Shown one piece after another: positions 1 through 34,831 of a stretch of DNA of 34,831 bases. Below the pieces are notes generated by a model that had not been told where the DNA came from, searched no databases, and saw nothing but the letters and a program-made list of their open reading frames with translations. The stretch is from the IMG/VR virus record IMGVR_UViG_3300042305_000983, positions 1 to 34,831 of that record. One strand, 5' to 3'. Within the stretch, counting starts at the first letter, position 1, and each line of letters opens with the position of its first letter. The translations under genes were made by a program, and so were the position numbers. The DNA comes from a virus.

Positions 1-715
1 TGAAGGACTCAAAGTCGAAATCAAAGTAATCCTCAATTATATTTCTAACATACGATTCTGAATACATTAAATTATCGTAATTGACTATATCGAAAAGATC
101 TGTTGATGTATTATATCTAAGTTGAATTATGTCATTGATATTATATCGAATTAATTCTTCTGCGATTTTATTAAGATAGTAAACAACTATCCTACCTGCT
201 TTTGATGACAAACCGTGGTAACCATTTGAATTTTTAAATTTGGGGTTAGTCTTTACAACATATTCAGAGGTTAAAAGATGATTAGAACAATCATATAGAG
301 TAATACTACCATCTGTTTCAAAACTATATTTATCAAATCCATTACTCAGGAATTCAGATTCTAATATGGTTTCTTTTTTTGTTTTTGTAGTGTAACCTCT
401 ATCACTAATATTCACGTAGAAATTAAATCTCTCGACTACTGAACCTACACCGTATTCGATATGATCTACAACACTCAAAGGGTGTTCTAATTCAAAGTCT
501 TTACCATATTTCTCAAAAAACTTTTGAGATACTTCTCCCATATTTAATATTTCTTTACTGTCACAATTCCCTAAAACAAGGATCATTTTCGAAAAAGATA
601 AACATTGGAGATCACATAACACTTTGTCATCCAAGAGTTCGAATTCGTCGACAACAAAGTCTACGAAGGTGTTGAGGAGGTGTATGTCTGAATATTTTGA
701 ATATACTAAATTCAT
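1..715 (-). CDS. Hypothetical protein, C-terminus cut by window edge
   Basis: An open minus-strand frame of 238 codons begins at an ATG (713-715) with residues MNLVYSKYSDIHLL and runs off the left edge without a stop. It is acidic, has no signal peptide or membrane segment, and I do not recognise a family. The part near residue 165 (GYHGLSSKAGRIVVYYLNKI) faintly recalls the C-terminal region of methionine adenosyltransferases, but this is too weak for a call. A TATTTATA element on the same strand (754-761) lies about 38 nt upstream. The coding reading rests on the long uninterrupted frame and on codon use like its neighbours. Confidence 0.75.
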   Translation of the reverse strand, partial: MNLVYSKYSDIHLLNTFVDFVVDEFELLDDKVLCDLQCLSFSKMILVLGNCDSKEILNMGEVSQKFFEKYGKDFELEHPLSVVDHIEYGVGSVVERFNFYVNISDRGYTTKTKKETILESEFLSNGFDKYSFETDGSITLYDCSNHLLTSEYVVKTNPKFKNSNGYHGLSSKAGRIVVYYLNKIAEELIRYNINDIIQLRYNTSTDLFDIVNYDNLMYSESYVRNIIEDYFDFDFESF

Positions 716-763
716 GATTAATTTTTTATAAATTTATTTAATTTAAAATAAACTATAAATAGA

Positions 764-788
764 AAATGGAGGACAATGTCCTCCATTT
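764..788 (-). terminator. Rho-independent terminator (probably bidirectional)
   Basis: An 11-bp perfect inverted repeat (AAATGGAGGAC, 764-774, with its complement at 778-788) has a 3-nt loop. On the minus strand it is followed by TTTTCTATTT, so it would end the transcript of the 45-residue gene at 810-947. An A-rich flank on the other side allows some activity in both directions. Confidence 0.75.
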
Positions 789-809
789 CATAAATTAACC
801 CAAGATCAA

Positions 810-947
810 TTATTGAGCGTCGTTGGATTTATTGTAGTATTTCTCGACAGTCTTTTTGATAACGTCTTGGTTAGTTGACTCAGTTGTTACATTTTGTGTT
901 TGAACATTCTGAGTTTGGTTTTGTTTATTTTTGCATCCGCAACCCAT
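810..947 (-). CDS. 45-aa cysteine-starting small protein
   Basis: A complete 45-residue frame starts MGCGCKNKQNQTQNVQTQ and ends at a TAA, followed 20 nt later by a strong terminator on the same strand. A TATTTATA element (977-984) lies 29 nt upstream. The N-terminal Cys-Gly-Cys followed by a Gln/Asn/Thr-rich stretch and a short charged helix (DVIKKTVEKYYNK) is unusual for so small a protein. The two cysteines could bind metal or be a modification site, but this is inference. No family is recognised. Confidence comes from the promoter-gene-terminator arrangement. Confidence 0.65.
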   Translation of the reverse strand: MGCGCKNKQNQTQNVQTQNVTTESTNQDVIKKTVEKYYNKSNDAQ

Positions 948-1017
948 TTTACAATTTTTTTTGAGGTTTATATACCTATAAATATTAAGATCTTTCTTTT
1001 AAAGTGTAAATCCTTCA

Positions 1018-1025
1018 TATTTATA
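1018..1025 (+). promoter_or_regulatory. TATTTATA element, candidate late promoter
   Basis: TATTTATA sits 13 nt before the ATG of the 1039 operon. The same octamer at similar distance precedes the genes at 17627, 25086 and 25655; it is one of a set proposed here as phage-specific promoters. Confidence 0.45.
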
Positions 1026-1038
1026 AATAAAATTTAAT

Positions 1039-2565
1039 ATGAAATTTTATGATTTTTTGATACTAGAGAATGAGAAATTCAAACAAAAGTTTGATTCGAG
1101 AAGGTATCGTAAAATAGAAAGTATCGCTGAAAGATCTTTAGATCAAAATGATATAATTGAATTTTTGGGTGAAAATTTAGATTCACTATACGGTGATGAA
1201 CAGTTATTTGAATTAAAGGATTTGATTGTTAATTTCAAACAAGTAAAAGAATTTTTGGATAAGAAGTCTTTGAAGGAGTATAGTTCTTCAGAAGAATTGA
1301 AACAAGCATTGAATAATTTAAAGAAAGATATGTTAAATTTGAATACATCTGCTGATGTAATTAAAGTTTACGAAGATGAAAATTATGTTTTGGTTTATCC
1401 TGAAAACTTTACCTCCGCTAAATTATATGGGGGTCTGATCAATAATCCATATTCTGTTTCCAAAGATGAAATTAAGTATTTGAAAGAAAAATTATATGGT
1501 GTCACTTTCTATTTAATACCCAAAAATGGTAGTGAATTTACTTACAAAATAACATATAAATTTGGAGGTGAGTTTATGATATTCGACAAAGGGGGTACAA
1601 GAATCGGAATAAATCGAATTGATAGATCTATTTTACAAAAATGTAGAGACTTTGTTTACGAAAAATTCAAAAAAATAGTTAATATCTTTGAAGATGATTA
1701 TTTGAAAGAAAAATATATTGCTCTTAATTTGGAAGGTATTGAACAAAAAGCTAAACAAAATCAAGACAAACTTAGACAAGAGGACGCTTGGTTTGGAACC
1801 GATATTGGAAACAGAGCAAAGGCGGCTTTCGAATATTCTAAGGATTATCGTAATGCTGGTTTTGAAGAATTACGTGATATTTACGACTTATATTGGGACG
1901 GTTATGCTGAGTTCAGTACAGAACCTGAAGGGGAGGGTGCGGTCTTCAGAGTTTTAAACCAAGAAGAAGCGGACAACGAATCACAACAATATTGGGAAAG
2001 TTATGTTGATGATGTTGATCCGACAGAGGCATTTAGTCGAATTTATTTAAATCATTTTCTCGATGAAGAAAAAATCAAAGAATATTTTTGGTCACTTATG
2101 GAGGACCAAATCAAAGATGATCTCGAATCGTATTTCGAAGTTGAAGAATTACCCATCAATTCATACGACCAAAGAAAAATTGATAGGTTAAAAAGTGAAA
2201 AAGATTCCCTTCAACAGGAAATAGATAATGAAGAGATGAGTGATGAGGACATTAAAAGTCATCAAGAAAGAATAGATGAAATTGATTTGGAAATTGAAGA
2301 GATAGAAGAAAATGCTGAAAGGGAACCAACCAGTGATCAAATCGAAGAAAAAATCGATGAAGAATGGTATAATGTATCGAGGAGTGATTTGATAGATTGG
2401 ATTGAGGAGATAGGGTTGGATTTAGGGGATTTTCTAGATACTGAAGCGTTAATCAAAAATTTAATAAGTGACGGTGAATATGGTTCATCATTATCTACAT
2501 ATGATGGTGATTACAACTATTATAATATGGACGGAAAGGATTATTATGCTTTTAGAATTTCATGA
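1039..2565 (+). CDS. 508-aa acidic phage protein related to its downstream neighbour
   Basis: First gene of an operon running to 5195. The N-terminus (MKFYDFLILENEKFKQKF) is a short charged leader containing I-L-E, similar to leaders on other proteins in this window. Residues ~105-190 (YEDENYVLVYPENF...GVTFYLIPKNG...FMIFDKGG) align by eye with the region of the next gene that carries the GANTKWCT motif, but that motif is absent here, so this looks like a degenerate paralogue. Residues ~385-445 are a very acidic, probably coiled-coil stretch (SEKDSLQQEIDNEEMSDEDI). There is no signal peptide or membrane segment. Function unknown; packaging in the virion is possible but only inferred. It overlaps the next gene by ATGA. 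Confidence 0.85.
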   Translation: MKFYDFLILENEKFKQKFDSRRYRKIESIAERSLDQNDIIEFLGENLDSLYGDEQLFELKDLIVNFKQVKEFLDKKSLKEYSSSEELKQALNNLKKDMLNLNTSADVIKVYEDENYVLVYPENFTSAKLYGGLINNPYSVSKDEIKYLKEKLYGVTFYLIPKNGSEFTYKITYKFGGEFMIFDKGGTRIGINRIDRSILQKCRDFVYEKFKKIVNIFEDDYLKEKYIALNLEGIEQKAKQNQDKLRQEDAWFGTDIGNRAKAAFEYSKDYRNAGFEELRDIYDLYWDGYAEFSTEPEGEGAVFRVLNQEEADNESQQYWESYVDDVDPTEAFSRIYLNHFLDEEKIKEYFWSLMEDQIKDDLESYFEVEELPINSYDQRKIDRLKSEKDSLQQEIDNEEMSDEDIKSHQERIDEIDLEIEEIEENAEREPTSDQIEEKIDEEWYNVSRSDLIDWIEEIGLDLGDFLDTEALIKNLISDGEYGSSLSTYDGDYNYYNMDGKDYYAFRIS

Positions 2566-3551
2566 CAAAAAATACACTCATTAAAGAAGGAAGGAGAGAA
2601 GATATACTCACCAAAGACCCTGAACAATTCAGAGTACCTTCTGAACAAGAAGTAGATACTCCTTTTCATAAAAAAACAAATTATAAATACTTAAATTGGG
2701 TCTTCGACCAGTATAACAAAAACGAAGATTATTCATTCGAAGAATTATCCAATATAGTGGAGAGGTTCGATAAGATAAGTAAAAACCTGACCAAAAAAGA
2801 CATCAACCAATACAAGGATCTTGATGAACTTTTGAATATCTTCAAATTCTACGGATCGACCAAAGAAGAAAAAAAGTCGGGAAAAAAAGTATTACTTGAC
2901 ACGGATGATTTTTTGGTTATTCGACCACTCACCCGTGAAGCATCATGTTATTATGGAGCCAACACCAAATGGTGTACCTCTGCAACTGCGGAGGGTAAGA
3001 ACAAATTCGAACAGTATGCTTCCACTGGAAAGTTATATTATATCATATCAAGAAAACCTTTGGATATGAAAAATTGGAATAAGGTGGCGATATATGTAGA
3101 TGATTATTATGGTGGTGAAGTCTTCTATGATAATTTGGATGTCACCATGAACAAACAACAATCAGAAGACTATCTGTCAATTTTATCTTCAGATGTAATT
3201 GAATCCATAAGAAATGATTATTCAAGCGATGAAAATCAGGATAAATGGAGAAACCTAAAAAATGTTTTATACAATTATCCATATGTAAAATTTAAATCCA
3301 ACGGTCATGTAATTGGAATGTGGGGTGAAAATGATAAGTTGAATTTTATAATTGATGATGATGAGTTTTTTGGGATTGTGGATGGAAATAAAGTTGTTTT
3401 TTATTCACAGGACAAACCTATTGTTGAAGAAATAAAAATTGATGATTTTTTGAGATCGGCCGTTTACCGAAATGTAGGAATTCCATTTAAGAATTTGGTT
3501 TATTTATCTTTTGTAAATTTTCTTGTATCTTTTATAAAGAAAATCTATTAG
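2562..3551 (+). CDS. Phage protein with GANTKWCT motif
   Basis: The ATG overlaps the previous stop (ATGA). The N-terminus MTKNTLIKEGRREDILTKDP contains I-K-E/G, matching the prohead-protease-like leader pattern seen elsewhere here. The core, residues ~110-205, reads LLDTDDFLVIRPLTREASCYYGANTKWCTSA and continues into alternating strands (KLYYIISRKP, KVAIYVDDYYGGEVFYD). I recognise the YGA(N/G)TKWCT signature as recurring in uncharacterised proteins of large phages, but I know no function for it. The conserved Cys, Trp and Lys could be an active site; this is a guess. It is probably co-transcribed with the related gene upstream. Confidence 0.85.
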   Translation: MTKNTLIKEGRREDILTKDPEQFRVPSEQEVDTPFHKKTNYKYLNWVFDQYNKNEDYSFEELSNIVERFDKISKNLTKKDINQYKDLDELLNIFKFYGSTKEEKKSGKKVLLDTDDFLVIRPLTREASCYYGANTKWCTSATAEGKNKFEQYASTGKLYYIISRKPLDMKNWNKVAIYVDDYYGGEVFYDNLDVTMNKQQSEDYLSILSSDVIESIRNDYSSDENQDKWRNLKNVLYNYPYVKFKSNGHVIGMWGENDKLNFIIDDDEFFGIVDGNKVVFYSQDKPIVEEIKIDDFLRSAVYRNVGIPFKNLVYLSFVNFLVSFIKKIY

Positions 3552-3565
3552 TCTTGAGAAAAGAA

Positions 3566-4246
3566 ATGTATTTACCATACAACTGGATGTTCAAATTACC
3601 AGTTGATCTCGAACATAAAAAATATGTTCTACTAGCCACATTTCAGAAATATGATAATGATTTTGATGAACTCAAAATTTATCCTACCTTCACTGAAATT
3701 AGTTTTCATTTTGCCGATGCGATGACCATATTGAATGATGGGAAATTCTTGGCATTCAAAAACGCATTTGAATATACCACTCATAACCTTCAGATTGACG
3801 AACTACAAGCAGGAGAAGTTCCGAGAGAATTTTATAAAATGGATGACTTCAAAGAATACGTTGAATATTCTAAGTCAACACATATGAAATACTTTGGATT
3901 GTTTGAGTCATTATGGAAAAAAGTAAATTGGAGTACCCAAGTCCTGACAAAAGAAAACTTCGACATGCTGTCGTTGGGGAAAGGATACGTTGATTTAATT
4001 TATAGAGGAGAAAATCTTTATTTTGTATATGAAAGAAAGATGAAGTCCCCCAAATCGAATCAATACTATGTTGAAATAAAGGCAATTAAAGACCTCAACG
4101 AAAGGAATAAAATATTACCAGTTTTGGAAGTCAGGACTGATGATTTCTTTCCACTTAATGAGTCTGTATTACCCTGTCTTCAATCAAGAATTAACCATAT
4201 AATTGAAGAGACGTTGAGAATTGATATATTCAAAAAGGTAATATGA
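3566..4246 (+). CDS. Hypothetical phage protein, 226 aa
   Basis: The ATG at 3566 (MYLPYNWMFKLPVDLEHKKY) is preferred. An in-frame TTG at 3554 would add four residues and place the start 2 nt after the previous stop, so either is possible. The protein is soluble-looking, mixed alpha/beta, with aromatic-rich segments and no motif I recognise. A stretch near the middle (YVDLIYRGENLYFVYERKMKSP) looks like a beta meander. It ends in an ATGA overlap with the next gene, supporting translational coupling in the same operon. Confidence 0.8.
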   Translation: MYLPYNWMFKLPVDLEHKKYVLLATFQKYDNDFDELKIYPTFTEISFHFADAMTILNDGKFLAFKNAFEYTTHNLQIDELQAGEVPREFYKMDDFKEYVEYSKSTHMKYFGLFESLWKKVNWSTQVLTKENFDMLSLGKGYVDLIYRGENLYFVYERKMKSPKSNQYYVEIKAIKDLNERNKILPVLEVRTDDFFPLNESVLPCLQSRINHIIEETLRIDIFKKVI

Positions 4247-4644
4247 GAGAGTTAGATAAGGTTCCTTACGATGAGGAAACCGGCAAATTTTATAAACATT
4301 TACTTACCTACGCATCAGAGGTTGGATCCATCAAGTTTGAGGTTCAAGATGTTTCGTTATGGAAGAGAAATGAATTGGAAAAGGTTAAGAACGTATTCCA
4401 ACAAGATCTTGTCGAGATAAATGAAAAAATCCAAAGATTAATGGATGATATTGTGTTGAATGATATGATCTATTCGAGCAATATGAACTTCGAGCCCATA
4501 GTTGGTCACACCTACCACCTTTATGAGAATAAAAAAGGTGAAAAATTTTTATCACTTATTGAACCGGAATTGTGGAATATGCCGTATCTTGGTACCTACA
4601 AACTAAATTCAGACAGGAAATGGGTTTCAATAAAAAATTCTTGA
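4243..4644 (+). CDS. Hypothetical phage protein, 133 aa
   Basis: Starts inside the previous stop codon (ATGA). It begins MRELDKVPYDEETGKFYKHLL. The middle is predicted helical (NELEKVKNVFQQDLVEINEKIQ), and the C-terminal half carries a short beta-rich region (PIVGHTYHLYENKKGEKFLSLI) resembling the small SH3-like tails common in phage proteins, followed by W-x-x-x-Y-L-G. That tail resemblance is an impression only. No function is assigned. The next gene starts within its last 25 nt. Confidence 0.8.
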   Translation: MRELDKVPYDEETGKFYKHLLTYASEVGSIKFEVQDVSLWKRNELEKVKNVFQQDLVEINEKIQRLMDDIVLNDMIYSSNMNFEPIVGHTYHLYENKKGEKFLSLIEPELWNMPYLGTYKLNSDRKWVSIKNS

Positions 4645-4778
4645 GTGAAGAGTCAATCAAGTCGAGGTTGGAGATGGGTATGAAATTAGAAAAAATATTC
4701 CATGCCGACTGCTTGATTTTCACAGATGAATATTCCTATAATTTGTATGAGAACTACATTAATAACAAATGGGTATGA
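4620..4778 (+). CDS. Small hypothetical protein, 52 aa
   Basis: The frame is open further upstream, but the likely start is the ATG at 4620 (MGFNKKFLSEESIKSRLEMG), giving a 25-nt overlap with the preceding gene rather than a 73-nt one. It contains one helix (ESIKSRLEMGMKLEKIF) followed by a short acidic/aromatic tail (TDEYSYNLYENYINNKW). No family recognised. Its stop overlaps the next start, in keeping with the operon. Confidence 0.6.
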   Translation: MGFNKKFLSEESIKSRLEMGMKLEKIFHADCLIFTDEYSYNLYENYINNKWV

Positions 4779-4966
4779 ACTACGATAAAAAGTTGATCAA
4801 AAAGTTGACAAGACCAATTCATATCACTTATATTAGTGACGTATATTTCAAAAACAATATGGATTTAGCTAGAAAAGAGATTCAATCAATGATCGATGAC
4901 GGACTTGTGGTTGAATCCAAATATGGAAAAGACTACTATGTATTAACGGCGAAGACAGATGGATAA
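4775..4966 (+). CDS. Small winged-helix-like protein
   Basis: The start at 4775 (MNYDKKLIKKLTRPIHITYI) overlaps the preceding stop as ATGA; a start at 4769 would add two residues. Of 63 residues, the section MDLARKEIQSMIDDGLVVES followed by KYGKDYYVLT has the shape of a winged helix: a recognition helix, then a two-strand wing ending in a tyrosine-rich strand. It could be a small DNA-binding regulator, or only a structural look-alike. It overlaps the DUF3310 gene by 8 nt. Confidence 0.65.
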   Translation: MNYDKKLIKKLTRPIHITYISDVYFKNNMDLARKEIQSMIDDGLVVESKYGKDYYVLTAKTDG

Positions 4967-5195
4967 TAAAGAAATGGTGAATCACCCGAATCATTATGGG
5001 GGTGAAAATAACATATACGAAGCGATTAAGGTCATAGACGCTTGGGAGTTGGGGTTCTCTTTGGGTAATACAGTAAAGTATATCTCAAGAGCGGGGAAGA
5101 AGAATTCTGACAAAGAATTAGAAGACCTTAAAAAAGCAAAATGGTATTTGGATCACCATATAAAAAACTTAGAAACCAAATTAAACAATCAATAA
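4959..5195 (+). CDS. DUF3310 family protein
   Basis: The 78-residue sequence has the family hallmarks in order: VNHPNHYGG near the N-terminus, then YEAIKVIDAW, LGNTVKYISRAGKK, and EDLKKAKWYLDHHI. DUF3310 proteins are small helical proteins found almost only in phages, often annotated as nucleotide-kinase-like, with no settled biochemical function. It is the last gene of the 1039-5195 operon. The identification is strong; the function is not known. Confidence 0.92.
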   Translation: MDNKEMVNHPNHYGGENNIYEAIKVIDAWELGFSLGNTVKYISRAGKKNSDKELEDLKKAKWYLDHHIKNLETKLNNQ

Positions 5196-5246
5196 AACCT
5201 ATATAATTATTAGTTGTAATAAACCAAAAAAAAACAAGTAAAAAAA

Positions 5247-5453
5247 ATGAAAAACCTTCTTTTGATGGCTGCGATTCTTGGACTTGTATCATGTGGAACC
5301 GAAACAACTTGCGATTGTTCACCCGAATGTGCGGCGAAATGCCACGGGGACTCACTCGTTGTTGACTCTGTCTCTTTGGACACCACAGGTATTGAGAACG
5401 TTGAAGAGCTCTTGGATACGTTGGAGACACTTCCAGCTGCGACACCCAAATAA
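5247..5453 (+). CDS. Small phage lipoprotein
   Basis: 68 residues: a short charged start (MKN), a hydrophobic run (LLLMAAILG) and the lipobox L-V-S-C with the acylated cysteine at position 16. The mature part begins G-T-E-T and has four more cysteines spaced as CDCSPECAAKC, then an acidic tail. It would be exported by Sec and lipid-anchored; the lack of membrane segments fits a periplasm-facing lipoprotein. Small phage lipoproteins are often superinfection-exclusion or lysis-accessory factors, but that role is inference. It stands alone and is followed by a terminator. Confidence 0.85.
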   Translation: MKNLLLMAAILGLVSCGTETTCDCSPECAAKCHGDSLVVDSVSLDTTGIENVEELLDTLETLPAATPK

Positions 5454-5479
5454 TTTTTAACCATTCGGAAAAATTAATT

Positions 5480-5509
5480 GAGGAGACCTTTTGGTTTCCT
5501 CATTTTTTT
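5480..5509 (+). terminator. Rho-independent terminator after lipoprotein gene
   Basis: GAGGAGACC (5480-5488) pairs with GGTTTCCTC (5493-5501), including one G-U, around a TTTT loop. A seven-T run follows. The -33 element of the next promoter lies in the loop and right arm. Confidence 0.85.
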
Positions 5510-5520
5510 GCTTATCTTTG
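5489..5520 (+). promoter_or_regulatory. Bacteroidota-type promoter TTTTG-N19-TATCTTTG
   Basis: TTTTG (5489-5493), 19-nt spacer, TATCTTTG (5513-5520) matches the Bacteroidota -33/-7 consensus. It is interlocked with the preceding terminator and serves the gene at 5541. Confidence 0.8.
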
Positions 5521-5540
5521 TGGTATCAAAAAACACACCC

Positions 5541-5777
5541 ATGATGACAATCGCTGAGATGCTTGCAGTTCAAAACCCGATGAAGTGGTCTGCTTTGGAA
5601 AACCCGATTGAACTCAGTCAGGTTTATATCAAATATGCTAGTCGGTGGGTAAATATGTCCGAGGTCGAACGACTCATCGATCAGGAAACACCTGAAGAGT
5701 TCGAGTTCATCTTCACACAATCAGATGACACAGCAATCGTTGAAAGTCTGATCGATATTTGGTCAACACTAAACTGA
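5541..5777 (+). CDS. Hypothetical phage protein, 78 aa
   Basis: The frame is open from 5478, but that extension would translate through a terminator and promoter, so the ATG at 5541 (MMTIAEMLAVQNPMKWSALE) is chosen, 20 nt after the -7 element. The product is small, acidic and helical (SEVERLIDQETPEEFEFIF) with no recognised domain. It is convergent with the minus-strand gene at 5789. Confidence 0.7.
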   Translation: MMTIAEMLAVQNPMKWSALENPIELSQVYIKYASRWVNMSEVERLIDQETPEEFEFIFTQSDDTAIVESLIDIWSTLN

Positions 5778-5788
5778 GTATAGATCGA

Positions 5789-6100
5789 TCACATGAAGTG
5801 TCTTCTAATCTTATCGTGACTATATTCCATAATGACCTTCCTTACTTTGGGGAGGTCATTTTCATTTAATTTCATTTTCTTGTTCAGATAATCAATCATG
5901 TGAACTGTATCTGAATCCACGATTGTGTATTCGGATAAACCGATAGGTTTACTGGTGAAAGACTTCTTAGCTCTATCAAACCAAACCATAGAAAGGTTGG
6001 GAGATTCCAACTCTTCAAAAAATACACAGTATCGTTGATCCTGTTTTTCAACAAAAACATTATACTTCTCGTCTAAAACCTTCAATATAGACTTCTTCAT
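5789..6100 (-). CDS. Hypothetical phage protein, 103 aa
   Basis: A complete frame starting MKKSILKVLDEKYNVFVEKQ. The N-terminal M-K-x-x-I-L-K-V-L-D-E is similar in style to the leaders on the LRR proteins (MKDLIKKILKE), although the [I/L]-x-E spacing is only partly matched (V-L-D-E). The rest alternates strands and helices (QRYCVFFEELESPNLSMVWF) with no known motif. It is convergent with the gene at 5541, and its start faces the divergent gene at 6147. Confidence 0.7.
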   Translation of the reverse strand: MKKSILKVLDEKYNVFVEKQDQRYCVFFEELESPNLSMVWFDRAKKSFTSKPIGLSEYTIVDSDTVHMIDYLNKKMKLNENDLPKVRKVIMEYSHDKIRRHFM

Positions 6101-6124
6101 TTTAATAAAATAGTTTTTATTTTA

Positions 6125-6132
6125 TATTTATC
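6125..6132 (+). promoter_or_regulatory. TATTTATC, variant of the TATTTATA element
   Basis: One mismatch from TATTTATA, 14 nt before the ATG at 6147, within the distance range seen for the other copies (13-18 nt). Confidence 0.35.
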
Positions 6133-6146
6133 AATAAAAATAGTTT

Positions 6147-6662
6147 ATGAAATTAGTTACAAGTCTCAAAGACCTCGTTTTAGAATTTTTTGGAAGGACC
6201 CTTTATCTTCCAAAGATCAAAAAGGGAGGTAAGGTAATTGAATTTGGAGTTTCACTCGAGCAGATGAAAGATCGAAGTGGTGAAGACGATCCAAACGACC
6301 CTGCGGTTATGAAAATGATCCATAGAAGACTTGATGTTGGTTGGAGAACTGGTGTTCCAAATATATGGATATGGGAGTCGGTCAAGAAAAATTTCGATGT
6401 TGTCTTCCAAACCATAGATGATCTTTATGATCCTGACATCGAAAGAAACAGAGTTTTATTTTTGGCACCACACGATTTATTAGATCAGATAGAATTTGTT
6501 ACAGAAATTGAGGCTTATGATAAAGACACAATGGCACTCAAAGTAATCACTTCAGGGGTTGGATCACCAAATCGTGGATTCTTCAGGAACAAACAAAAGA
6601 CACCGACCATAAGTTTGACCGAAAGTTACAAAAAAATTCCTACGATTGTTTTGGAAAATTGA
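6147..6662 (+). CDS. Hypothetical phage protein, 171 aa
   Basis: Starts MKLVTSLKDLVLEFFGRTLY. The N-terminal helix SLKDLVLEFF is leader-like but is not followed by a clear cleavage pattern. The rest is a mixed alpha/beta protein with the conserved-looking segments RRLDVGWRTGVPNIWIW and ITSGVGSPNRGFFRNKQKTP. It is not recognised as any enzyme. It ends immediately before a promoter driving the small RNA at 6685. Confidence 0.75.
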   Translation: MKLVTSLKDLVLEFFGRTLYLPKIKKGGKVIEFGVSLEQMKDRSGEDDPNDPAVMKMIHRRLDVGWRTGVPNIWIWESVKKNFDVVFQTIDDLYDPDIERNRVLFLAPHDLLDQIEFVTEIEAYDKDTMALKVITSGVGSPNRGFFRNKQKTPTISLTESYKKIPTIVLEN

Positions 6663-6680
6663 AAAAAAGGCTTATCTTTG
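6649..6680 (+). promoter_or_regulatory. Bacteroidota-type promoter for the 6685 RNA
   Basis: TTTTG (6649-6653), 19-nt spacer, TATCTTTG (6673-6680). No start codon with a useful frame follows before the terminator at 6851, so its product is most likely an RNA. Confidence 0.8.
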
Positions 6681-6684
6681 TATT

Positions 6685-6873
6685 GTTAACGATGGTTGAC
6701 TGGTCGCCAGGAGTCTGATTGTCTGTACTGGGACGAGATTATAAAAGATGATCATCGGATATTGAGTTAATCCGTACAATCTCAACGTCAAGAGCCTGGC
6801 GATTAGGTTCAGGGGTGATGTACCTCAATCCGATCGGATGGAACACATTGAAGGACCTTCGGGTCCTTTTTTC
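6685..6873 (+). ncRNA. Probable structured small RNA, about 190 nt
   Basis: The interval lies between a full promoter (ending 6680) and a strong terminator (6851-6873) and contains no ORF. It folds by inspection: TCGCCAGG (6704-6711) pairs perfectly with CCTGGCGA (6795-6802). Inside, GATTGT (6717-6722) pairs with ACAATC (6776-6781), and CGGAT/ATCCG (6756-6760 with 6770-6774) forms a hairpin. Downstream, GATTAGGT...ACCTCAATC (6801-6830) forms another. The length and long central stem with internal loops are similar to 6S RNA, but I see no conserved 6S bubble that would prove it. Other options are an antisense regulator or an RNA acting on host polymerase. Confidence 0.7.
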
Positions 6874-6874
6874 G
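6851..6874 (+). terminator. Terminator with UUCG tetraloop
   Basis: AAGGACC (6851-6857), loop TTCG, GGTCCTT (6862-6868), then a T run. The C(UUCG)G loop is an extra-stable tetraloop. Confidence 0.9.
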
Positions 6875-6875
6875 T

Positions 6876-6908
6876 TTTTGGAAATTTAAAAACTTCGCTT
6901 TATATTTG
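6876..6908 (+). promoter_or_regulatory. Bacteroidota-type promoter TTTTG-N20-TATATTTG
   Basis: TTTTG (6876-6880) directly after the terminator T run, 20-nt spacer, TATATTTG (6901-6908). It drives the 39-aa ORF and dCMP deaminase. Confidence 0.75.
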
Positions 6909-6929
6909 TCCTATAAATCCTTTTCACTC

Positions 6930-7049
6930 ATGACAAAAGCACAAGTTAAAATGATGATCGAAATGTCGGATCCTGATTTCGTTTACACGATGTTGTTGGA
7001 TCAGGAATTGGATGATCTTGCGGATTGGGTTGCAGACAAATATTTTTAA
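6930..7049 (+). CDS. 39-aa small protein upstream of dCMP deaminase
   Basis: ATG at 6930, 21 nt after a promoter; it reads MTKAQVKMMIEMSDPDFVYT and ends in a TAA one base before the deaminase ATG. It is a small amphipathic acidic helical peptide. The tight spacing suggests translational coupling, so it may act as a leader cistron or a small subunit. It is short enough that the coding call depends on context. Confidence 0.6.
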   Translation: MTKAQVKMMIEMSDPDFVYTMLLDQELDDLADWVADKYF

Positions 7050-7050
7050 A

Positions 7051-7494
7051 ATGCAATGGACCCAATATTTCCTCCAAATTGCGGAGACGGTTAAATTAAA
7101 ATCAAAAGACCAACGCACACAGATAGGTGCGGTCATTGTCGGTGAGGATAATGAGATTGTATCGACGGGGTACAACTCATTTCCTCGCGGCATTAATGAT
7201 AATGTCCAAGAACGTCAAGAACGACCCGAAAAATATTATTGGGTGGTTCATGCGGAAATGAATGCAATATTGAATGCTGCTCGTATTGGTGTGTCTACAA
7301 AAGATTGTACGATGTACCTTACTTGTGGTGTGCCGTGTTCAGACTGTTGTAGGGGAATTATTAACGCAGGAATTAAAAGAATATTTGTGAAGAGGGAAGA
7401 CACCACCCGTAACCGTGAACATTGGGATGCTCACGCTGCTCGATCACGGGTGATGTTTGAAGAAAGTGGGGTTGAGGTTTTGTTTTATGAGTAA
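7051..7494 (+). CDS. Deoxycytidylate (dCMP) deaminase
   Basis: 147 residues starting MQWTQYFLQIAETVKLKSKD; an upstream in-frame ATG at 7012 lies inside the 39-aa ORF and is less likely. The zinc-dependent deaminase signature is complete: H-A-E-M-N-A-I from residue 67 (His ligand and catalytic Glu) and P-C-S-D-C in TCGVPCSDCCRG (Cys ligands). The N-terminal RTQIGAVIVGEDNEIVSTGYNSFPRG is typical of phage and eukaryotic dCMP deaminases. It converts dCMP to dUMP, which feeds the thymidylate synthase at 13643. Phage versions are usually allosterically controlled by dCTP/dTTP. Its end overlaps the convergent gene at 7485 by 10 nt. Confidence 0.93.
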   Translation: MQWTQYFLQIAETVKLKSKDQRTQIGAVIVGEDNEIVSTGYNSFPRGINDNVQERQERPEKYYWVVHAEMNAILNAARIGVSTKDCTMYLTCGVPCSDCCRGIINAGIKRIFVKREDTTRNREHWDAHAARSRVMFEESGVEVLFYE

Positions 7495-7922
7495 ATAATT
7501 TCAAAGTTAGAACCAGTGTAATCACAAAGTTTTTTTAAAATATCACACTTATCCTTATTCTTACCTCTCATATATAACCAACCCCCATTAATTTTTCTGT
7601 AATCTACAGTTCTGGCAGATGGAACAAATTCATCTTTTGTTTTCTTGATACTACCAGTGACTCTTTTGATCATTATTTCGGTACTGAGTAAATTAGATGC
7701 TTCATTAATAATGGTATAATAGATATCGCAAAAAGATTTATCTGAATCGATCATATATTTTTTGTCTGCAACGATTACACCAATAATTTCATTACTTTTT
7801 TTATTTTCAAACGTCTCTTCGATAATACTTTTAAAATACTGAGACAAAGAAGGGTTAGTTTTAAAAATTCTATTAAGGTCTCCCGCTGTAACCTTAATAC
7901 CTGACACGTTTATAGTTTCCAT
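7485..7922 (-). CDS. Hypothetical phage protein, 145 aa
   Basis: Starts METINVSGIKVTAGDLNRIF; its 3' end overlaps the dCMP deaminase gene tail-to-tail. The sequence is alpha/beta with IIGVIVADKKYMIDSDKSF and a basic stretch IKRVTGSIKKTKDEF, then KINGGWLYMRGKNKDKCD. It has no signal peptide and no motif that I recognise. It is one of few minus-strand genes in this half. The upstream region (minus strand) has a TATTTAC variant of the late-promoter-like element about 20 nt before the start. Confidence 0.75.
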   Translation of the reverse strand: METINVSGIKVTAGDLNRIFKTNPSLSQYFKSIIEETFENKKSNEIIGVIVADKKYMIDSDKSFCDIYYTIINEASNLLSTEIMIKRVTGSIKKTKDEFVPSARTVDYRKINGGWLYMRGKNKDKCDILKKLCDYTGSNFEIIYS

Positions 7923-8000
7923 ATTATTGTTTTTTTGATAAGTAAATATATCTCCGTTTTCTCACAACGTCAATAGTCCGTGAACGGTCAACGATTTTTT

Positions 8001-8031
8001 TTGGTGATATAAATAAATTTTTGTAAATTTG
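8001..8031 (+). promoter_or_regulatory. Bacteroidota-type promoter abutting the 8036 start
   Basis: TTG (8001-8003), 20-nt spacer, TAAATTTG (8024-8031), and then only four bases before the ATG at 8036. Transcription should begin at or near the A of the start codon, implying a leaderless mRNA. Confidence 0.75.
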
Positions 8032-8035
8032 TGGT

Positions 8036-8614
8036 ATGGACTACAAAAAACAAGCAACTGAAAAGTTTTTGGAACTCAGGAATGGTTTGGTTGATGATAC
8101 CGAAACCCTTGAGGATTACTTAGCATTCTGCTACCTTAAGTATAGACCAAATGAGTATGGAAAGAAGATCCAAAAGAGATTGGAGAACTATTTCGGTATG
8201 CATAAGGTGAGTGAAAGTACTGAGAAGGGGGATTCGTTTTTTTCAACCACCAGTAATCGAAAAATGTGGTTCGAAATCAAAGTTTCGTATTTGGGTATCA
8301 ACAACACTTACTCAATACGATATATCCGTCCGTGGCAAGAATTTGACTATTACTTACTCTGTTTCATCAACCCAATGGATTGTAAACCAAAATTCTTCGT
8401 AACTACCTGTCAAGATCTGATGGATAACTTCAGCTACAATTACATGAATGGTACTATAGAAAGTAATAAGAGTAATAGTAAGTCGGCATATGGAATTACA
8501 ATCAGAAATGATGGAGAATCTTACCGAACCCTCAAGTCCTTGAATCGACTCGAAGGGAATGATCCGATTAACGTTTTCGAATTTTTAGCTCGTCAAAATT
8601 TGAAGAACACTTAA
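8036..8614 (+). CDS. Probable restriction endonuclease, PD-(D/E)xK-like
   Basis: 192 residues, MDYKKQATEKFLELRNGLVD. The centre has KGDSFFSTTSNRKMWFEIKV: an acidic residue ~14 positions before E-I-K, the layout of a PD-(D/E)xK nuclease active site. It is followed by strand- and helix-forming segments with aromatic and basic residues (YSIRYIRPWQEFDYYLLCFI) as in type II restriction enzymes. It lies directly upstream of an N6-adenine methyltransferase, so a restriction-modification pair is the natural reading. The promoter overlaps the start codon region, giving a likely leaderless message. The enzyme call is from motif spacing and context only. Confidence 0.65.
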   Translation: MDYKKQATEKFLELRNGLVDDTETLEDYLAFCYLKYRPNEYGKKIQKRLENYFGMHKVSESTEKGDSFFSTTSNRKMWFEIKVSYLGINNTYSIRYIRPWQEFDYYLLCFINPMDCKPKFFVTTCQDLMDNFSYNYMNGTIESNKSNSKSAYGITIRNDGESYRTLKSLNRLEGNDPINVFEFLARQNLKNT

Positions 8615-8645
8615 TTGTTTTCTCGAATAGTTTTTACTATCTTTG
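8615..8645 (+). promoter_or_regulatory. Bacteroidota-type promoter abutting the 8651 start
   Basis: TTG (8615-8617), immediately after the nuclease stop, 20-nt spacer, TATCTTTG (8638-8645), five bases, then ATG at 8651. The methyltransferase thus has its own promoter, separate from the nuclease. Confidence 0.8.
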
Positions 8646-8650
8646 TAAGT

Positions 8651-10126
8651 ATGGGAACTCAAGAACTTTATAAGTCAGTCAACGAGAAAGACGTTGAAAA
8701 TCTCTATCGTCATTCCTTGATGAAAAAATTCAAGGATATGGAGATTACATCCCCGTTTGGTTGTGACGGGTTTGCAGTATCCAAACAACATAAGATCCGC
8801 ACTCTACTTGAGTTCAAGGATAATCTTGATTTAAGTTCCAAGTTGGAGCAAAGCAAAGTTTTGGCACAAGCAATCTACTACGTCAAAAAGTTCTACGATA
8901 AGGGTCAAATTCCTCCTTCCACAATCTTTGTTGGTGATCGTAATGAATGTTTGGCTCTTCACGTCAACAGTCTTTTGAAATACCTTGAGATGGATTTGGA
9001 CTGGTCAATTGCACCATCTTCCGCCCACAAAAATGTGGAATTGATTTCCATGTTGATGGATGACCAAGAAGTTTGTCCATTTGTATTCAACTCGGATCAC
9101 TTCGAACAGTGTATCGACAAGATCAAAGACCTTACGGATAATATTCAACGTAAAGTCATCGTAACCGATAAAAATATCACTGAGGTTTTCCGTTACTTTG
9201 AGGAAAAGATCCTGACCAAAACTTGTAAACTCTCAACCAACGAGAAGGCAAACCTCTTTGTCCAACTCTTGGTAAACAACGTGGACAACTATCTCCATCC
9301 GTTCGATAAAAGGAAGATGGTTGTAACCAAGAGTTTCGGTGAGATCCCTATCGTGTCTCGTGAATCCTTTGTTTCTTTCTTTTCTCATTTTGCGTCTTCA
9401 TACTCTCCATCTCAAAAACATAAGTTGACCGCTGTGGTTGACCGAATTGTTGAGGATGTAACTCGTCGTAAACAAGGTGAGTTCTTCACACCGGCAATTT
9501 GGGTTGACAAAGCTCACGAGTACATCGCTTCTGTATATGGTGACGATTGGAAAGAAAAGTATGTCGTTTGGGATCCTGCTTGGGGAACAGGTAATCTGAC
9601 CCGTGACTATAAGTTTAAGGAACTGTACGCTTCAACTTTGAATCAATCTGACATCGACACTGCTAATCAGATGGGGTACAATCCTGAAGCTGTGAAGTTT
9701 CAGTACGACTTCTTGAATGATGACTATGAAAAACTCCCTGAAGGTCTTCGTAAAGCTATCGAGGAAGGCCGTCAAATCATTGTGTTGATGAATCCACCTT
9801 ATGGTTCGTCTACTAATTTGAGTTACGATTCAAAAACAAAAGAAGGTATTGCGATAAGTAAAATAAATAAGTTGATGAATAATCAAAAATTAGGACATTG
9901 TTCACAAAATTTATACTCGCAGTTTATTTATCGAACAAAATTTTTTGGATTAGATATGTGTATGTTTACACCGGTTATTTTTTATTCAGGACCAACTTAC
10001 AAAAACTTAAGAACAGAGGTTTTTAAAAAATATAAATTCGCAGGTGGTTATATCATGAATGCTTCTAATTTTGCAGATGTAAAATCTTGGGGTTTATCGT
10101 TTTCTATTTTGTTAAGTGTAAAATAA
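8651..10126 (+). CDS. N6-adenine DNA methyltransferase, N-terminal and catalytic part
   Basis: The ATG at 8651 (MGTQELYKSVNEKDVENLYR) is chosen because the frame upstream overlaps the promoter. Residues ~270-400 hold the methyltransferase core: G-E-F-F-T-P, then motif I as DPAWGTGN (usual DPACGTGN, with Trp for Cys), and motif IV NPPYG, typical of gamma-class N6-adenine methyltransferases of type I/IIG/III-like systems. The frame ends soon after (NFADVKSWGLSFSILLSVK), where homologues would continue into target recognition; that continuation appears as the separate gene at 10156. From about 9820 the DNA becomes clearly more AT-rich. Partner of the nuclease at 8036; in a phage it may also protect its own DNA from host restriction. 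Confidence 0.88.
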   Translation: MGTQELYKSVNEKDVENLYRHSLMKKFKDMEITSPFGCDGFAVSKQHKIRTLLEFKDNLDLSSKLEQSKVLAQAIYYVKKFYDKGQIPPSTIFVGDRNECLALHVNSLLKYLEMDLDWSIAPSSAHKNVELISMLMDDQEVCPFVFNSDHFEQCIDKIKDLTDNIQRKVIVTDKNITEVFRYFEEKILTKTCKLSTNEKANLFVQLLVNNVDNYLHPFDKRKMVVTKSFGEIPIVSRESFVSFFSHFASSYSPSQKHKLTAVVDRIVEDVTRRKQGEFFTPAIWVDKAHEYIASVYGDDWKEKYVVWDPAWGTGNLTRDYKFKELYASTLNQSDIDTANQMGYNPEAVKFQYDFLNDDYEKLPEGLRKAIEEGRQIIVLMNPPYGSSTNLSYDSKTKEGIAISKINKLMNNQKLGHCSQNLYSQFIYRTKFFGLDMCMFTPVIFYSGPTYKNLRTEVFKKYKFAGGYIMNASNFADVKSWGLSFSILLSVK

Positions 10127-10138
10127 TTCTTATATTTG
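10107..10138 (+). promoter_or_regulatory. Bacteroidota-type promoter between methyltransferase halves
   Basis: TTTTG (10107-10111), 19-nt spacer, TATATTTG (10131-10138), 17 nt before the ATG at 10156. The -33 box lies inside the end of the upstream gene. Confidence 0.75.
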
Positions 10139-10155
10139 GGTAAATAAAAAAAACT

Positions 10156-11070
10156 ATGTATAATTTTGATTTGTTGGAGGTATCTAAGGAACTTGAGATT
10201 ATTAAGGTGGGGGATAAAAACATGTATAATGTTGACGATAAAAAATCACTTAAAGATTGGGTTGATAATGAAAAGAAACCTGAAACTTTTCCAACATTTC
10301 AAAGTGCCTTGAAAATTAGAAAAACAAATAGAAGTATTGGTACCCCTAAAGATTTTTTGGGAACACTAGTCATTGGGGGTAATAACATTTCTAATAGTCA
10401 AAATACTGTGTTTATTTTGTCTGGTGGTATTACTTCTCGTAATGGTAAATTATATTTTTTCGAAAATAATTTTAAAAAACTTGTTTCTATTTTTTCAGCA
10501 AGAACATTGATTAAAACCACATGGGTAAATGGTAATGACGAATTTTTATGTCCAAACGAAGAACATCATAAATTTGAAAAATTCTCTTTGGATTCACTCG
10601 TGATTTCAATGTTCAATAATTCTTCGCAACAATCTTCATTACGTAATGTTCAGTACGATGGTCAAATTTGGGACATTAAGAACGAGTTCTTTTGGATGTC
10701 GGCTGAACATATGAAGGAGTTGGCGGATAACAACGGGTATGACAATCTTTACAATGATGCAAGGACTTCACCCAACCGTCACGTTTACAACCTGTTGTTT
10801 GGTGAGGAGAGGATCTATGACAAACTCTCCCCTGATGCCAAAGCTGTCTTGGACAAAGCTACTGAACTTGTGGAGAAGTCTATCAAGATGAGGATGATTA
10901 TGTCCAACGATGAGAACCACCTTGACTCATGGGACGCAGGATATGCTCAACTCAAACTTGTTTGGAAGGAATACTTCTCTGATGACTTCAAGGAGTTCCG
11001 TCAACTTTACAAAAATATGGAAGACCGCATGAGACCTTTGGTTTACGAGTTAGGTTTCCTTATGAAGTGA
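10156..11070 (+). CDS. Second part of split DNA methyltransferase (specificity region)
   Basis: 304 residues, MYNFDLLEVSKELEIIKVGD. It starts 30 nt after the catalytic part, in a different frame, with an in-frame stop 13 nt upstream of its ATG, so a single-base frameshift cannot join the two. YNVDDKKSLKDWVDN and the C-terminal helical part (HVYNLLFGEERIYDKLSPDA, then a long helix to RPLVYELGFLMK) look like the back end of a large adenine methyltransferase. The DNA is AT-rich up to about 10620 and then returns to the composition seen before 9820. I infer a two-polypeptide enzyme with a recombined recognition region. A downstream terminator closes the locus. Confidence 0.7.
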   Translation: MYNFDLLEVSKELEIIKVGDKNMYNVDDKKSLKDWVDNEKKPETFPTFQSALKIRKTNRSIGTPKDFLGTLVIGGNNISNSQNTVFILSGGITSRNGKLYFFENNFKKLVSIFSARTLIKTTWVNGNDEFLCPNEEHHKFEKFSLDSLVISMFNNSSQQSSLRNVQYDGQIWDIKNEFFWMSAEHMKELADNNGYDNLYNDARTSPNRHVYNLLFGEERIYDKLSPDAKAVLDKATELVEKSIKMRMIMSNDENHLDSWDAGYAQLKLVWKEYFSDDFKEFRQLYKNMEDRMRPLVYELGFLMK

Positions 11071-11084
11071 TATAAAAACCAAAG

Positions 11085-11113
11085 AAAGTTTTGTTTTACG
11101 ACAAAACTTTTTT
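11085..11113 (+). terminator. Rho-independent terminator of the restriction-modification locus
   Basis: AAAGTTTTGT (11085-11094) pairs with ACAAAACTTT (11101-11110) around TTTACG, with a T run that runs directly into the next -7 box. The left arm contains the -33 TTTTG. Confidence 0.85.
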
Positions 11114-11120
11114 ATCTTTG
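11089..11120 (+). promoter_or_regulatory. Bacteroidota-type promoter abutting the 11126 start
   Basis: TTTTG (11089-11093), 19-nt spacer, TATCTTTG (11113-11120), five bases, then the ATG. It is interlocked with the terminator hairpin and drives the 11126-15159 operon. Confidence 0.8.
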
Positions 11121-11125
11121 TGGTT

Positions 11126-11386
11126 ATGAAAACTATCACAGAAAAAACGCTGAAGAAATTCGGATTTCAGAAGGAGGAAAGTTATGACACCGCCGACGGG
11201 GTTCCTGACTTTTACTATTACACCTTGGATATTGGAAGTCTTTCTTTGATTACCAACACGGATGATATGGCAAAAACTGATGGATGGATTGTTGAAATCT
11301 TCGATCACGGTGACTTTACCGTTTGTCACAAGAAAGAACTGAAGAAACTCATCAACTCACTTTATTGTATTTTGGACGTAGAATGA
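11126..11386 (+). CDS. Small conserved-looking phage protein, 86 aa
   Basis: The ATG at 11126 (MKTITEKTLKKFGFQKEESY) is used rather than the GTG at 11120, which is part of the -7 box. The protein has three or four strands (FYYYTLDIGSLSLIT, WIVEIFDHGDFTVC) ending in a helix (ELKKLINSL). The pattern SLITNTDD...GWIVEIFDHGDF looks familiar from small Bacteroidota phage proteins, but no function is known. It is the first gene of the operon, and its mRNA is probably leaderless. Confidence 0.75.
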   Translation: MKTITEKTLKKFGFQKEESYDTADGVPDFYYYTLDIGSLSLITNTDDMAKTDGWIVEIFDHGDFTVCHKKELKKLINSLYCILDVE

Positions 11387-11850
11387 ATCACTTTAGATTT
11401 TTATCGGTATACAATTCACCATTTGTTCGCCCGAAGATCAAATGGTATTTTGGTAAGGTCGCTGTCGGTGTGCCGTATTCTCTTCCGAGAAAACGCTTCG
11501 GATTTGACTTTGTTGATCTTGGATGGAAAACCAAATGGGATAAGGACGATTTCAGGTTTGAATGGAATCCGATGATCTCGTTTGTATTTTGGAAATGGCA
11601 GGTTGTATTGTCCTTTGTTCCTGATAATATGGATACATATTGGGAAGCTTGGCTTTATTATGAACTCAGGACCGACAAGACCAAATCCAAGATGGAAAGA
11701 CTGGCTCAATGCCGAGTTAAATTCCCGATTACCAACACGACATACAATGGAAATAAAAAATATGTTATTGATTGGTATGATTTTATCTTGAAGGAAAAAT
11801 ACCTTATTGATCATGAGTATAGTCGCATTTTCAAAAACTCGAAAAAATAA
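11383..11850 (+). CDS. Hypothetical phage protein, 155 aa, aromatic-rich
   Basis: The start at 11383 (MNHFRFLSVYNSPFVRPKIK) overlaps the preceding stop as ATGA; an upstream in-frame GTG at 11323 would give a much longer overlap. It is very rich in Trp, Tyr and Phe (KIKWYFGKVAVGVPYSLPRK, then FRFEWNPMISFVFWKWQVVL), suggesting a compact beta-sheet protein. It has no transmembrane span by inspection, as charged residues interrupt the aromatic runs. No family recognised. Confidence 0.75.
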   Translation: MNHFRFLSVYNSPFVRPKIKWYFGKVAVGVPYSLPRKRFGFDFVDLGWKTKWDKDDFRFEWNPMISFVFWKWQVVLSFVPDNMDTYWEAWLYYELRTDKTKSKMERLAQCRVKFPITNTTYNGNKKYVIDWYDFILKEKYLIDHEYSRIFKNSKK

Positions 11851-11861
11851 AACTTATAAAT

Positions 11862-12116
11862 ATGAGCAGTTGGAATCATAGGGTATTGGCCCAAAAAGAA
11901 GGAGATGGAATTTACTTTCAGATCCACGAAGTGTATTATGACAAAGAAGGAAAACCTGATGGGTTTACCAAAGAGGGGATTAGTGTTGGCGGAGATAGTT
12001 TGGAAAGTCTGAGTTGGGTTTTGGAACGAATGAAAGAATGTCTTGACAAACCTGTATTATCCTATAGTGATTTTCCGAATGAATTTAATGGAACCTTTAA
12101 CGACGAAGAAAAATGA
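11862..12116 (+). CDS. Small conserved phage protein (SSWNHRVLA type)
   Basis: 84 residues, MSSWNHRVLAQKEGDGIYFQ, then IHEVYYDKEGKPDGFTKEGI and a C-terminal helix (LSWVLERMKECLDKPVL). The pattern S-x-W-N-x-R-V-L, with Y-F-x-I-H-E-V-Y-Y-D, is one I recognise as a recurring short family in phages and bacteria without an assigned function. Start 11 nt after the previous stop; ends in an ATGA overlap. Confidence 0.8.
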   Translation: MSSWNHRVLAQKEGDGIYFQIHEVYYDKEGKPDGFTKEGISVGGDSLESLSWVLERMKECLDKPVLSYSDFPNEFNGTFNDEEK

Positions 12117-12331
12117 AACAAAGAACCGCAATGCAAACCTTGATTGATGAGATAAGCAAATCTCCAATCTCAAATCTGTCTATTTTAAATCTGATTGAAG
12201 ATTTGCAACTGCTTGAGATGGAAAAGGAGCAGATTATGGGTGCTTACGATGCCTATGCCGGATTTGCGGTATGGGGACTTCCTACTGCAGAGGACTACTA
12301 CAACGAAACCTTTACTACCGACGAGAAATGA
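12113..12331 (+). CDS. Small phage protein, 72 aa
   Basis: Starts in the ATGA overlap with the previous gene: MKQRTAMQTLIDEISKSPIS. Two helices (TLIDEIS, LNLIEDLQLLEMEKEQIMGA) are followed by AEDYYNETF, an ending found in small proteins of Bacteroidota phages. No enzymatic motif; function unknown. Confidence 0.75.
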   Translation: MKQRTAMQTLIDEISKSPISNLSILNLIEDLQLLEMEKEQIMGAYDAYAGFAVWGLPTAEDYYNETFTTDEK

Positions 12332-12522
12332 AAGTTCATGTTGTAACTGCTCAGAACGTATATCAGGGAAACCAACACTCTTATGTGGTCGGGGTATATG
12401 ATAATTTTGAGGATGCTAAAAAATCAATCGATATTGAAGAAATAAATAGAGGTGGGAAGTATGAATGTAGGATCAATGATTTTACACTCAATACTATACC
12501 TGAAGAACTAACTAGTGATTAA
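12328..12522 (+). CDS. Small phage protein, 64 aa
   Basis: The ATG at 12328 (MKVHVVTAQNVYQGNQHSYV) overlaps the preceding stop as ATGA and is preferred to an upstream in-frame start at 12271 that would lie wholly inside the neighbour. It is a small alpha/beta protein, VGVYDNFEDAKKSIDIEEIN followed by GGKYECRINDF, with a strand-helix-strand layout as in many phage inhibitors. No function assigned. Confidence 0.7.
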   Translation: MKVHVVTAQNVYQGNQHSYVVGVYDNFEDAKKSIDIEEINRGGKYECRINDFTLNTIPEELTSD

Positions 12523-12523
12523 G

Positions 12524-12814
12524 ATGAATAAGAACTCAGAAAGATACAGGATTATACTCCACGAGAATTTCGACGATAAAGGTGTGATGGACAGTAAGTA
12601 TTACACAATCCAAAAGAGAAAAAATATTTTGGGGTTTTCTTATTGGAAAGACATCAAATCTCGAAAAATAATCAGAGGTAAATTTTTCGAATTTAAAACA
12701 ACGTTTATGTCGTTGAAAGATGCTCAAAAATTTATTGATGATATTTTGTCTCATGATGTTCCAAGAGATAAAACATTGAAAACAATTATCTATAATAAAA
12801 CTAAAAAAAATTAA
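12524..12814 (+). CDS. Hypothetical phage protein, 96 aa, basic
   Basis: The ATG at 12524 (MNKNSERYRIILHENFDDKG) lies 1 nt after the previous stop; an in-frame GTG at 12515 would add three residues. The product is lysine-rich, with YYTIQKRKNILGFSYWKDIK forming probable strands and SLKDAQKFIDDILS a helix. This resembles small proteins with a Y-x-I-Q-x-K-x-x-x-F-W sheet in related phages. Function unknown. Confidence 0.7.
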   Translation: MNKNSERYRIILHENFDDKGVMDSKYYTIQKRKNILGFSYWKDIKSRKIIRGKFFEFKTTFMSLKDAQKFIDDILSHDVPRDKTLKTIIYNKTKKN

Positions 12815-12816
12815 AT

Positions 12817-12984
12817 ATGTCTGAAGTTAATCATAGTTTATATGAAATATTGCATGATTTATTTCTCGATGCTTATGAGTTGGGTGTAGTTGCAAAGGAT
12901 ATGAATGAAATAGATTATTTAAATTTTCGTAAAGAATCTATCAACAAATCAATTCAAGAAATAAATAATACCTTAAATAAATAA
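12817..12984 (+). CDS. Small helical protein, 55 aa
   Basis: ATG at 12817, 2 nt after the previous stop; reads MSEVNHSLYEILHDLFLDAY and ends NTLNK before a TAA. It appears to be a two-helix protein. The spacing and orientation match the operon, which is the main support for coding. No family recognised. Confidence 0.6.
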   Translation: MSEVNHSLYEILHDLFLDAYELGVVAKDMNEIDYLNFRKESINKSIQEINNTLNK

Positions 12985-12994
12985 AAAACAAAAT

Positions 12995-13219
12995 ATGAAA
13001 GCAACTCTGAAGTTTGATTTACCAGAAGATGATCGTGATTTCCGAATGGCAACCACAGCTAATTCGATGCATAGTGTTTTACGGGAAATGGATGAATGGT
13101 TGAGGAGTAAAACAAAATATACATCCGATTCCACGAGTCAGGATAAGATGGATGCGTATGAACTTAGTAGAGAAAGACTTTACCAACTATTGGATCAGTA
13201 TAATATAGATTTAGAATGA
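12995..13219 (+). CDS. Small conserved phage protein (MKATLKFDLPED type)
   Basis: 74 residues: MKATLKFDLPEDDRDFRMAT, then SVLREMDEWLRSKTKY and a C-terminal helix. The pattern M-K-A-x-L-x-F-x-L-P-E-D and a following L-x-E-M-D-x-W-L-R-S is widespread in small proteins of phages and prophages, with no established function. It ends in an ATGA overlap with the next gene. Confidence 0.8.
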   Translation: MKATLKFDLPEDDRDFRMATTANSMHSVLREMDEWLRSKTKYTSDSTSQDKMDAYELSRERLYQLLDQYNIDLE

Positions 13220-13641
13220 AAAGAATCTACTTAGACGACATCAGAACACCGAAACCTGAAACGGGTGATTGGGTCGTTGTTAGAAACTATGATGAGTTTG
13301 TAAAGGCTGTAACTTTGATTGGTTTACGGAACATCAGTTTGATATCTTTAGATCATGATTTGGATGAATCGGCTATGAAAGAATGGCATAATAGTGTTTA
13401 TCACAACTACACTTTAGATTATAATAATATTACCGATAAAACAGGAATGGATTGCGCCAAATGGTTGGTTGAACAATGGTTGAATGGAGAGCCTGTAGTA
13501 CAGGTAATGATCCATTCTGCCAATGCTGTTGGTGGTGATAACATGATGGGTTACATTAACAACTACAAACATATTCATCGTTTACCTCAGGACTGTAATA
13601 GGTGGGTAGTACCTCATGATATGGAAACAATAATTGAATAA
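13216..13641 (+). CDS. Cyclic-phosphate-processing receiver-domain-like protein
   Basis: 141 residues: MKRIYLDDIRTPKPETGDWV, VVRNYDEFVKAVTLIGL, ISLDHDLDESAMKEW, DKTGMDCAKWLVEQWL, and VMIHSANAVGGDNM. This order (YLDDxRxP near the start, SLDHDL, TGxDCAKWL, IHSANxVG) matches the receiver-like family predicted from genome context to act with cyclic-phosphate (RNA end) processing enzymes. The Asp pairs resemble a receiver phosphoacceptor pocket. No kinase is nearby, so its phage role is open. It lies 1 nt upstream of thymidylate synthase in the operon. Confidence 0.75.
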   Translation: MKRIYLDDIRTPKPETGDWVVVRNYDEFVKAVTLIGLRNISLISLDHDLDESAMKEWHNSVYHNYTLDYNNITDKTGMDCAKWLVEQWLNGEPVVQVMIHSANAVGGDNMMGYINNYKHIHRLPQDCNRWVVPHDMETIIE

Positions 13642-13642
13642 T

Positions 13643-14716
13643 ATGAATAGTTTAGATAAACAATACCAATCACTCCTTCAAGACATTCTTGATAATGGAG
13701 TAGAAAAGAAAGATAGAACAGGTACAGGAACCATCTCAGTTTTTGGTAGACAGATCCGTCATAAGATGAATGATGGATTTCCACTTCTCACAACCAAGAA
13801 GATGGCGTTCAAAACTATGGTAACTGAATTACTATGGTTTTTAAGAGGTGATACAAATATCAAATACTTAGTTGATAATAATTGTCATATTTGGGATGGT
13901 GATGCTTACAAAAACTATACAAAGTCATTTCTTGGTTATGAAGATATACCATCTCAAGAATGGTTTATAAATGAAATCAAAAGCAACACAGAATTTGCTA
14001 AACGATTTGGTGAACTCGGGCCCGTGTATGGTAAGCAATGGAGAAGGTGGGAAATAAACGAACCTAAAAATATAGTAAAAACAGAAAATGTTACTTGGCC
14101 ATACGAACCAAACCCACATACATATCAACAAAGAGTTGGTTCATTTAAGATAACACAGATAGACCAAATCGCAAACCTAATCCGTGACCTTAAAACAAAC
14201 CCAGATTCAAGACGATTAATGGTTAATGCTTGGAATGTTGGAGAATTAGATTCAATGGTACTTCCACCTTGTCACTATGGATTTCAAGTTTATACAAGAG
14301 AGTTGAGTGAGAAAGAAAGATTGGATTTGTTTAAAGTCGATAGTATTGACAGAGTAGATTCATATGGTAAATGGTTAGACGATAATGGATATCCTAAACG
14401 AGCAATCTCTTTAATGTGGAATCAACGTTCAGTAGATACTTTCCTTGGTTTACCATTCAATATTGCTTCTTACGGATTATTACTTGAAATAATTGCTAAA
14501 GAAGTGAATATGATACCTGATGAGTTGATTGGTAATTTAGGCGATGTTCACTTGTATTCTAACCATATTGAACAAGCTAAAGAACAAATTAATAGAGAAC
14601 CATTTCAACTATCTAAATTAACTTTAGAACACAGTAGTTTAGATCCTGTTGAGTTAGTTTATAAGTTGGAAGATTATCAATCACACCCAACCATCAAAGC
14701 GCCTTTATCTAATTAA
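13643..14716 (+). CDS. thyA: Thymidylate synthase
   Basis: Makes dTMP from dUMP using methylene-tetrahydrofolate. The ATG at 13643 gives 357 residues; a TTG at 13634 would add three. Motifs in order: DRTGTGTISVFG near residue 25, PLLTTKK, TELLWFLRGDTN, GPVYGKQWRRW, SRRLMVNAWN, catalytic Cys210 in LPPCHYGFQ, QRSVDTFLGLPFNIASY (the Asn that selects dUMP over dCMP is kept), and DVHLYSNH. It is longer than E. coli ThyA (264 aa), with extra segments around residues 140-160 and 230-255. The C-terminal end is APLSN rather than APVAI. It works downstream of the dCMP deaminase at 7051. Confidence 0.96.
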   Translation: MNSLDKQYQSLLQDILDNGVEKKDRTGTGTISVFGRQIRHKMNDGFPLLTTKKMAFKTMVTELLWFLRGDTNIKYLVDNNCHIWDGDAYKNYTKSFLGYEDIPSQEWFINEIKSNTEFAKRFGELGPVYGKQWRRWEINEPKNIVKTENVTWPYEPNPHTYQQRVGSFKITQIDQIANLIRDLKTNPDSRRLMVNAWNVGELDSMVLPPCHYGFQVYTRELSEKERLDLFKVDSIDRVDSYGKWLDDNGYPKRAISLMWNQRSVDTFLGLPFNIASYGLLLEIIAKEVNMIPDELIGNLGDVHLYSNHIEQAKEQINREPFQLSKLTLEHSSLDPVELVYKLEDYQSHPTIKAPLSN

Positions 14717-15159
14717 TGATGATCTTAGTTTGGTTTTTTATTATCCTTTATGGGTTTGTTCTCTTGTTCAGGTTCATGGACTTTATTACCTCACCCATCT
14801 ATATAATTCATGGGATGTTCAATAAGAGTAGGTTGGTCAGACAAGATGCTTTTAAAGGTTCATTTAGACTGATGAAAGGTATTTTATGGATTTCAATTCC
14901 GATTCTTATCTTTTACTACGACTTCAATAGTAGCAACAAAGAAATGAACTGGTTTGAGTTTTTGTTGTTTATTATTGCTCTTGTGATTTTTTTATATCCC
15001 TCCCGTTTGGAGCCAATGATTTTCAGGTTCTTGAGTATGTTTTATAGTTATGAGGAGATGTTAAATGGAGTTAATAGTATGAAAATAGGAAGCGGTAGTG
15101 ATGACAAAAGTATCATCAGAAAATATGAGATCTTGGAAAAACTCAAACCAAAAGTTTGA
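14716..15159 (+). CDS. Membrane protein, three predicted segments
   Basis: The start overlaps the thymidylate synthase stop as TAATG. It reads MMILVWFFIILYGFVLLFRF (first span), a second hydrophobic span around ILWISIPILIFYY, and a third at FEFLLFIIALVIFLYPS; the C-terminal ~50 residues are soluble. It would sit in the host inner membrane. A holin or an exclusion protein are possible, but nothing in the sequence distinguishes them, and three spans with a long tail is unusual for a holin. It is the last gene before a terminator. Confidence 0.75.
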   Translation: MMILVWFFIILYGFVLLFRFMDFITSPIYIIHGMFNKSRLVRQDAFKGSFRLMKGILWISIPILIFYYDFNSSNKEMNWFEFLLFIIALVIFLYPSRLEPMIFRFLSMFYSYEEMLNGVNSMKIGSGSDDKSIIRKYEILEKLKPKV

Positions 15160-15173
15160 GTTTTCATTTTTTT
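15138..15173 (+). terminator. Rho-independent terminator of the 11126-15159 operon
   Basis: An 11-bp stem (15138-15148 with 15154-15164) overlaps the end of the coding region and is followed by CATTTTTTTT. Confidence 0.85.
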
Positions 15174-15192
15174 TACTTTATTATTAAGAACA

Positions 15193-16089
15193 ATGAATGA
15201 ATATATTAATCAAATAGTTTGTGACAACAGCGTTCATTTTATGAGAAATATAATGAATGAGAATTCGATTGATCTTATTATTACCAGTCCACCATACGGC
15301 GTTGGTATTGATTATGACAGTTGGGATGATGATGAGGAGTTTGAGGATTACAAGAACTTTTCAAGGGAATGGTTAACCGAGGCATACAGGGTCTTAAAAT
15401 CTGATGGTAGAATTTGTTTGAATATCCCATATGAAATCAATAGACAGAAGAAGGGTGGAAGGATCTTTTTCGCCTCTGAGATTTGGCAGATTATGAAGGA
15501 GATCGGATTTGGTTTCTTTGGTATTGTGGATTTGGAGGAGAGTTCACCACATAGAAGTAAAACTACAGCATGGGGATCTTGGATGAGCCCTTCAGCTCCT
15601 TATATCTATAACCCAAAAGAGTGTATCATCTTGGCATATAAGAACTTATCCAAGAAACAGGTTAAGGGAACACCTGAGTGGAAGGGAGAATATCAGAGGG
15701 TTCCAAGTGAAAAGGTTGAGGGTGAGTTCAGAGATAAGTTGGTTTATGATGAGAAGGACAAGAAGGATTTTATGGAACTGGTATTTGGTCAATGGAATTA
15801 TTTTGCGGATACAAGATCTTTGACCAAGGCGACCTTCAGTTTGGATATTCCTTGGAAAGCAATCAAGATCTTGTCATACAAAGAAGATATTATCTTTGAT
15901 CCATTTAATGGAAGTGGAACCACGTGTTTGGCGGCGGAGAAACTCGGAAGAAAATGGATTGGATGTGACATCAGTGAAAACTATTGTGAGGTGGCAAGGA
16001 AAAGAATTAGAGAATATCAGGCAGAAAGAAGTGCAGCCAAAACATTATTTTGTGATGAAATTAAAACTGGAAGATTTTTGGACATATGA
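15193..16089 (+). CDS. DNA methyltransferase, N4-cytosine/N6-adenine type (beta-class order)
   Basis: 298 residues. Motif IV comes first, LIITSPPYGVGIDYDSWDDD (residues ~32-50), and the AdoMet-binding motif I comes late, IIFDPFNGSGTTCLAAEKLG (~235-255), the order typical of beta-class enzymes of the N6/N4 methylase family. TSPPY is compatible with either N4-cytosine or N6-adenine. KTTAWGSWMSPSAPYIYNPK is a conserved core segment of this family. No nuclease partner is adjacent, so it is a solitary phage methyltransferase, probably protecting phage DNA or marking it for packaging. It overlaps the PEP carboxykinase gene by ATGA. Confidence 0.92.
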   Translation: MNEYINQIVCDNSVHFMRNIMNENSIDLIITSPPYGVGIDYDSWDDDEEFEDYKNFSREWLTEAYRVLKSDGRICLNIPYEINRQKKGGRIFFASEIWQIMKEIGFGFFGIVDLEESSPHRSKTTAWGSWMSPSAPYIYNPKECIILAYKNLSKKQVKGTPEWKGEYQRVPSEKVEGEFRDKLVYDEKDKKDFMELVFGQWNYFADTRSLTKATFSLDIPWKAIKILSYKEDIIFDPFNGSGTTCLAAEKLGRKWIGCDISENYCEVARKRIREYQAERSAAKTLFCDEIKTGRFLDI

Positions 16090-17567
16090 TAAAGAGATAT
16101 AATTATTACAACGAAGATCTATATCGGATCGCAATTGACGAAGGGGTTAAGACCACTTCAAAAGGGATTCTTTATTTCCCCACCGGCAAGTTCACGGGAC
16201 GATCTCCCAAAGACAGATATTTCTGTGATGGAGAATATGTTGATAAGGTGATAGACAAATCAAGGGAAATCAACCAAATCATATCAAGGGAAACTTATTC
16301 TAAACTCAAGAATTCTTTGGAAGAACATATCAAGAATTCACCTGTGGAATATAAAACTTCAAGGGTGGTTTGTTATCATAAGAAGTTTCATACTTTGGTT
16401 GACCTTCATACCACCCATGCATGGGCGAACATATTCTTCAATAATATGACCATCAATGCAACGGGGATACAAGCGGAAGGTGGAGGATTTTTTACCAAGT
16501 GGAAGGTTCTTCACGGACCGGAGTTTGTTCCCCAAGAAACATATGAAGATCTTAAAAACCCAAACTTTGTCATCATAGATTTTGAAGACAAAACCATCAT
16601 TATCGGTGGAACCAGTTATACCGGTGAGATAAAGAAAAGTATCTTTACCGTTTTAAATACCATCTTTATTGATCATGGAGTTCTTCCGATGCATTGTTCG
16701 GCAAATGCAAACTCCAAAAATGGAAAAGGGGTTAATCTATTTTTTGGTTTATCGGGAACAGGGAAGACAACTTTATCTTCGGATCCAAATAAGTTTTTTA
16801 TCGGAGACGATGAACACGGATGGTTTGAAGATCATATCTTCAATTTTGAGGGAGGATGTTATGCAAAACTTATTAACCTCAAGAAAGAGAACGAACCAAT
16901 CATTTGGGACTCCATTCATTCTCCTGATAGATTCAATCATACCAACTGTTCTTTGATGGAGAATATCGTTGTGGACGATGAGAACAACCCCGACTTTTCG
17001 GATTCATCGATTACGGAGAATATCCGGGCATCATATTCGTTGGGACAACTCCCTGAAGAGTTTATGGTAGATGATTTGGGACTTGGAAAGAATGTCAAAA
17101 ATATCTTCTTCTTATCTTTTGATGCTTTTGGTGTCTTACCTCCGATTTCAAAACTTGATTTGGAAGACGCAGCAAGATTCTTCAAGATGGGATATACTTC
17201 CAAAGTGGCGGGAACGGAGGTGGGTGTGACCGAACCAACGGTGGTCTTCTCTACCTGTTTCGGATCACCCTTCTTACCAAGAAAAGTGGAAGATTATGTG
17301 GATTTATTCAAAGCGAAAGTCCAAAAGTCGGGGTGTAATGTATGGTTGGTAAATACAGGATTTGATGAAAATCTCAAAAGATATCCGATTGACATAACAC
17401 GAAAAGTTATTAATGGTGTGATCGACGGGAAGTATTCAGAGAAAACATTTGACTATCACGGACTCAAAATTCCCAACAGGATATTGGATCTTGATTTGAT
17501 CACCCTCAAACCCGATATTGAAGAAGAAAGGATTGAGAAATTATTTGAACTTTTGGATCAACATTAA
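16086..17567 (+). CDS. pckA: Phosphoenolpyruvate carboxykinase (ATP)
   Basis: 493 residues covering the whole ATP-type family (E. coli 540). It catalyses oxaloacetate + ATP to PEP + CO2 + ADP. Landmarks: TGRSPKDRYF (substrate Arg, ~37-46), GGTSYTGEIKK then MHCSANAN (~180-210), the P-loop FFGLSGTGKTTLS (~219-231), the metal-binding IGDDEHGW (~239), NFEGGCYAKL, ITENIRASYSLG, DAFGVLPPISKL, and the mobile-lid segment VAGTEVGVTEPT. All catalytic residues that I can check are present, so it should be active. It shares an ATGA junction with the methyltransferase upstream, placing it inside a phage operon. It could push carbon toward PEP, or run backwards to regenerate ATP and oxaloacetate (a source of aspartate for nucleotides). 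Confidence 0.95.
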   Translation: MIKRYNYYNEDLYRIAIDEGVKTTSKGILYFPTGKFTGRSPKDRYFCDGEYVDKVIDKSREINQIISRETYSKLKNSLEEHIKNSPVEYKTSRVVCYHKKFHTLVDLHTTHAWANIFFNNMTINATGIQAEGGGFFTKWKVLHGPEFVPQETYEDLKNPNFVIIDFEDKTIIIGGTSYTGEIKKSIFTVLNTIFIDHGVLPMHCSANANSKNGKGVNLFFGLSGTGKTTLSSDPNKFFIGDDEHGWFEDHIFNFEGGCYAKLINLKKENEPIIWDSIHSPDRFNHTNCSLMENIVVDDENNPDFSDSSITENIRASYSLGQLPEEFMVDDLGLGKNVKNIFFLSFDAFGVLPPISKLDLEDAARFFKMGYTSKVAGTEVGVTEPTVVFSTCFGSPFLPRKVEDYVDLFKAKVQKSGCNVWLVNTGFDENLKRYPIDITRKVINGVIDGKYSEKTFDYHGLKIPNRILDLDLITLKPDIEEERIEKLFELLDQH

Positions 17568-17592
17568 CCCCTCTTTATGAGGGGTTTTTTTA
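17566..17592 (+). terminator. Terminator after pckA
   Basis: AACCCCTC (17566-17573) pairs with GAGGGGTT (17579-17586), and a T run follows. The stem begins inside the stop codon. Confidence 0.9.
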
Positions 17593-17602
17593 TGTTTTGA
17601 TG

Positions 17603-17610
17603 TATTTATA
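17603..17610 (+). promoter_or_regulatory. TATTTATA element, candidate late promoter
   Basis: TATTTATA 16 nt before the ATG at 17627, just after the pckA terminator. It would drive the peptidoglycan-binding protein, lysozyme and DHH genes. Confidence 0.55.
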
Positions 17611-17626
17611 TTAAAACTATTTTATT

Positions 17627-17986
17627 ATGGGAAGAATTACAACAGACGAAAATGAAAAACAAAGAATTTTGAATCTTCATTTGGAAGCAACCAAAAGACA
17701 TTATTTGAAAGAACAAAGTTCAATGGAGGAGGCAAATATGAAAAAAGCGGTTCAATGTTTTTTGAATAAGGTGGGATATAAAGTGAAGGTGGATGGTATG
17801 TGGGGGGATGAATCCAAAAAAGTTTTGAGTCAGTTTCAAGTGAAAAAAGGAATTAATGACGACGGATTTTGGGGTACTGAAACCTTCAATTCACTGACAC
17901 CACAAGAGAAGGAGTTATATAAAAAATGTAAAAGTGAACACGGAGATTTGTTTGATAAAATAATAAGTTTTGTTGGTTTAGATTGA
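17627..17986 (+). CDS. Peptidoglycan-binding protein with virion-type leader
   Basis: 119 residues. The N-terminus MGRITTDENEKQRILNLHLE and following ATKRHYLKEQSS is a charged leader containing L-K-E/Q. From residue ~38 there is a peptidoglycan-binding type 1 domain: KAVQCFLNKVGYKVKVDGMW, G-D-E-S-K-K-V-L-S-Q-F-Q, and a second repeat DDGFWGTETFNSL. There is no Sec signal, so access to the wall would require the phage's lysis machinery or delivery with the virion. Next to a lysozyme gene it may be a separate cell-wall-binding subunit. The end overlaps the lysozyme start (TGATG). Confidence 0.88.
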   Translation: MGRITTDENEKQRILNLHLEATKRHYLKEQSSMEEANMKKAVQCFLNKVGYKVKVDGMWGDESKKVLSQFQVKKGINDDGFWGTETFNSLTPQEKELYKKCKSEHGDLFDKIISFVGLD

Positions 17987-18681
17987 TGAAATTTCAAATT
18001 AACGAATCCGAGAAAAAAAGGATCAAGGATCTTTATCAAATCAACGAACAAGGTATGAGAGGATACCTTTTAAGGATGTTGAGTGATGATGAACCTCAGA
18101 GTTATTCTAAAACCGTCCCGTCTTCCAGTAATGTATTCCCCTATGATGTACTGAATAGATTTGGGTTGGGTTCAAAAGAATCGTTGGACTTTAACTCAGC
18201 GCCAATACCTCGTTTGAACAACATTATTAACCATATTAAAAAGTATGAAGAATTTGTTCCTTACACATATGACGATGCTTATTATCCACCAAAAAAAGTT
18301 CAACCGGGAAAATCATGTAAAGGACGTTGCACCATAGGTTATGGAACAACCGATCCTGCCAAAGCTAAACCTGGCGCTACCGTAAGTGAATCAGTTGCAT
18401 CATCTTGGTTGACTGATTTTGTTGAGGACGAATGTGTACCCTGTATTAAGAGGTGGCAGAAAGATACCAAAACCAAAGTCACACCATCCATATTTGAAGC
18501 TTTGATTGATGTTGTTTATAACAAAGGATGTAGTGGATTTAGAAAATCACCCATAGCTACAGAACTTGAAAATAACAATGTTGTAAGGGCGGCTGAGGTA
18601 TTAAAAAACTGGGAGGGATGGGGAAATAAAAACAGACGAGAAGCAGTCTATATCAACTTCTTCAAAAAAGGAATAAAATGA
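17986..18681 (+). CDS. GH24-type lysozyme (endolysin-like) with virion-type leader
   Basis: The ATG at 17986 (231 residues) overlaps the preceding stop. The leader MKFQINESEKKRIKDLYQIN ends in I-N-E/Q and resembles that of the preceding protein (E-K-x-R-I-x-x-L). The catalytic domain starts near residue 70: IINHIKKYEEFVPYTYDDAY holds the family Glu and Asp, then CTIGYGTTDPAKAKPG with the T-I-G-Y-G core, and SIFEALIDVVYNKGC and NRREAVYINFF near the end. It hydrolyses the glycan of peptidoglycan. With an N-terminal leader rather than a signal peptide it may be a virion-associated lysozyme used at entry, although a classical endolysin is possible. Confidence 0.9.
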   Translation: MKFQINESEKKRIKDLYQINEQGMRGYLLRMLSDDEPQSYSKTVPSSSNVFPYDVLNRFGLGSKESLDFNSAPIPRLNNIINHIKKYEEFVPYTYDDAYYPPKKVQPGKSCKGRCTIGYGTTDPAKAKPGATVSESVASSWLTDFVEDECVPCIKRWQKDTKTKVTPSIFEALIDVVYNKGCSGFRKSPIATELENNNVVRAAEVLKNWEGWGNKNRREAVYINFFKKGIK

Positions 18682-20084
18682 AAAAAGTAATTAACGAGGG
18701 TGGTATCAGAGATATAAATGCATTATCCAAAAGATATCCGAAAGCAAAGATATATTTTCACCAAGATTTGGATGGTGTAACTTCTGCGTTGGGTATGAAG
18801 GAATATTTGGAATCAAATGGTATAAAGGTCGTTGATGCTGAAATCATTCAATATGGTGATAAAGAGTTCTCGATCAAGAAGTTGGAGGCTGAGGGTGATA
18901 TTATGCCGGTTTTAGTTGATTTTGCTCACGGAAAACCGATGTTCAAAATTCATACAGACCACCACGACAGACAAGCCGGAGCGGAGGACACCAAATCCAA
19001 ATCATTCAGATCTGCAAGATCAAATATTGAAACAATATCACAAGTTCTGTCACCCAAAGATATATTTCCATCTGACGACATAAAGTTAATCTCCACCGTT
19101 GATTCTGCCAACTTCAAACCATACGGAATTAAACCCCGTGATGTTATGAATTACATCCTTAAATTAGATAAGGAGGGAACTTTGGAAAAGAACAAGATGG
19201 CTCTTGGGTTGTTGACCAACAAACTTCTTTTGGCGTATAAAAACAAACCAAACTTTATGGAGGAATTGGTTATGACTTCTTCACCTTCTTTGATGAATAT
19301 CTATCAGAACATCAAAAAAATTGCAAAGGAAAGAAGGTTTGCTTCACCCGAAGAAATGGCTCAAAACCAAGAAACATATATCAAATCTCAAAAAGAATCA
19401 CCCAACGTCGTTTTTGAAGATGGAATCATAAAACAATATGGTGGCGGTTCATTATTCAAACCAGGTTCTTATGACAGATATACACCATTTGAAAACTATC
19501 CCGATGCAAATTTCTTAATTATTGCTTGGCCTTTGGGATTGGTTCAGGCAAGTTGTAATCCATTTAAAGAAGACAGAGCTCTCAAAGGTATTGACTTGGG
19601 TGAAATTAAAGATGAGATCCTCGAAGAAAACAAGGGTTGGATGAAAAAGGAAATGGTTCCTCTCTCAACTCTAAAATGGATCTCTGAAACATCTGTTGGT
19701 CCCGAAAGTGTTGGTTTTACATCTTCGGACTTAAAAGCGTTTTATATGGACAAAGTTCAAGCGGGGAATGAAGAATATCTTTCAAGATTGGATCAAATCA
19801 TGGATAAGAAGTTCTCTGAACTAAATGAAGATGAACTTACAATATTAGATAGTTTTGCAATTCCATTTTATGACTTGGTGGTGGAAAACTCTGGAGGTCA
19901 CAAATGTATAACTAATCTTTCAGGTCTGAATTATTTGAGAAGATCCAAGAGACCACCACAAGGTGATTATAAAAGAGAGCCAGGGACGGAAGCCAAGTTC
20001 GTTCAAGGGGTGAAATTCTTTCAAGATCAGTTCTTTGAAAAACTGAAAGGTAGAATTCAAGGGGTTGAGACGGAATCGGAATAA
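18678..20084 (+). CDS. DHH-family phosphoesterase with virion-type leader
   Basis: 468 residues. It begins MKKVINEGGIRDINALSKRY, with I-N-E/G as in a T4-type prohead protease site. DHH superfamily motifs follow: AKIYFHQDLDGVTSALGMKE (motif I, D-x-D-G), VLVDFAHG (II), KIHTDHHDRQ (III, the DHH signature) and ISTVDSANF (IV). The family includes RecJ exonuclease, NrnA nanoRNase/pAp phosphatase and c-di-AMP phosphodiesterases; the large middle and C-terminal part does not let me choose. A capsid-delivered phosphodiesterase could degrade nanoRNA or cyclic-nucleotide defence signals; this is speculation. ATGA junction with lysozyme; its 3' end overlaps the convergent DUF192 gene by 28 nt. Confidence 0.85.
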   Translation: MKKVINEGGIRDINALSKRYPKAKIYFHQDLDGVTSALGMKEYLESNGIKVVDAEIIQYGDKEFSIKKLEAEGDIMPVLVDFAHGKPMFKIHTDHHDRQAGAEDTKSKSFRSARSNIETISQVLSPKDIFPSDDIKLISTVDSANFKPYGIKPRDVMNYILKLDKEGTLEKNKMALGLLTNKLLLAYKNKPNFMEELVMTSSPSLMNIYQNIKKIAKERRFASPEEMAQNQETYIKSQKESPNVVFEDGIIKQYGGGSLFKPGSYDRYTPFENYPDANFLIIAWPLGLVQASCNPFKEDRALKGIDLGEIKDEILEENKGWMKKEMVPLSTLKWISETSVGPESVGFTSSDLKAFYMDKVQAGNEEYLSRLDQIMDKKFSELNEDELTILDSFAIPFYDLVVENSGGHKCITNLSGLNYLRRSKRPPQGDYKREPGTEAKFVQGVKFFQDQFFEKLKGRIQGVETESE

Positions 20085-20425
20085 ATGACAAAAGGATCAC
20101 CTTCTTTAATATTGTGATCCTGACAATAACCACCCGGTAGTTCCAAGACGATATTTCCAACTCCTGTGTATGATTCACATTGATCAGAATTACAGGGGGG
20201 ACAATCGTGATGTATTTTATTTACAACGTTATTTTTGATGAAAATTATATCCAATGGAATGATACAATTTTTCATCCAAAAACTATGAGATTTTCCATTC
20301 ATCAGGAATACCATTGAATCAAAACCTTCAAATGTTTTATCCATCATACCATTCTCAATTTGATCTGGTGTTGCACAAATCTTTGAGTTTAGTATATTAT
20401 TTTTTATTTTGGTTTTTACAATCAT
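20057..20425 (-). CDS. DUF192 family protein
   Basis: 122 residues: FEGFDSMVFLMNGKSHSFWM, KNCIIPLDIIFIKNN, IHHDCPPCNSDQCESY, and VLELPGGYCQDHNIKEGD. This is the DUF192 pattern (a small beta-barrel family found in bacteria, archaea and many large phages, function unknown). The extra Cys cluster C-P-P-C-x4-C is a feature of phage-type members as I recall them. There is no signal peptide, whereas many bacterial DUF192 proteins have one. Convergent overlap with the DHH gene; 6 nt downstream of the LRR gene on the same strand, so the two may be co-transcribed. Confidence 0.88.
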   Translation of the reverse strand: MIVKTKIKNNILNSKICATPDQIENGMMDKTFEGFDSMVFLMNGKSHSFWMKNCIIPLDIIFIKNNVVNKIHHDCPPCNSDQCESYTGVGNIVLELPGGYCQDHNIKEGDPFVIYSDSVSTP

Positions 20426-20431
20426 AACTTT

Positions 20432-20977
20432 TTAATTACGTCTAAAAATAAACCTACCAACATTTATCATACTTCTAATTTCTTCATTTGTATATTTTTC
20501 TGATAGGTATTCGTTCAAATGCAAACTACCACCAACAGATTTGAGATTTTCAAGGGTTTTAATTTTTGTTTCTCTCACATCCAAACTACTACCAACAGAT
20601 TGAAGTTTTGGAAGGGATTTGATTTGTGTTCCTCTCAAACTTAAATAACCAACAACCGATTGAAGATTATCAAGGGATTCGATTGGAGTTCCTTTCAATT
20701 CCAAATTACCACCAACCGATTGAAGATTTCCAAGAAATTTAATTTCTGTCCTTTCCAAATCTAAAAAACCCGTAATGGAAACAAGTCCTTCAAGCCAAGT
20801 TAAACCACCATCATACCCGCCCAAACTTAAATTATCATCCAACGACCATCTTTTGATGTTCTTTTTTTGGATGAAATTTTTCAATCCTCCGATTCTATCA
20901 GGGAAATAATTAAGACCGGGTATAAACAATACCTCTTCGGTTTCCTCTTTCAATATTTGCTTAATAAGTGATCTCAT
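20432..20977 (-). CDS. LRR protein, three central 20-residue repeats
   Basis: The start at 20977 (MRSLIKQILKEETEEVLFIP) is chosen by comparison with four paralogues at 32233-34389; a TTG at 20983 would add two residues. The parts are: leader with I-L-K-E/E, a conserved cap (GLKNFIQKKNIKRWSLDDNL), a first LRR-like unit (LTWLEGLVSITGFLDL...), three full 20-residue units of the type LxNLQSVGGxLxLxGTxIxS, and a final cap ending NEEIRSMINVG. It is a solenoid of the leucine-rich type, probably for binding a protein or glycan. It is the only copy away from the tandem cluster and is followed by DUF192 on the same strand. Virion packaging is inferred from the leader. Confidence 0.85.
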   Translation of the reverse strand: MRSLIKQILKEETEEVLFIPGLNYFPDRIGGLKNFIQKKNIKRWSLDDNLSLGGYDGGLTWLEGLVSITGFLDLERTEIKFLGNLQSVGGNLELKGTPIESLDNLQSVVGYLSLRGTQIKSLPKLQSVGSSLDVRETKIKTLENLKSVGGSLHLNEYLSEKYTNEEIRSMINVGRFIFRRN

Positions 20978-21047
20978 TTCCAATAAATACCCAACTCTTG
21001 ATTAATTGAATTTATATTGTTAGGTTTAAGGACAGAACTTTTTAATT

Positions 21048-21449
21048 ATGAGAAGATCGTCAGGTATTTTACATAAATATAAGGATAAAGTTCTCCTTTG
21101 TAAAAGGAGTGAAGAATCGGAAACACTTGGTAAATTTTGGTCAATACCTGGTGGTGGTTGGAAGAAAAACGAATCATCACAAGCTGCGGCTTTGAGAGAA
21201 TTCTATGAAGAAACGAATATAAATATATCGGATCCCCTCATTTATGTTGGAACATCGGTCCACAAAAATGAGGATGGATCGGGAAGCAAGTTGGATGTTT
21301 TTATGGTTGAAGCCTCAGAAATGATTTCACCTGAGTTAGAAAATGCAAAAGATGGATTTGAGCATTCTGAATGTGGTTATTTTGAAATTGATAAATTACC
21401 CTCTCCTATGCCAAGAGATCTTATTAACATTATAAAAAAAATTAATTAA
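21048..21449 (+). CDS. Nudix hydrolase
   Basis: 133 residues with a complete Nudix box: G-G-W-K-K-N-E, seven residues, then R-E-F-Y-E-E-T (about residues 43-64), inside a fold typical of the family (SSGILHKYKDKVLLCKRSEE before it, VFMVEASEM after). Nudix enzymes cleave nucleoside diphosphates linked to another group; phage members act on oxidised dNTPs, ADP-ribose, NAD or mRNA 5' ends. The substrate cannot be read from this sequence. It is divergent from the LRR gene at 20977 and begins a plus-strand group with FKBP. Confidence 0.92.
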   Translation: MRRSSGILHKYKDKVLLCKRSEESETLGKFWSIPGGGWKKNESSQAAALREFYEETNINISDPLIYVGTSVHKNEDGSGSKLDVFMVEASEMISPELENAKDGFEHSECGYFEIDKLPSPMPRDLINIIKKIN

Positions 21450-21459
21450 TCAAAAAAAA

Positions 21460-21891
21460 ATGGCAGTAAAAAAAGGAGACAAAATCCAAGTTCATTATAA
21501 GGGAACTTTGGTTGAAACAGGAATGGAGTTTGACAACTCATACGAAAGGGGTGAGACCTTGAATTTTGAGGTAGGTCTTGGACAGATGATCAAAGGATTT
21601 GAAGATGCGGTTTATGATATGGAAATTGGACAAATCAAAGAGATTCAAATTCCGGCTTCAGAAGCATATGGCGATCATATGGAAGCAGCAATTCAAAATG
21701 TCCCACGATCCAACTTTCCACCCGACTTTGAGGTGAATATCGGATCTATGGTTCAGGGTCAGAATCAGATGGGTCAACCCATCCAAGCTCTTGTTGTTGA
21801 AGAAAACGAACAAGGAATTGTGTTGGATTTCAATCATCCTTTGGCGGGAAAAGATTTGAATTTCTCTATTGAACTTGTTGGAATTGAATGA
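21460..21891 (+). CDS. FKBP-type peptidyl-prolyl isomerase (SlyD-like)
   Basis: 143 residues: VKKGDKIQVHYKGTLVETGM, EFDNSYERGETLNFEVGLGQ, MIKGFEDAVYDMEIGQIKEI, PASEAYGDH, then an inserted flap region (residues ~75-120) and DFNHPLAGKDLNFSIELVGI. This is the SlyD layout: an FKBP fold split by an insert-in-flap chaperone domain. Unlike E. coli SlyD there is no His/Cys-rich metal-binding tail. It accelerates proline isomerisation and helps folding, perhaps of virion proteins. FKBPs are uncommon in phages. It lies 10 nt after the Nudix gene. Confidence 0.93.
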   Translation: MAVKKGDKIQVHYKGTLVETGMEFDNSYERGETLNFEVGLGQMIKGFEDAVYDMEIGQIKEIQIPASEAYGDHMEAAIQNVPRSNFPPDFEVNIGSMVQGQNQMGQPIQALVVEENEQGIVLDFNHPLAGKDLNFSIELVGIE

Positions 21892-21918
21892 AAATAATAA
21901 ACTATTAAAATCAAAACT

Positions 21919-22137
21919 ATGGAAATTAAAAGAAGATTGGTTGAAGCTTTGAGAAGCAAATATCGGGCGGATATGGAACTCGCCTCTGCGGCTCTTCAGG
22001 TGTATCTTGAACGACCCGCAGGAATTGGTGAACATCCACAAATTTTGGATGAGATGGATAAACTTGTTGAATCTTATGCCAACGCGAAGGATAAACTCCA
22101 TTCGTTGGAAGATGGAACATTAATTGATTTCCGATGA
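21919..22137 (+). CDS. Small helical phage protein, 72 aa
   Basis: Reads MEIKRRLVEALRSKYRADME, LASAALQVYLERPAGIGEHP, and a second long helix (ILDEMDKLVESYANAKDKLHS). It is a two-helix hairpin with a loop containing Pro-Ala-Gly-Ile-Gly. The opening is leader-like (R-R-L-V-E/A) and the pattern is one I associate with conserved small proteins in large Bacteroidota phages. Its stop overlaps the next start (ATGA). Confidence 0.78.
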   Translation: MEIKRRLVEALRSKYRADMELASAALQVYLERPAGIGEHPQILDEMDKLVESYANAKDKLHSLEDGTLIDFR

Positions 22138-22442
22138 AGACGATAAGTAAAGAAACCCTTAATAAAGTATGGATCATCACCAAGAGAATTATCAACTATA
22201 TCTTTCTTTTGATCGTTCTCGGAACAGGATTTTACATCGGAAAAACCTATGTGGAATACATCCCTGAAGAGAAAAACAACCAACCTATCACTTTGGATAA
22301 TGTATCCATCGCCGTTGACGAGAAGAACCATATATTTATAATAGATAAACATACAGGAGAATACCAAGTATTTTCCGACTCCGTTGGCATCACAATCTTC
22401 AAGATGTATGCCGGTAAAATCTATAACTCACAACCGAAGTAA
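22134..22442 (+). CDS. Single-span membrane protein, 102 aa
   Basis: The N-terminal 20 residues are basic (MKTISKETLNKVWIITKRII), followed by a membrane span (NYIFLLIVLGTGFYIG) and a soluble C-terminal domain of strands (ITLDNVSIAVDEKNHIFIID). The topology is probably N-in/C-out. It sits in an ATGA/TAATG-coupled set with a membrane-anchored transglycosylase, so it may be a partner or spanin-like accessory; it has no lipobox. Function not established. Confidence 0.78.
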   Translation: MKTISKETLNKVWIITKRIINYIFLLIVLGTGFYIGKTYVEYIPEEKNNQPITLDNVSIAVDEKNHIFIIDKHTGEYQVFSDSVGITIFKMYAGKIYNSQPK

Positions 22443-22963
22443 TGTATAAAGTAAAATTCGTCACCGTCACCATCATATTTTTTATCGCTTATGTGATATA
22501 CAAAAATCAATCACAACAAGAAGATATAACCCCAACCTATGTGGAGACGGGAACGGTTTTACCTACCAATGAACCCCCCTGTATTCAGATGTATTATTAT
22601 ATAGAACAATATTCCAAACAATACAATATACCAAGAAAATATGCATATGGAATTGCTTACAAAGAAACTGGATACAGGGGACCCTTTCATTGGAAATACA
22701 ATCACAAACAAGTGAGTTACGCAGGTGCGATGGGTCCGATGCAGATCATGCCCTCCACCGCAAAAAGTGTAAACGGATATTATGTATCCAACGAAAAACT
22801 TACCTCCGATATTAAATTCAATGTCGAAACTTCAATGAAGTTGTTACAAAAGTTGAAAAACAAATATGGGAGTTGGGAAGTTGCTTTTGGTGTTTATAAC
22901 ACCGGCCGTCCGATGGTAAATCAGTACGCCATGGATGTATATCGGTTTGAACCGAATTGGTAA
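22442..22963 (+). CDS. Membrane-anchored lytic transglycosylase (SLT domain)
   Basis: 173 residues. An N-terminal hydrophobic anchor (KFVTVTIIFFIAYVIYKN) is followed by a linker and an SLT domain from ~55: YGIAYKETGYRG carries the catalytic Glu, then YAGAMGPMQIMPSTAKSVNG (the G-x-M-Q-I-M-P core), DIKFNVETSMKLLQKL and WEVAFGVYNTG. It cleaves the glycan strand of peptidoglycan with formation of the anhydro end. The anchor implies action from the periplasmic side of the inner membrane. It forms a third wall-active gene in this window. TAATG overlap with the gene upstream. Confidence 0.9.
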   Translation: MYKVKFVTVTIIFFIAYVIYKNQSQQEDITPTYVETGTVLPTNEPPCIQMYYYIEQYSKQYNIPRKYAYGIAYKETGYRGPFHWKYNHKQVSYAGAMGPMQIMPSTAKSVNGYYVSNEKLTSDIKFNVETSMKLLQKLKNKYGSWEVAFGVYNTGRPMVNQYAMDVYRFEPNW

Positions 22964-22996
22964 TTTAATCAGAAACAATAATTTTTTTAAAAACAT

Positions 22997-24040
22997 ATGA
23001 AAGTAAAATTGGAATACATTTGGTTGGATGGGTATGAACCAGAACCGAACCTTAGAAGTAAAGTAAAAGTTGTTGACGCAAAGAGACAACAAGGAGTTGA
23101 TCGAGATGTTTTTGGTATTGAACTTAAAGATTGTCCTGAATGGTCTTTTGATGGATCGTCCACCAATCAAGCTGAGGGACACTTCTCTGATTGTGTCCTA
23201 AAACCCGTTTCCTTATATCCCAACCCACTCAATAAGGGAGTTATACCATCCTACTTTGTGATGTGTGAAGTTTATCTTCCCGATGGAACCCCTCACCCCT
23301 CAAATACGAGATCATATATTGAAACAGAGGATGAAGATCTTTGGTTCGGTTTTGAACAAGAATATACTCTTGTAAAGGACGGAAGACCGTTGGGTTTCCC
23401 AAACAATGGTTATCCCGCTCCACAAGGAAAATACTACTGTGGTGTAGGTAATGGACAGGTCAACGGAAGAACTTTTGTTGATGAGCATTTGGAGATGTGT
23501 ATATACGCAGGGATTGATATTACAGGAACCAACGCTGAGGTGATGCTCGGACAATGGGAATATCAGGTCTTCAGTAAGGGGAAGAAAAAAGCAGGTGATG
23601 ATCTTTGGATCACACGATATATTTTGGAACAGATGTCCGAGAACTACGGATTTAAAATTGAATTCCACCCCAAACCTGTTCAAGGTGATTGGAATGGATC
23701 GGGACTTCACTGTAACTTCTCAAACAAGAGGATGAGAGAAAATGGTAGTAAGGAATATTTCGATGGAATCTTCAAACAATTTGAGGATAGACACTGGTTA
23801 CATATTGAAAACTATGGATCAGACAACAACCTTCGTTTGACAGGAAAACACGAAACACAACATATCTCCAAATTCAGTTGGGGTGTATCTAATCGTGGAG
23901 CGTCAATCAGAGTTCCTTTGAATACCACACATAATAATTGGGCAAGTGGATATTTGGAGGATCGTAGACCTGCTTCTCACGCTGATCCATATAAGATTGT
24001 GAAAGTAATTTCAGATTCTTTGGATTTAGTTGAAGTTTGA
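22997..24040 (+). CDS. Glutamine synthetase, type II (eukaryote-like)
   Basis: 347 residues, the size of GSII (~350) and not the ~450-residue GSI. It forms glutamine from glutamate, ammonia and ATP. Signature segments: WSFDGSSTNQAEG (~49-61), FGFEQEYTLVKDGRPLG (metal Glu residues), TGTNAEVMLGQWEYQV, GDWNGSGLHCNFSN, HIENYGSDNNLRLTGKHET, FSWGVSNRGASIRVP and YLEDRRPASHADPY. All core metal and ATP ligands that I can check are kept. GSII occurs in eukaryotes and some bacteria including Bacteroidota, so a host origin is plausible. No GSI-type adenylylation loop is expected in GSII, so it would escape that control. It is the last gene before the large RNA. Confidence 0.95.
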   Translation: MKVKLEYIWLDGYEPEPNLRSKVKVVDAKRQQGVDRDVFGIELKDCPEWSFDGSSTNQAEGHFSDCVLKPVSLYPNPLNKGVIPSYFVMCEVYLPDGTPHPSNTRSYIETEDEDLWFGFEQEYTLVKDGRPLGFPNNGYPAPQGKYYCGVGNGQVNGRTFVDEHLEMCIYAGIDITGTNAEVMLGQWEYQVFSKGKKKAGDDLWITRYILEQMSENYGFKIEFHPKPVQGDWNGSGLHCNFSNKRMRENGSKEYFDGIFKQFEDRHWLHIENYGSDNNLRLTGKHETQHISKFSWGVSNRGASIRVPLNTTHNNWASGYLEDRRPASHADPYKIVKVISDSLDLVEV

Positions 24041-24042
24041 AC

Positions 24043-24073
24043 TTGACAAATCGAAAAAAAGTTCATACATTTG
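24043..24073 (+). promoter_or_regulatory. Bacteroidota-type promoter P1 upstream of large RNA
   Basis: TTG (24043-24045) in ACTTGACAAATCGAAAA, 20-nt spacer, TACATTTG (24066-24073). The -33 region is nearly identical to that of the second promoter 112 nt downstream. Confidence 0.75.
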
Positions 24074-24117
24074 TAATCCAAACCAAACGAGGTTAGGGTT
24101 TTTTCACGAAAACGATA

Positions 24118-24125
24118 TATTTATA
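24118..24125 (+). promoter_or_regulatory. TATTTATA element inside a palindrome, upstream of large RNA
   Basis: TATTTATA lies within GATATATTTATATATC. A start a few bases downstream would put GGGGATT (24144-24150), which can pair with the RNA 3' end, near the 5' end of the transcript. Confidence 0.4.
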
Positions 24126-24154
24126 TATCACAGAAAAAAAATAGGGGATTTCAC

Positions 24155-24185
24155 TTGACAAAACGAAAATTAAGTTGTAGTTTTG
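24155..24185 (+). promoter_or_regulatory. Bacteroidota-type promoter P2 upstream of large RNA
   Basis: TTG (24155-24157) in ACTTGACAAAACGAAAA, 20-nt spacer, TAGTTTTG (24178-24185). It repeats the -33 context of P1 and would start the RNA near 24190. Confidence 0.75.
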
Positions 24186-24994
24186 TCCTCTGAAATTAGA
24201 GTTCTTTGATTAAAACCTTTTATTGATGGTTTAAACGGTTGGCGGCTTAGCGTCGTTAGATAACCCCGGCGACGGGAATAAAGGGTCGGAATTCAGATCT
24301 AGCAATCTGATTATATGACCGCAGAACATTAGGTGTTCTGACAACTAAGCAAATTACCTACGATAGAAACCCTAAGGGCAACTGCTAAGGGGGTTCTATT
24401 ATCCTGAGTCCGTGGAATATCAGGGTTGAGGTGGTGACACCAATAGGAAAAGGTAAAGATGACGGTTCGAAACAACCTGCCAGTTGTTTGAGGGCTGAGC
24501 ATCAGTCTGATGGGCATCCGATGGAGAATTAATCCGACGTTGTCCTGAAAGGCCGTGAGTGGGCAGACTCACAGAGAGTAGTGTGGTATTCCGTGTTCAA
24601 AAGATATGGAGTCACACCGACAGCGCTACTTTCCATTTCCACATTTGCTAATTTAATACTTAAATTAAGCAAAAGTCTGTCGGCGTTGTAAACGAAAGGT
24701 GTCTAAAACTTCAGACCGTGAGGTTAATGAAGTCTCAGATAAGACCGCAAGTCTTTCTGAGTTGATTGTGAAAGTTCTAGTAGGTCGGCCAACCTTTAGT
24801 GAGTGAAAACTCAATAGAAACGAGTATCAGTCGAGTGGTTTACAACGATACGAGTGGTTACCGATAGTAACCGACACTGATCTGATATCACGGGCAATCG
24901 TGATGGACAAGTTGGCAACCTGTCGTGGGGTACACCAACGAAAGACAGATCACTCAAGCGTGTAGTCTCAGCGCAAACTTAAAGAATCCCCTTA

Positions 24995-25024
24995 CCTTAA
25001 CCGTAGTTGGTTAAGGTTTTTTTT
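24995..25024 (+). terminator. Terminator of the large RNA
   Basis: CCTTAACC (24995-25002) pairs with GGTTAAGG (25009-25016) around GTAGTT, and eight T follow. Confidence 0.92.
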
Positions 25025-25059
25025 GCCCTATTGACTCAAAACAAAAAAAGTTGTATATT

Positions 25060-25067
25060 TATTTATA
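25060..25067 (+). promoter_or_regulatory. TATTTATA element, candidate late promoter
   Basis: TATTTATA (within TATATTTATTTATA) 18 nt before the ATG at 25086. Confidence 0.5.
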
Positions 25068-25085
25068 GTTAATACATTTTATGAA

Positions 25086-25247
25086 ATGAATAATTTAACT
25101 GACGAAGATGAAGACCTCTCCTACATTTGGGGTGGTGGTAAGAAAATTAAAAAACCCAAGAAAAATCAAAAACCGACTGATGGATTTTGGGAAGATGAGT
25201 ATTACGAATCGGATCAGAAGAAAGGAAGAGGTAAAAAAAAGTTTTGA
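25086..25247 (+). CDS. Small charged protein, 53 aa
   Basis: The ATG at 25086 is used; an ATG at 25081 in another frame reaches a stop after two codons. The sequence is MNNLTDEDEDLSYIWGGGKK, then IKKPKKNQKPTDGFWEDEYY, ending KGRGKKKF. It has alternating acidic and strongly basic clusters and looks mostly disordered. Proteins like this can bind DNA or act as scaffolding-type factors, but there is no motif. Support for coding: TATTTATA at the usual distance, and a promoter for the next gene beginning at its stop. Confidence 0.6.
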   Translation: MNNLTDEDEDLSYIWGGGKKIKKPKKNQKPTDGFWEDEYYESDQKKGRGKKKF

Positions 25248-25273
25248 AGTTTGAGTAAAATAGCTTATCTTTG
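25242..25273 (+). promoter_or_regulatory. Bacteroidota-type promoter TTTTG-N19-TATCTTTG
   Basis: TTTTG (25242-25246) overlaps the stop of the 53-aa gene; 19-nt spacer; TATCTTTG (25266-25273). It drives the gene at 25291. Confidence 0.8.
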
Positions 25274-25290
25274 TATCAAACGAAGATAAG

Positions 25291-25557
25291 ATGACTCAAA
25301 AACAAATCTCCATCCTCCATCCTAAACACGGATCAATCTTGAGTGAGTCGTTTGTTGACGATGTTCAATTCAAACTTTTCCTCAAGTCCGTCAACGGATG
25401 TTTGTCCTTGAAACGAGATCTGACGTTCTACGATGGTAACCACTTCCTCATACACATCCCGTATGTTGTATTGAAGTCTTCAATCGTTACAACAAAAGTT
25501 GAGACGATCACACCTGGAAAGGTTTTGATTGAATCAGCTTTGGAAAAGAGCCACTGA
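25291..25557 (+). CDS. Hypothetical phage protein, 88 aa
   Basis: MTQKQISILHPKHGSILSES, followed by an alpha/beta stretch (QFKLFLKSVNGCLSLKRDLT, FLIHIPYVVLKSSIVTTKVE). It starts 17 nt after a full promoter and is closed by a terminator, so it is a single-gene unit. Its arrangement is like the other host-promoter genes in the window (5541, 11126). No family recognised. Confidence 0.78.
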   Translation: MTQKQISILHPKHGSILSESFVDDVQFKLFLKSVNGCLSLKRDLTFYDGNHFLIHIPYVVLKSSIVTTKVETITPGKVLIESALEKSH

Positions 25558-25592
25558 GCGTAGGACCAAGGTGGAGTGCCTTAATCGGCCCT

Positions 25593-25620
25593 AAAGTCCA
25601 GAGAAATCTGGACTTTTTCT
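25593..25620 (+). terminator. Terminator with GAAA tetraloop
   Basis: AAAGTCCAGA (25593-25602), loop GAAA, TCTGGACTTT (25607-25616), then a T run. Confidence 0.92.
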
Positions 25621-25630
25621 TTTTATGATA

Positions 25631-25638
25631 TATTTATA
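25631..25638 (+). promoter_or_regulatory. TATTTATA element, candidate late promoter
   Basis: TATTTATA 16 nt before the ATG at 25655, directly after a terminator, so it is the only visible promoter candidate for that gene. Confidence 0.55.
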
Positions 25639-25654
25639 GTCAAATGATTTAAAA

Positions 25655-25966
25655 ATGGCAAAATTCGTTATTACCCAAAAACAACTCGATCATATAGTTG
25701 AAAATGTTAAGAAAGATAAGTTGAATGAAGATTCAGATGGTAATTACATGGCGAAACAGCAATTGTTTGTTATTGCAACCATGGCTTATAAGATGTGGGA
25801 GATGTTGGACGACAACGCACAACTTGAGGATTGGATGGAAAGTAAAATCGCTCAGTGTGAACAAAGTGTAAGTTCTGTAGTTAAGGCATATTTGTATGAC
25901 GAATTTGATGCCGAATTAAAGGGAATGGACACCTTGAGTTATGATGATTTGGTAATTGGAAAATAA
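25655..25966 (+). CDS. Phage protein with virion-type leader, 103 aa
   Basis: Begins MAKFVITQKQLDHIVENVKK, D-K-L-N-E/D-S: a charged leader with L-N-E, comparable to those on the lysozyme and peptidoglycan-binding proteins. The mature part is helical (LFVIATMAYKMWEMLDDNAQ, DWMESKIAQCEQSVSSVVKA, Y-L-Y-D-E). I have the impression of a recurring family in large Bacteroidota phages with this L-x-D-W-x-x-x-K-I-x-x-x-x-x-S-V-S-S-V core, but no function is known. It is a monocistronic unit between TATTTATA and a terminator, which suits an abundant internal virion protein. Confidence 0.8.
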   Translation: MAKFVITQKQLDHIVENVKKDKLNEDSDGNYMAKQQLFVIATMAYKMWEMLDDNAQLEDWMESKIAQCEQSVSSVVKAYLYDEFDAELKGMDTLSYDDLVIGK

Positions 25967-25983
25967 TCAAAAGATTTAGAAAG

Positions 25984-26013
25984 AAATCGACCTCAAACGG
26001 TCGATTTTTTTTT
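25984..26013 (+). terminator. Terminator after the 103-aa gene
   Basis: AAATCGACC (25984-25992) pairs with GGTCGATTT (25999-26007) around TCAAAC, followed by a T run. Confidence 0.92.
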
Positions 26014-26044
26014 GCTTAAACATTTGATAAGGTCCTGATATTTG
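26014..26044 (+). promoter_or_regulatory. Probable Bacteroidota-type promoter (one mismatch)
   Basis: TTG at 26014-26016 (boundary approximate), about 20-nt spacer, GATATTTG (26037-26044), one base off TAnnTTTG. It precedes the PurA-like gene. Confidence 0.45.
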
Positions 26045-26072
26045 AGTATAATTAGAGGTAATTTATAAATTG

Positions 26073-27089
26073 ATGATTAATTTCGCAGACATTATTGTTG
26101 ATCTTCAGGCGGGTGACACAGGTAAAGGGAAAGTAGCTCATGCACTTGCAAAAACAAACGACTATACACACGTTATTAGGTATAACGGAGGTGGTAATGC
26201 GGGTCATACCGTCTATCACAATGGAGAAAAGGTAGTGACCCATTTCATACCAATTGGAGTTCTTTATAACATACCTTCCATTATTGGACCAGGATGTGTC
26301 GTTGATCCAATCAAATTGGAGATGGAACTTGATGATTTAACAAAGGTAAATCCAAGAGTTAGAGAATTTCTTTTTATTGATCGTGGAGTCCATATTATAA
26401 CAGAACAACACAAAGAAGAGGATGGTAAAGATTCTAAAATCGGAACAACCAAAACAGGAAATGGTCCGGCTTATGTGGATAAGTATAATAGAAGTGGGAT
26501 AAGATATGAAAATTATGTGACAATCAACAATCCTTCCAACAACTACCTTTGTGATATTTATGACATTTTATTTTCTCAAGAGGATGTTAAAATTCTTTTC
26601 GAAGGTGCTCAGGGTTTTGAGTTGGATATCGATTGGGGTGATTATCCGTTTGTCACATCTTCTCATTGTACCGCAGGAAGTGCTTGTTTGAATGGTGTAT
26701 CACCCAAATACATCAGAGACATTTATGGTATTTCAAAAGCATATGTTACTTATGTAGGAGCAAAAGAATTCGAGGGTGGTCTTGATATTTTTCAGAAAAT
26801 CAGAGAAGTTGGGAATGAATATGGTGCCACTACGGGAAGACCTAGACAAGTTAATTGGTTGAACATGGACACCCTAATTAAAGGATCCAATATTAACGGA
26901 GTAACAAAATTAATTATCAATAAAATTGATGTTCTCGAAAAAATTAATTATTATTGTTTGATTTATTTGAATGAAGAAATAATTTTTGACAGCAAATTGG
27001 AGTTTAAAAACTTCATCTATCAAAAAATTGTTGAAGAGTGTCCTTTAATTCAAGAAGTAATTTTCAGCTATACACCCTACGAAATATGA
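26073..27089 (+). CDS. Adenylosuccinate synthetase family enzyme (short PurA/PurZ-like)
   Basis: The ATG at 26073 gives 338 residues; a TTG at 26070 would add one. Motifs: VDLQAGDTGKGKVAHAL (bacterial GDEGKGK), RYNGGGNAGHTVYHNG, GPGCVVDP, IGTTKTGNGPAYVDKYNRSG, FEGAQGFELDIDWGDYPFVT and YGATTGRPRQVNWLN. The family joins aspartate to IMP (PurA) or dGMP (phage PurZ, first step to 2-aminoadenine DNA) using GTP or ATP. Length fits archaeal PurA and phage PurZ (~340), not bacterial PurA (~430). The Asp matching the E. coli PurA catalytic Asp13 is kept, whereas it is Ser or Gly in characterised PurZ. So either a PurA activity or a D-retaining phage variant is possible. The next gene overlaps by ATGA. 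Confidence 0.9.
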   Translation: MINFADIIVDLQAGDTGKGKVAHALAKTNDYTHVIRYNGGGNAGHTVYHNGEKVVTHFIPIGVLYNIPSIIGPGCVVDPIKLEMELDDLTKVNPRVREFLFIDRGVHIITEQHKEEDGKDSKIGTTKTGNGPAYVDKYNRSGIRYENYVTINNPSNNYLCDIYDILFSQEDVKILFEGAQGFELDIDWGDYPFVTSSHCTAGSACLNGVSPKYIRDIYGISKAYVTYVGAKEFEGGLDIFQKIREVGNEYGATTGRPRQVNWLNMDTLIKGSNINGVTKLIINKIDVLEKINYYCLIYLNEEIIFDSKLEFKNFIYQKIVEECPLIQEVIFSYTPYEI

Positions 27090-27280
27090 AATGGAATTTA
27101 GTAATCAACCAGTTTAACAGATCGGACGAGGAATTTTACCTACTTCCGTGGATCAAGTTTTTTAACATTATGAACTTTCAAACTGAGGAGGGATATGAAT
27201 CTCCTTTGGTAGGATTTGAATTTGGGATTTTCAAATTTTATTATACCTTTGCAATTCAAAAAAGATATCAGGATTTTTGA
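27086..27280 (+). CDS. Small hypothetical protein, 64 aa
   Basis: Starts in an ATGA overlap with the PurA-like gene (MKWNLVINQFNRSDEEFYLL). It is rich in Phe, Tyr and Trp (WIKFFNIMNFQTEE, FEFGIFKFYYTFAIQKRYQ), suggesting a compact beta protein. An upstream in-frame start at 27038 is rejected because it would lie inside the enzyme gene. No family recognised. Confidence 0.6.
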   Translation: MKWNLVINQFNRSDEEFYLLPWIKFFNIMNFQTEEGYESPLVGFEFGIFKFYYTFAIQKRYQDF

Positions 27281-27325
27281 TATTGATTTATCAATACTAA
27301 ATTTTACTATTAATAATAAAAACAT

Positions 27326-28729
27326 ATGAATCGTTTTATTTCTTTTCTTGTCCTGATGTTCATGGGGACTTTTGTGTATTCACAAAAAAACACACCTTTT
27401 GGATGTATAACCTTTGGAGAAAATAAAAACATTTTACCGATGGGTAGGTTGAAATCCAAATCAACCAATACACCCAAAGAAATCAGGTTGGTGTTTCACG
27501 TTTGTTATACTGACGCGATTCCATTGAGTGAAATTCCTGTTGAATCAATATATGGTGCGATTGATCAAGCGAATGTAGATTTTGAGGGAACTAACATCAG
27601 TTTTGTTTATGCAGGTCATGATTATATCAATATCCGAGAGTTCGCTTGGCACGACTCATTTGTCTCAGGTCAAGTTTGTTTCCCAACTTATAGAACTCAA
27701 TCTACTATGATTTCTAACAAATATGCTTGGGATATTTCCGAGTATTGTAATGTTTATATTATCCCTAAAATGTGTTCGACTATATTGGGTTACGCATTTA
27801 TCACATATGGACCTGCAAATAAAGATGACGGGGTTTGGGTTAAGACTGAGTCTTTTGGATATGGACCTTGGCCACACGTAAACCCGAAGTATGTGGAAAA
27901 CGAAACCTTTAGTCATGAGCTCGGTCACTACTGTGGATTATTCCACGTATTCAATAACACATCGTATTGTGGACAACAAGAACCAAACATACCCTGTGAA
28001 TATGAAGGGGATTTTGTATGTGATACTCCCCCGACCAAACTAGCAAGAGGATGTCCTTCCTATCCTGCGGGATCATTTTGTCCTGAAGTAAATTACGATG
28101 GTGGAGTTCCATATCGTGCAAACAACCATATGGACTATTGTCCCGAACAATGTAGAGATGTATTTACTCCAGGTCAGATAGACCGAATGCATAGAATGTT
28201 GGACTTCCAAAGATATGAGTTATACACAGAAGAGCAAGTAACACCCTTCTGTTTGGGTGATTTCGATAAGAACGGAATGATTGGAACTGGTGATCTTTTG
28301 ATTATATTGTCCCATTATGGTTGTGTGGAATGTGATTATGAGGAAGGTGATATGAATATGGATGCACTTGTTAATGTTTTGGACTTAAACTTCTTGTTGG
28401 CTTTTTGGGGTGATGTTTGTGGTGACGGGGTAGGACAGATCCAAGCCAAAAGATCAGGACCTCAACCTGAATTAGAAGATCCTTTCGAGATTATCAGTAA
28501 CTATGATTTTCCTGAACGAGGAACACCCACGAAAGAAAAAGATCGTGAAGAAAAAAAGGAAGAGCCAACTTTGGGTCTTATGAATTTGGTAAAAGAAATT
28601 AAAAAAACGGCCCAATTTAAATTGGAAGAAATTGATGAACTTGATTTGAATACGTTATTTTCTGAATATGGTGTTGATAGTTTGATTGTGAATATCAACG
28701 AAGATGAGAAAATTGTGATTGAACGATAA
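27326..28729 (+). CDS. Secreted M43-type zinc metalloprotease with dockerin-like repeats
   Basis: 467 residues. Signal peptide: MNRFISFLVLMFMGTFVYSQ, with cleavage likely after S or Q at ~19-20. The protease domain (~50-300) has the zinc site H-E-L-G-H-Y-C-G-L-F-H at ~197-207 (HExxHxxGxxH) and a methionine turn N-N-H-M-D-Y at ~266-271, the layout of M43 pappalysin/cytophagalysin enzymes, with many cysteines for disulphides. Residues ~310-375 contain two calcium-loop patterns (D-F-D-K-N-G-M-I-G-T-G-D and D-M-N-M-D-A-L-V-N-V-L-D) like dockerin type I. The C-terminus is charged and shows no clear T9SS sorting domain. It would act outside the cytoplasm. A bacterial enzyme family, very unusual in a phage. 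Confidence 0.88.
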   Translation: MNRFISFLVLMFMGTFVYSQKNTPFGCITFGENKNILPMGRLKSKSTNTPKEIRLVFHVCYTDAIPLSEIPVESIYGAIDQANVDFEGTNISFVYAGHDYINIREFAWHDSFVSGQVCFPTYRTQSTMISNKYAWDISEYCNVYIIPKMCSTILGYAFITYGPANKDDGVWVKTESFGYGPWPHVNPKYVENETFSHELGHYCGLFHVFNNTSYCGQQEPNIPCEYEGDFVCDTPPTKLARGCPSYPAGSFCPEVNYDGGVPYRANNHMDYCPEQCRDVFTPGQIDRMHRMLDFQRYELYTEEQVTPFCLGDFDKNGMIGTGDLLIILSHYGCVECDYEEGDMNMDALVNVLDLNFLLAFWGDVCGDGVGQIQAKRSGPQPELEDPFEIISNYDFPERGTPTKEKDREEKKEEPTLGLMNLVKEIKKTAQFKLEEIDELDLNTLFSEYGVDSLIVNINEDEKIVIER

Positions 28730-28744
28730 CAAATCATTTTACAT

Positions 28745-29677
28745 ATGAAATACATCATCACGGGTGCTTATGGATTTATCGGATCCGAGTTTTTGAAACG
28801 AGTTTATCGTGAAAACGAATTCTCCGAAATTATTGTTGTTGATTCCGTCACCTATGCTGCGGACAAATCAAGAATTCCGATTCAGATTTTAAGGGATCAG
28901 AGGGTTACATTTCTTGAGATGGACATCTGTGACCTGACTTACGATATGGTTGGTGACTTTGAATACCTTGTAAACTTTGCGGCTGAAACTCACGTGGATA
29001 ACTCTATAGAAAATGGTTTTCCTTTTATGAAAACAAATGTTCAAGGGGTTTATAACCTTTTGGAAGTTTCAAGGAAATCCAAAACCTTGAAGAAGTTTGT
29101 TCAAATATCTACGGATGAAGTCTACGGTGATGTGAAAGATAAGTTTTGTTCAAATGAAAAGGATATATTGAATCCAAGTTCATATTATTCAGCAACTAAA
29201 GCTAGTGCCGATCTTTTGGTTCAATCTGCTCACAGAACATATGGTATTCCATATCTTATCACACGATCTTGTAATAATTTCGGTGGACTTCAAAATTCTG
29301 AGAAATTTATCCCTAAAATAATTGATTGTATTAAATCCAACAAACCAATCCCTGTTTATGGTGATGGAAACCAACTTCGGGTTTGGATTTCCGTAGAAGA
29401 GAATGCTGATGTGATTTTTAAACTCACCACTTATGATGATTGTGTAAATGAGATTATCAATGTCGGTTCCGAACATCAACGAACCAACAACGAGATTGTA
29501 AAGATGATTTCAACCAACTTATTCAGAGAACCAACCATTCATTATGTACAAGATCGGTTGGGTCACGATGAGGAATATAATTTGGATTTGTGTAAACTAA
29601 AAAGTTTGGAATTTGAATTGGATATTTGTGTTGATGAATTCCAAACTCCCGAAGATTATTTCCAAGAAAATCTATAA
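28745..29677 (+). CDS. NAD-dependent epimerase/dehydratase, RmlB-like (dTDP-glucose 4,6-dehydratase family)
   Basis: 310 residues of the extended short-chain dehydrogenase family. GAYGFIGSEFL (Rossmann G-x-x-G-x-x-G) is at the N-terminus, NFAAETHVDNSIENG near 78, STDEVYGDV near 121, the catalytic Y-S-A-T-K (Y-x-x-x-K) near 150, RSCNNFGGLQNSEKFIP, and YGDGNQLRVWISVEENA near 200. This order matches RmlB, which makes dTDP-4-keto-6-deoxyglucose, the first step to rhamnose and related sugars. UDP-sugar 4,6-dehydratases are close relatives and cannot be excluded. With the glycosyltransferase-like gene at 29888 it may modify a host or phage glycan. A terminator follows. Confidence 0.88.
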   Translation: MKYIITGAYGFIGSEFLKRVYRENEFSEIIVVDSVTYAADKSRIPIQILRDQRVTFLEMDICDLTYDMVGDFEYLVNFAAETHVDNSIENGFPFMKTNVQGVYNLLEVSRKSKTLKKFVQISTDEVYGDVKDKFCSNEKDILNPSSYYSATKASADLLVQSAHRTYGIPYLITRSCNNFGGLQNSEKFIPKIIDCIKSNKPIPVYGDGNQLRVWISVEENADVIFKLTTYDDCVNEIINVGSEHQRTNNEIVKMISTNLFREPTIHYVQDRLGHDEEYNLDLCKLKSLEFELDICVDEFQTPEDYFQENL

Positions 29678-29685
29678 AAAAATAA

Positions 29686-29710
29686 AACCTCTCCTTTGAG
29701 AGGTTTTTTC
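29686..29710 (+). terminator. Terminator after the RmlB-like gene
   Basis: AACCTCTC (29686-29693) pairs with GAGAGGTT (29698-29705) around CTTT, followed by a T run. The 180 nt from here to 29887 show no ORF. Confidence 0.9.
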
Positions 29711-29887
29711 TTATATTCAATTTCGGTAAAAAAAAGGGAATGAAACATTGAATATATTTGGAAAGTAGACAGATTATGTAAAATGTAAAGTAAATTTAAT
29801 GATAAATATAATCTTATCTTTTGATTTACAAGCAAACATAACTCTTTTATCTTTATTCAAGAATAAAATGAAAGAATTGAAATAGTG

Positions 29888-30517
29888 ATGACCACTTTAA
29901 TTACATTTAATAGAGACAATTCTCCTGTTACGGAGAATTTTTTATCATATTACAATAGATTTGTAGATAGAATTGAGATATGGGATATATCCTCTGACAG
30001 TAACGCAATAAAATTCGTTGGTACTGACAAAGTCAAAGTTGTGGCTTTTGCGGAAGGGTACAAGAATGACAACGGATTGATTCAACTTATGTCAACAGAA
30101 TGGAAAATAATCAGAAACGAAAACGACATTATGATCGTTGTGGAACCCGATGAGTATATCCATTCAAGAAACTACGATGCGATTATCAGATTGAATAAAG
30201 ACAATCACAGTTTAATTGAACCAACAGGATTTCAAGTTTATGTGGACAGAGATTTTGATTTCAATTTTGATGACAAAGAGATATACGGTAAAGTGGATGG
30301 AAATTATACCAAACCTGTAATCGTATTTGTCAAGAACTTGTTGAAACTAAAATTCACACCTCAATTTAAATTGATTGATTCAATCAAATCCCTCAATGGA
30401 CAAAAAGCATTGAGGAATACATCTTCACCTTTAAGTTTTCCAGTAAAACTACTGAAAGTAAGATACAACGATGAACTAACAGAAGAAGAAAAGAACAAAA
30501 AAATTAGGATTATTTAA
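29888..30517 (+). CDS. Glycosyltransferase-2-like protein
   Basis: The ATG at 29888 (209 residues) is preferred to a GTG three bases earlier. MTTLITFNRDNSPVTENFLS, YYNRFVDRIEIWDISSDSNA, STEWKIIRN and NDIMIVVEPDEYIHSRNYDA follow the pattern of family-2-like glycosyltransferases (T-x-F-x-R-x-E..., a helix, I-x-I-x-D-x-x-S, then W-K-x-x-R-...-D-W-V-I-x-x-D-x-D-E-F). P-D-E-Y stands at the D-x-D metal site, so the first Asp is replaced by Glu-Pro, and activity is uncertain. The protein lacks a membrane anchor. It sits after the sugar-nucleotide enzyme, consistent with glycan modification. Confidence 0.65.
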   Translation: MTTLITFNRDNSPVTENFLSYYNRFVDRIEIWDISSDSNAIKFVGTDKVKVVAFAEGYKNDNGLIQLMSTEWKIIRNENDIMIVVEPDEYIHSRNYDAIIRLNKDNHSLIEPTGFQVYVDRDFDFNFDDKEIYGKVDGNYTKPVIVFVKNLLKLKFTPQFKLIDSIKSLNGQKALRNTSSPLSFPVKLLKVRYNDELTEEEKNKKIRII

Positions 30518-30527
30518 TTTAAACATC

Positions 30528-30535
30528 TAATTTTG
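30528..30535 (+). promoter_or_regulatory. TAATTTTG -7 box abutting the 30540 start
   Basis: TAATTTTG, four bases, then ATG at 30540. No clear TTG at the usual -33 spacing, so it is weaker than the others. It is in the same leaderless geometry as 8036, 8651 and 11126. Confidence 0.5.
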
Positions 30536-30539
30536 TAAT

Positions 30540-30716
30540 ATGTCAAATAAAGAAACTTACCAAAAAATTCTCGAACAATTAGAGGATATGAGAAAGGAGG
30601 GTTATACGATTATGAACCACGATTTCAGAGCTCTTTGTGAGATGAGGAATGAACTCAAACGTAAAATTGACAACAGCGAACCGAGTAGGGATTACAAGAA
30701 ATTTATGGAGGACTGA
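30540..30716 (+). CDS. Small helical protein, 58 aa
   Basis: MSNKETYQKILEQLEDMRKE, then GYTIMNHDFRALCEMRNELK, RKIDNSEPSRDYKKFMED. Strongly helical and charged, with the form of a small DNA- or protein-binding coiled coil. It is preceded by a -7 box four bases from its ATG. No family recognised. Confidence 0.65.
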   Translation: MSNKETYQKILEQLEDMRKEGYTIMNHDFRALCEMRNELKRKIDNSEPSRDYKKFMED

Positions 30717-30729
30717 AGTATTTAATAGT

Positions 30730-31071
30730 ATGGAGGAAAAAATAAAAAAACTATTGGATTCTCATCTTGATGAGTATAATGTAACATATACAATAACAAA
30801 TTATAACAATAATTATAGGATTTTGTTTGATATTGACGGAGAAATTATTGCGTTTTATTCTTTTTTCTCTTATAATGATAAGATTGAATCTTTTTTCGAT
30901 CAGTCCTTTTTTTGGTTTTTAGGTTTATTATCCGAAGAAGACCAACTATTTGCATCAAAATACTTTTTAACAAAATATGTACCACCATATTCACCAGACT
31001 TTCCAAAAGCTGTACATAAAAGGTGGAATATTTCTGATGTTATTTTTGGTGGATTAACAGATTTGAGTTGA
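30730..31071 (+). CDS. Hypothetical protein, 113 aa
   Basis: The ATG at 30730 (MEEKIKKLLDSHLDEYNVTY) is chosen over an upstream in-frame start at 30649 inside the preceding gene. It is an alpha/beta protein with an aromatic-rich middle (FYSFFSYNDKIESFFDQSFF, WFLGLLSEEDQLF) and VPPYSPDFPKAVHKRWNISD near the end. It has no clear membrane span and no recognised motif. It overlaps the next gene's TTG start. Confidence 0.7.
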   Translation: MEEKIKKLLDSHLDEYNVTYTITNYNNNYRILFDIDGEIIAFYSFFSYNDKIESFFDQSFFWFLGLLSEEDQLFASKYFLTKYVPPYSPDFPKAVHKRWNISDVIFGGLTDLS

Positions 31072-31274
31072 TTACACTTAAGAAAATAATAAAGAGTAAG
31101 TATGTCAAACTGATTATGTCGGTATTGGTGATCTCATCCACAATACCTACCGTAATTTCAGATTTCACAAATGATGAAAATAACGGGTGGGAACACTATG
31201 GGTTGATGTTGATAGGTATTTTTTATATGATCCAAAGTATGATAGACCTATTTGAAATTTGGTTTGACGAATAA
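31068..31274 (+). CDS. Small membrane protein, 68 aa
   Basis: Starts at a TTG overlapping the previous stop (TTGA); no ATG exists near the beginning, and an internal ATG at 31113 would cut into the first hydrophobic segment. Two hydrophobic stretches, VKLIMSVLVISSTIPTVIS and YGLMLIGIFYMIQSMIDLF, are separated by an acidic loop (DFTNDENNGWEH). The basic N-terminus suggests both ends are cytoplasmic. Two short spans and a small size fit a holin-like or an exclusion protein, but nothing decides. Confidence 0.65.
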   Translation: MITLKKIIKSKYVKLIMSVLVISSTIPTVISDFTNDENNGWEHYGLMLIGIFYMIQSMIDLFEIWFDE

Positions 31275-31282
31275 TTATAAGT

Positions 31283-31915
31283 ATGTCATACTTGGTCGCC
31301 AACCTACCACCGATTCAATGTTTTGTAAGAAAAGAATACCTGTATGATTTCGAAAAAGGTTTTGGGGAATATGAACCTTGTTACTGGGTTTCGGTAAAAT
31401 CAATCAAAGGTAAAGCGTTATATATAGAATCACTTCTAACGAACTACGGAGCGTTATATGATAAATTACCTATCTCCGCATATGTGTGGAAAACAGATAT
31501 ACAAGATGAATTTCTTCCGTTGGATTTTTTGGAGATATGGGATGCATTTTCTTATAATATATCTGTGATTGAGAAATCAACCTTATCGGGACTTAAGTGT
31601 CAAGTACTTATGAAAGACAAGAAATTTTATAGAGGGGAATATATGTTTACCATAGATTCCTGTAGTTCTGAACCAAACGAATTGAATGTTTCATTATCTG
31701 AAACACCGAACGAACATAAGTCCTTCAATATTATCAAATTGGACAACGGACAATTTGCTGCTCAACCAAACAACAGGATTTTATTCTTTGATCAATCCCT
31801 GACACCCAAAGGTATTACCAAGCCCGATTTTAAGGTGTCAACCAAAGAATTTAAGTGTGAGGATGGATCAAAGTGGTCGGCGGATTCTAATGATTTCTTT
31901 TACGAAATTTGTTAA
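31283..31915 (+). CDS. Conserved phage protein (SYLVANLPPIQCFVR type), 210 aa
   Basis: MSYLVANLPPIQCFVRKEYL, then PCYWVSVKSIKGKALYIESL, YGALYDKLPISAYVWKTDI, LPLDFLEIWDAFSYNISVIE, YRGEYMFTIDSC and LDNGQFAAQPNNRILFFDQS. I recognise this arrangement as a family found widely in phages of several bacterial phyla, but its function is not known. It looks all-beta with many conserved aromatic and Pro residues, as in structural or tail-associated proteins. The start lies 8 nt after the previous stop. Confidence 0.85.
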   Translation: MSYLVANLPPIQCFVRKEYLYDFEKGFGEYEPCYWVSVKSIKGKALYIESLLTNYGALYDKLPISAYVWKTDIQDEFLPLDFLEIWDAFSYNISVIEKSTLSGLKCQVLMKDKKFYRGEYMFTIDSCSSEPNELNVSLSETPNEHKSFNIIKLDNGQFAAQPNNRILFFDQSLTPKGITKPDFKVSTKEFKCEDGSKWSADSNDFFYEIC

Positions 31916-31932
31916 TAACTAGGGTGGTGATT

Positions 31933-31965
31933 TTTTGGACTTTGACCTTTTGGGATGTAAATTTG
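31933..31965 (+). promoter_or_regulatory. Bacteroidota-type promoter TTTTG-N20-TAAATTTG
   Basis: TTTTG (31933-31937), 20-nt spacer, TAAATTTG (31958-31965), 20 nt before the ATG at 31986. Confidence 0.75.
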
Positions 31966-31985
31966 AGTATTAATAAAACACACCC

Positions 31986-32213
31986 ATGAAAAACTTTACC
32001 AACCACCTCTTGACTTCAGGTCTGATCCTTGCAACACTTGGTTTGTTTGTTTTGATCTTCACGAGTCCATATTATAAGATCGCTCTGTATGTTATGGCTT
32101 CAGCTTTTATGTTGTGGAATGTCTCCATGATTTATCGTCCGATTTATGAAAAGATTCAAAAAATCAGGAACGGAAATGAACCCGAATCTTCCACGAATAA
32201 AACCCTCCTCTGA
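31986..32213 (+). CDS. Small membrane protein, 75 aa
   Basis: MKNFTNHLLTSGLILATLGL, FVLIFTSPYYKIALYVMASA, FMLWNVSMIYRPIYEKIQKI, ending RNGNEPESSTNKTLL. There are two hydrophobic spans (about residues 10-27 and 31-48) and a charged C-terminal tail, topology N-in/C-in. It is a monocistronic unit with its own host-type promoter and a terminator that includes its stop codon. No lipobox. Function unknown. Confidence 0.78.
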   Translation: MKNFTNHLLTSGLILATLGLFVLIFTSPYYKIALYVMASAFMLWNVSMIYRPIYEKIQKIRNGNEPESSTNKTLL

Positions 32214-32222
32214 GGGTTTTTT
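32201..32222 (+). terminator. Terminator shared by converging genes
   Basis: AACCCTC (32201-32207) pairs with GAGGGTT (32212-32218) around CTCT and a T run follows. The reverse strand also ends in TTTTATT, so the hairpin can serve the minus-strand LRR operon too. Confidence 0.85.
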
Positions 32223-32232
32223 ATTAGGTCTT

Positions 32233-32832
32233 TCATAGTCTAACAATAAAACCACCAACATCCACCGTACTTTTTATTTCTTCATTTGTTTTTGTTGATA
32301 AATAACTGTTCAAATAAAGTCTTGAACCAACAGATTTAAGATTTCCAAAGGATTCAATTTGTGTTCCTCTTATGTCCAAATAACCACCTACATATTGAAG
32401 ATTTCCAAGGGATTTAATTGGTGTTTTATTTAAATCCAAAGATGCTCCAACAGCCCTGAGATTTCCAAGGGATTCAATTGGAGTTTCTTCCAAATTCAAA
32501 TAATCATCAACATATTGAAGATTTCCAAGAGATTCAATTTGTGAGTTGTATAGGTTCAAATAACCATCAACCGATATAAGATTTTTGAAGGATTTGATTT
32601 CTGTTCCATACGCATCAAAATCACCACTAATAGAAACAAGACCCTCAAGCCAAGTTAAATCACCTTTATAACCACCCAAATTCAACTTACTATCCAACGA
32701 CCATCTTGTGATGTTATTTTTTTTGATGAAGTTTTTTAGTCCTTCAACTCCATCAGCGAAATAGTGAAGACCAGGTATTACAAATATCTCTTCGGTTTCC
32801 TCTTTTAATATTTTTTTGATTAGGTCTTTCAT
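32233..32832 (-). CDS. LRR protein, four central 20-residue repeats
   Basis: Last gene of a four-gene LRR operon, 199 residues. Leader MKDLIKKILKEETEEIFVIP, cap with GLKNFIKKNNITRWSLDSKL, first unit (LTWLEGLVSISGDFDAYGTE...), then four full 20-residue units: FKNLISVDGYLNLYNSQIES, LGNLQYVDDYLNLEETPIES, LGNLRAVGASLDLNKTPIKS and LGNLQYVGGYLDIRGTQIES, and an end cap with NEEIKSTVDVGG. Its repeats are the most diverged of the five. It shares its start A with the stop of the preceding gene (TAATG). Function unknown; a binding solenoid is inferred. Confidence 0.85.
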   Translation of the reverse strand: MKDLIKKILKEETEEIFVIPGLHYFADGVEGLKNFIKKNNITRWSLDSKLNLGGYKGDLTWLEGLVSISGDFDAYGTEIKSFKNLISVDGYLNLYNSQIESLGNLQYVDDYLNLEETPIESLGNLRAVGASLDLNKTPIKSLGNLQYVGGYLDIRGTQIESFGNLKSVGSRLYLNSYLSTKTNEEIKSTVDVGGFIVRL

Positions 32833-33491
32833 TATCTAATAATTCTACCACCAACATTTATCATACCTCTAATTTCTTCATCTGTATAATTCTTCAAAAC
32901 ATATTTGTTTAACCACAAATTAGTACCAACATATTCGAGTTTTGGAAGGGATTCAATTTGTGTTCCTCTTATATCTAAATAATCACCAACCGACTGAAGA
33001 TTTGGAAGGTCTTTAATTGGTGTTCCCTCCAAATCCAAACTACCACCAACCGATTGAAGGTTTCCAAGGTCTTTAATTTGTGTTTTTCTTAAATCCAACC
33101 CACCACCAACCGATTGAAGTTTTGGAAGGGATTCAATTTCTGTTCCTCTTAAATGTAAAAAACTACCAACCGATTGAAGATTTGGAAGGGATTTAATTTG
33201 TGTGCTTCTTATATCTAAATAACCACCAACAGATTGAAGATTTCCAAGAAATTTAATTTCTGTCCTTTCCAAATCCAAAAAACCCGTGATCGAAACAAGT
33301 CCTTCAATCCAAGTTAAATCATCTCCATATTCACGGAAATCCACATCATCATCCAACGACCATCTTTTGATGTTCTTTTTTTGAATGAAGTTTTTTAATC
33401 CGTAAATTTCATCAGGAAAAAAACTAAGACTAGGTATTACAAATACCTCTTCGGTTTCTTCTTTTAATATTTTTTTGATTAAGTCTTTCAT
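32832..33491 (-). CDS. LRR protein, five central 20-residue repeats
   Basis: 219 residues, the longest of the five. Leader MKDLIKKILKEETEEVFVIP, cap GLKNFIQKKNIKRWSLDDDV, first unit (LTWIEGLVSITGFLDLERTE), five full units alternating LGNL/LPNL/LPKL starts (for example LPNLQSVGSFLHLRGTEIES, LGNLQSVGGSLDLEGTPIKD) and an end cap DEEIRGMINVGG. The first unit matches that of the unlinked copy at 20432 almost exactly, showing exchange or recent duplication between the two loci. It overlaps the previous gene by ATGA and the next by TAATG. Confidence 0.87.
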   Translation of the reverse strand: MKDLIKKILKEETEEVFVIPSLSFFPDEIYGLKNFIQKKNIKRWSLDDDVDFREYGDDLTWIEGLVSITGFLDLERTEIKFLGNLQSVGGYLDIRSTQIKSLPNLQSVGSFLHLRGTEIESLPKLQSVGGGLDLRKTQIKDLGNLQSVGGSLDLEGTPIKDLPNLQSVGDYLDIRGTQIESLPKLEYVGTNLWLNKYVLKNYTDEEIRGMINVGGRIIR

Positions 33492-33970
33492 GGTCTAATA
33501 ATATCACCATCAACATTTATCATGCTTCTAATTTCTTCATTTGTATATTTTTCTGAAAGGAATTTGTTTAACCACAAATTTCCACCAACCGATTGAAGAT
33601 TTCCAAAGGATTTAATTTGTGTTCCTCCTAATAGTAAAAACATACCAACCGATTGGAGATTATCAAGGGATTTAATTTGTGTGTTTCTTATATCTAAATA
33701 ACCACCAACCGATTGAAGATTATCAAGGGATTTAATTTTTTTTCCTTCCAAATCCAAATAACCACTAATGGAAACAAGACCTTCAAGCCAAGTTAAATCA
33801 CCTTCATATTGACTCAAATACAAATTATCATCCAACGACCATCTTGTGATGTTCTTTTTTTCAATGAAGTTTTTCAGACCTTCAATTCCATCAGGGAAAA
33901 AAGAAAGACTTGGTATTACCAATACCTCTTCAGTTTCCTCTCTTAATATTTTCTTAATCAGGTCTTTCAT
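33488..33970 (-). CDS. LRR protein, two central 20-residue repeats
   Basis: 160 residues. Leader MKDLIKKILREETEEVLVIP (Arg replaces Lys within the I-L-x-E core), cap GLKNFIEKKNITRWSLDDNL, first unit (LTWLEGLVSISGYLDLEGKK), two full units LDNLQSVGGYLDIRNTQIKS and LDNLQSVGMFLLLGGTQIKS, and an end cap (FGNLQSVGGNLWLNKFLSEK) with NEEIRSMINVDG. It starts and ends in ATGA overlaps with its neighbours, so translation is coupled through the cluster. Confidence 0.87.
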   Translation of the reverse strand: MKDLIKKILREETEEVLVIPSLSFFPDGIEGLKNFIEKKNITRWSLDDNLYLSQYEGDLTWLEGLVSISGYLDLEGKKIKSLDNLQSVGGYLDIRNTQIKSLDNLQSVGMFLLLGGTQIKSFGNLQSVGGNLWLNKFLSEKYTNEEIRSMINVDGDIIRP

Positions 33971-34389
33971 GGTCTAATAATATCACCATCAACATTTATC
34001 ATGCTTCTAATTTCTTCATCTGTATATTTCTCTGAAAAGTATTCGTTTAAAAATAAATTTCCACCAACCGATTGAAGATTTCCAAAGGATTTAATTTGTG
34101 TTCCTTTTATATCTAAATAACCATCAACCGATTGAAGATTGTCAAGGGATTTAATTTTTGTTCCGAACAAATCCAAATTACCACTAATGGAAACAAGACC
34201 CTCAATCCAAGTTAAATTATCTTCATATCGACTCAAATACAAATTATCATCCAACGACCATCTTTTGATATTCTTTTTTTCAATGAAGTTTTTTAATCCC
34301 TTAATTCCGTCAGGGAAATAGTGAAGACCAGGTATTTCCAATACCTTCTCGGTTTCCTCTTTTAATATTTTTTTGATTAGGTCTTTCAT
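33967..34389 (-). CDS. LRR protein, one central 20-residue repeat
   Basis: First gene of the operon, 140 residues from the ATG at 34389. An in-frame TTG at 34410 would add seven residues, but the four paralogues all start at this Met (MKDLIKKILKEETEKVLEIP). Cap GLKNFIEKKNIKRWSLDDNL, first unit (LTWIEGLVSISGNLDLFGTK), a single full unit LDNLQSVDGYLDIKGTQIKS, and the end cap. It represents the minimal form of the family. A TATTTATA element lies 7 nt upstream on the same strand. Confidence 0.85.
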   Translation of the reverse strand: MKDLIKKILKEETEKVLEIPGLHYFPDGIKGLKNFIEKKNIKRWSLDDNLYLSRYEDNLTWIEGLVSISGNLDLFGTKIKSLDNLQSVDGYLDIKGTQIKSFGNLQSVGGNLFLNEYFSEKYTDEEIRSMINVDGDIIRP

Positions 34390-34396
34390 ATAATGA

Positions 34397-34404
34397 TATA
34401 AATA
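34397..34404 (-). promoter_or_regulatory. TATTTATA element upstream of the LRR operon
   Basis: TATTTATA on the minus strand, 7 nt before the ATG at 34389. The spacing is shorter than at other genes, so the message would have almost no leader. Confidence 0.45.
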
Positions 34405-34420
34405 CTTCAAAATTGTTTTG

Positions 34421-34428
34421 TATTTATG
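34421..34428 (+). promoter_or_regulatory. TATTTATG, variant of the TATTTATA element
   Basis: One mismatch from TATTTATA, 18 nt before the lipoprotein ATG at 34447, facing away from the LRR operon. Confidence 0.35.
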
Positions 34429-34446
34429 TAATAAATTGAATTGATC

Positions 34447-34831
34447 ATGAAAACATTATTTATCTTGCCACTTTTATTAATTTTATCTTCTTGCCAAGAG
34501 AAGTCGGATATTGAAATTATAAAAGAAGTTGAACCAACATTAACGGAAGAAACCATAAAGAAAACAATTGGTTCCCAATCAGAGCAATATGGATCCGAAG
34601 ATCTTTTGGATTTCCTTTCTGTTTATGGAGAAAATGTAACGGACATCACACCAGCATTTATGAACTATTATCAAGATATTTCATCATCACAATCGAACTC
34701 TCTTTATGACAACTTAACCGAACCAAACGGTAATTACAGTTACAGATGGTTCATCAACGAAAAACTTGTTTCAACAGATTACAATCTTGTATTAAATCCT
34801 TTGGTCAATGTCCTTCCTTGTGAAGGTGTTA
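34447..34831 (+). CDS. Lipoprotein, C-terminus cut by window edge
   Basis: The ATG at 34447 opens a frame of 128 codons to the end of the window. Signal: MKTLFILPLLLILSSCQEKS, with lipobox L-S-S-C and the acylated Cys at 16. The mature part is acidic (DIEIIKEVEPTLTEETIKKT) and continues ...NYYQDISSSQSNSLYDNLTE, YSYRWFINEKLVSTDYNLVL. The last part looks like an immunoglobulin- or PKD-like strand region. It would be anchored in the host envelope. The lipobox is the only firm functional feature. Confidence 0.82.
   Translation, partial: MKTLFILPLLLILSSCQEKSDIEIIKEVEPTLTEETIKKTIGSQSEQYGSEDLLDFLSVYGENVTDITPAFMNYYQDISSSQSNSLYDNLTEPNGNYSYRWFINEKLVSTDYNLVLNPLVNVLPCEGV

Follow-up and report, generated by a model that had tools for sequence, protein, structure and literature searches.

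Why should proteins of unrelated folds in one viral genome begin with the same kind of short charged segment ending in [I/L]-x-E? The question is raised by the window, the whole stretch of 34,831 nucleotides that was analysed, which is a 34.8-kb IMG/VR fragment in which head genes are absent and for which a preliminary description had proposed leaders like those of the T4 internal proteins. The T4 capsid-targeting leader (CTS) is carried by IPI, IPII, IPIII and Alt and is cut by the prohead protease gp21. In its sequence, MKTYQEFIAE, targeting depends on residues 4 and 7 and cleavage on residues 8 and 10 (PMC9026906). Our answer, drawn from sequence comparison and given a probability of roughly 0.78, is that the shared N-termini would be T4-type capsid-targeting propeptides cut by an S77 protease, and that the proteins behind them would be packaged and injected. 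We infer docking, cleavage, packaging and injection in the following form. The leader would be an amphipathic capsid-targeting propeptide of the T4 type, ending in [ILVF]-x-E, which docks its protein onto the prohead's scaffold core; an S77 protease of the gp21 type, encoded by the same phage, would cut after the E and remove the leader along with the scaffold and the propeptide of the capsid protein; and the mature protein would stay in the DNA-filled head and enter the host with the DNA.

All leaders quoted in the preliminary description were found in the window sequence, and they are given below together with one weak candidate (the slash marks the predicted cut).

17627 to 17713, + strand: leader of the peptidoglycan-binding protein (PGB), MGRITTDENEKQRILNLHLEATKRHYLKE/Q; gene 17627-17986, PG_binding_1 E=4e-9
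17986 to 18048, + strand: lysozyme leader, MKFQINESEKKRIKDLYQINE/Q; gene 17983-18681, Phage_lysozyme E=4e-14
18678 to 18698, + strand: leader of the DHH-family phosphoesterase, MKKVINE/G; gene 18678-20084, from orthologues, model and DHH fold
25655 to 25729, + strand: leader of the 103-aa protein, MAKFVITQKQLDHIVENVKKDKLNE/D; gene 25655-25966
1039 to 1068, + strand: leader of the 508-aa protein, MKFYDFLILE/N; gene 1039-2565, T4 spacing exact
2562 to 2588, + strand: leader of the GANTKWCT protein, MTKNTLIKE/G; gene 2562-3551, 16-member family
20945 to 20977, - strand: LRR protein leader, MRSLIKQILKE/E; gene 20432-20983, T4-spacing match
32800 to 32832, - strand: LRR protein leader, MKDLIKKILKE/E; gene 32233-32832, T4-spacing match
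33459 to 33491, - strand: LRR protein leader, MKDLIKKILKE/E; gene 32832-33491, T4-spacing match
33938 to 33970, - strand: LRR protein leader, MKDLIKKILRE/E; gene 33488-33970, T4-spacing match
34357 to 34389, - strand: LRR protein leader, MKDLIKKILKE/E; gene 33967-34410, ATG within the listed ORF
6147 to 6185, + strand: weak candidate leader of a 171-aa protein, MKLVTSLKDLVLE/F; T4-spacing regex only

The start of the lysozyme was taken as the ATG at 17986, one codon past the listed TTG, and its cut site is ambiguous because two [IL]xE sites are present, FQINE/S and YQINE/Q, as is the case in several leaders. The five LRR leaders share the pattern M(K/R)xLIK(K/Q)IL(K/R)E/E, and the type MKDLIKKILKE/E of the LRR protein at 32233-32832 is also present on non-LRR proteins in relatives. 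The spacing of T4 is exact in the leaders at 1039 and of the LRR proteins, whereas those of the PGB, lysozyme, 103-aa, 2562 and DHH proteins have [IL]xE at other spacing. The individual matches at 6147, 5789 and 12515 could be due to chance.

Two further observations belong to the window. The 508-aa (1039) and 329-aa (2562) proteins adjoin each other (1039-3551) and are diverged members of one family, which has 586 aa in most relatives, and the NTKWCT motif is kept only in the second of the two. A lytic-transglycosylase-like, membrane-anchored protein (22442-22963) without a leader adjoins the leader-bearing lysozyme locus.

Relatives of the DHH gene (18678) were found on 80 viral contigs, which include G001 (152 kb, nearly identical to the window), G002 (317 kb) and G003 (270 kb), and also in the metagenomic megaphages W01 (LR745206, 635 kb) and W02 (LR756502, 642 kb) and, remotely, in W03 (LR756501, 735 kb). 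A search of 84,980 bacterial and archaeal genomes, at the sensitivity applied, gave no cellular homologue of the DHH protein.

Counting of the bare motif was rejected as a test for being too weak; near N-termini the frequency of [ILV]xE is just about double that in protein interiors, and the motif alone therefore proves little. T4 spacing was fixed from T4 itself, independently of the window, as Phi-x-x-Phi-[ILV]-x-E within the first 17 residues, and internal-Met starts were used as decoys. Of the 44 ORFs in the window, 9 had it, compared with 1 of 122 decoys (0.8%; p=2.7e-5), and the ratio was 5/40 against 1/121 when the LRR paralogues were collapsed to one (p=0.004). The likeness to T4 claimed in the preliminary description holds up, the spacing being more informative than the bare [I/L]-x-E. 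The spacing was enriched also in G001, G002, G003, W01, W02, W03 and the cultured Flavobacterium phage immuto, and ThyA, PEPCK, glutamine synthetase, PurA and other metabolic enzymes of the window gave no leader match. All leader-type regexes except T4 spacing were written post hoc, and the HMM tests were run on separate genomes.

Control genomes were analyzed in the same manner. In T4 itself the spacing was counted 5 times against 2.7 expected (p=0.2), and IPII and IPIII were nevertheless recovered; a profile trained on W02 ranked IPII first and IPIII second among 248 T4 genes. In SPN3US the spacing was not enriched (2 against 4.0 expected), the W02 profile gave 0 leader matches and the S77 profile PF03420 gave no match. 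Immuto encodes an S77 protease, its capsid protein contains the site QIVSE/A, and several of its proteins begin with leaders such as MENFDLKKFLVE/N, many of them encoded near head genes; 16 of its 175 families are leader-positive against 1.7 expected. Chance alone, given that [I/L]-x-E is frequent in Glu-rich proteins, would account for the low twofold excess of the bare motif and for the equal frequency of [ILV].E in the MS-negative and MS-positive proteins of phage PA5oct, but the decoy-controlled profile and spacing tests are positive in seven S77-bearing or related genomes and negative in SPN3US, which leaves chance almost no probability.

PA5oct also encodes EST35_0205 (MKLFEVFTLYE/D; tblastn E=3e-13), a protein homologous to the 1039/2562 family and annotated as detected by ESI-MS/MS, and this detection fits carriage of the family in the virion. 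The family further showed fold similarity to a structural protein of PA5oct (E=2.5e-7). General leader enrichment was not found in PA5oct, where the T4-spacing motif is present in 2 of 90 MS-positive and 9 of 304 MS-negative proteins; this phage neither proves nor refutes the model because its head is only distantly related and cell-type enzymes are part of its MS set.

The orthologues reveal which part of the leader is conserved. In those of the DHH, PGB, lysozyme, 2562 and 103-aa proteins [ILV]xE is kept while the adjacent residues vary. Among 32 distinct DHH leaders P1 is E in 32/32, with nine residue types at P2, and P3 is I or L in the 30 window-clade members, the leaders of the two megaphages having been counted in a frame off by one (QFINE/E). 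E7 of the DHH protein is invariant among orthologues, and residues 1-11 are disordered in the structure model. The megaphage N-termini MISKYNQFINE and MLRKYGQFINE are almost T4 leaders and are followed by the same body, GLRNI or GFKNL in place of the GIRDI of the window. A PDB fold search placed the DHH protein at superfamily level only (best E 3e-3; PggH, RecJ and NrnA like). The PGB orthologues have either the window-type leader or IIRLTENDLTNLVKRVISE/Q, both types finishing in [VIL]xE/[QE]; the lysozyme orthologue leaders finish in ..GIQE/Q, and for the 103-aa protein the relative L013 has TITE/D at the matching position. In the 1039/2562 family, whose 16 members have 19-65% identity to the first, only M1, E9 and one Gly are invariant. 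A PDB fold search with the GANTKWCT family gave nothing significant, and a match of the 1039 protein to phrog_95 'integrase' (E=0.001) was dismissed as noise.

The leaders are far more numerous in the megaphages, where 155 of 827 proteins in W02 and 115 of 792 in W01 bear them (14-19% of proteins of at least 80 aa). The W02-trained N-terminal profile, at 10 bits or more, matched 108 of 723 W01 families against 2.5 expected, and among the W01 families that have no W02 homologue 54 of 335 were positive against 0.6 expected. With the leaders anchored on the E, each position as far as P1=E carries about 1 bit of conservation; the value is high at a Ser-rich P1' and then falls to 0.1-0.3 bit, and in an alignment of 76 megaphage leader proteins the sole real consensus is the N-terminal MKxLKxYxxF. 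The window clade has an excess of roughly 35-40 leader families per long contig. Its leaders show greater degeneracy and belong to several types, a point against the model.

Such shared N-termini may also arise by common descent, as one diverged family with a slowly evolving N-terminus, and about 100 of the 270 megaphage leader proteins (a 101-member group in the two megaphages) do form one diverged paralogue family under loose clustering, as do the five LRR paralogues of the window on a smaller scale. Iterative profile clustering of the bodies, however, leaves 84 families in W02 and 77 in W01, the folds behind the leaders differ (DHH, lysozyme, RNA ligase and SET), and PGB orthologues carry different leader types with conservation that ends at E, so that common descent is extremely improbable and the spread over unrelated folds that had been described from the window is upheld.

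Some paralogue groups deserve mention in their own right. About 100 small and very diverged proteins (..DIL.DL.D.GF..) are located at many loci of W01 and W02 behind the leader MKHLKxYKIFE/S. G003 has a 40-member, apparently LRR-like family that starts with MKKExLKRIFEFLEEKE (e.g. L078:13934-15473 and 19498-20974), in a style akin to that of the window's five LRR proteins.

The Pfam matches of the leader-positive W02 proteins include Acb1, T4 RNA ligase (Rnl1), lysozyme, DHH and LigT/2H, further SET, methyltransferases, HNH and NUDIX, and one oddity, a PQ-loop membrane protein that looks unlikely as cargo, whereas a length-matched leaderless W02 set, of metabolic or replicative character, holds tRNA synthetases, RNR, ThyA, NAD synthase, CoaE, SmpB and gp32. 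Acb1-like proteins with T4-like leaders are encoded at LR756502 473773-474312 (MIKKYLEFMKE/S) and LR745206 448257-449573 (MKLKKYKQFIKE/S), an assignment based on PF23474 at E ~1e-6 in W02 and ~1e-5, under the curated cut-off, in W01. One W02 lysozyme has a leader (MRYIKTFNE/D), and another, endolysin-like, begins at the domain. The Rnl1 proteins of W01 and W02 have an extension of about 20 residues relative to T4 Rnl1, and that of W03 has no leader, so the leader is an optional module; none is visible on the Rnl1 of G002 either.

The model calls for a protease and for matching sites in the head proteins. PF03420 had no match in the window, which is a fragment, and neither an S77 protease nor head genes were found in G001, its closest long relative. 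The profile matched G002, G003 and G004 at E ~1e-22, so that three long contigs with relatives of the window DHH protein encode a clear S77 protease, and W01-W03 gave weak matches. The W02 protease ORF is assigned to phrog_207, head maturation protease (E=6e-28). In the three megaphages the protease ORF runs into an array of [YF]xx[YF][ILV]xE sites of the YSEYIAE type, as follows.

LR745206 (W01), 198546 to 200669: protease-array ORF, 11 sites
LR756502 (W02), 225272 to 227371 (L140:5272-7368): protease-array ORF, 11 sites
LR756501 (W03), 73913 to 76336: protease-array ORF, 14 sites

Every other protein of W01 and W02 has at most 2 such sites, and the array site YSEYIAE may be compared with YQEFIAE of T4. 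This ORF is apparently a protease-scaffold fusion built of cleavage sites. The capsid-protein gene adjoins it, and FHQINE/N closes the putative propeptide of that protein; the capsid protein of G002 and G003 has a site like FLINE/A. In G002 and G003 an acidic gene in the scaffold position has EINQLVKESLSE/Q (G002) or EIEELVKESLNE/Q, which resembles local leaders such as LVKRVVKE/Q, and LVKESLSE/Q is another of the cleavage-motif sites of relatives. The scaffold assignment in these two contigs rests on position because PHROGs gave no match, and its likeness to the leaders rests on inspection of EINQLVKESLSEQ because the scaffold was not top-ranked in the interior scan of G002 and G003 with the leader profiles H1, H2 and H4.

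Besides these, W03 encodes a 1691-aa protein (LR756501 21458-26533) with seven repeats of the FVKY[LI]xE type, the same site pattern, and a second weak S77 match (LR756501 11386-11787, E=1e-5), possibly a diverged protease paralogue.

The leader may instead be an N-terminal tag of another kind, such as one that directs proteins to a compartment made by the phage, or it may act in translation or at the level of the mRNA. The leader genes are indeed many and on both strands, and leader codons are identical at 1.17x the expectation from codon usage, a small excess. The leaders nevertheless match the T4 CTS in residues and spacing, as well as the scaffold arrays and the propeptide sites of the major capsid protein in the same genomes, and they vary in amino-acid sequence around an unchanging P1=E, which is unexpected of an mRNA element; we consider this explanation very unlikely. 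As a test for recent copying of leaders, the codon comparison gave only that slight excess.

Another explanation accepts docking in the prohead core but takes the leader proteins for parts of the core or scaffold that are degraded or retained, and not for injected effectors. The leaders do look like scaffold segments, and a charged protein, G002_337 (at ~271.6 kb), G003_330 and G001_34, which ranked first in the interior scan with the H1 profile, has an N-terminal leader and 1-2 internal copies of a different leader type, LKLTENELIDLIEKLVVEQ, as a consumable core protein would; it is possibly a second core protein. Many leader proteins, on the other hand, have a single site at the extreme N-terminus followed by a complete enzyme domain (Acb1, Rnl1, DHH or lysozyme), which is the layout of the injected T4 internal proteins, and a role confined to the core is therefore unlikely for the set as a whole.

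The reading of the leaders as packaging and injection signals, which the preliminary description put forward and which finds partial support here, may now be applied to the cargo. Their T4-like working is well supported by unrelated folds, conservation ending at E, S77 in relatives, matching capsid and scaffold sites in the same genomes, and leader types swapped between orthologues. The predicted cargo of the window clade comprises two wall-active proteins, the DHH phosphoesterase, the GANTKWCT family and the LRR proteins, and that of the megaphages would include an Acb1-like anti-CBASS protein and a T4-type RNA ligase. As more than 100 tagged proteins, an anti-immunity enzyme among them, are present in the largest phages, a toolkit may be injected with the DNA. 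It is rather probable that the largest known phages pre-load dozens to more than 100 different proteins via one modular and swappable leader code, the reader of which is a protease-scaffold fusion that itself has 11-14 copies of the code, and that this arsenal includes anti-CBASS nucleases, RNA ligase, DHH phosphodiesterases, methyltransferases and wall hydrolases.

No report of leaders of this kind in metagenomic huge phages was found in the open-licence literature searched. If the reading is true, the tag would mark virion-borne proteins and a large share of the unknown huge-phage genes would become readable. Tagged proteins would act at time zero, ahead of any phage gene expression, and this would account for the way in which giant phages face host immunity on entry, Acb1 and RNA ligase being already inside the particle. 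Counter-defence effectors could be discovered by their leader tag, and the natural leader-cargo pairs could be used for protein delivery by phage heads.

Among known systems, the polyvalent and P1 Dar proteins are phage proteins for which packaging, and injection to counter host defences, have been predicted or demonstrated (PMC5512222); they are multidomain giants with internal peptidases, whereas here many small single-domain proteins have a common short leader. The SPN3US protease cuts A-x-E after Glu, and many proteins are packaged and ejected (PMC5694885). The inner-body and ejection proteins of phiKZ and SPN3US are similar in a protease that cuts after Glu and in the many proteins packaged, but they have an A/S-x-E motif, mostly long propeptides, no short common leader and a protease that PF03420 does not recognise, and head proteolysis of this type does not fit the [ILVF]xE sites and PF03420 matches in the present phages. 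The T4 CTS is matched in leader length, in the hydrophobic 4/7/8 and E10 spacing and in the [IL]xE site, and the relatives have an S77 protease with matching sites in scaffold and capsid protein. Unlike T4, where such proteins number only a handful, the megaphages encode 115-155, the leader types differ between clades, and the megaphage protease is fused to a CTS-like repeat array. The leader system is best read as a much-enlarged packaging of the T4 type, in which clade-specific leader codes would be mirrored in the scaffold and capsid-protein sites.

What the first reader, a model, noticed from the sequence alone, without database searches (positions are those of the whole stretch)
24041..25085. 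About 0.9-kb structured non-coding RNA between glutamine synthetase and a small ORF
There is no credible ORF for ~1 kb, in a genome otherwise almost fully coding. More than ten stems, several GNRA loops and an enclosed multi-branch region are visible, with host-type promoters upstream and a perfect terminator. Known giant phage-associated RNAs (GOLLD, ROOL) have this scale and setting. If it is GOLLD/ROOL it extends the class to this phage group; if not, it is a new large RNA.
Basis: partly seen in the sequence, partly recalled or inferred. Interest (0 to 1): 0.88.

Follow-up and report, generated by a model that had tools for sequence, protein, structure and literature searches.

The report
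GOLLD RNA in a large phage
The gap between two genes of a large bacterial virus encodes GOLLD, a known giant RNA whose solved relative builds a hollow RNA cage; this copy belongs to a GOLLD subtype that, unlike its sister subtype, is rarely found next to transfer-RNA genes.

Summary
Window 24574-24974 matches the whole Rfam GOLLD model (RF02032, 263.5 bits, cut-off 150, E 3.5e-74). ROOL, OLE and HEARO gave nothing. That model covers only the 3' domain. Upstream lies a separate 5' domain, about 24240-24572. Its structure, derived from 13 sequences, is kept in 98.8% of cells of 22 further sequences under 95% identical to those used. Over both domains, 109 of 178 pairs show changes on both sides in 33 sequences. 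Two Bacteroidota-type promoter-like sites and a terminator frame it.

GOLLD occurs in 23 of 81 related IMG/VR records and 2 of 3 huge phages tested. The GOLLDs collected fall into two types that split identically in 5'- and 3'-domain trees. tRNA genes lie within 700 nt in 44 of 59 type B loci but 2 of 27 of the window's type A. In the window's small clade a loop that is a kissing contact in the solved GOLLD has become a GAAA tetraloop. New member of a known RNA class; cage assembly is inferred and its function unknown.

The parts
24043..24073 (+). distal promoter-like site (TTGACA ... TACATTTG), Bacteroidota form (form recalled)
   Evidence: a site of the form TTG-N17-26-TAnnTTTG lies within 260 nt upstream of the 5' domain in 23 of 24 loci (18 of 19 after dropping five near-identical ones)
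24155..24185 (+). proximal promoter-like site (TTGACA ... TAGTTTTG)
   Evidence: also in L100, L101, L102, L103
24240..24572 (+). GOLLD 5' domain, type A, 16 helices; not covered by the Rfam model
   Evidence: similarity to the more distant relatives begins at about 24241 in most; 45 of 82 pairs with double changes in 13 sequences; 1985 of 2007 cells paired in 25 sequences not used, 1747 of 1768 in the 22 of them under 95% identical to those used
24574..24974 (+). GOLLD 3' domain (Rfam RF02032, full model)
   Evidence: 93 of 96 Rfam pairs are standard pairs in the window; 70 of 96 pairs with double changes in 21 sequences
24634..24683 (+). variable linker inside the 3' domain; disordered and inside the cage in the solved GOLLD; here it can form a hairpin at 24644-24673; no tRNA
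   Evidence: predicted hairpin; no tRNA; cage position from PMC12286853 section 7
24786..24791 (+). loop CGGCCA of the hairpin taken as P21a, palindromic GGCC centre; candidate self-kissing loop (bridge B8)
   Evidence: aligned centre GC in 19 of 21; in the other 2 (L111, L112) the loop is read as GUCGAA with centre CG; GC/CG switching at L21a reported in PMC12286853
24800..24813 (+). hairpin taken as P21b, here with a GAAA tetraloop; loops of relatives hold GC or CG
   Evidence: candidate loss of bridge B9 in the window's clade
24994..25024 (+). intrinsic terminator
   Evidence: hairpin-and-T-run sequences after the RNA in relatives seen by eye, not scanned

Best explanation
This is a GOLLD RNA gene of a large phage whose host is probably a member of Bacteroidota. 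Host-type RNA polymerase would transcribe it alone from one or two promoters to an intrinsic terminator, giving an untranslated RNA of about 0.8 kb (inferred). The RNA folds into a 5' and a 3' domain (shown by covariation). By homology to the solved env-38 GOLLD, in which these domains form the cap and ring of each half-shell, it should self-assemble into a hollow homo-oligomeric RNA cage (inferred). It most likely accumulates during the lytic phase as an accessory, non-essential factor, as reported for a Lactobacillus brevis prophage; what the cage holds or excludes is unknown. In this lineage tRNAs are unlikely to be the dedicated cargo, since no tRNA gene lies in the linker or elsewhere on the contig.
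For: Membership. Structure under selection. The 5' domain goes with the 3' domain: a 27-nt motif of the 5' domain found 95 stretches in IMG/VR (80 listed), and 48 of 50 records tested carry RF02032 above cut-off; the two domains give the same A|B split with support 1.0. Transcription signals. Not coding. Cage contact: GC or CG centre of L21a in 21 of 21. Phage: lysozyme, transglycosylase, thymidylate synthase, dCMP deaminase in the window; T4-type portal in 5 of 17 GOLLD-bearing records. Host: promoter form; of 80 listed bacterial and archaeal homologues of the neighbouring glutamine synthetase, 54 bear Bacteroidota names by my reading of the titles, the best nine among them; phages over 634 kb predicted to replicate in Bacteroidetes (PMC7162821 passage). 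Cage, and rise during lysis: PMC12286853. Accumulates in lytic growth but dispensable for phage production: PMC7567579 passage.
Against: No transcript or structure was seen for this sequence. The loop taken as the second self-kissing loop (L21b, bridge B9) is a GAAA tetraloop here, so the half-shell contact cannot be identical. A test of the L20 kissing contact was inconclusive, with 2 bp in the window. The L22/J17-22 pseudoknot reaches only 2 bp in the window, as in 10 other sequences of 21, against 3-4 bp in 10. Host evidence is indirect: 26 of the 80 listed glutamine synthetase hits bear other names, and identity is 60% at best; GOLLD was not found in 13 Bacteroidota genomes. The portal was not found in the 152-kb relative of the window's own clade (G001). 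Shuffle controls do not correct for relatedness.
Confidence: 0.75

Rival explanations
1. Same RNA family, but in this lineage it works as a monomer or small oligomer, for example as a decoy for ribosomes or RNA-binding proteins, and not as a closed cage.
For: The loop taken as L21b is a GAAA tetraloop; the L22 pseudoknot and the candidate L20 contact are weak in the window. Ribosome binding of GOLLD in pull-downs is mentioned in PMC12286853.
Against: The L21a palindrome and the whole fold are kept; a GNRA tetraloop could replace a kissing loop by an A-minor contact (general knowledge).
Confidence: 0.18
2. A decaying GOLLD copy that is still recognisable but no longer functional.
For: The window and its four nearest relatives score 259.6-271.7 bits, against 285.9-326.5 for the other hits; loop changes.
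Against: Others of the family also score low (275.3; 277 and one of 198). 93 of 96 Rfam pairs are standard in the window. L100 and L103, 81-83% identical over about 2.9 kb, keep pairing, promoter-like sites and terminator sequences.
Confidence: 0.04
3. A long leader or riboswitch controlling the small ORF downstream.
For: A small ORF starts soon after the terminator.
Against: A terminator separates them and a promoter-like site lies at 25031; in relatives the next ORF differs in size and sometimes strand; the Rfam match is a stand-alone RNA.
Confidence: 0.02
4. An overlooked protein-coding gene, for example the antisense ORF 24329-24517.
For: The 62-aa antisense frame is open in the window and also in L100 and L103.
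Against: The frame has stops in 28 of 33 type A RNAs; base-pair covariation throughout.
Confidence: 0.01

Closest known systems
GOLLD RNA (Rfam RF02032)
   Same: full 3'-domain model matched, two-domain layout with variable linker, phage origin, terminator directly after it, about 0.8 kb
   Different: no tRNA gene in the contig; next to glutamine synthetase; L21b is a GAAA tetraloop; 5' domain of the shorter of two types (both domains: type A median 742 nt, type B 811 nt)
GOLLD env-38, solved as a 14-mer cage (PMC12286853; abstract, sections 7, 8, 9, 19 and passages read)
   Same: 3' domain with GC centre in the loop taken as L21a; env-38 lies downstream of a Met-tRNA, as do many type B loci found here (41 of 95)
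   Different: env-38 sequence not available here, so its 5' domain could not be aligned; its 5' region is given as residues 1-420, against about 333 nt in the window
ROOL, OLE, HEARO RNAs
   Same: size and, for ROOL, phage setting
   Different: no match up to E = 1 in a full Rfam scan of the region
ICP1 phage ~800-nt abundant non-coding transcript (PMC7567579, one passage read)
   Same: phage RNA of like length in a phage without tRNAs
   Different: not compared by sequence here

Membership tests
GOLLD (RF02032) | score above the curated cut-off over the whole model | tested here: met
   263.5 bits against 150, model 1-416 of 416
GOLLD (RF02032) | conserved secondary structure of the 3' domain | tested here: met
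   93 of 96 pairs standard in the window; 89.9% of cells, 70 of 96 pairs with double changes, 0 of 500 shuffles as high; weakest helix 68.7%
GOLLD (RF02032) | separate, less conserved structured 5' domain | tested here: met
   identity with env-38's 5' domain not testable
GOLLD (RF02032) | variable linker in the 3' domain | tested here: met
   24634-24683; length and sequence vary in relatives
GOLLD (RF02032) | encoded by phages or prophages | tested here: met
   for the window; T4-type portal in 5 of 17 GOLLD-bearing records
GOLLD (RF02032) | often near tRNA genes (usual, not obligatory) | tested here: not met
   no tRNA in the window; 2 of 27 type A loci against 44 of 59 type B
GOLLD 14-mer cage | palindromic L21a centre (bridge B8) | tested here: met
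   GC in 19 and CG in 2 of 21; L21a assigned by order of hairpins and position in the Rfam model, not from the coordinates of the structure
GOLLD 14-mer cage | self-kissing L21b loop (bridge B9) | tested here: not met
   GAAA in the window and L103, UGUAAU in L100; the loop holds GC or CG in the other 18 of 21 by eye and in 104 of 107 by an automatic fold that is known to have mis-folded many L21a loops
GOLLD 14-mer cage | L20 kissing contact (bridge B7) | tested here: inconclusive
   complementarity of L20 to the loop at 24561-24566: 4 bp in 9, 3 bp in 4, 2 bp in 6 of 19, window 2 bp; 4 of 2000 permutations as high; this partner is not the one named in the paper
GOLLD 14-mer cage | homo-oligomer in vitro | not testable with these tools
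   needs bench work
ROOL, OLE, HEARO | Rfam match | tested here: not met

The most novel reading that the evidence does not exclude
GOLLD in these large phages consists of two old lineages. Type B (longer 5' domain, with extra sequence that includes a GAAA hairpin) is coupled to tRNA genes; type A (window) has a smaller 5' cap, has lost or never had the tRNA coupling, and in the window's clade has re-wired a half-shell contact. If so, type A builds a different cage whose function does not depend on tRNAs.
Probability: 0.35. Interest if true: 0.62.

Novelty: new member of a known kind. Interest (0 to 1): 0.45.

Why it matters
GOLLD is one of few natural RNAs shown to build a protein-free cage, and its function is unknown (PMC12286853). 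The work here gives a 5'-domain structure with strong covariation that the Rfam model lacks, many homologues from viral contigs including two of the largest phage genomes, and a natural contrast (type A against type B) that lets one ask whether the tRNA link is part of the function. It also names one contact, L21b, that nature has altered, for a structural test.

Tried and rejected
Coding gene, riboswitch or leader, ROOL, OLE and HEARO: rejected (see rivals). BLASTN of the region and of one divergent homologue against 50,697 phage records found nothing. GOLLD in 13 Bacteroidota genomes that hold a related glutamine synthetase: 0 of 13 (the tool warns this does not show absence, and at most 50 candidates per genome were scored). 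Phage tail sheath as a lineage marker: 3 of 17, one over cut-off, not informative. A search for the L20 partner by covariation gave no clear single partner; a follow-up on the loop at 24561-24566 was suggestive but not for the window. An automatic count of L21a loops over 107 sequences mis-folded many and is not used. PurZ identity of the neighbouring adenylosuccinate synthetase: 119.5 bits, below the cut-off of 300, not claimed. Weinberg et al. 2009, the original description, is not held; statements about it come from later papers.

Papers: PMC12286853 abstract, sections 7, 8, 9, 19 and passages; PMC7162821, PMC5643018, PMC6582537, PMC7567579 passages only; PMC12619734 abstract and passages; others only as search listings. 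I met no description of GOLLD in Bacteroidota phages, but looked only (21 papers with the word; listing), in a library of openly licensed papers.

Rows dropped: near-identical loci L090, L093, L107, L101, L102 from then on; L099 and L106 also from A1, A2 and the 19-sequence set; L098 from the ORF comparison, because its 5' end was not found by the pattern; 33 of 237 loci not full length; 11 of 204 with under 300 nt upstream from the first tRNA count; 13 type B and 8 type A with under 500 nt of flank from the second. Four loci fitting neither 27-mer were assigned by a rule in the script (L094, L095, L106 to A, L112 to B). LR756503, as long as LR756501, was not searched.

Full report
What was claimed. 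A roughly 0.9-kb structured non-coding RNA between glutamine synthetase and a small ORF, perhaps GOLLD or ROOL.

What is there. A scan of the window with all 4227 Rfam families at the curated cut-offs gave one match: GOLLD, RF02032, 24574-24974 on the + strand, 263.5 bits (cut-off 150), E 3.5e-74, the complete model 1-416. A permissive scan of 24030-25090 up to E = 1 gave only the same match. The window is a 34,831-base virus record, without tRNA genes.

Not coding. The only ORF of 60 aa or more in the gap is 62 aa and antisense; its frame has at least one stop in 28 of 33 aligned type A RNAs, and is open in the window, L100, L103, L219 and L256. In 18 homologous loci, 9 have no ATG ORF of 50 aa or more mostly inside the RNA; the rest have ORFs at differing places and strands, overlapping only in part. 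G+C is 44% against 35%. The RNA 24237-25020 folds to -256.9 kcal/mol; 20 dinucleotide shuffles give -216.4 +/- 6.4, z -6.3, none as low.

Ends. Similarity with distant relatives begins at about 24241 in most. Two promoter-like sites of the form TTG-N-TAnnTTTG lie at 24043-24073 and 24155-24185. The form has 16 end positions on the + strand and 6 on the - strand of the window, against a mean of 4.5 (highest 9) in 60 Markov sequences; it lies upstream of the RNA in 23 of 24 homologous loci, five of them near-identical to others, L092 being the exception. That this is the Bacteroidota promoter form is recalled, not from a call. The plain sigma-70 scan found no excess (8 sites against 11.6 in shuffles). 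A terminator lies at 24994-25017 with a T run; hairpin-and-T sequences vary at this place in relatives (by eye). The start near 24190 is inferred.

Homologues. The glutamine synthetase protein drew 80 loci from IMG/VR (best 80 of 598) and a GOLLD pattern drew 3, from 81 different records; 23 of the 81 carry GOLLD above cut-off (19 of 50, 4 of 31). Many records without it are short fragments, some long ones lack it too (for example G078, 297,623 bases; G023, 190,552). Three huge uncultured phages with a related glutamine synthetase were searched: GOLLD is in LR756502 (642 kb) and LR745206 (634 kb), not found in LR756501 (735 kb) under stricter filters.

5' domain. RNAalifold on 13 sequences gave 82 pairs. 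By count, 98.5% of cells pair, 45 of 82 pairs have a change on both sides, and no shuffle of 500 reaches any of the five measures; sliding partners by 1-3 columns drops pairing to 29-42%. Because the structure came from the same sequences, it was tested on 25 others: 1985 of 2007 cells pair (98.9%), against 31-43% when slid. Three of the 25 are 95% or more identical to a sequence used; without them 1747 of 1768 (98.8%, 22 sequences), and with only those under 90%, 1190 of 1206 (98.7%, 15 sequences).

3' domain. The Rfam structure was projected through the window onto a MAFFT alignment that did not use it. In the window 93 of 96 pairs are standard. In 21 sequences 89.9% of cells pair and 70 of 96 pairs have double changes, 0 of 500 shuffles as high. 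In 25 sequences not in that alignment 2244 of 2394 cells pair (93.7%), in the 21 of these under 95% identical 1882 of 2011 (93.6%). In the 33-sequence type A alignment, both domains together: 96.0% of cells, 109 of 178 pairs with double changes. Against it: four pairs (columns 378/403, 607/645, 694/700, 718/782, in helices 18, 24, 27 and 28) are mostly unpaired there.

Two types. Of 50 type A records tested, 48 carry RF02032 above cut-off; in the other two the motif lies near a contig end. All 211 loci from these two scans that were held gave a match to a profile of the whole RNA. Of 237 loci 204 are full length, some from the same record. At 95% identity 107 remain. Trees of the 5' domain alone and of the 3' domain alone both split type A (35) from type B (72) with support 1.0, so no exchange of domains between types is seen. 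Type A RNAs have a median of 742 nt (727-763, 33 RNAs), type B 811 (776-850, 71 RNAs). The two huge phages are type B (L111 by motif, L112 by rule). Type B carries an insert with a GAAA-capped hairpin in the sequences I looked at.

tRNA setting. Within 700 nt, tRNA genes were found in 66 of 95 type B loci (41 with tRNA-Met upstream), 4 of 94 type A loci and 1 of 4 unassigned; none lies inside any of these 193 RNAs; 11 loci were dropped for short flank. With one locus per 95% cluster and at least 500 nt of flank on both sides: 44 of 59 type B, 2 of 27 type A. This is a correlation across one split, so it counts as one or few evolutionary events, not 86 independent ones.

Window's clade. Glutamine synthetase within 2.5 kb of GOLLD (where that much was held) occurs only in L001 (window), L100 and L103 among the 107; L101 and L102 are 98% identical to the window over 3.4 kb. 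In the solved GOLLD, L21a and L21b form self-kissing contacts between half-shells, and L21a switches between GC and CG (PMC12286853). Here the loop taken as L21a has a GC centre in 19 of 21 sequences, and in the other two (L111, L112), where the alignment is shifted, I read the loop as GUCGAA with a CG centre; in the window it is CGGCCA. The loop taken as L21b is GAAA in the window and L103 and UGUAAU in L100, and holds GC or CG in the other 18 of 21 and in 104 of 107 by an automatic fold (the same routine mis-folded many L21a loops). I assigned L21a and L21b by order of hairpins and position in the model, not from the deposited coordinates.

Mechanism. Shown: sequence membership, conserved two-domain fold, transcription signals, phage setting. 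Inferred: transcription by host polymerase, cage assembly (from the solved relative, a 14-mer down to 12.5 nM), accumulation during lysis. PMC7567579 reports that in a Lactobacillus brevis prophage GOLLD accumulates in lytic infection but is dispensable for phage production. What the cage does is not known. The near-absence of tRNA genes beside type A argues against tRNA carriage as the general function.

Host and phage. The form of the promoters, the homologues of the glutamine synthetase (54 of 80 listed bear Bacteroidota names by my reading of titles, including the best nine; 26 bear others, such as Planctomycetota, Verrucomicrobiota, Balneolaceae, archaea) and the published prediction for the huge phages agree on Bacteroidota, none of them directly. 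Five of 17 GOLLD-bearing records have a T4-type portal, G001 of the window's own clade not. A paper on aquatic Bacteroidota 'moraphages', nine with glutamine synthetase, describes a plausible lineage, but no gene was compared with theirs; it is not among the 21 papers that hold the word GOLLD.

Verdict. Real, well supported, and a member of a known class. New here are the 5'-domain model, the A/B split with its tRNA contrast, and the altered loop.

Noticed in passing
window 16086-17567 (+): ATP-type phosphoenolpyruvate carboxykinase (PF01293, E 4e-140) in a phage contig; no PHROG match. An unusual auxiliary metabolic gene (judgement from memory).
   Followed up: partly
window 26070-27089 (+): Short (339 aa) adenylosuccinate synthetase: PF00709 262.6 bits; its PHROG is '2-aminooxy adenylosuccinate synthetase', but NCBIfam PurZ is below its cut-off (119.5 against 300). 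Whether the phage uses 2-aminoadenine is open.
   Followed up: partly
   Followed up: partly
window 31283-31915 (+): Protein matching the PHROG 'ferredoxin' family phrog_3704 at E 5e-91, but no NCBIfam family.
   Followed up: no
window 20432-20983 (-) and 32233-32832 (-): Two proteins of the minus strand with weak Receptor L domain matches.
   Followed up: no
L085, L087, L088, L104, L111, L112: Type B GOLLD loci with a tRNA gene within about 200 nt of the RNA; in L112 (642-kb phage) a tRNA-like gene begins about 10 nt after the 3' domain, so RNA and tRNA may share a transcript.
   Followed up: partly
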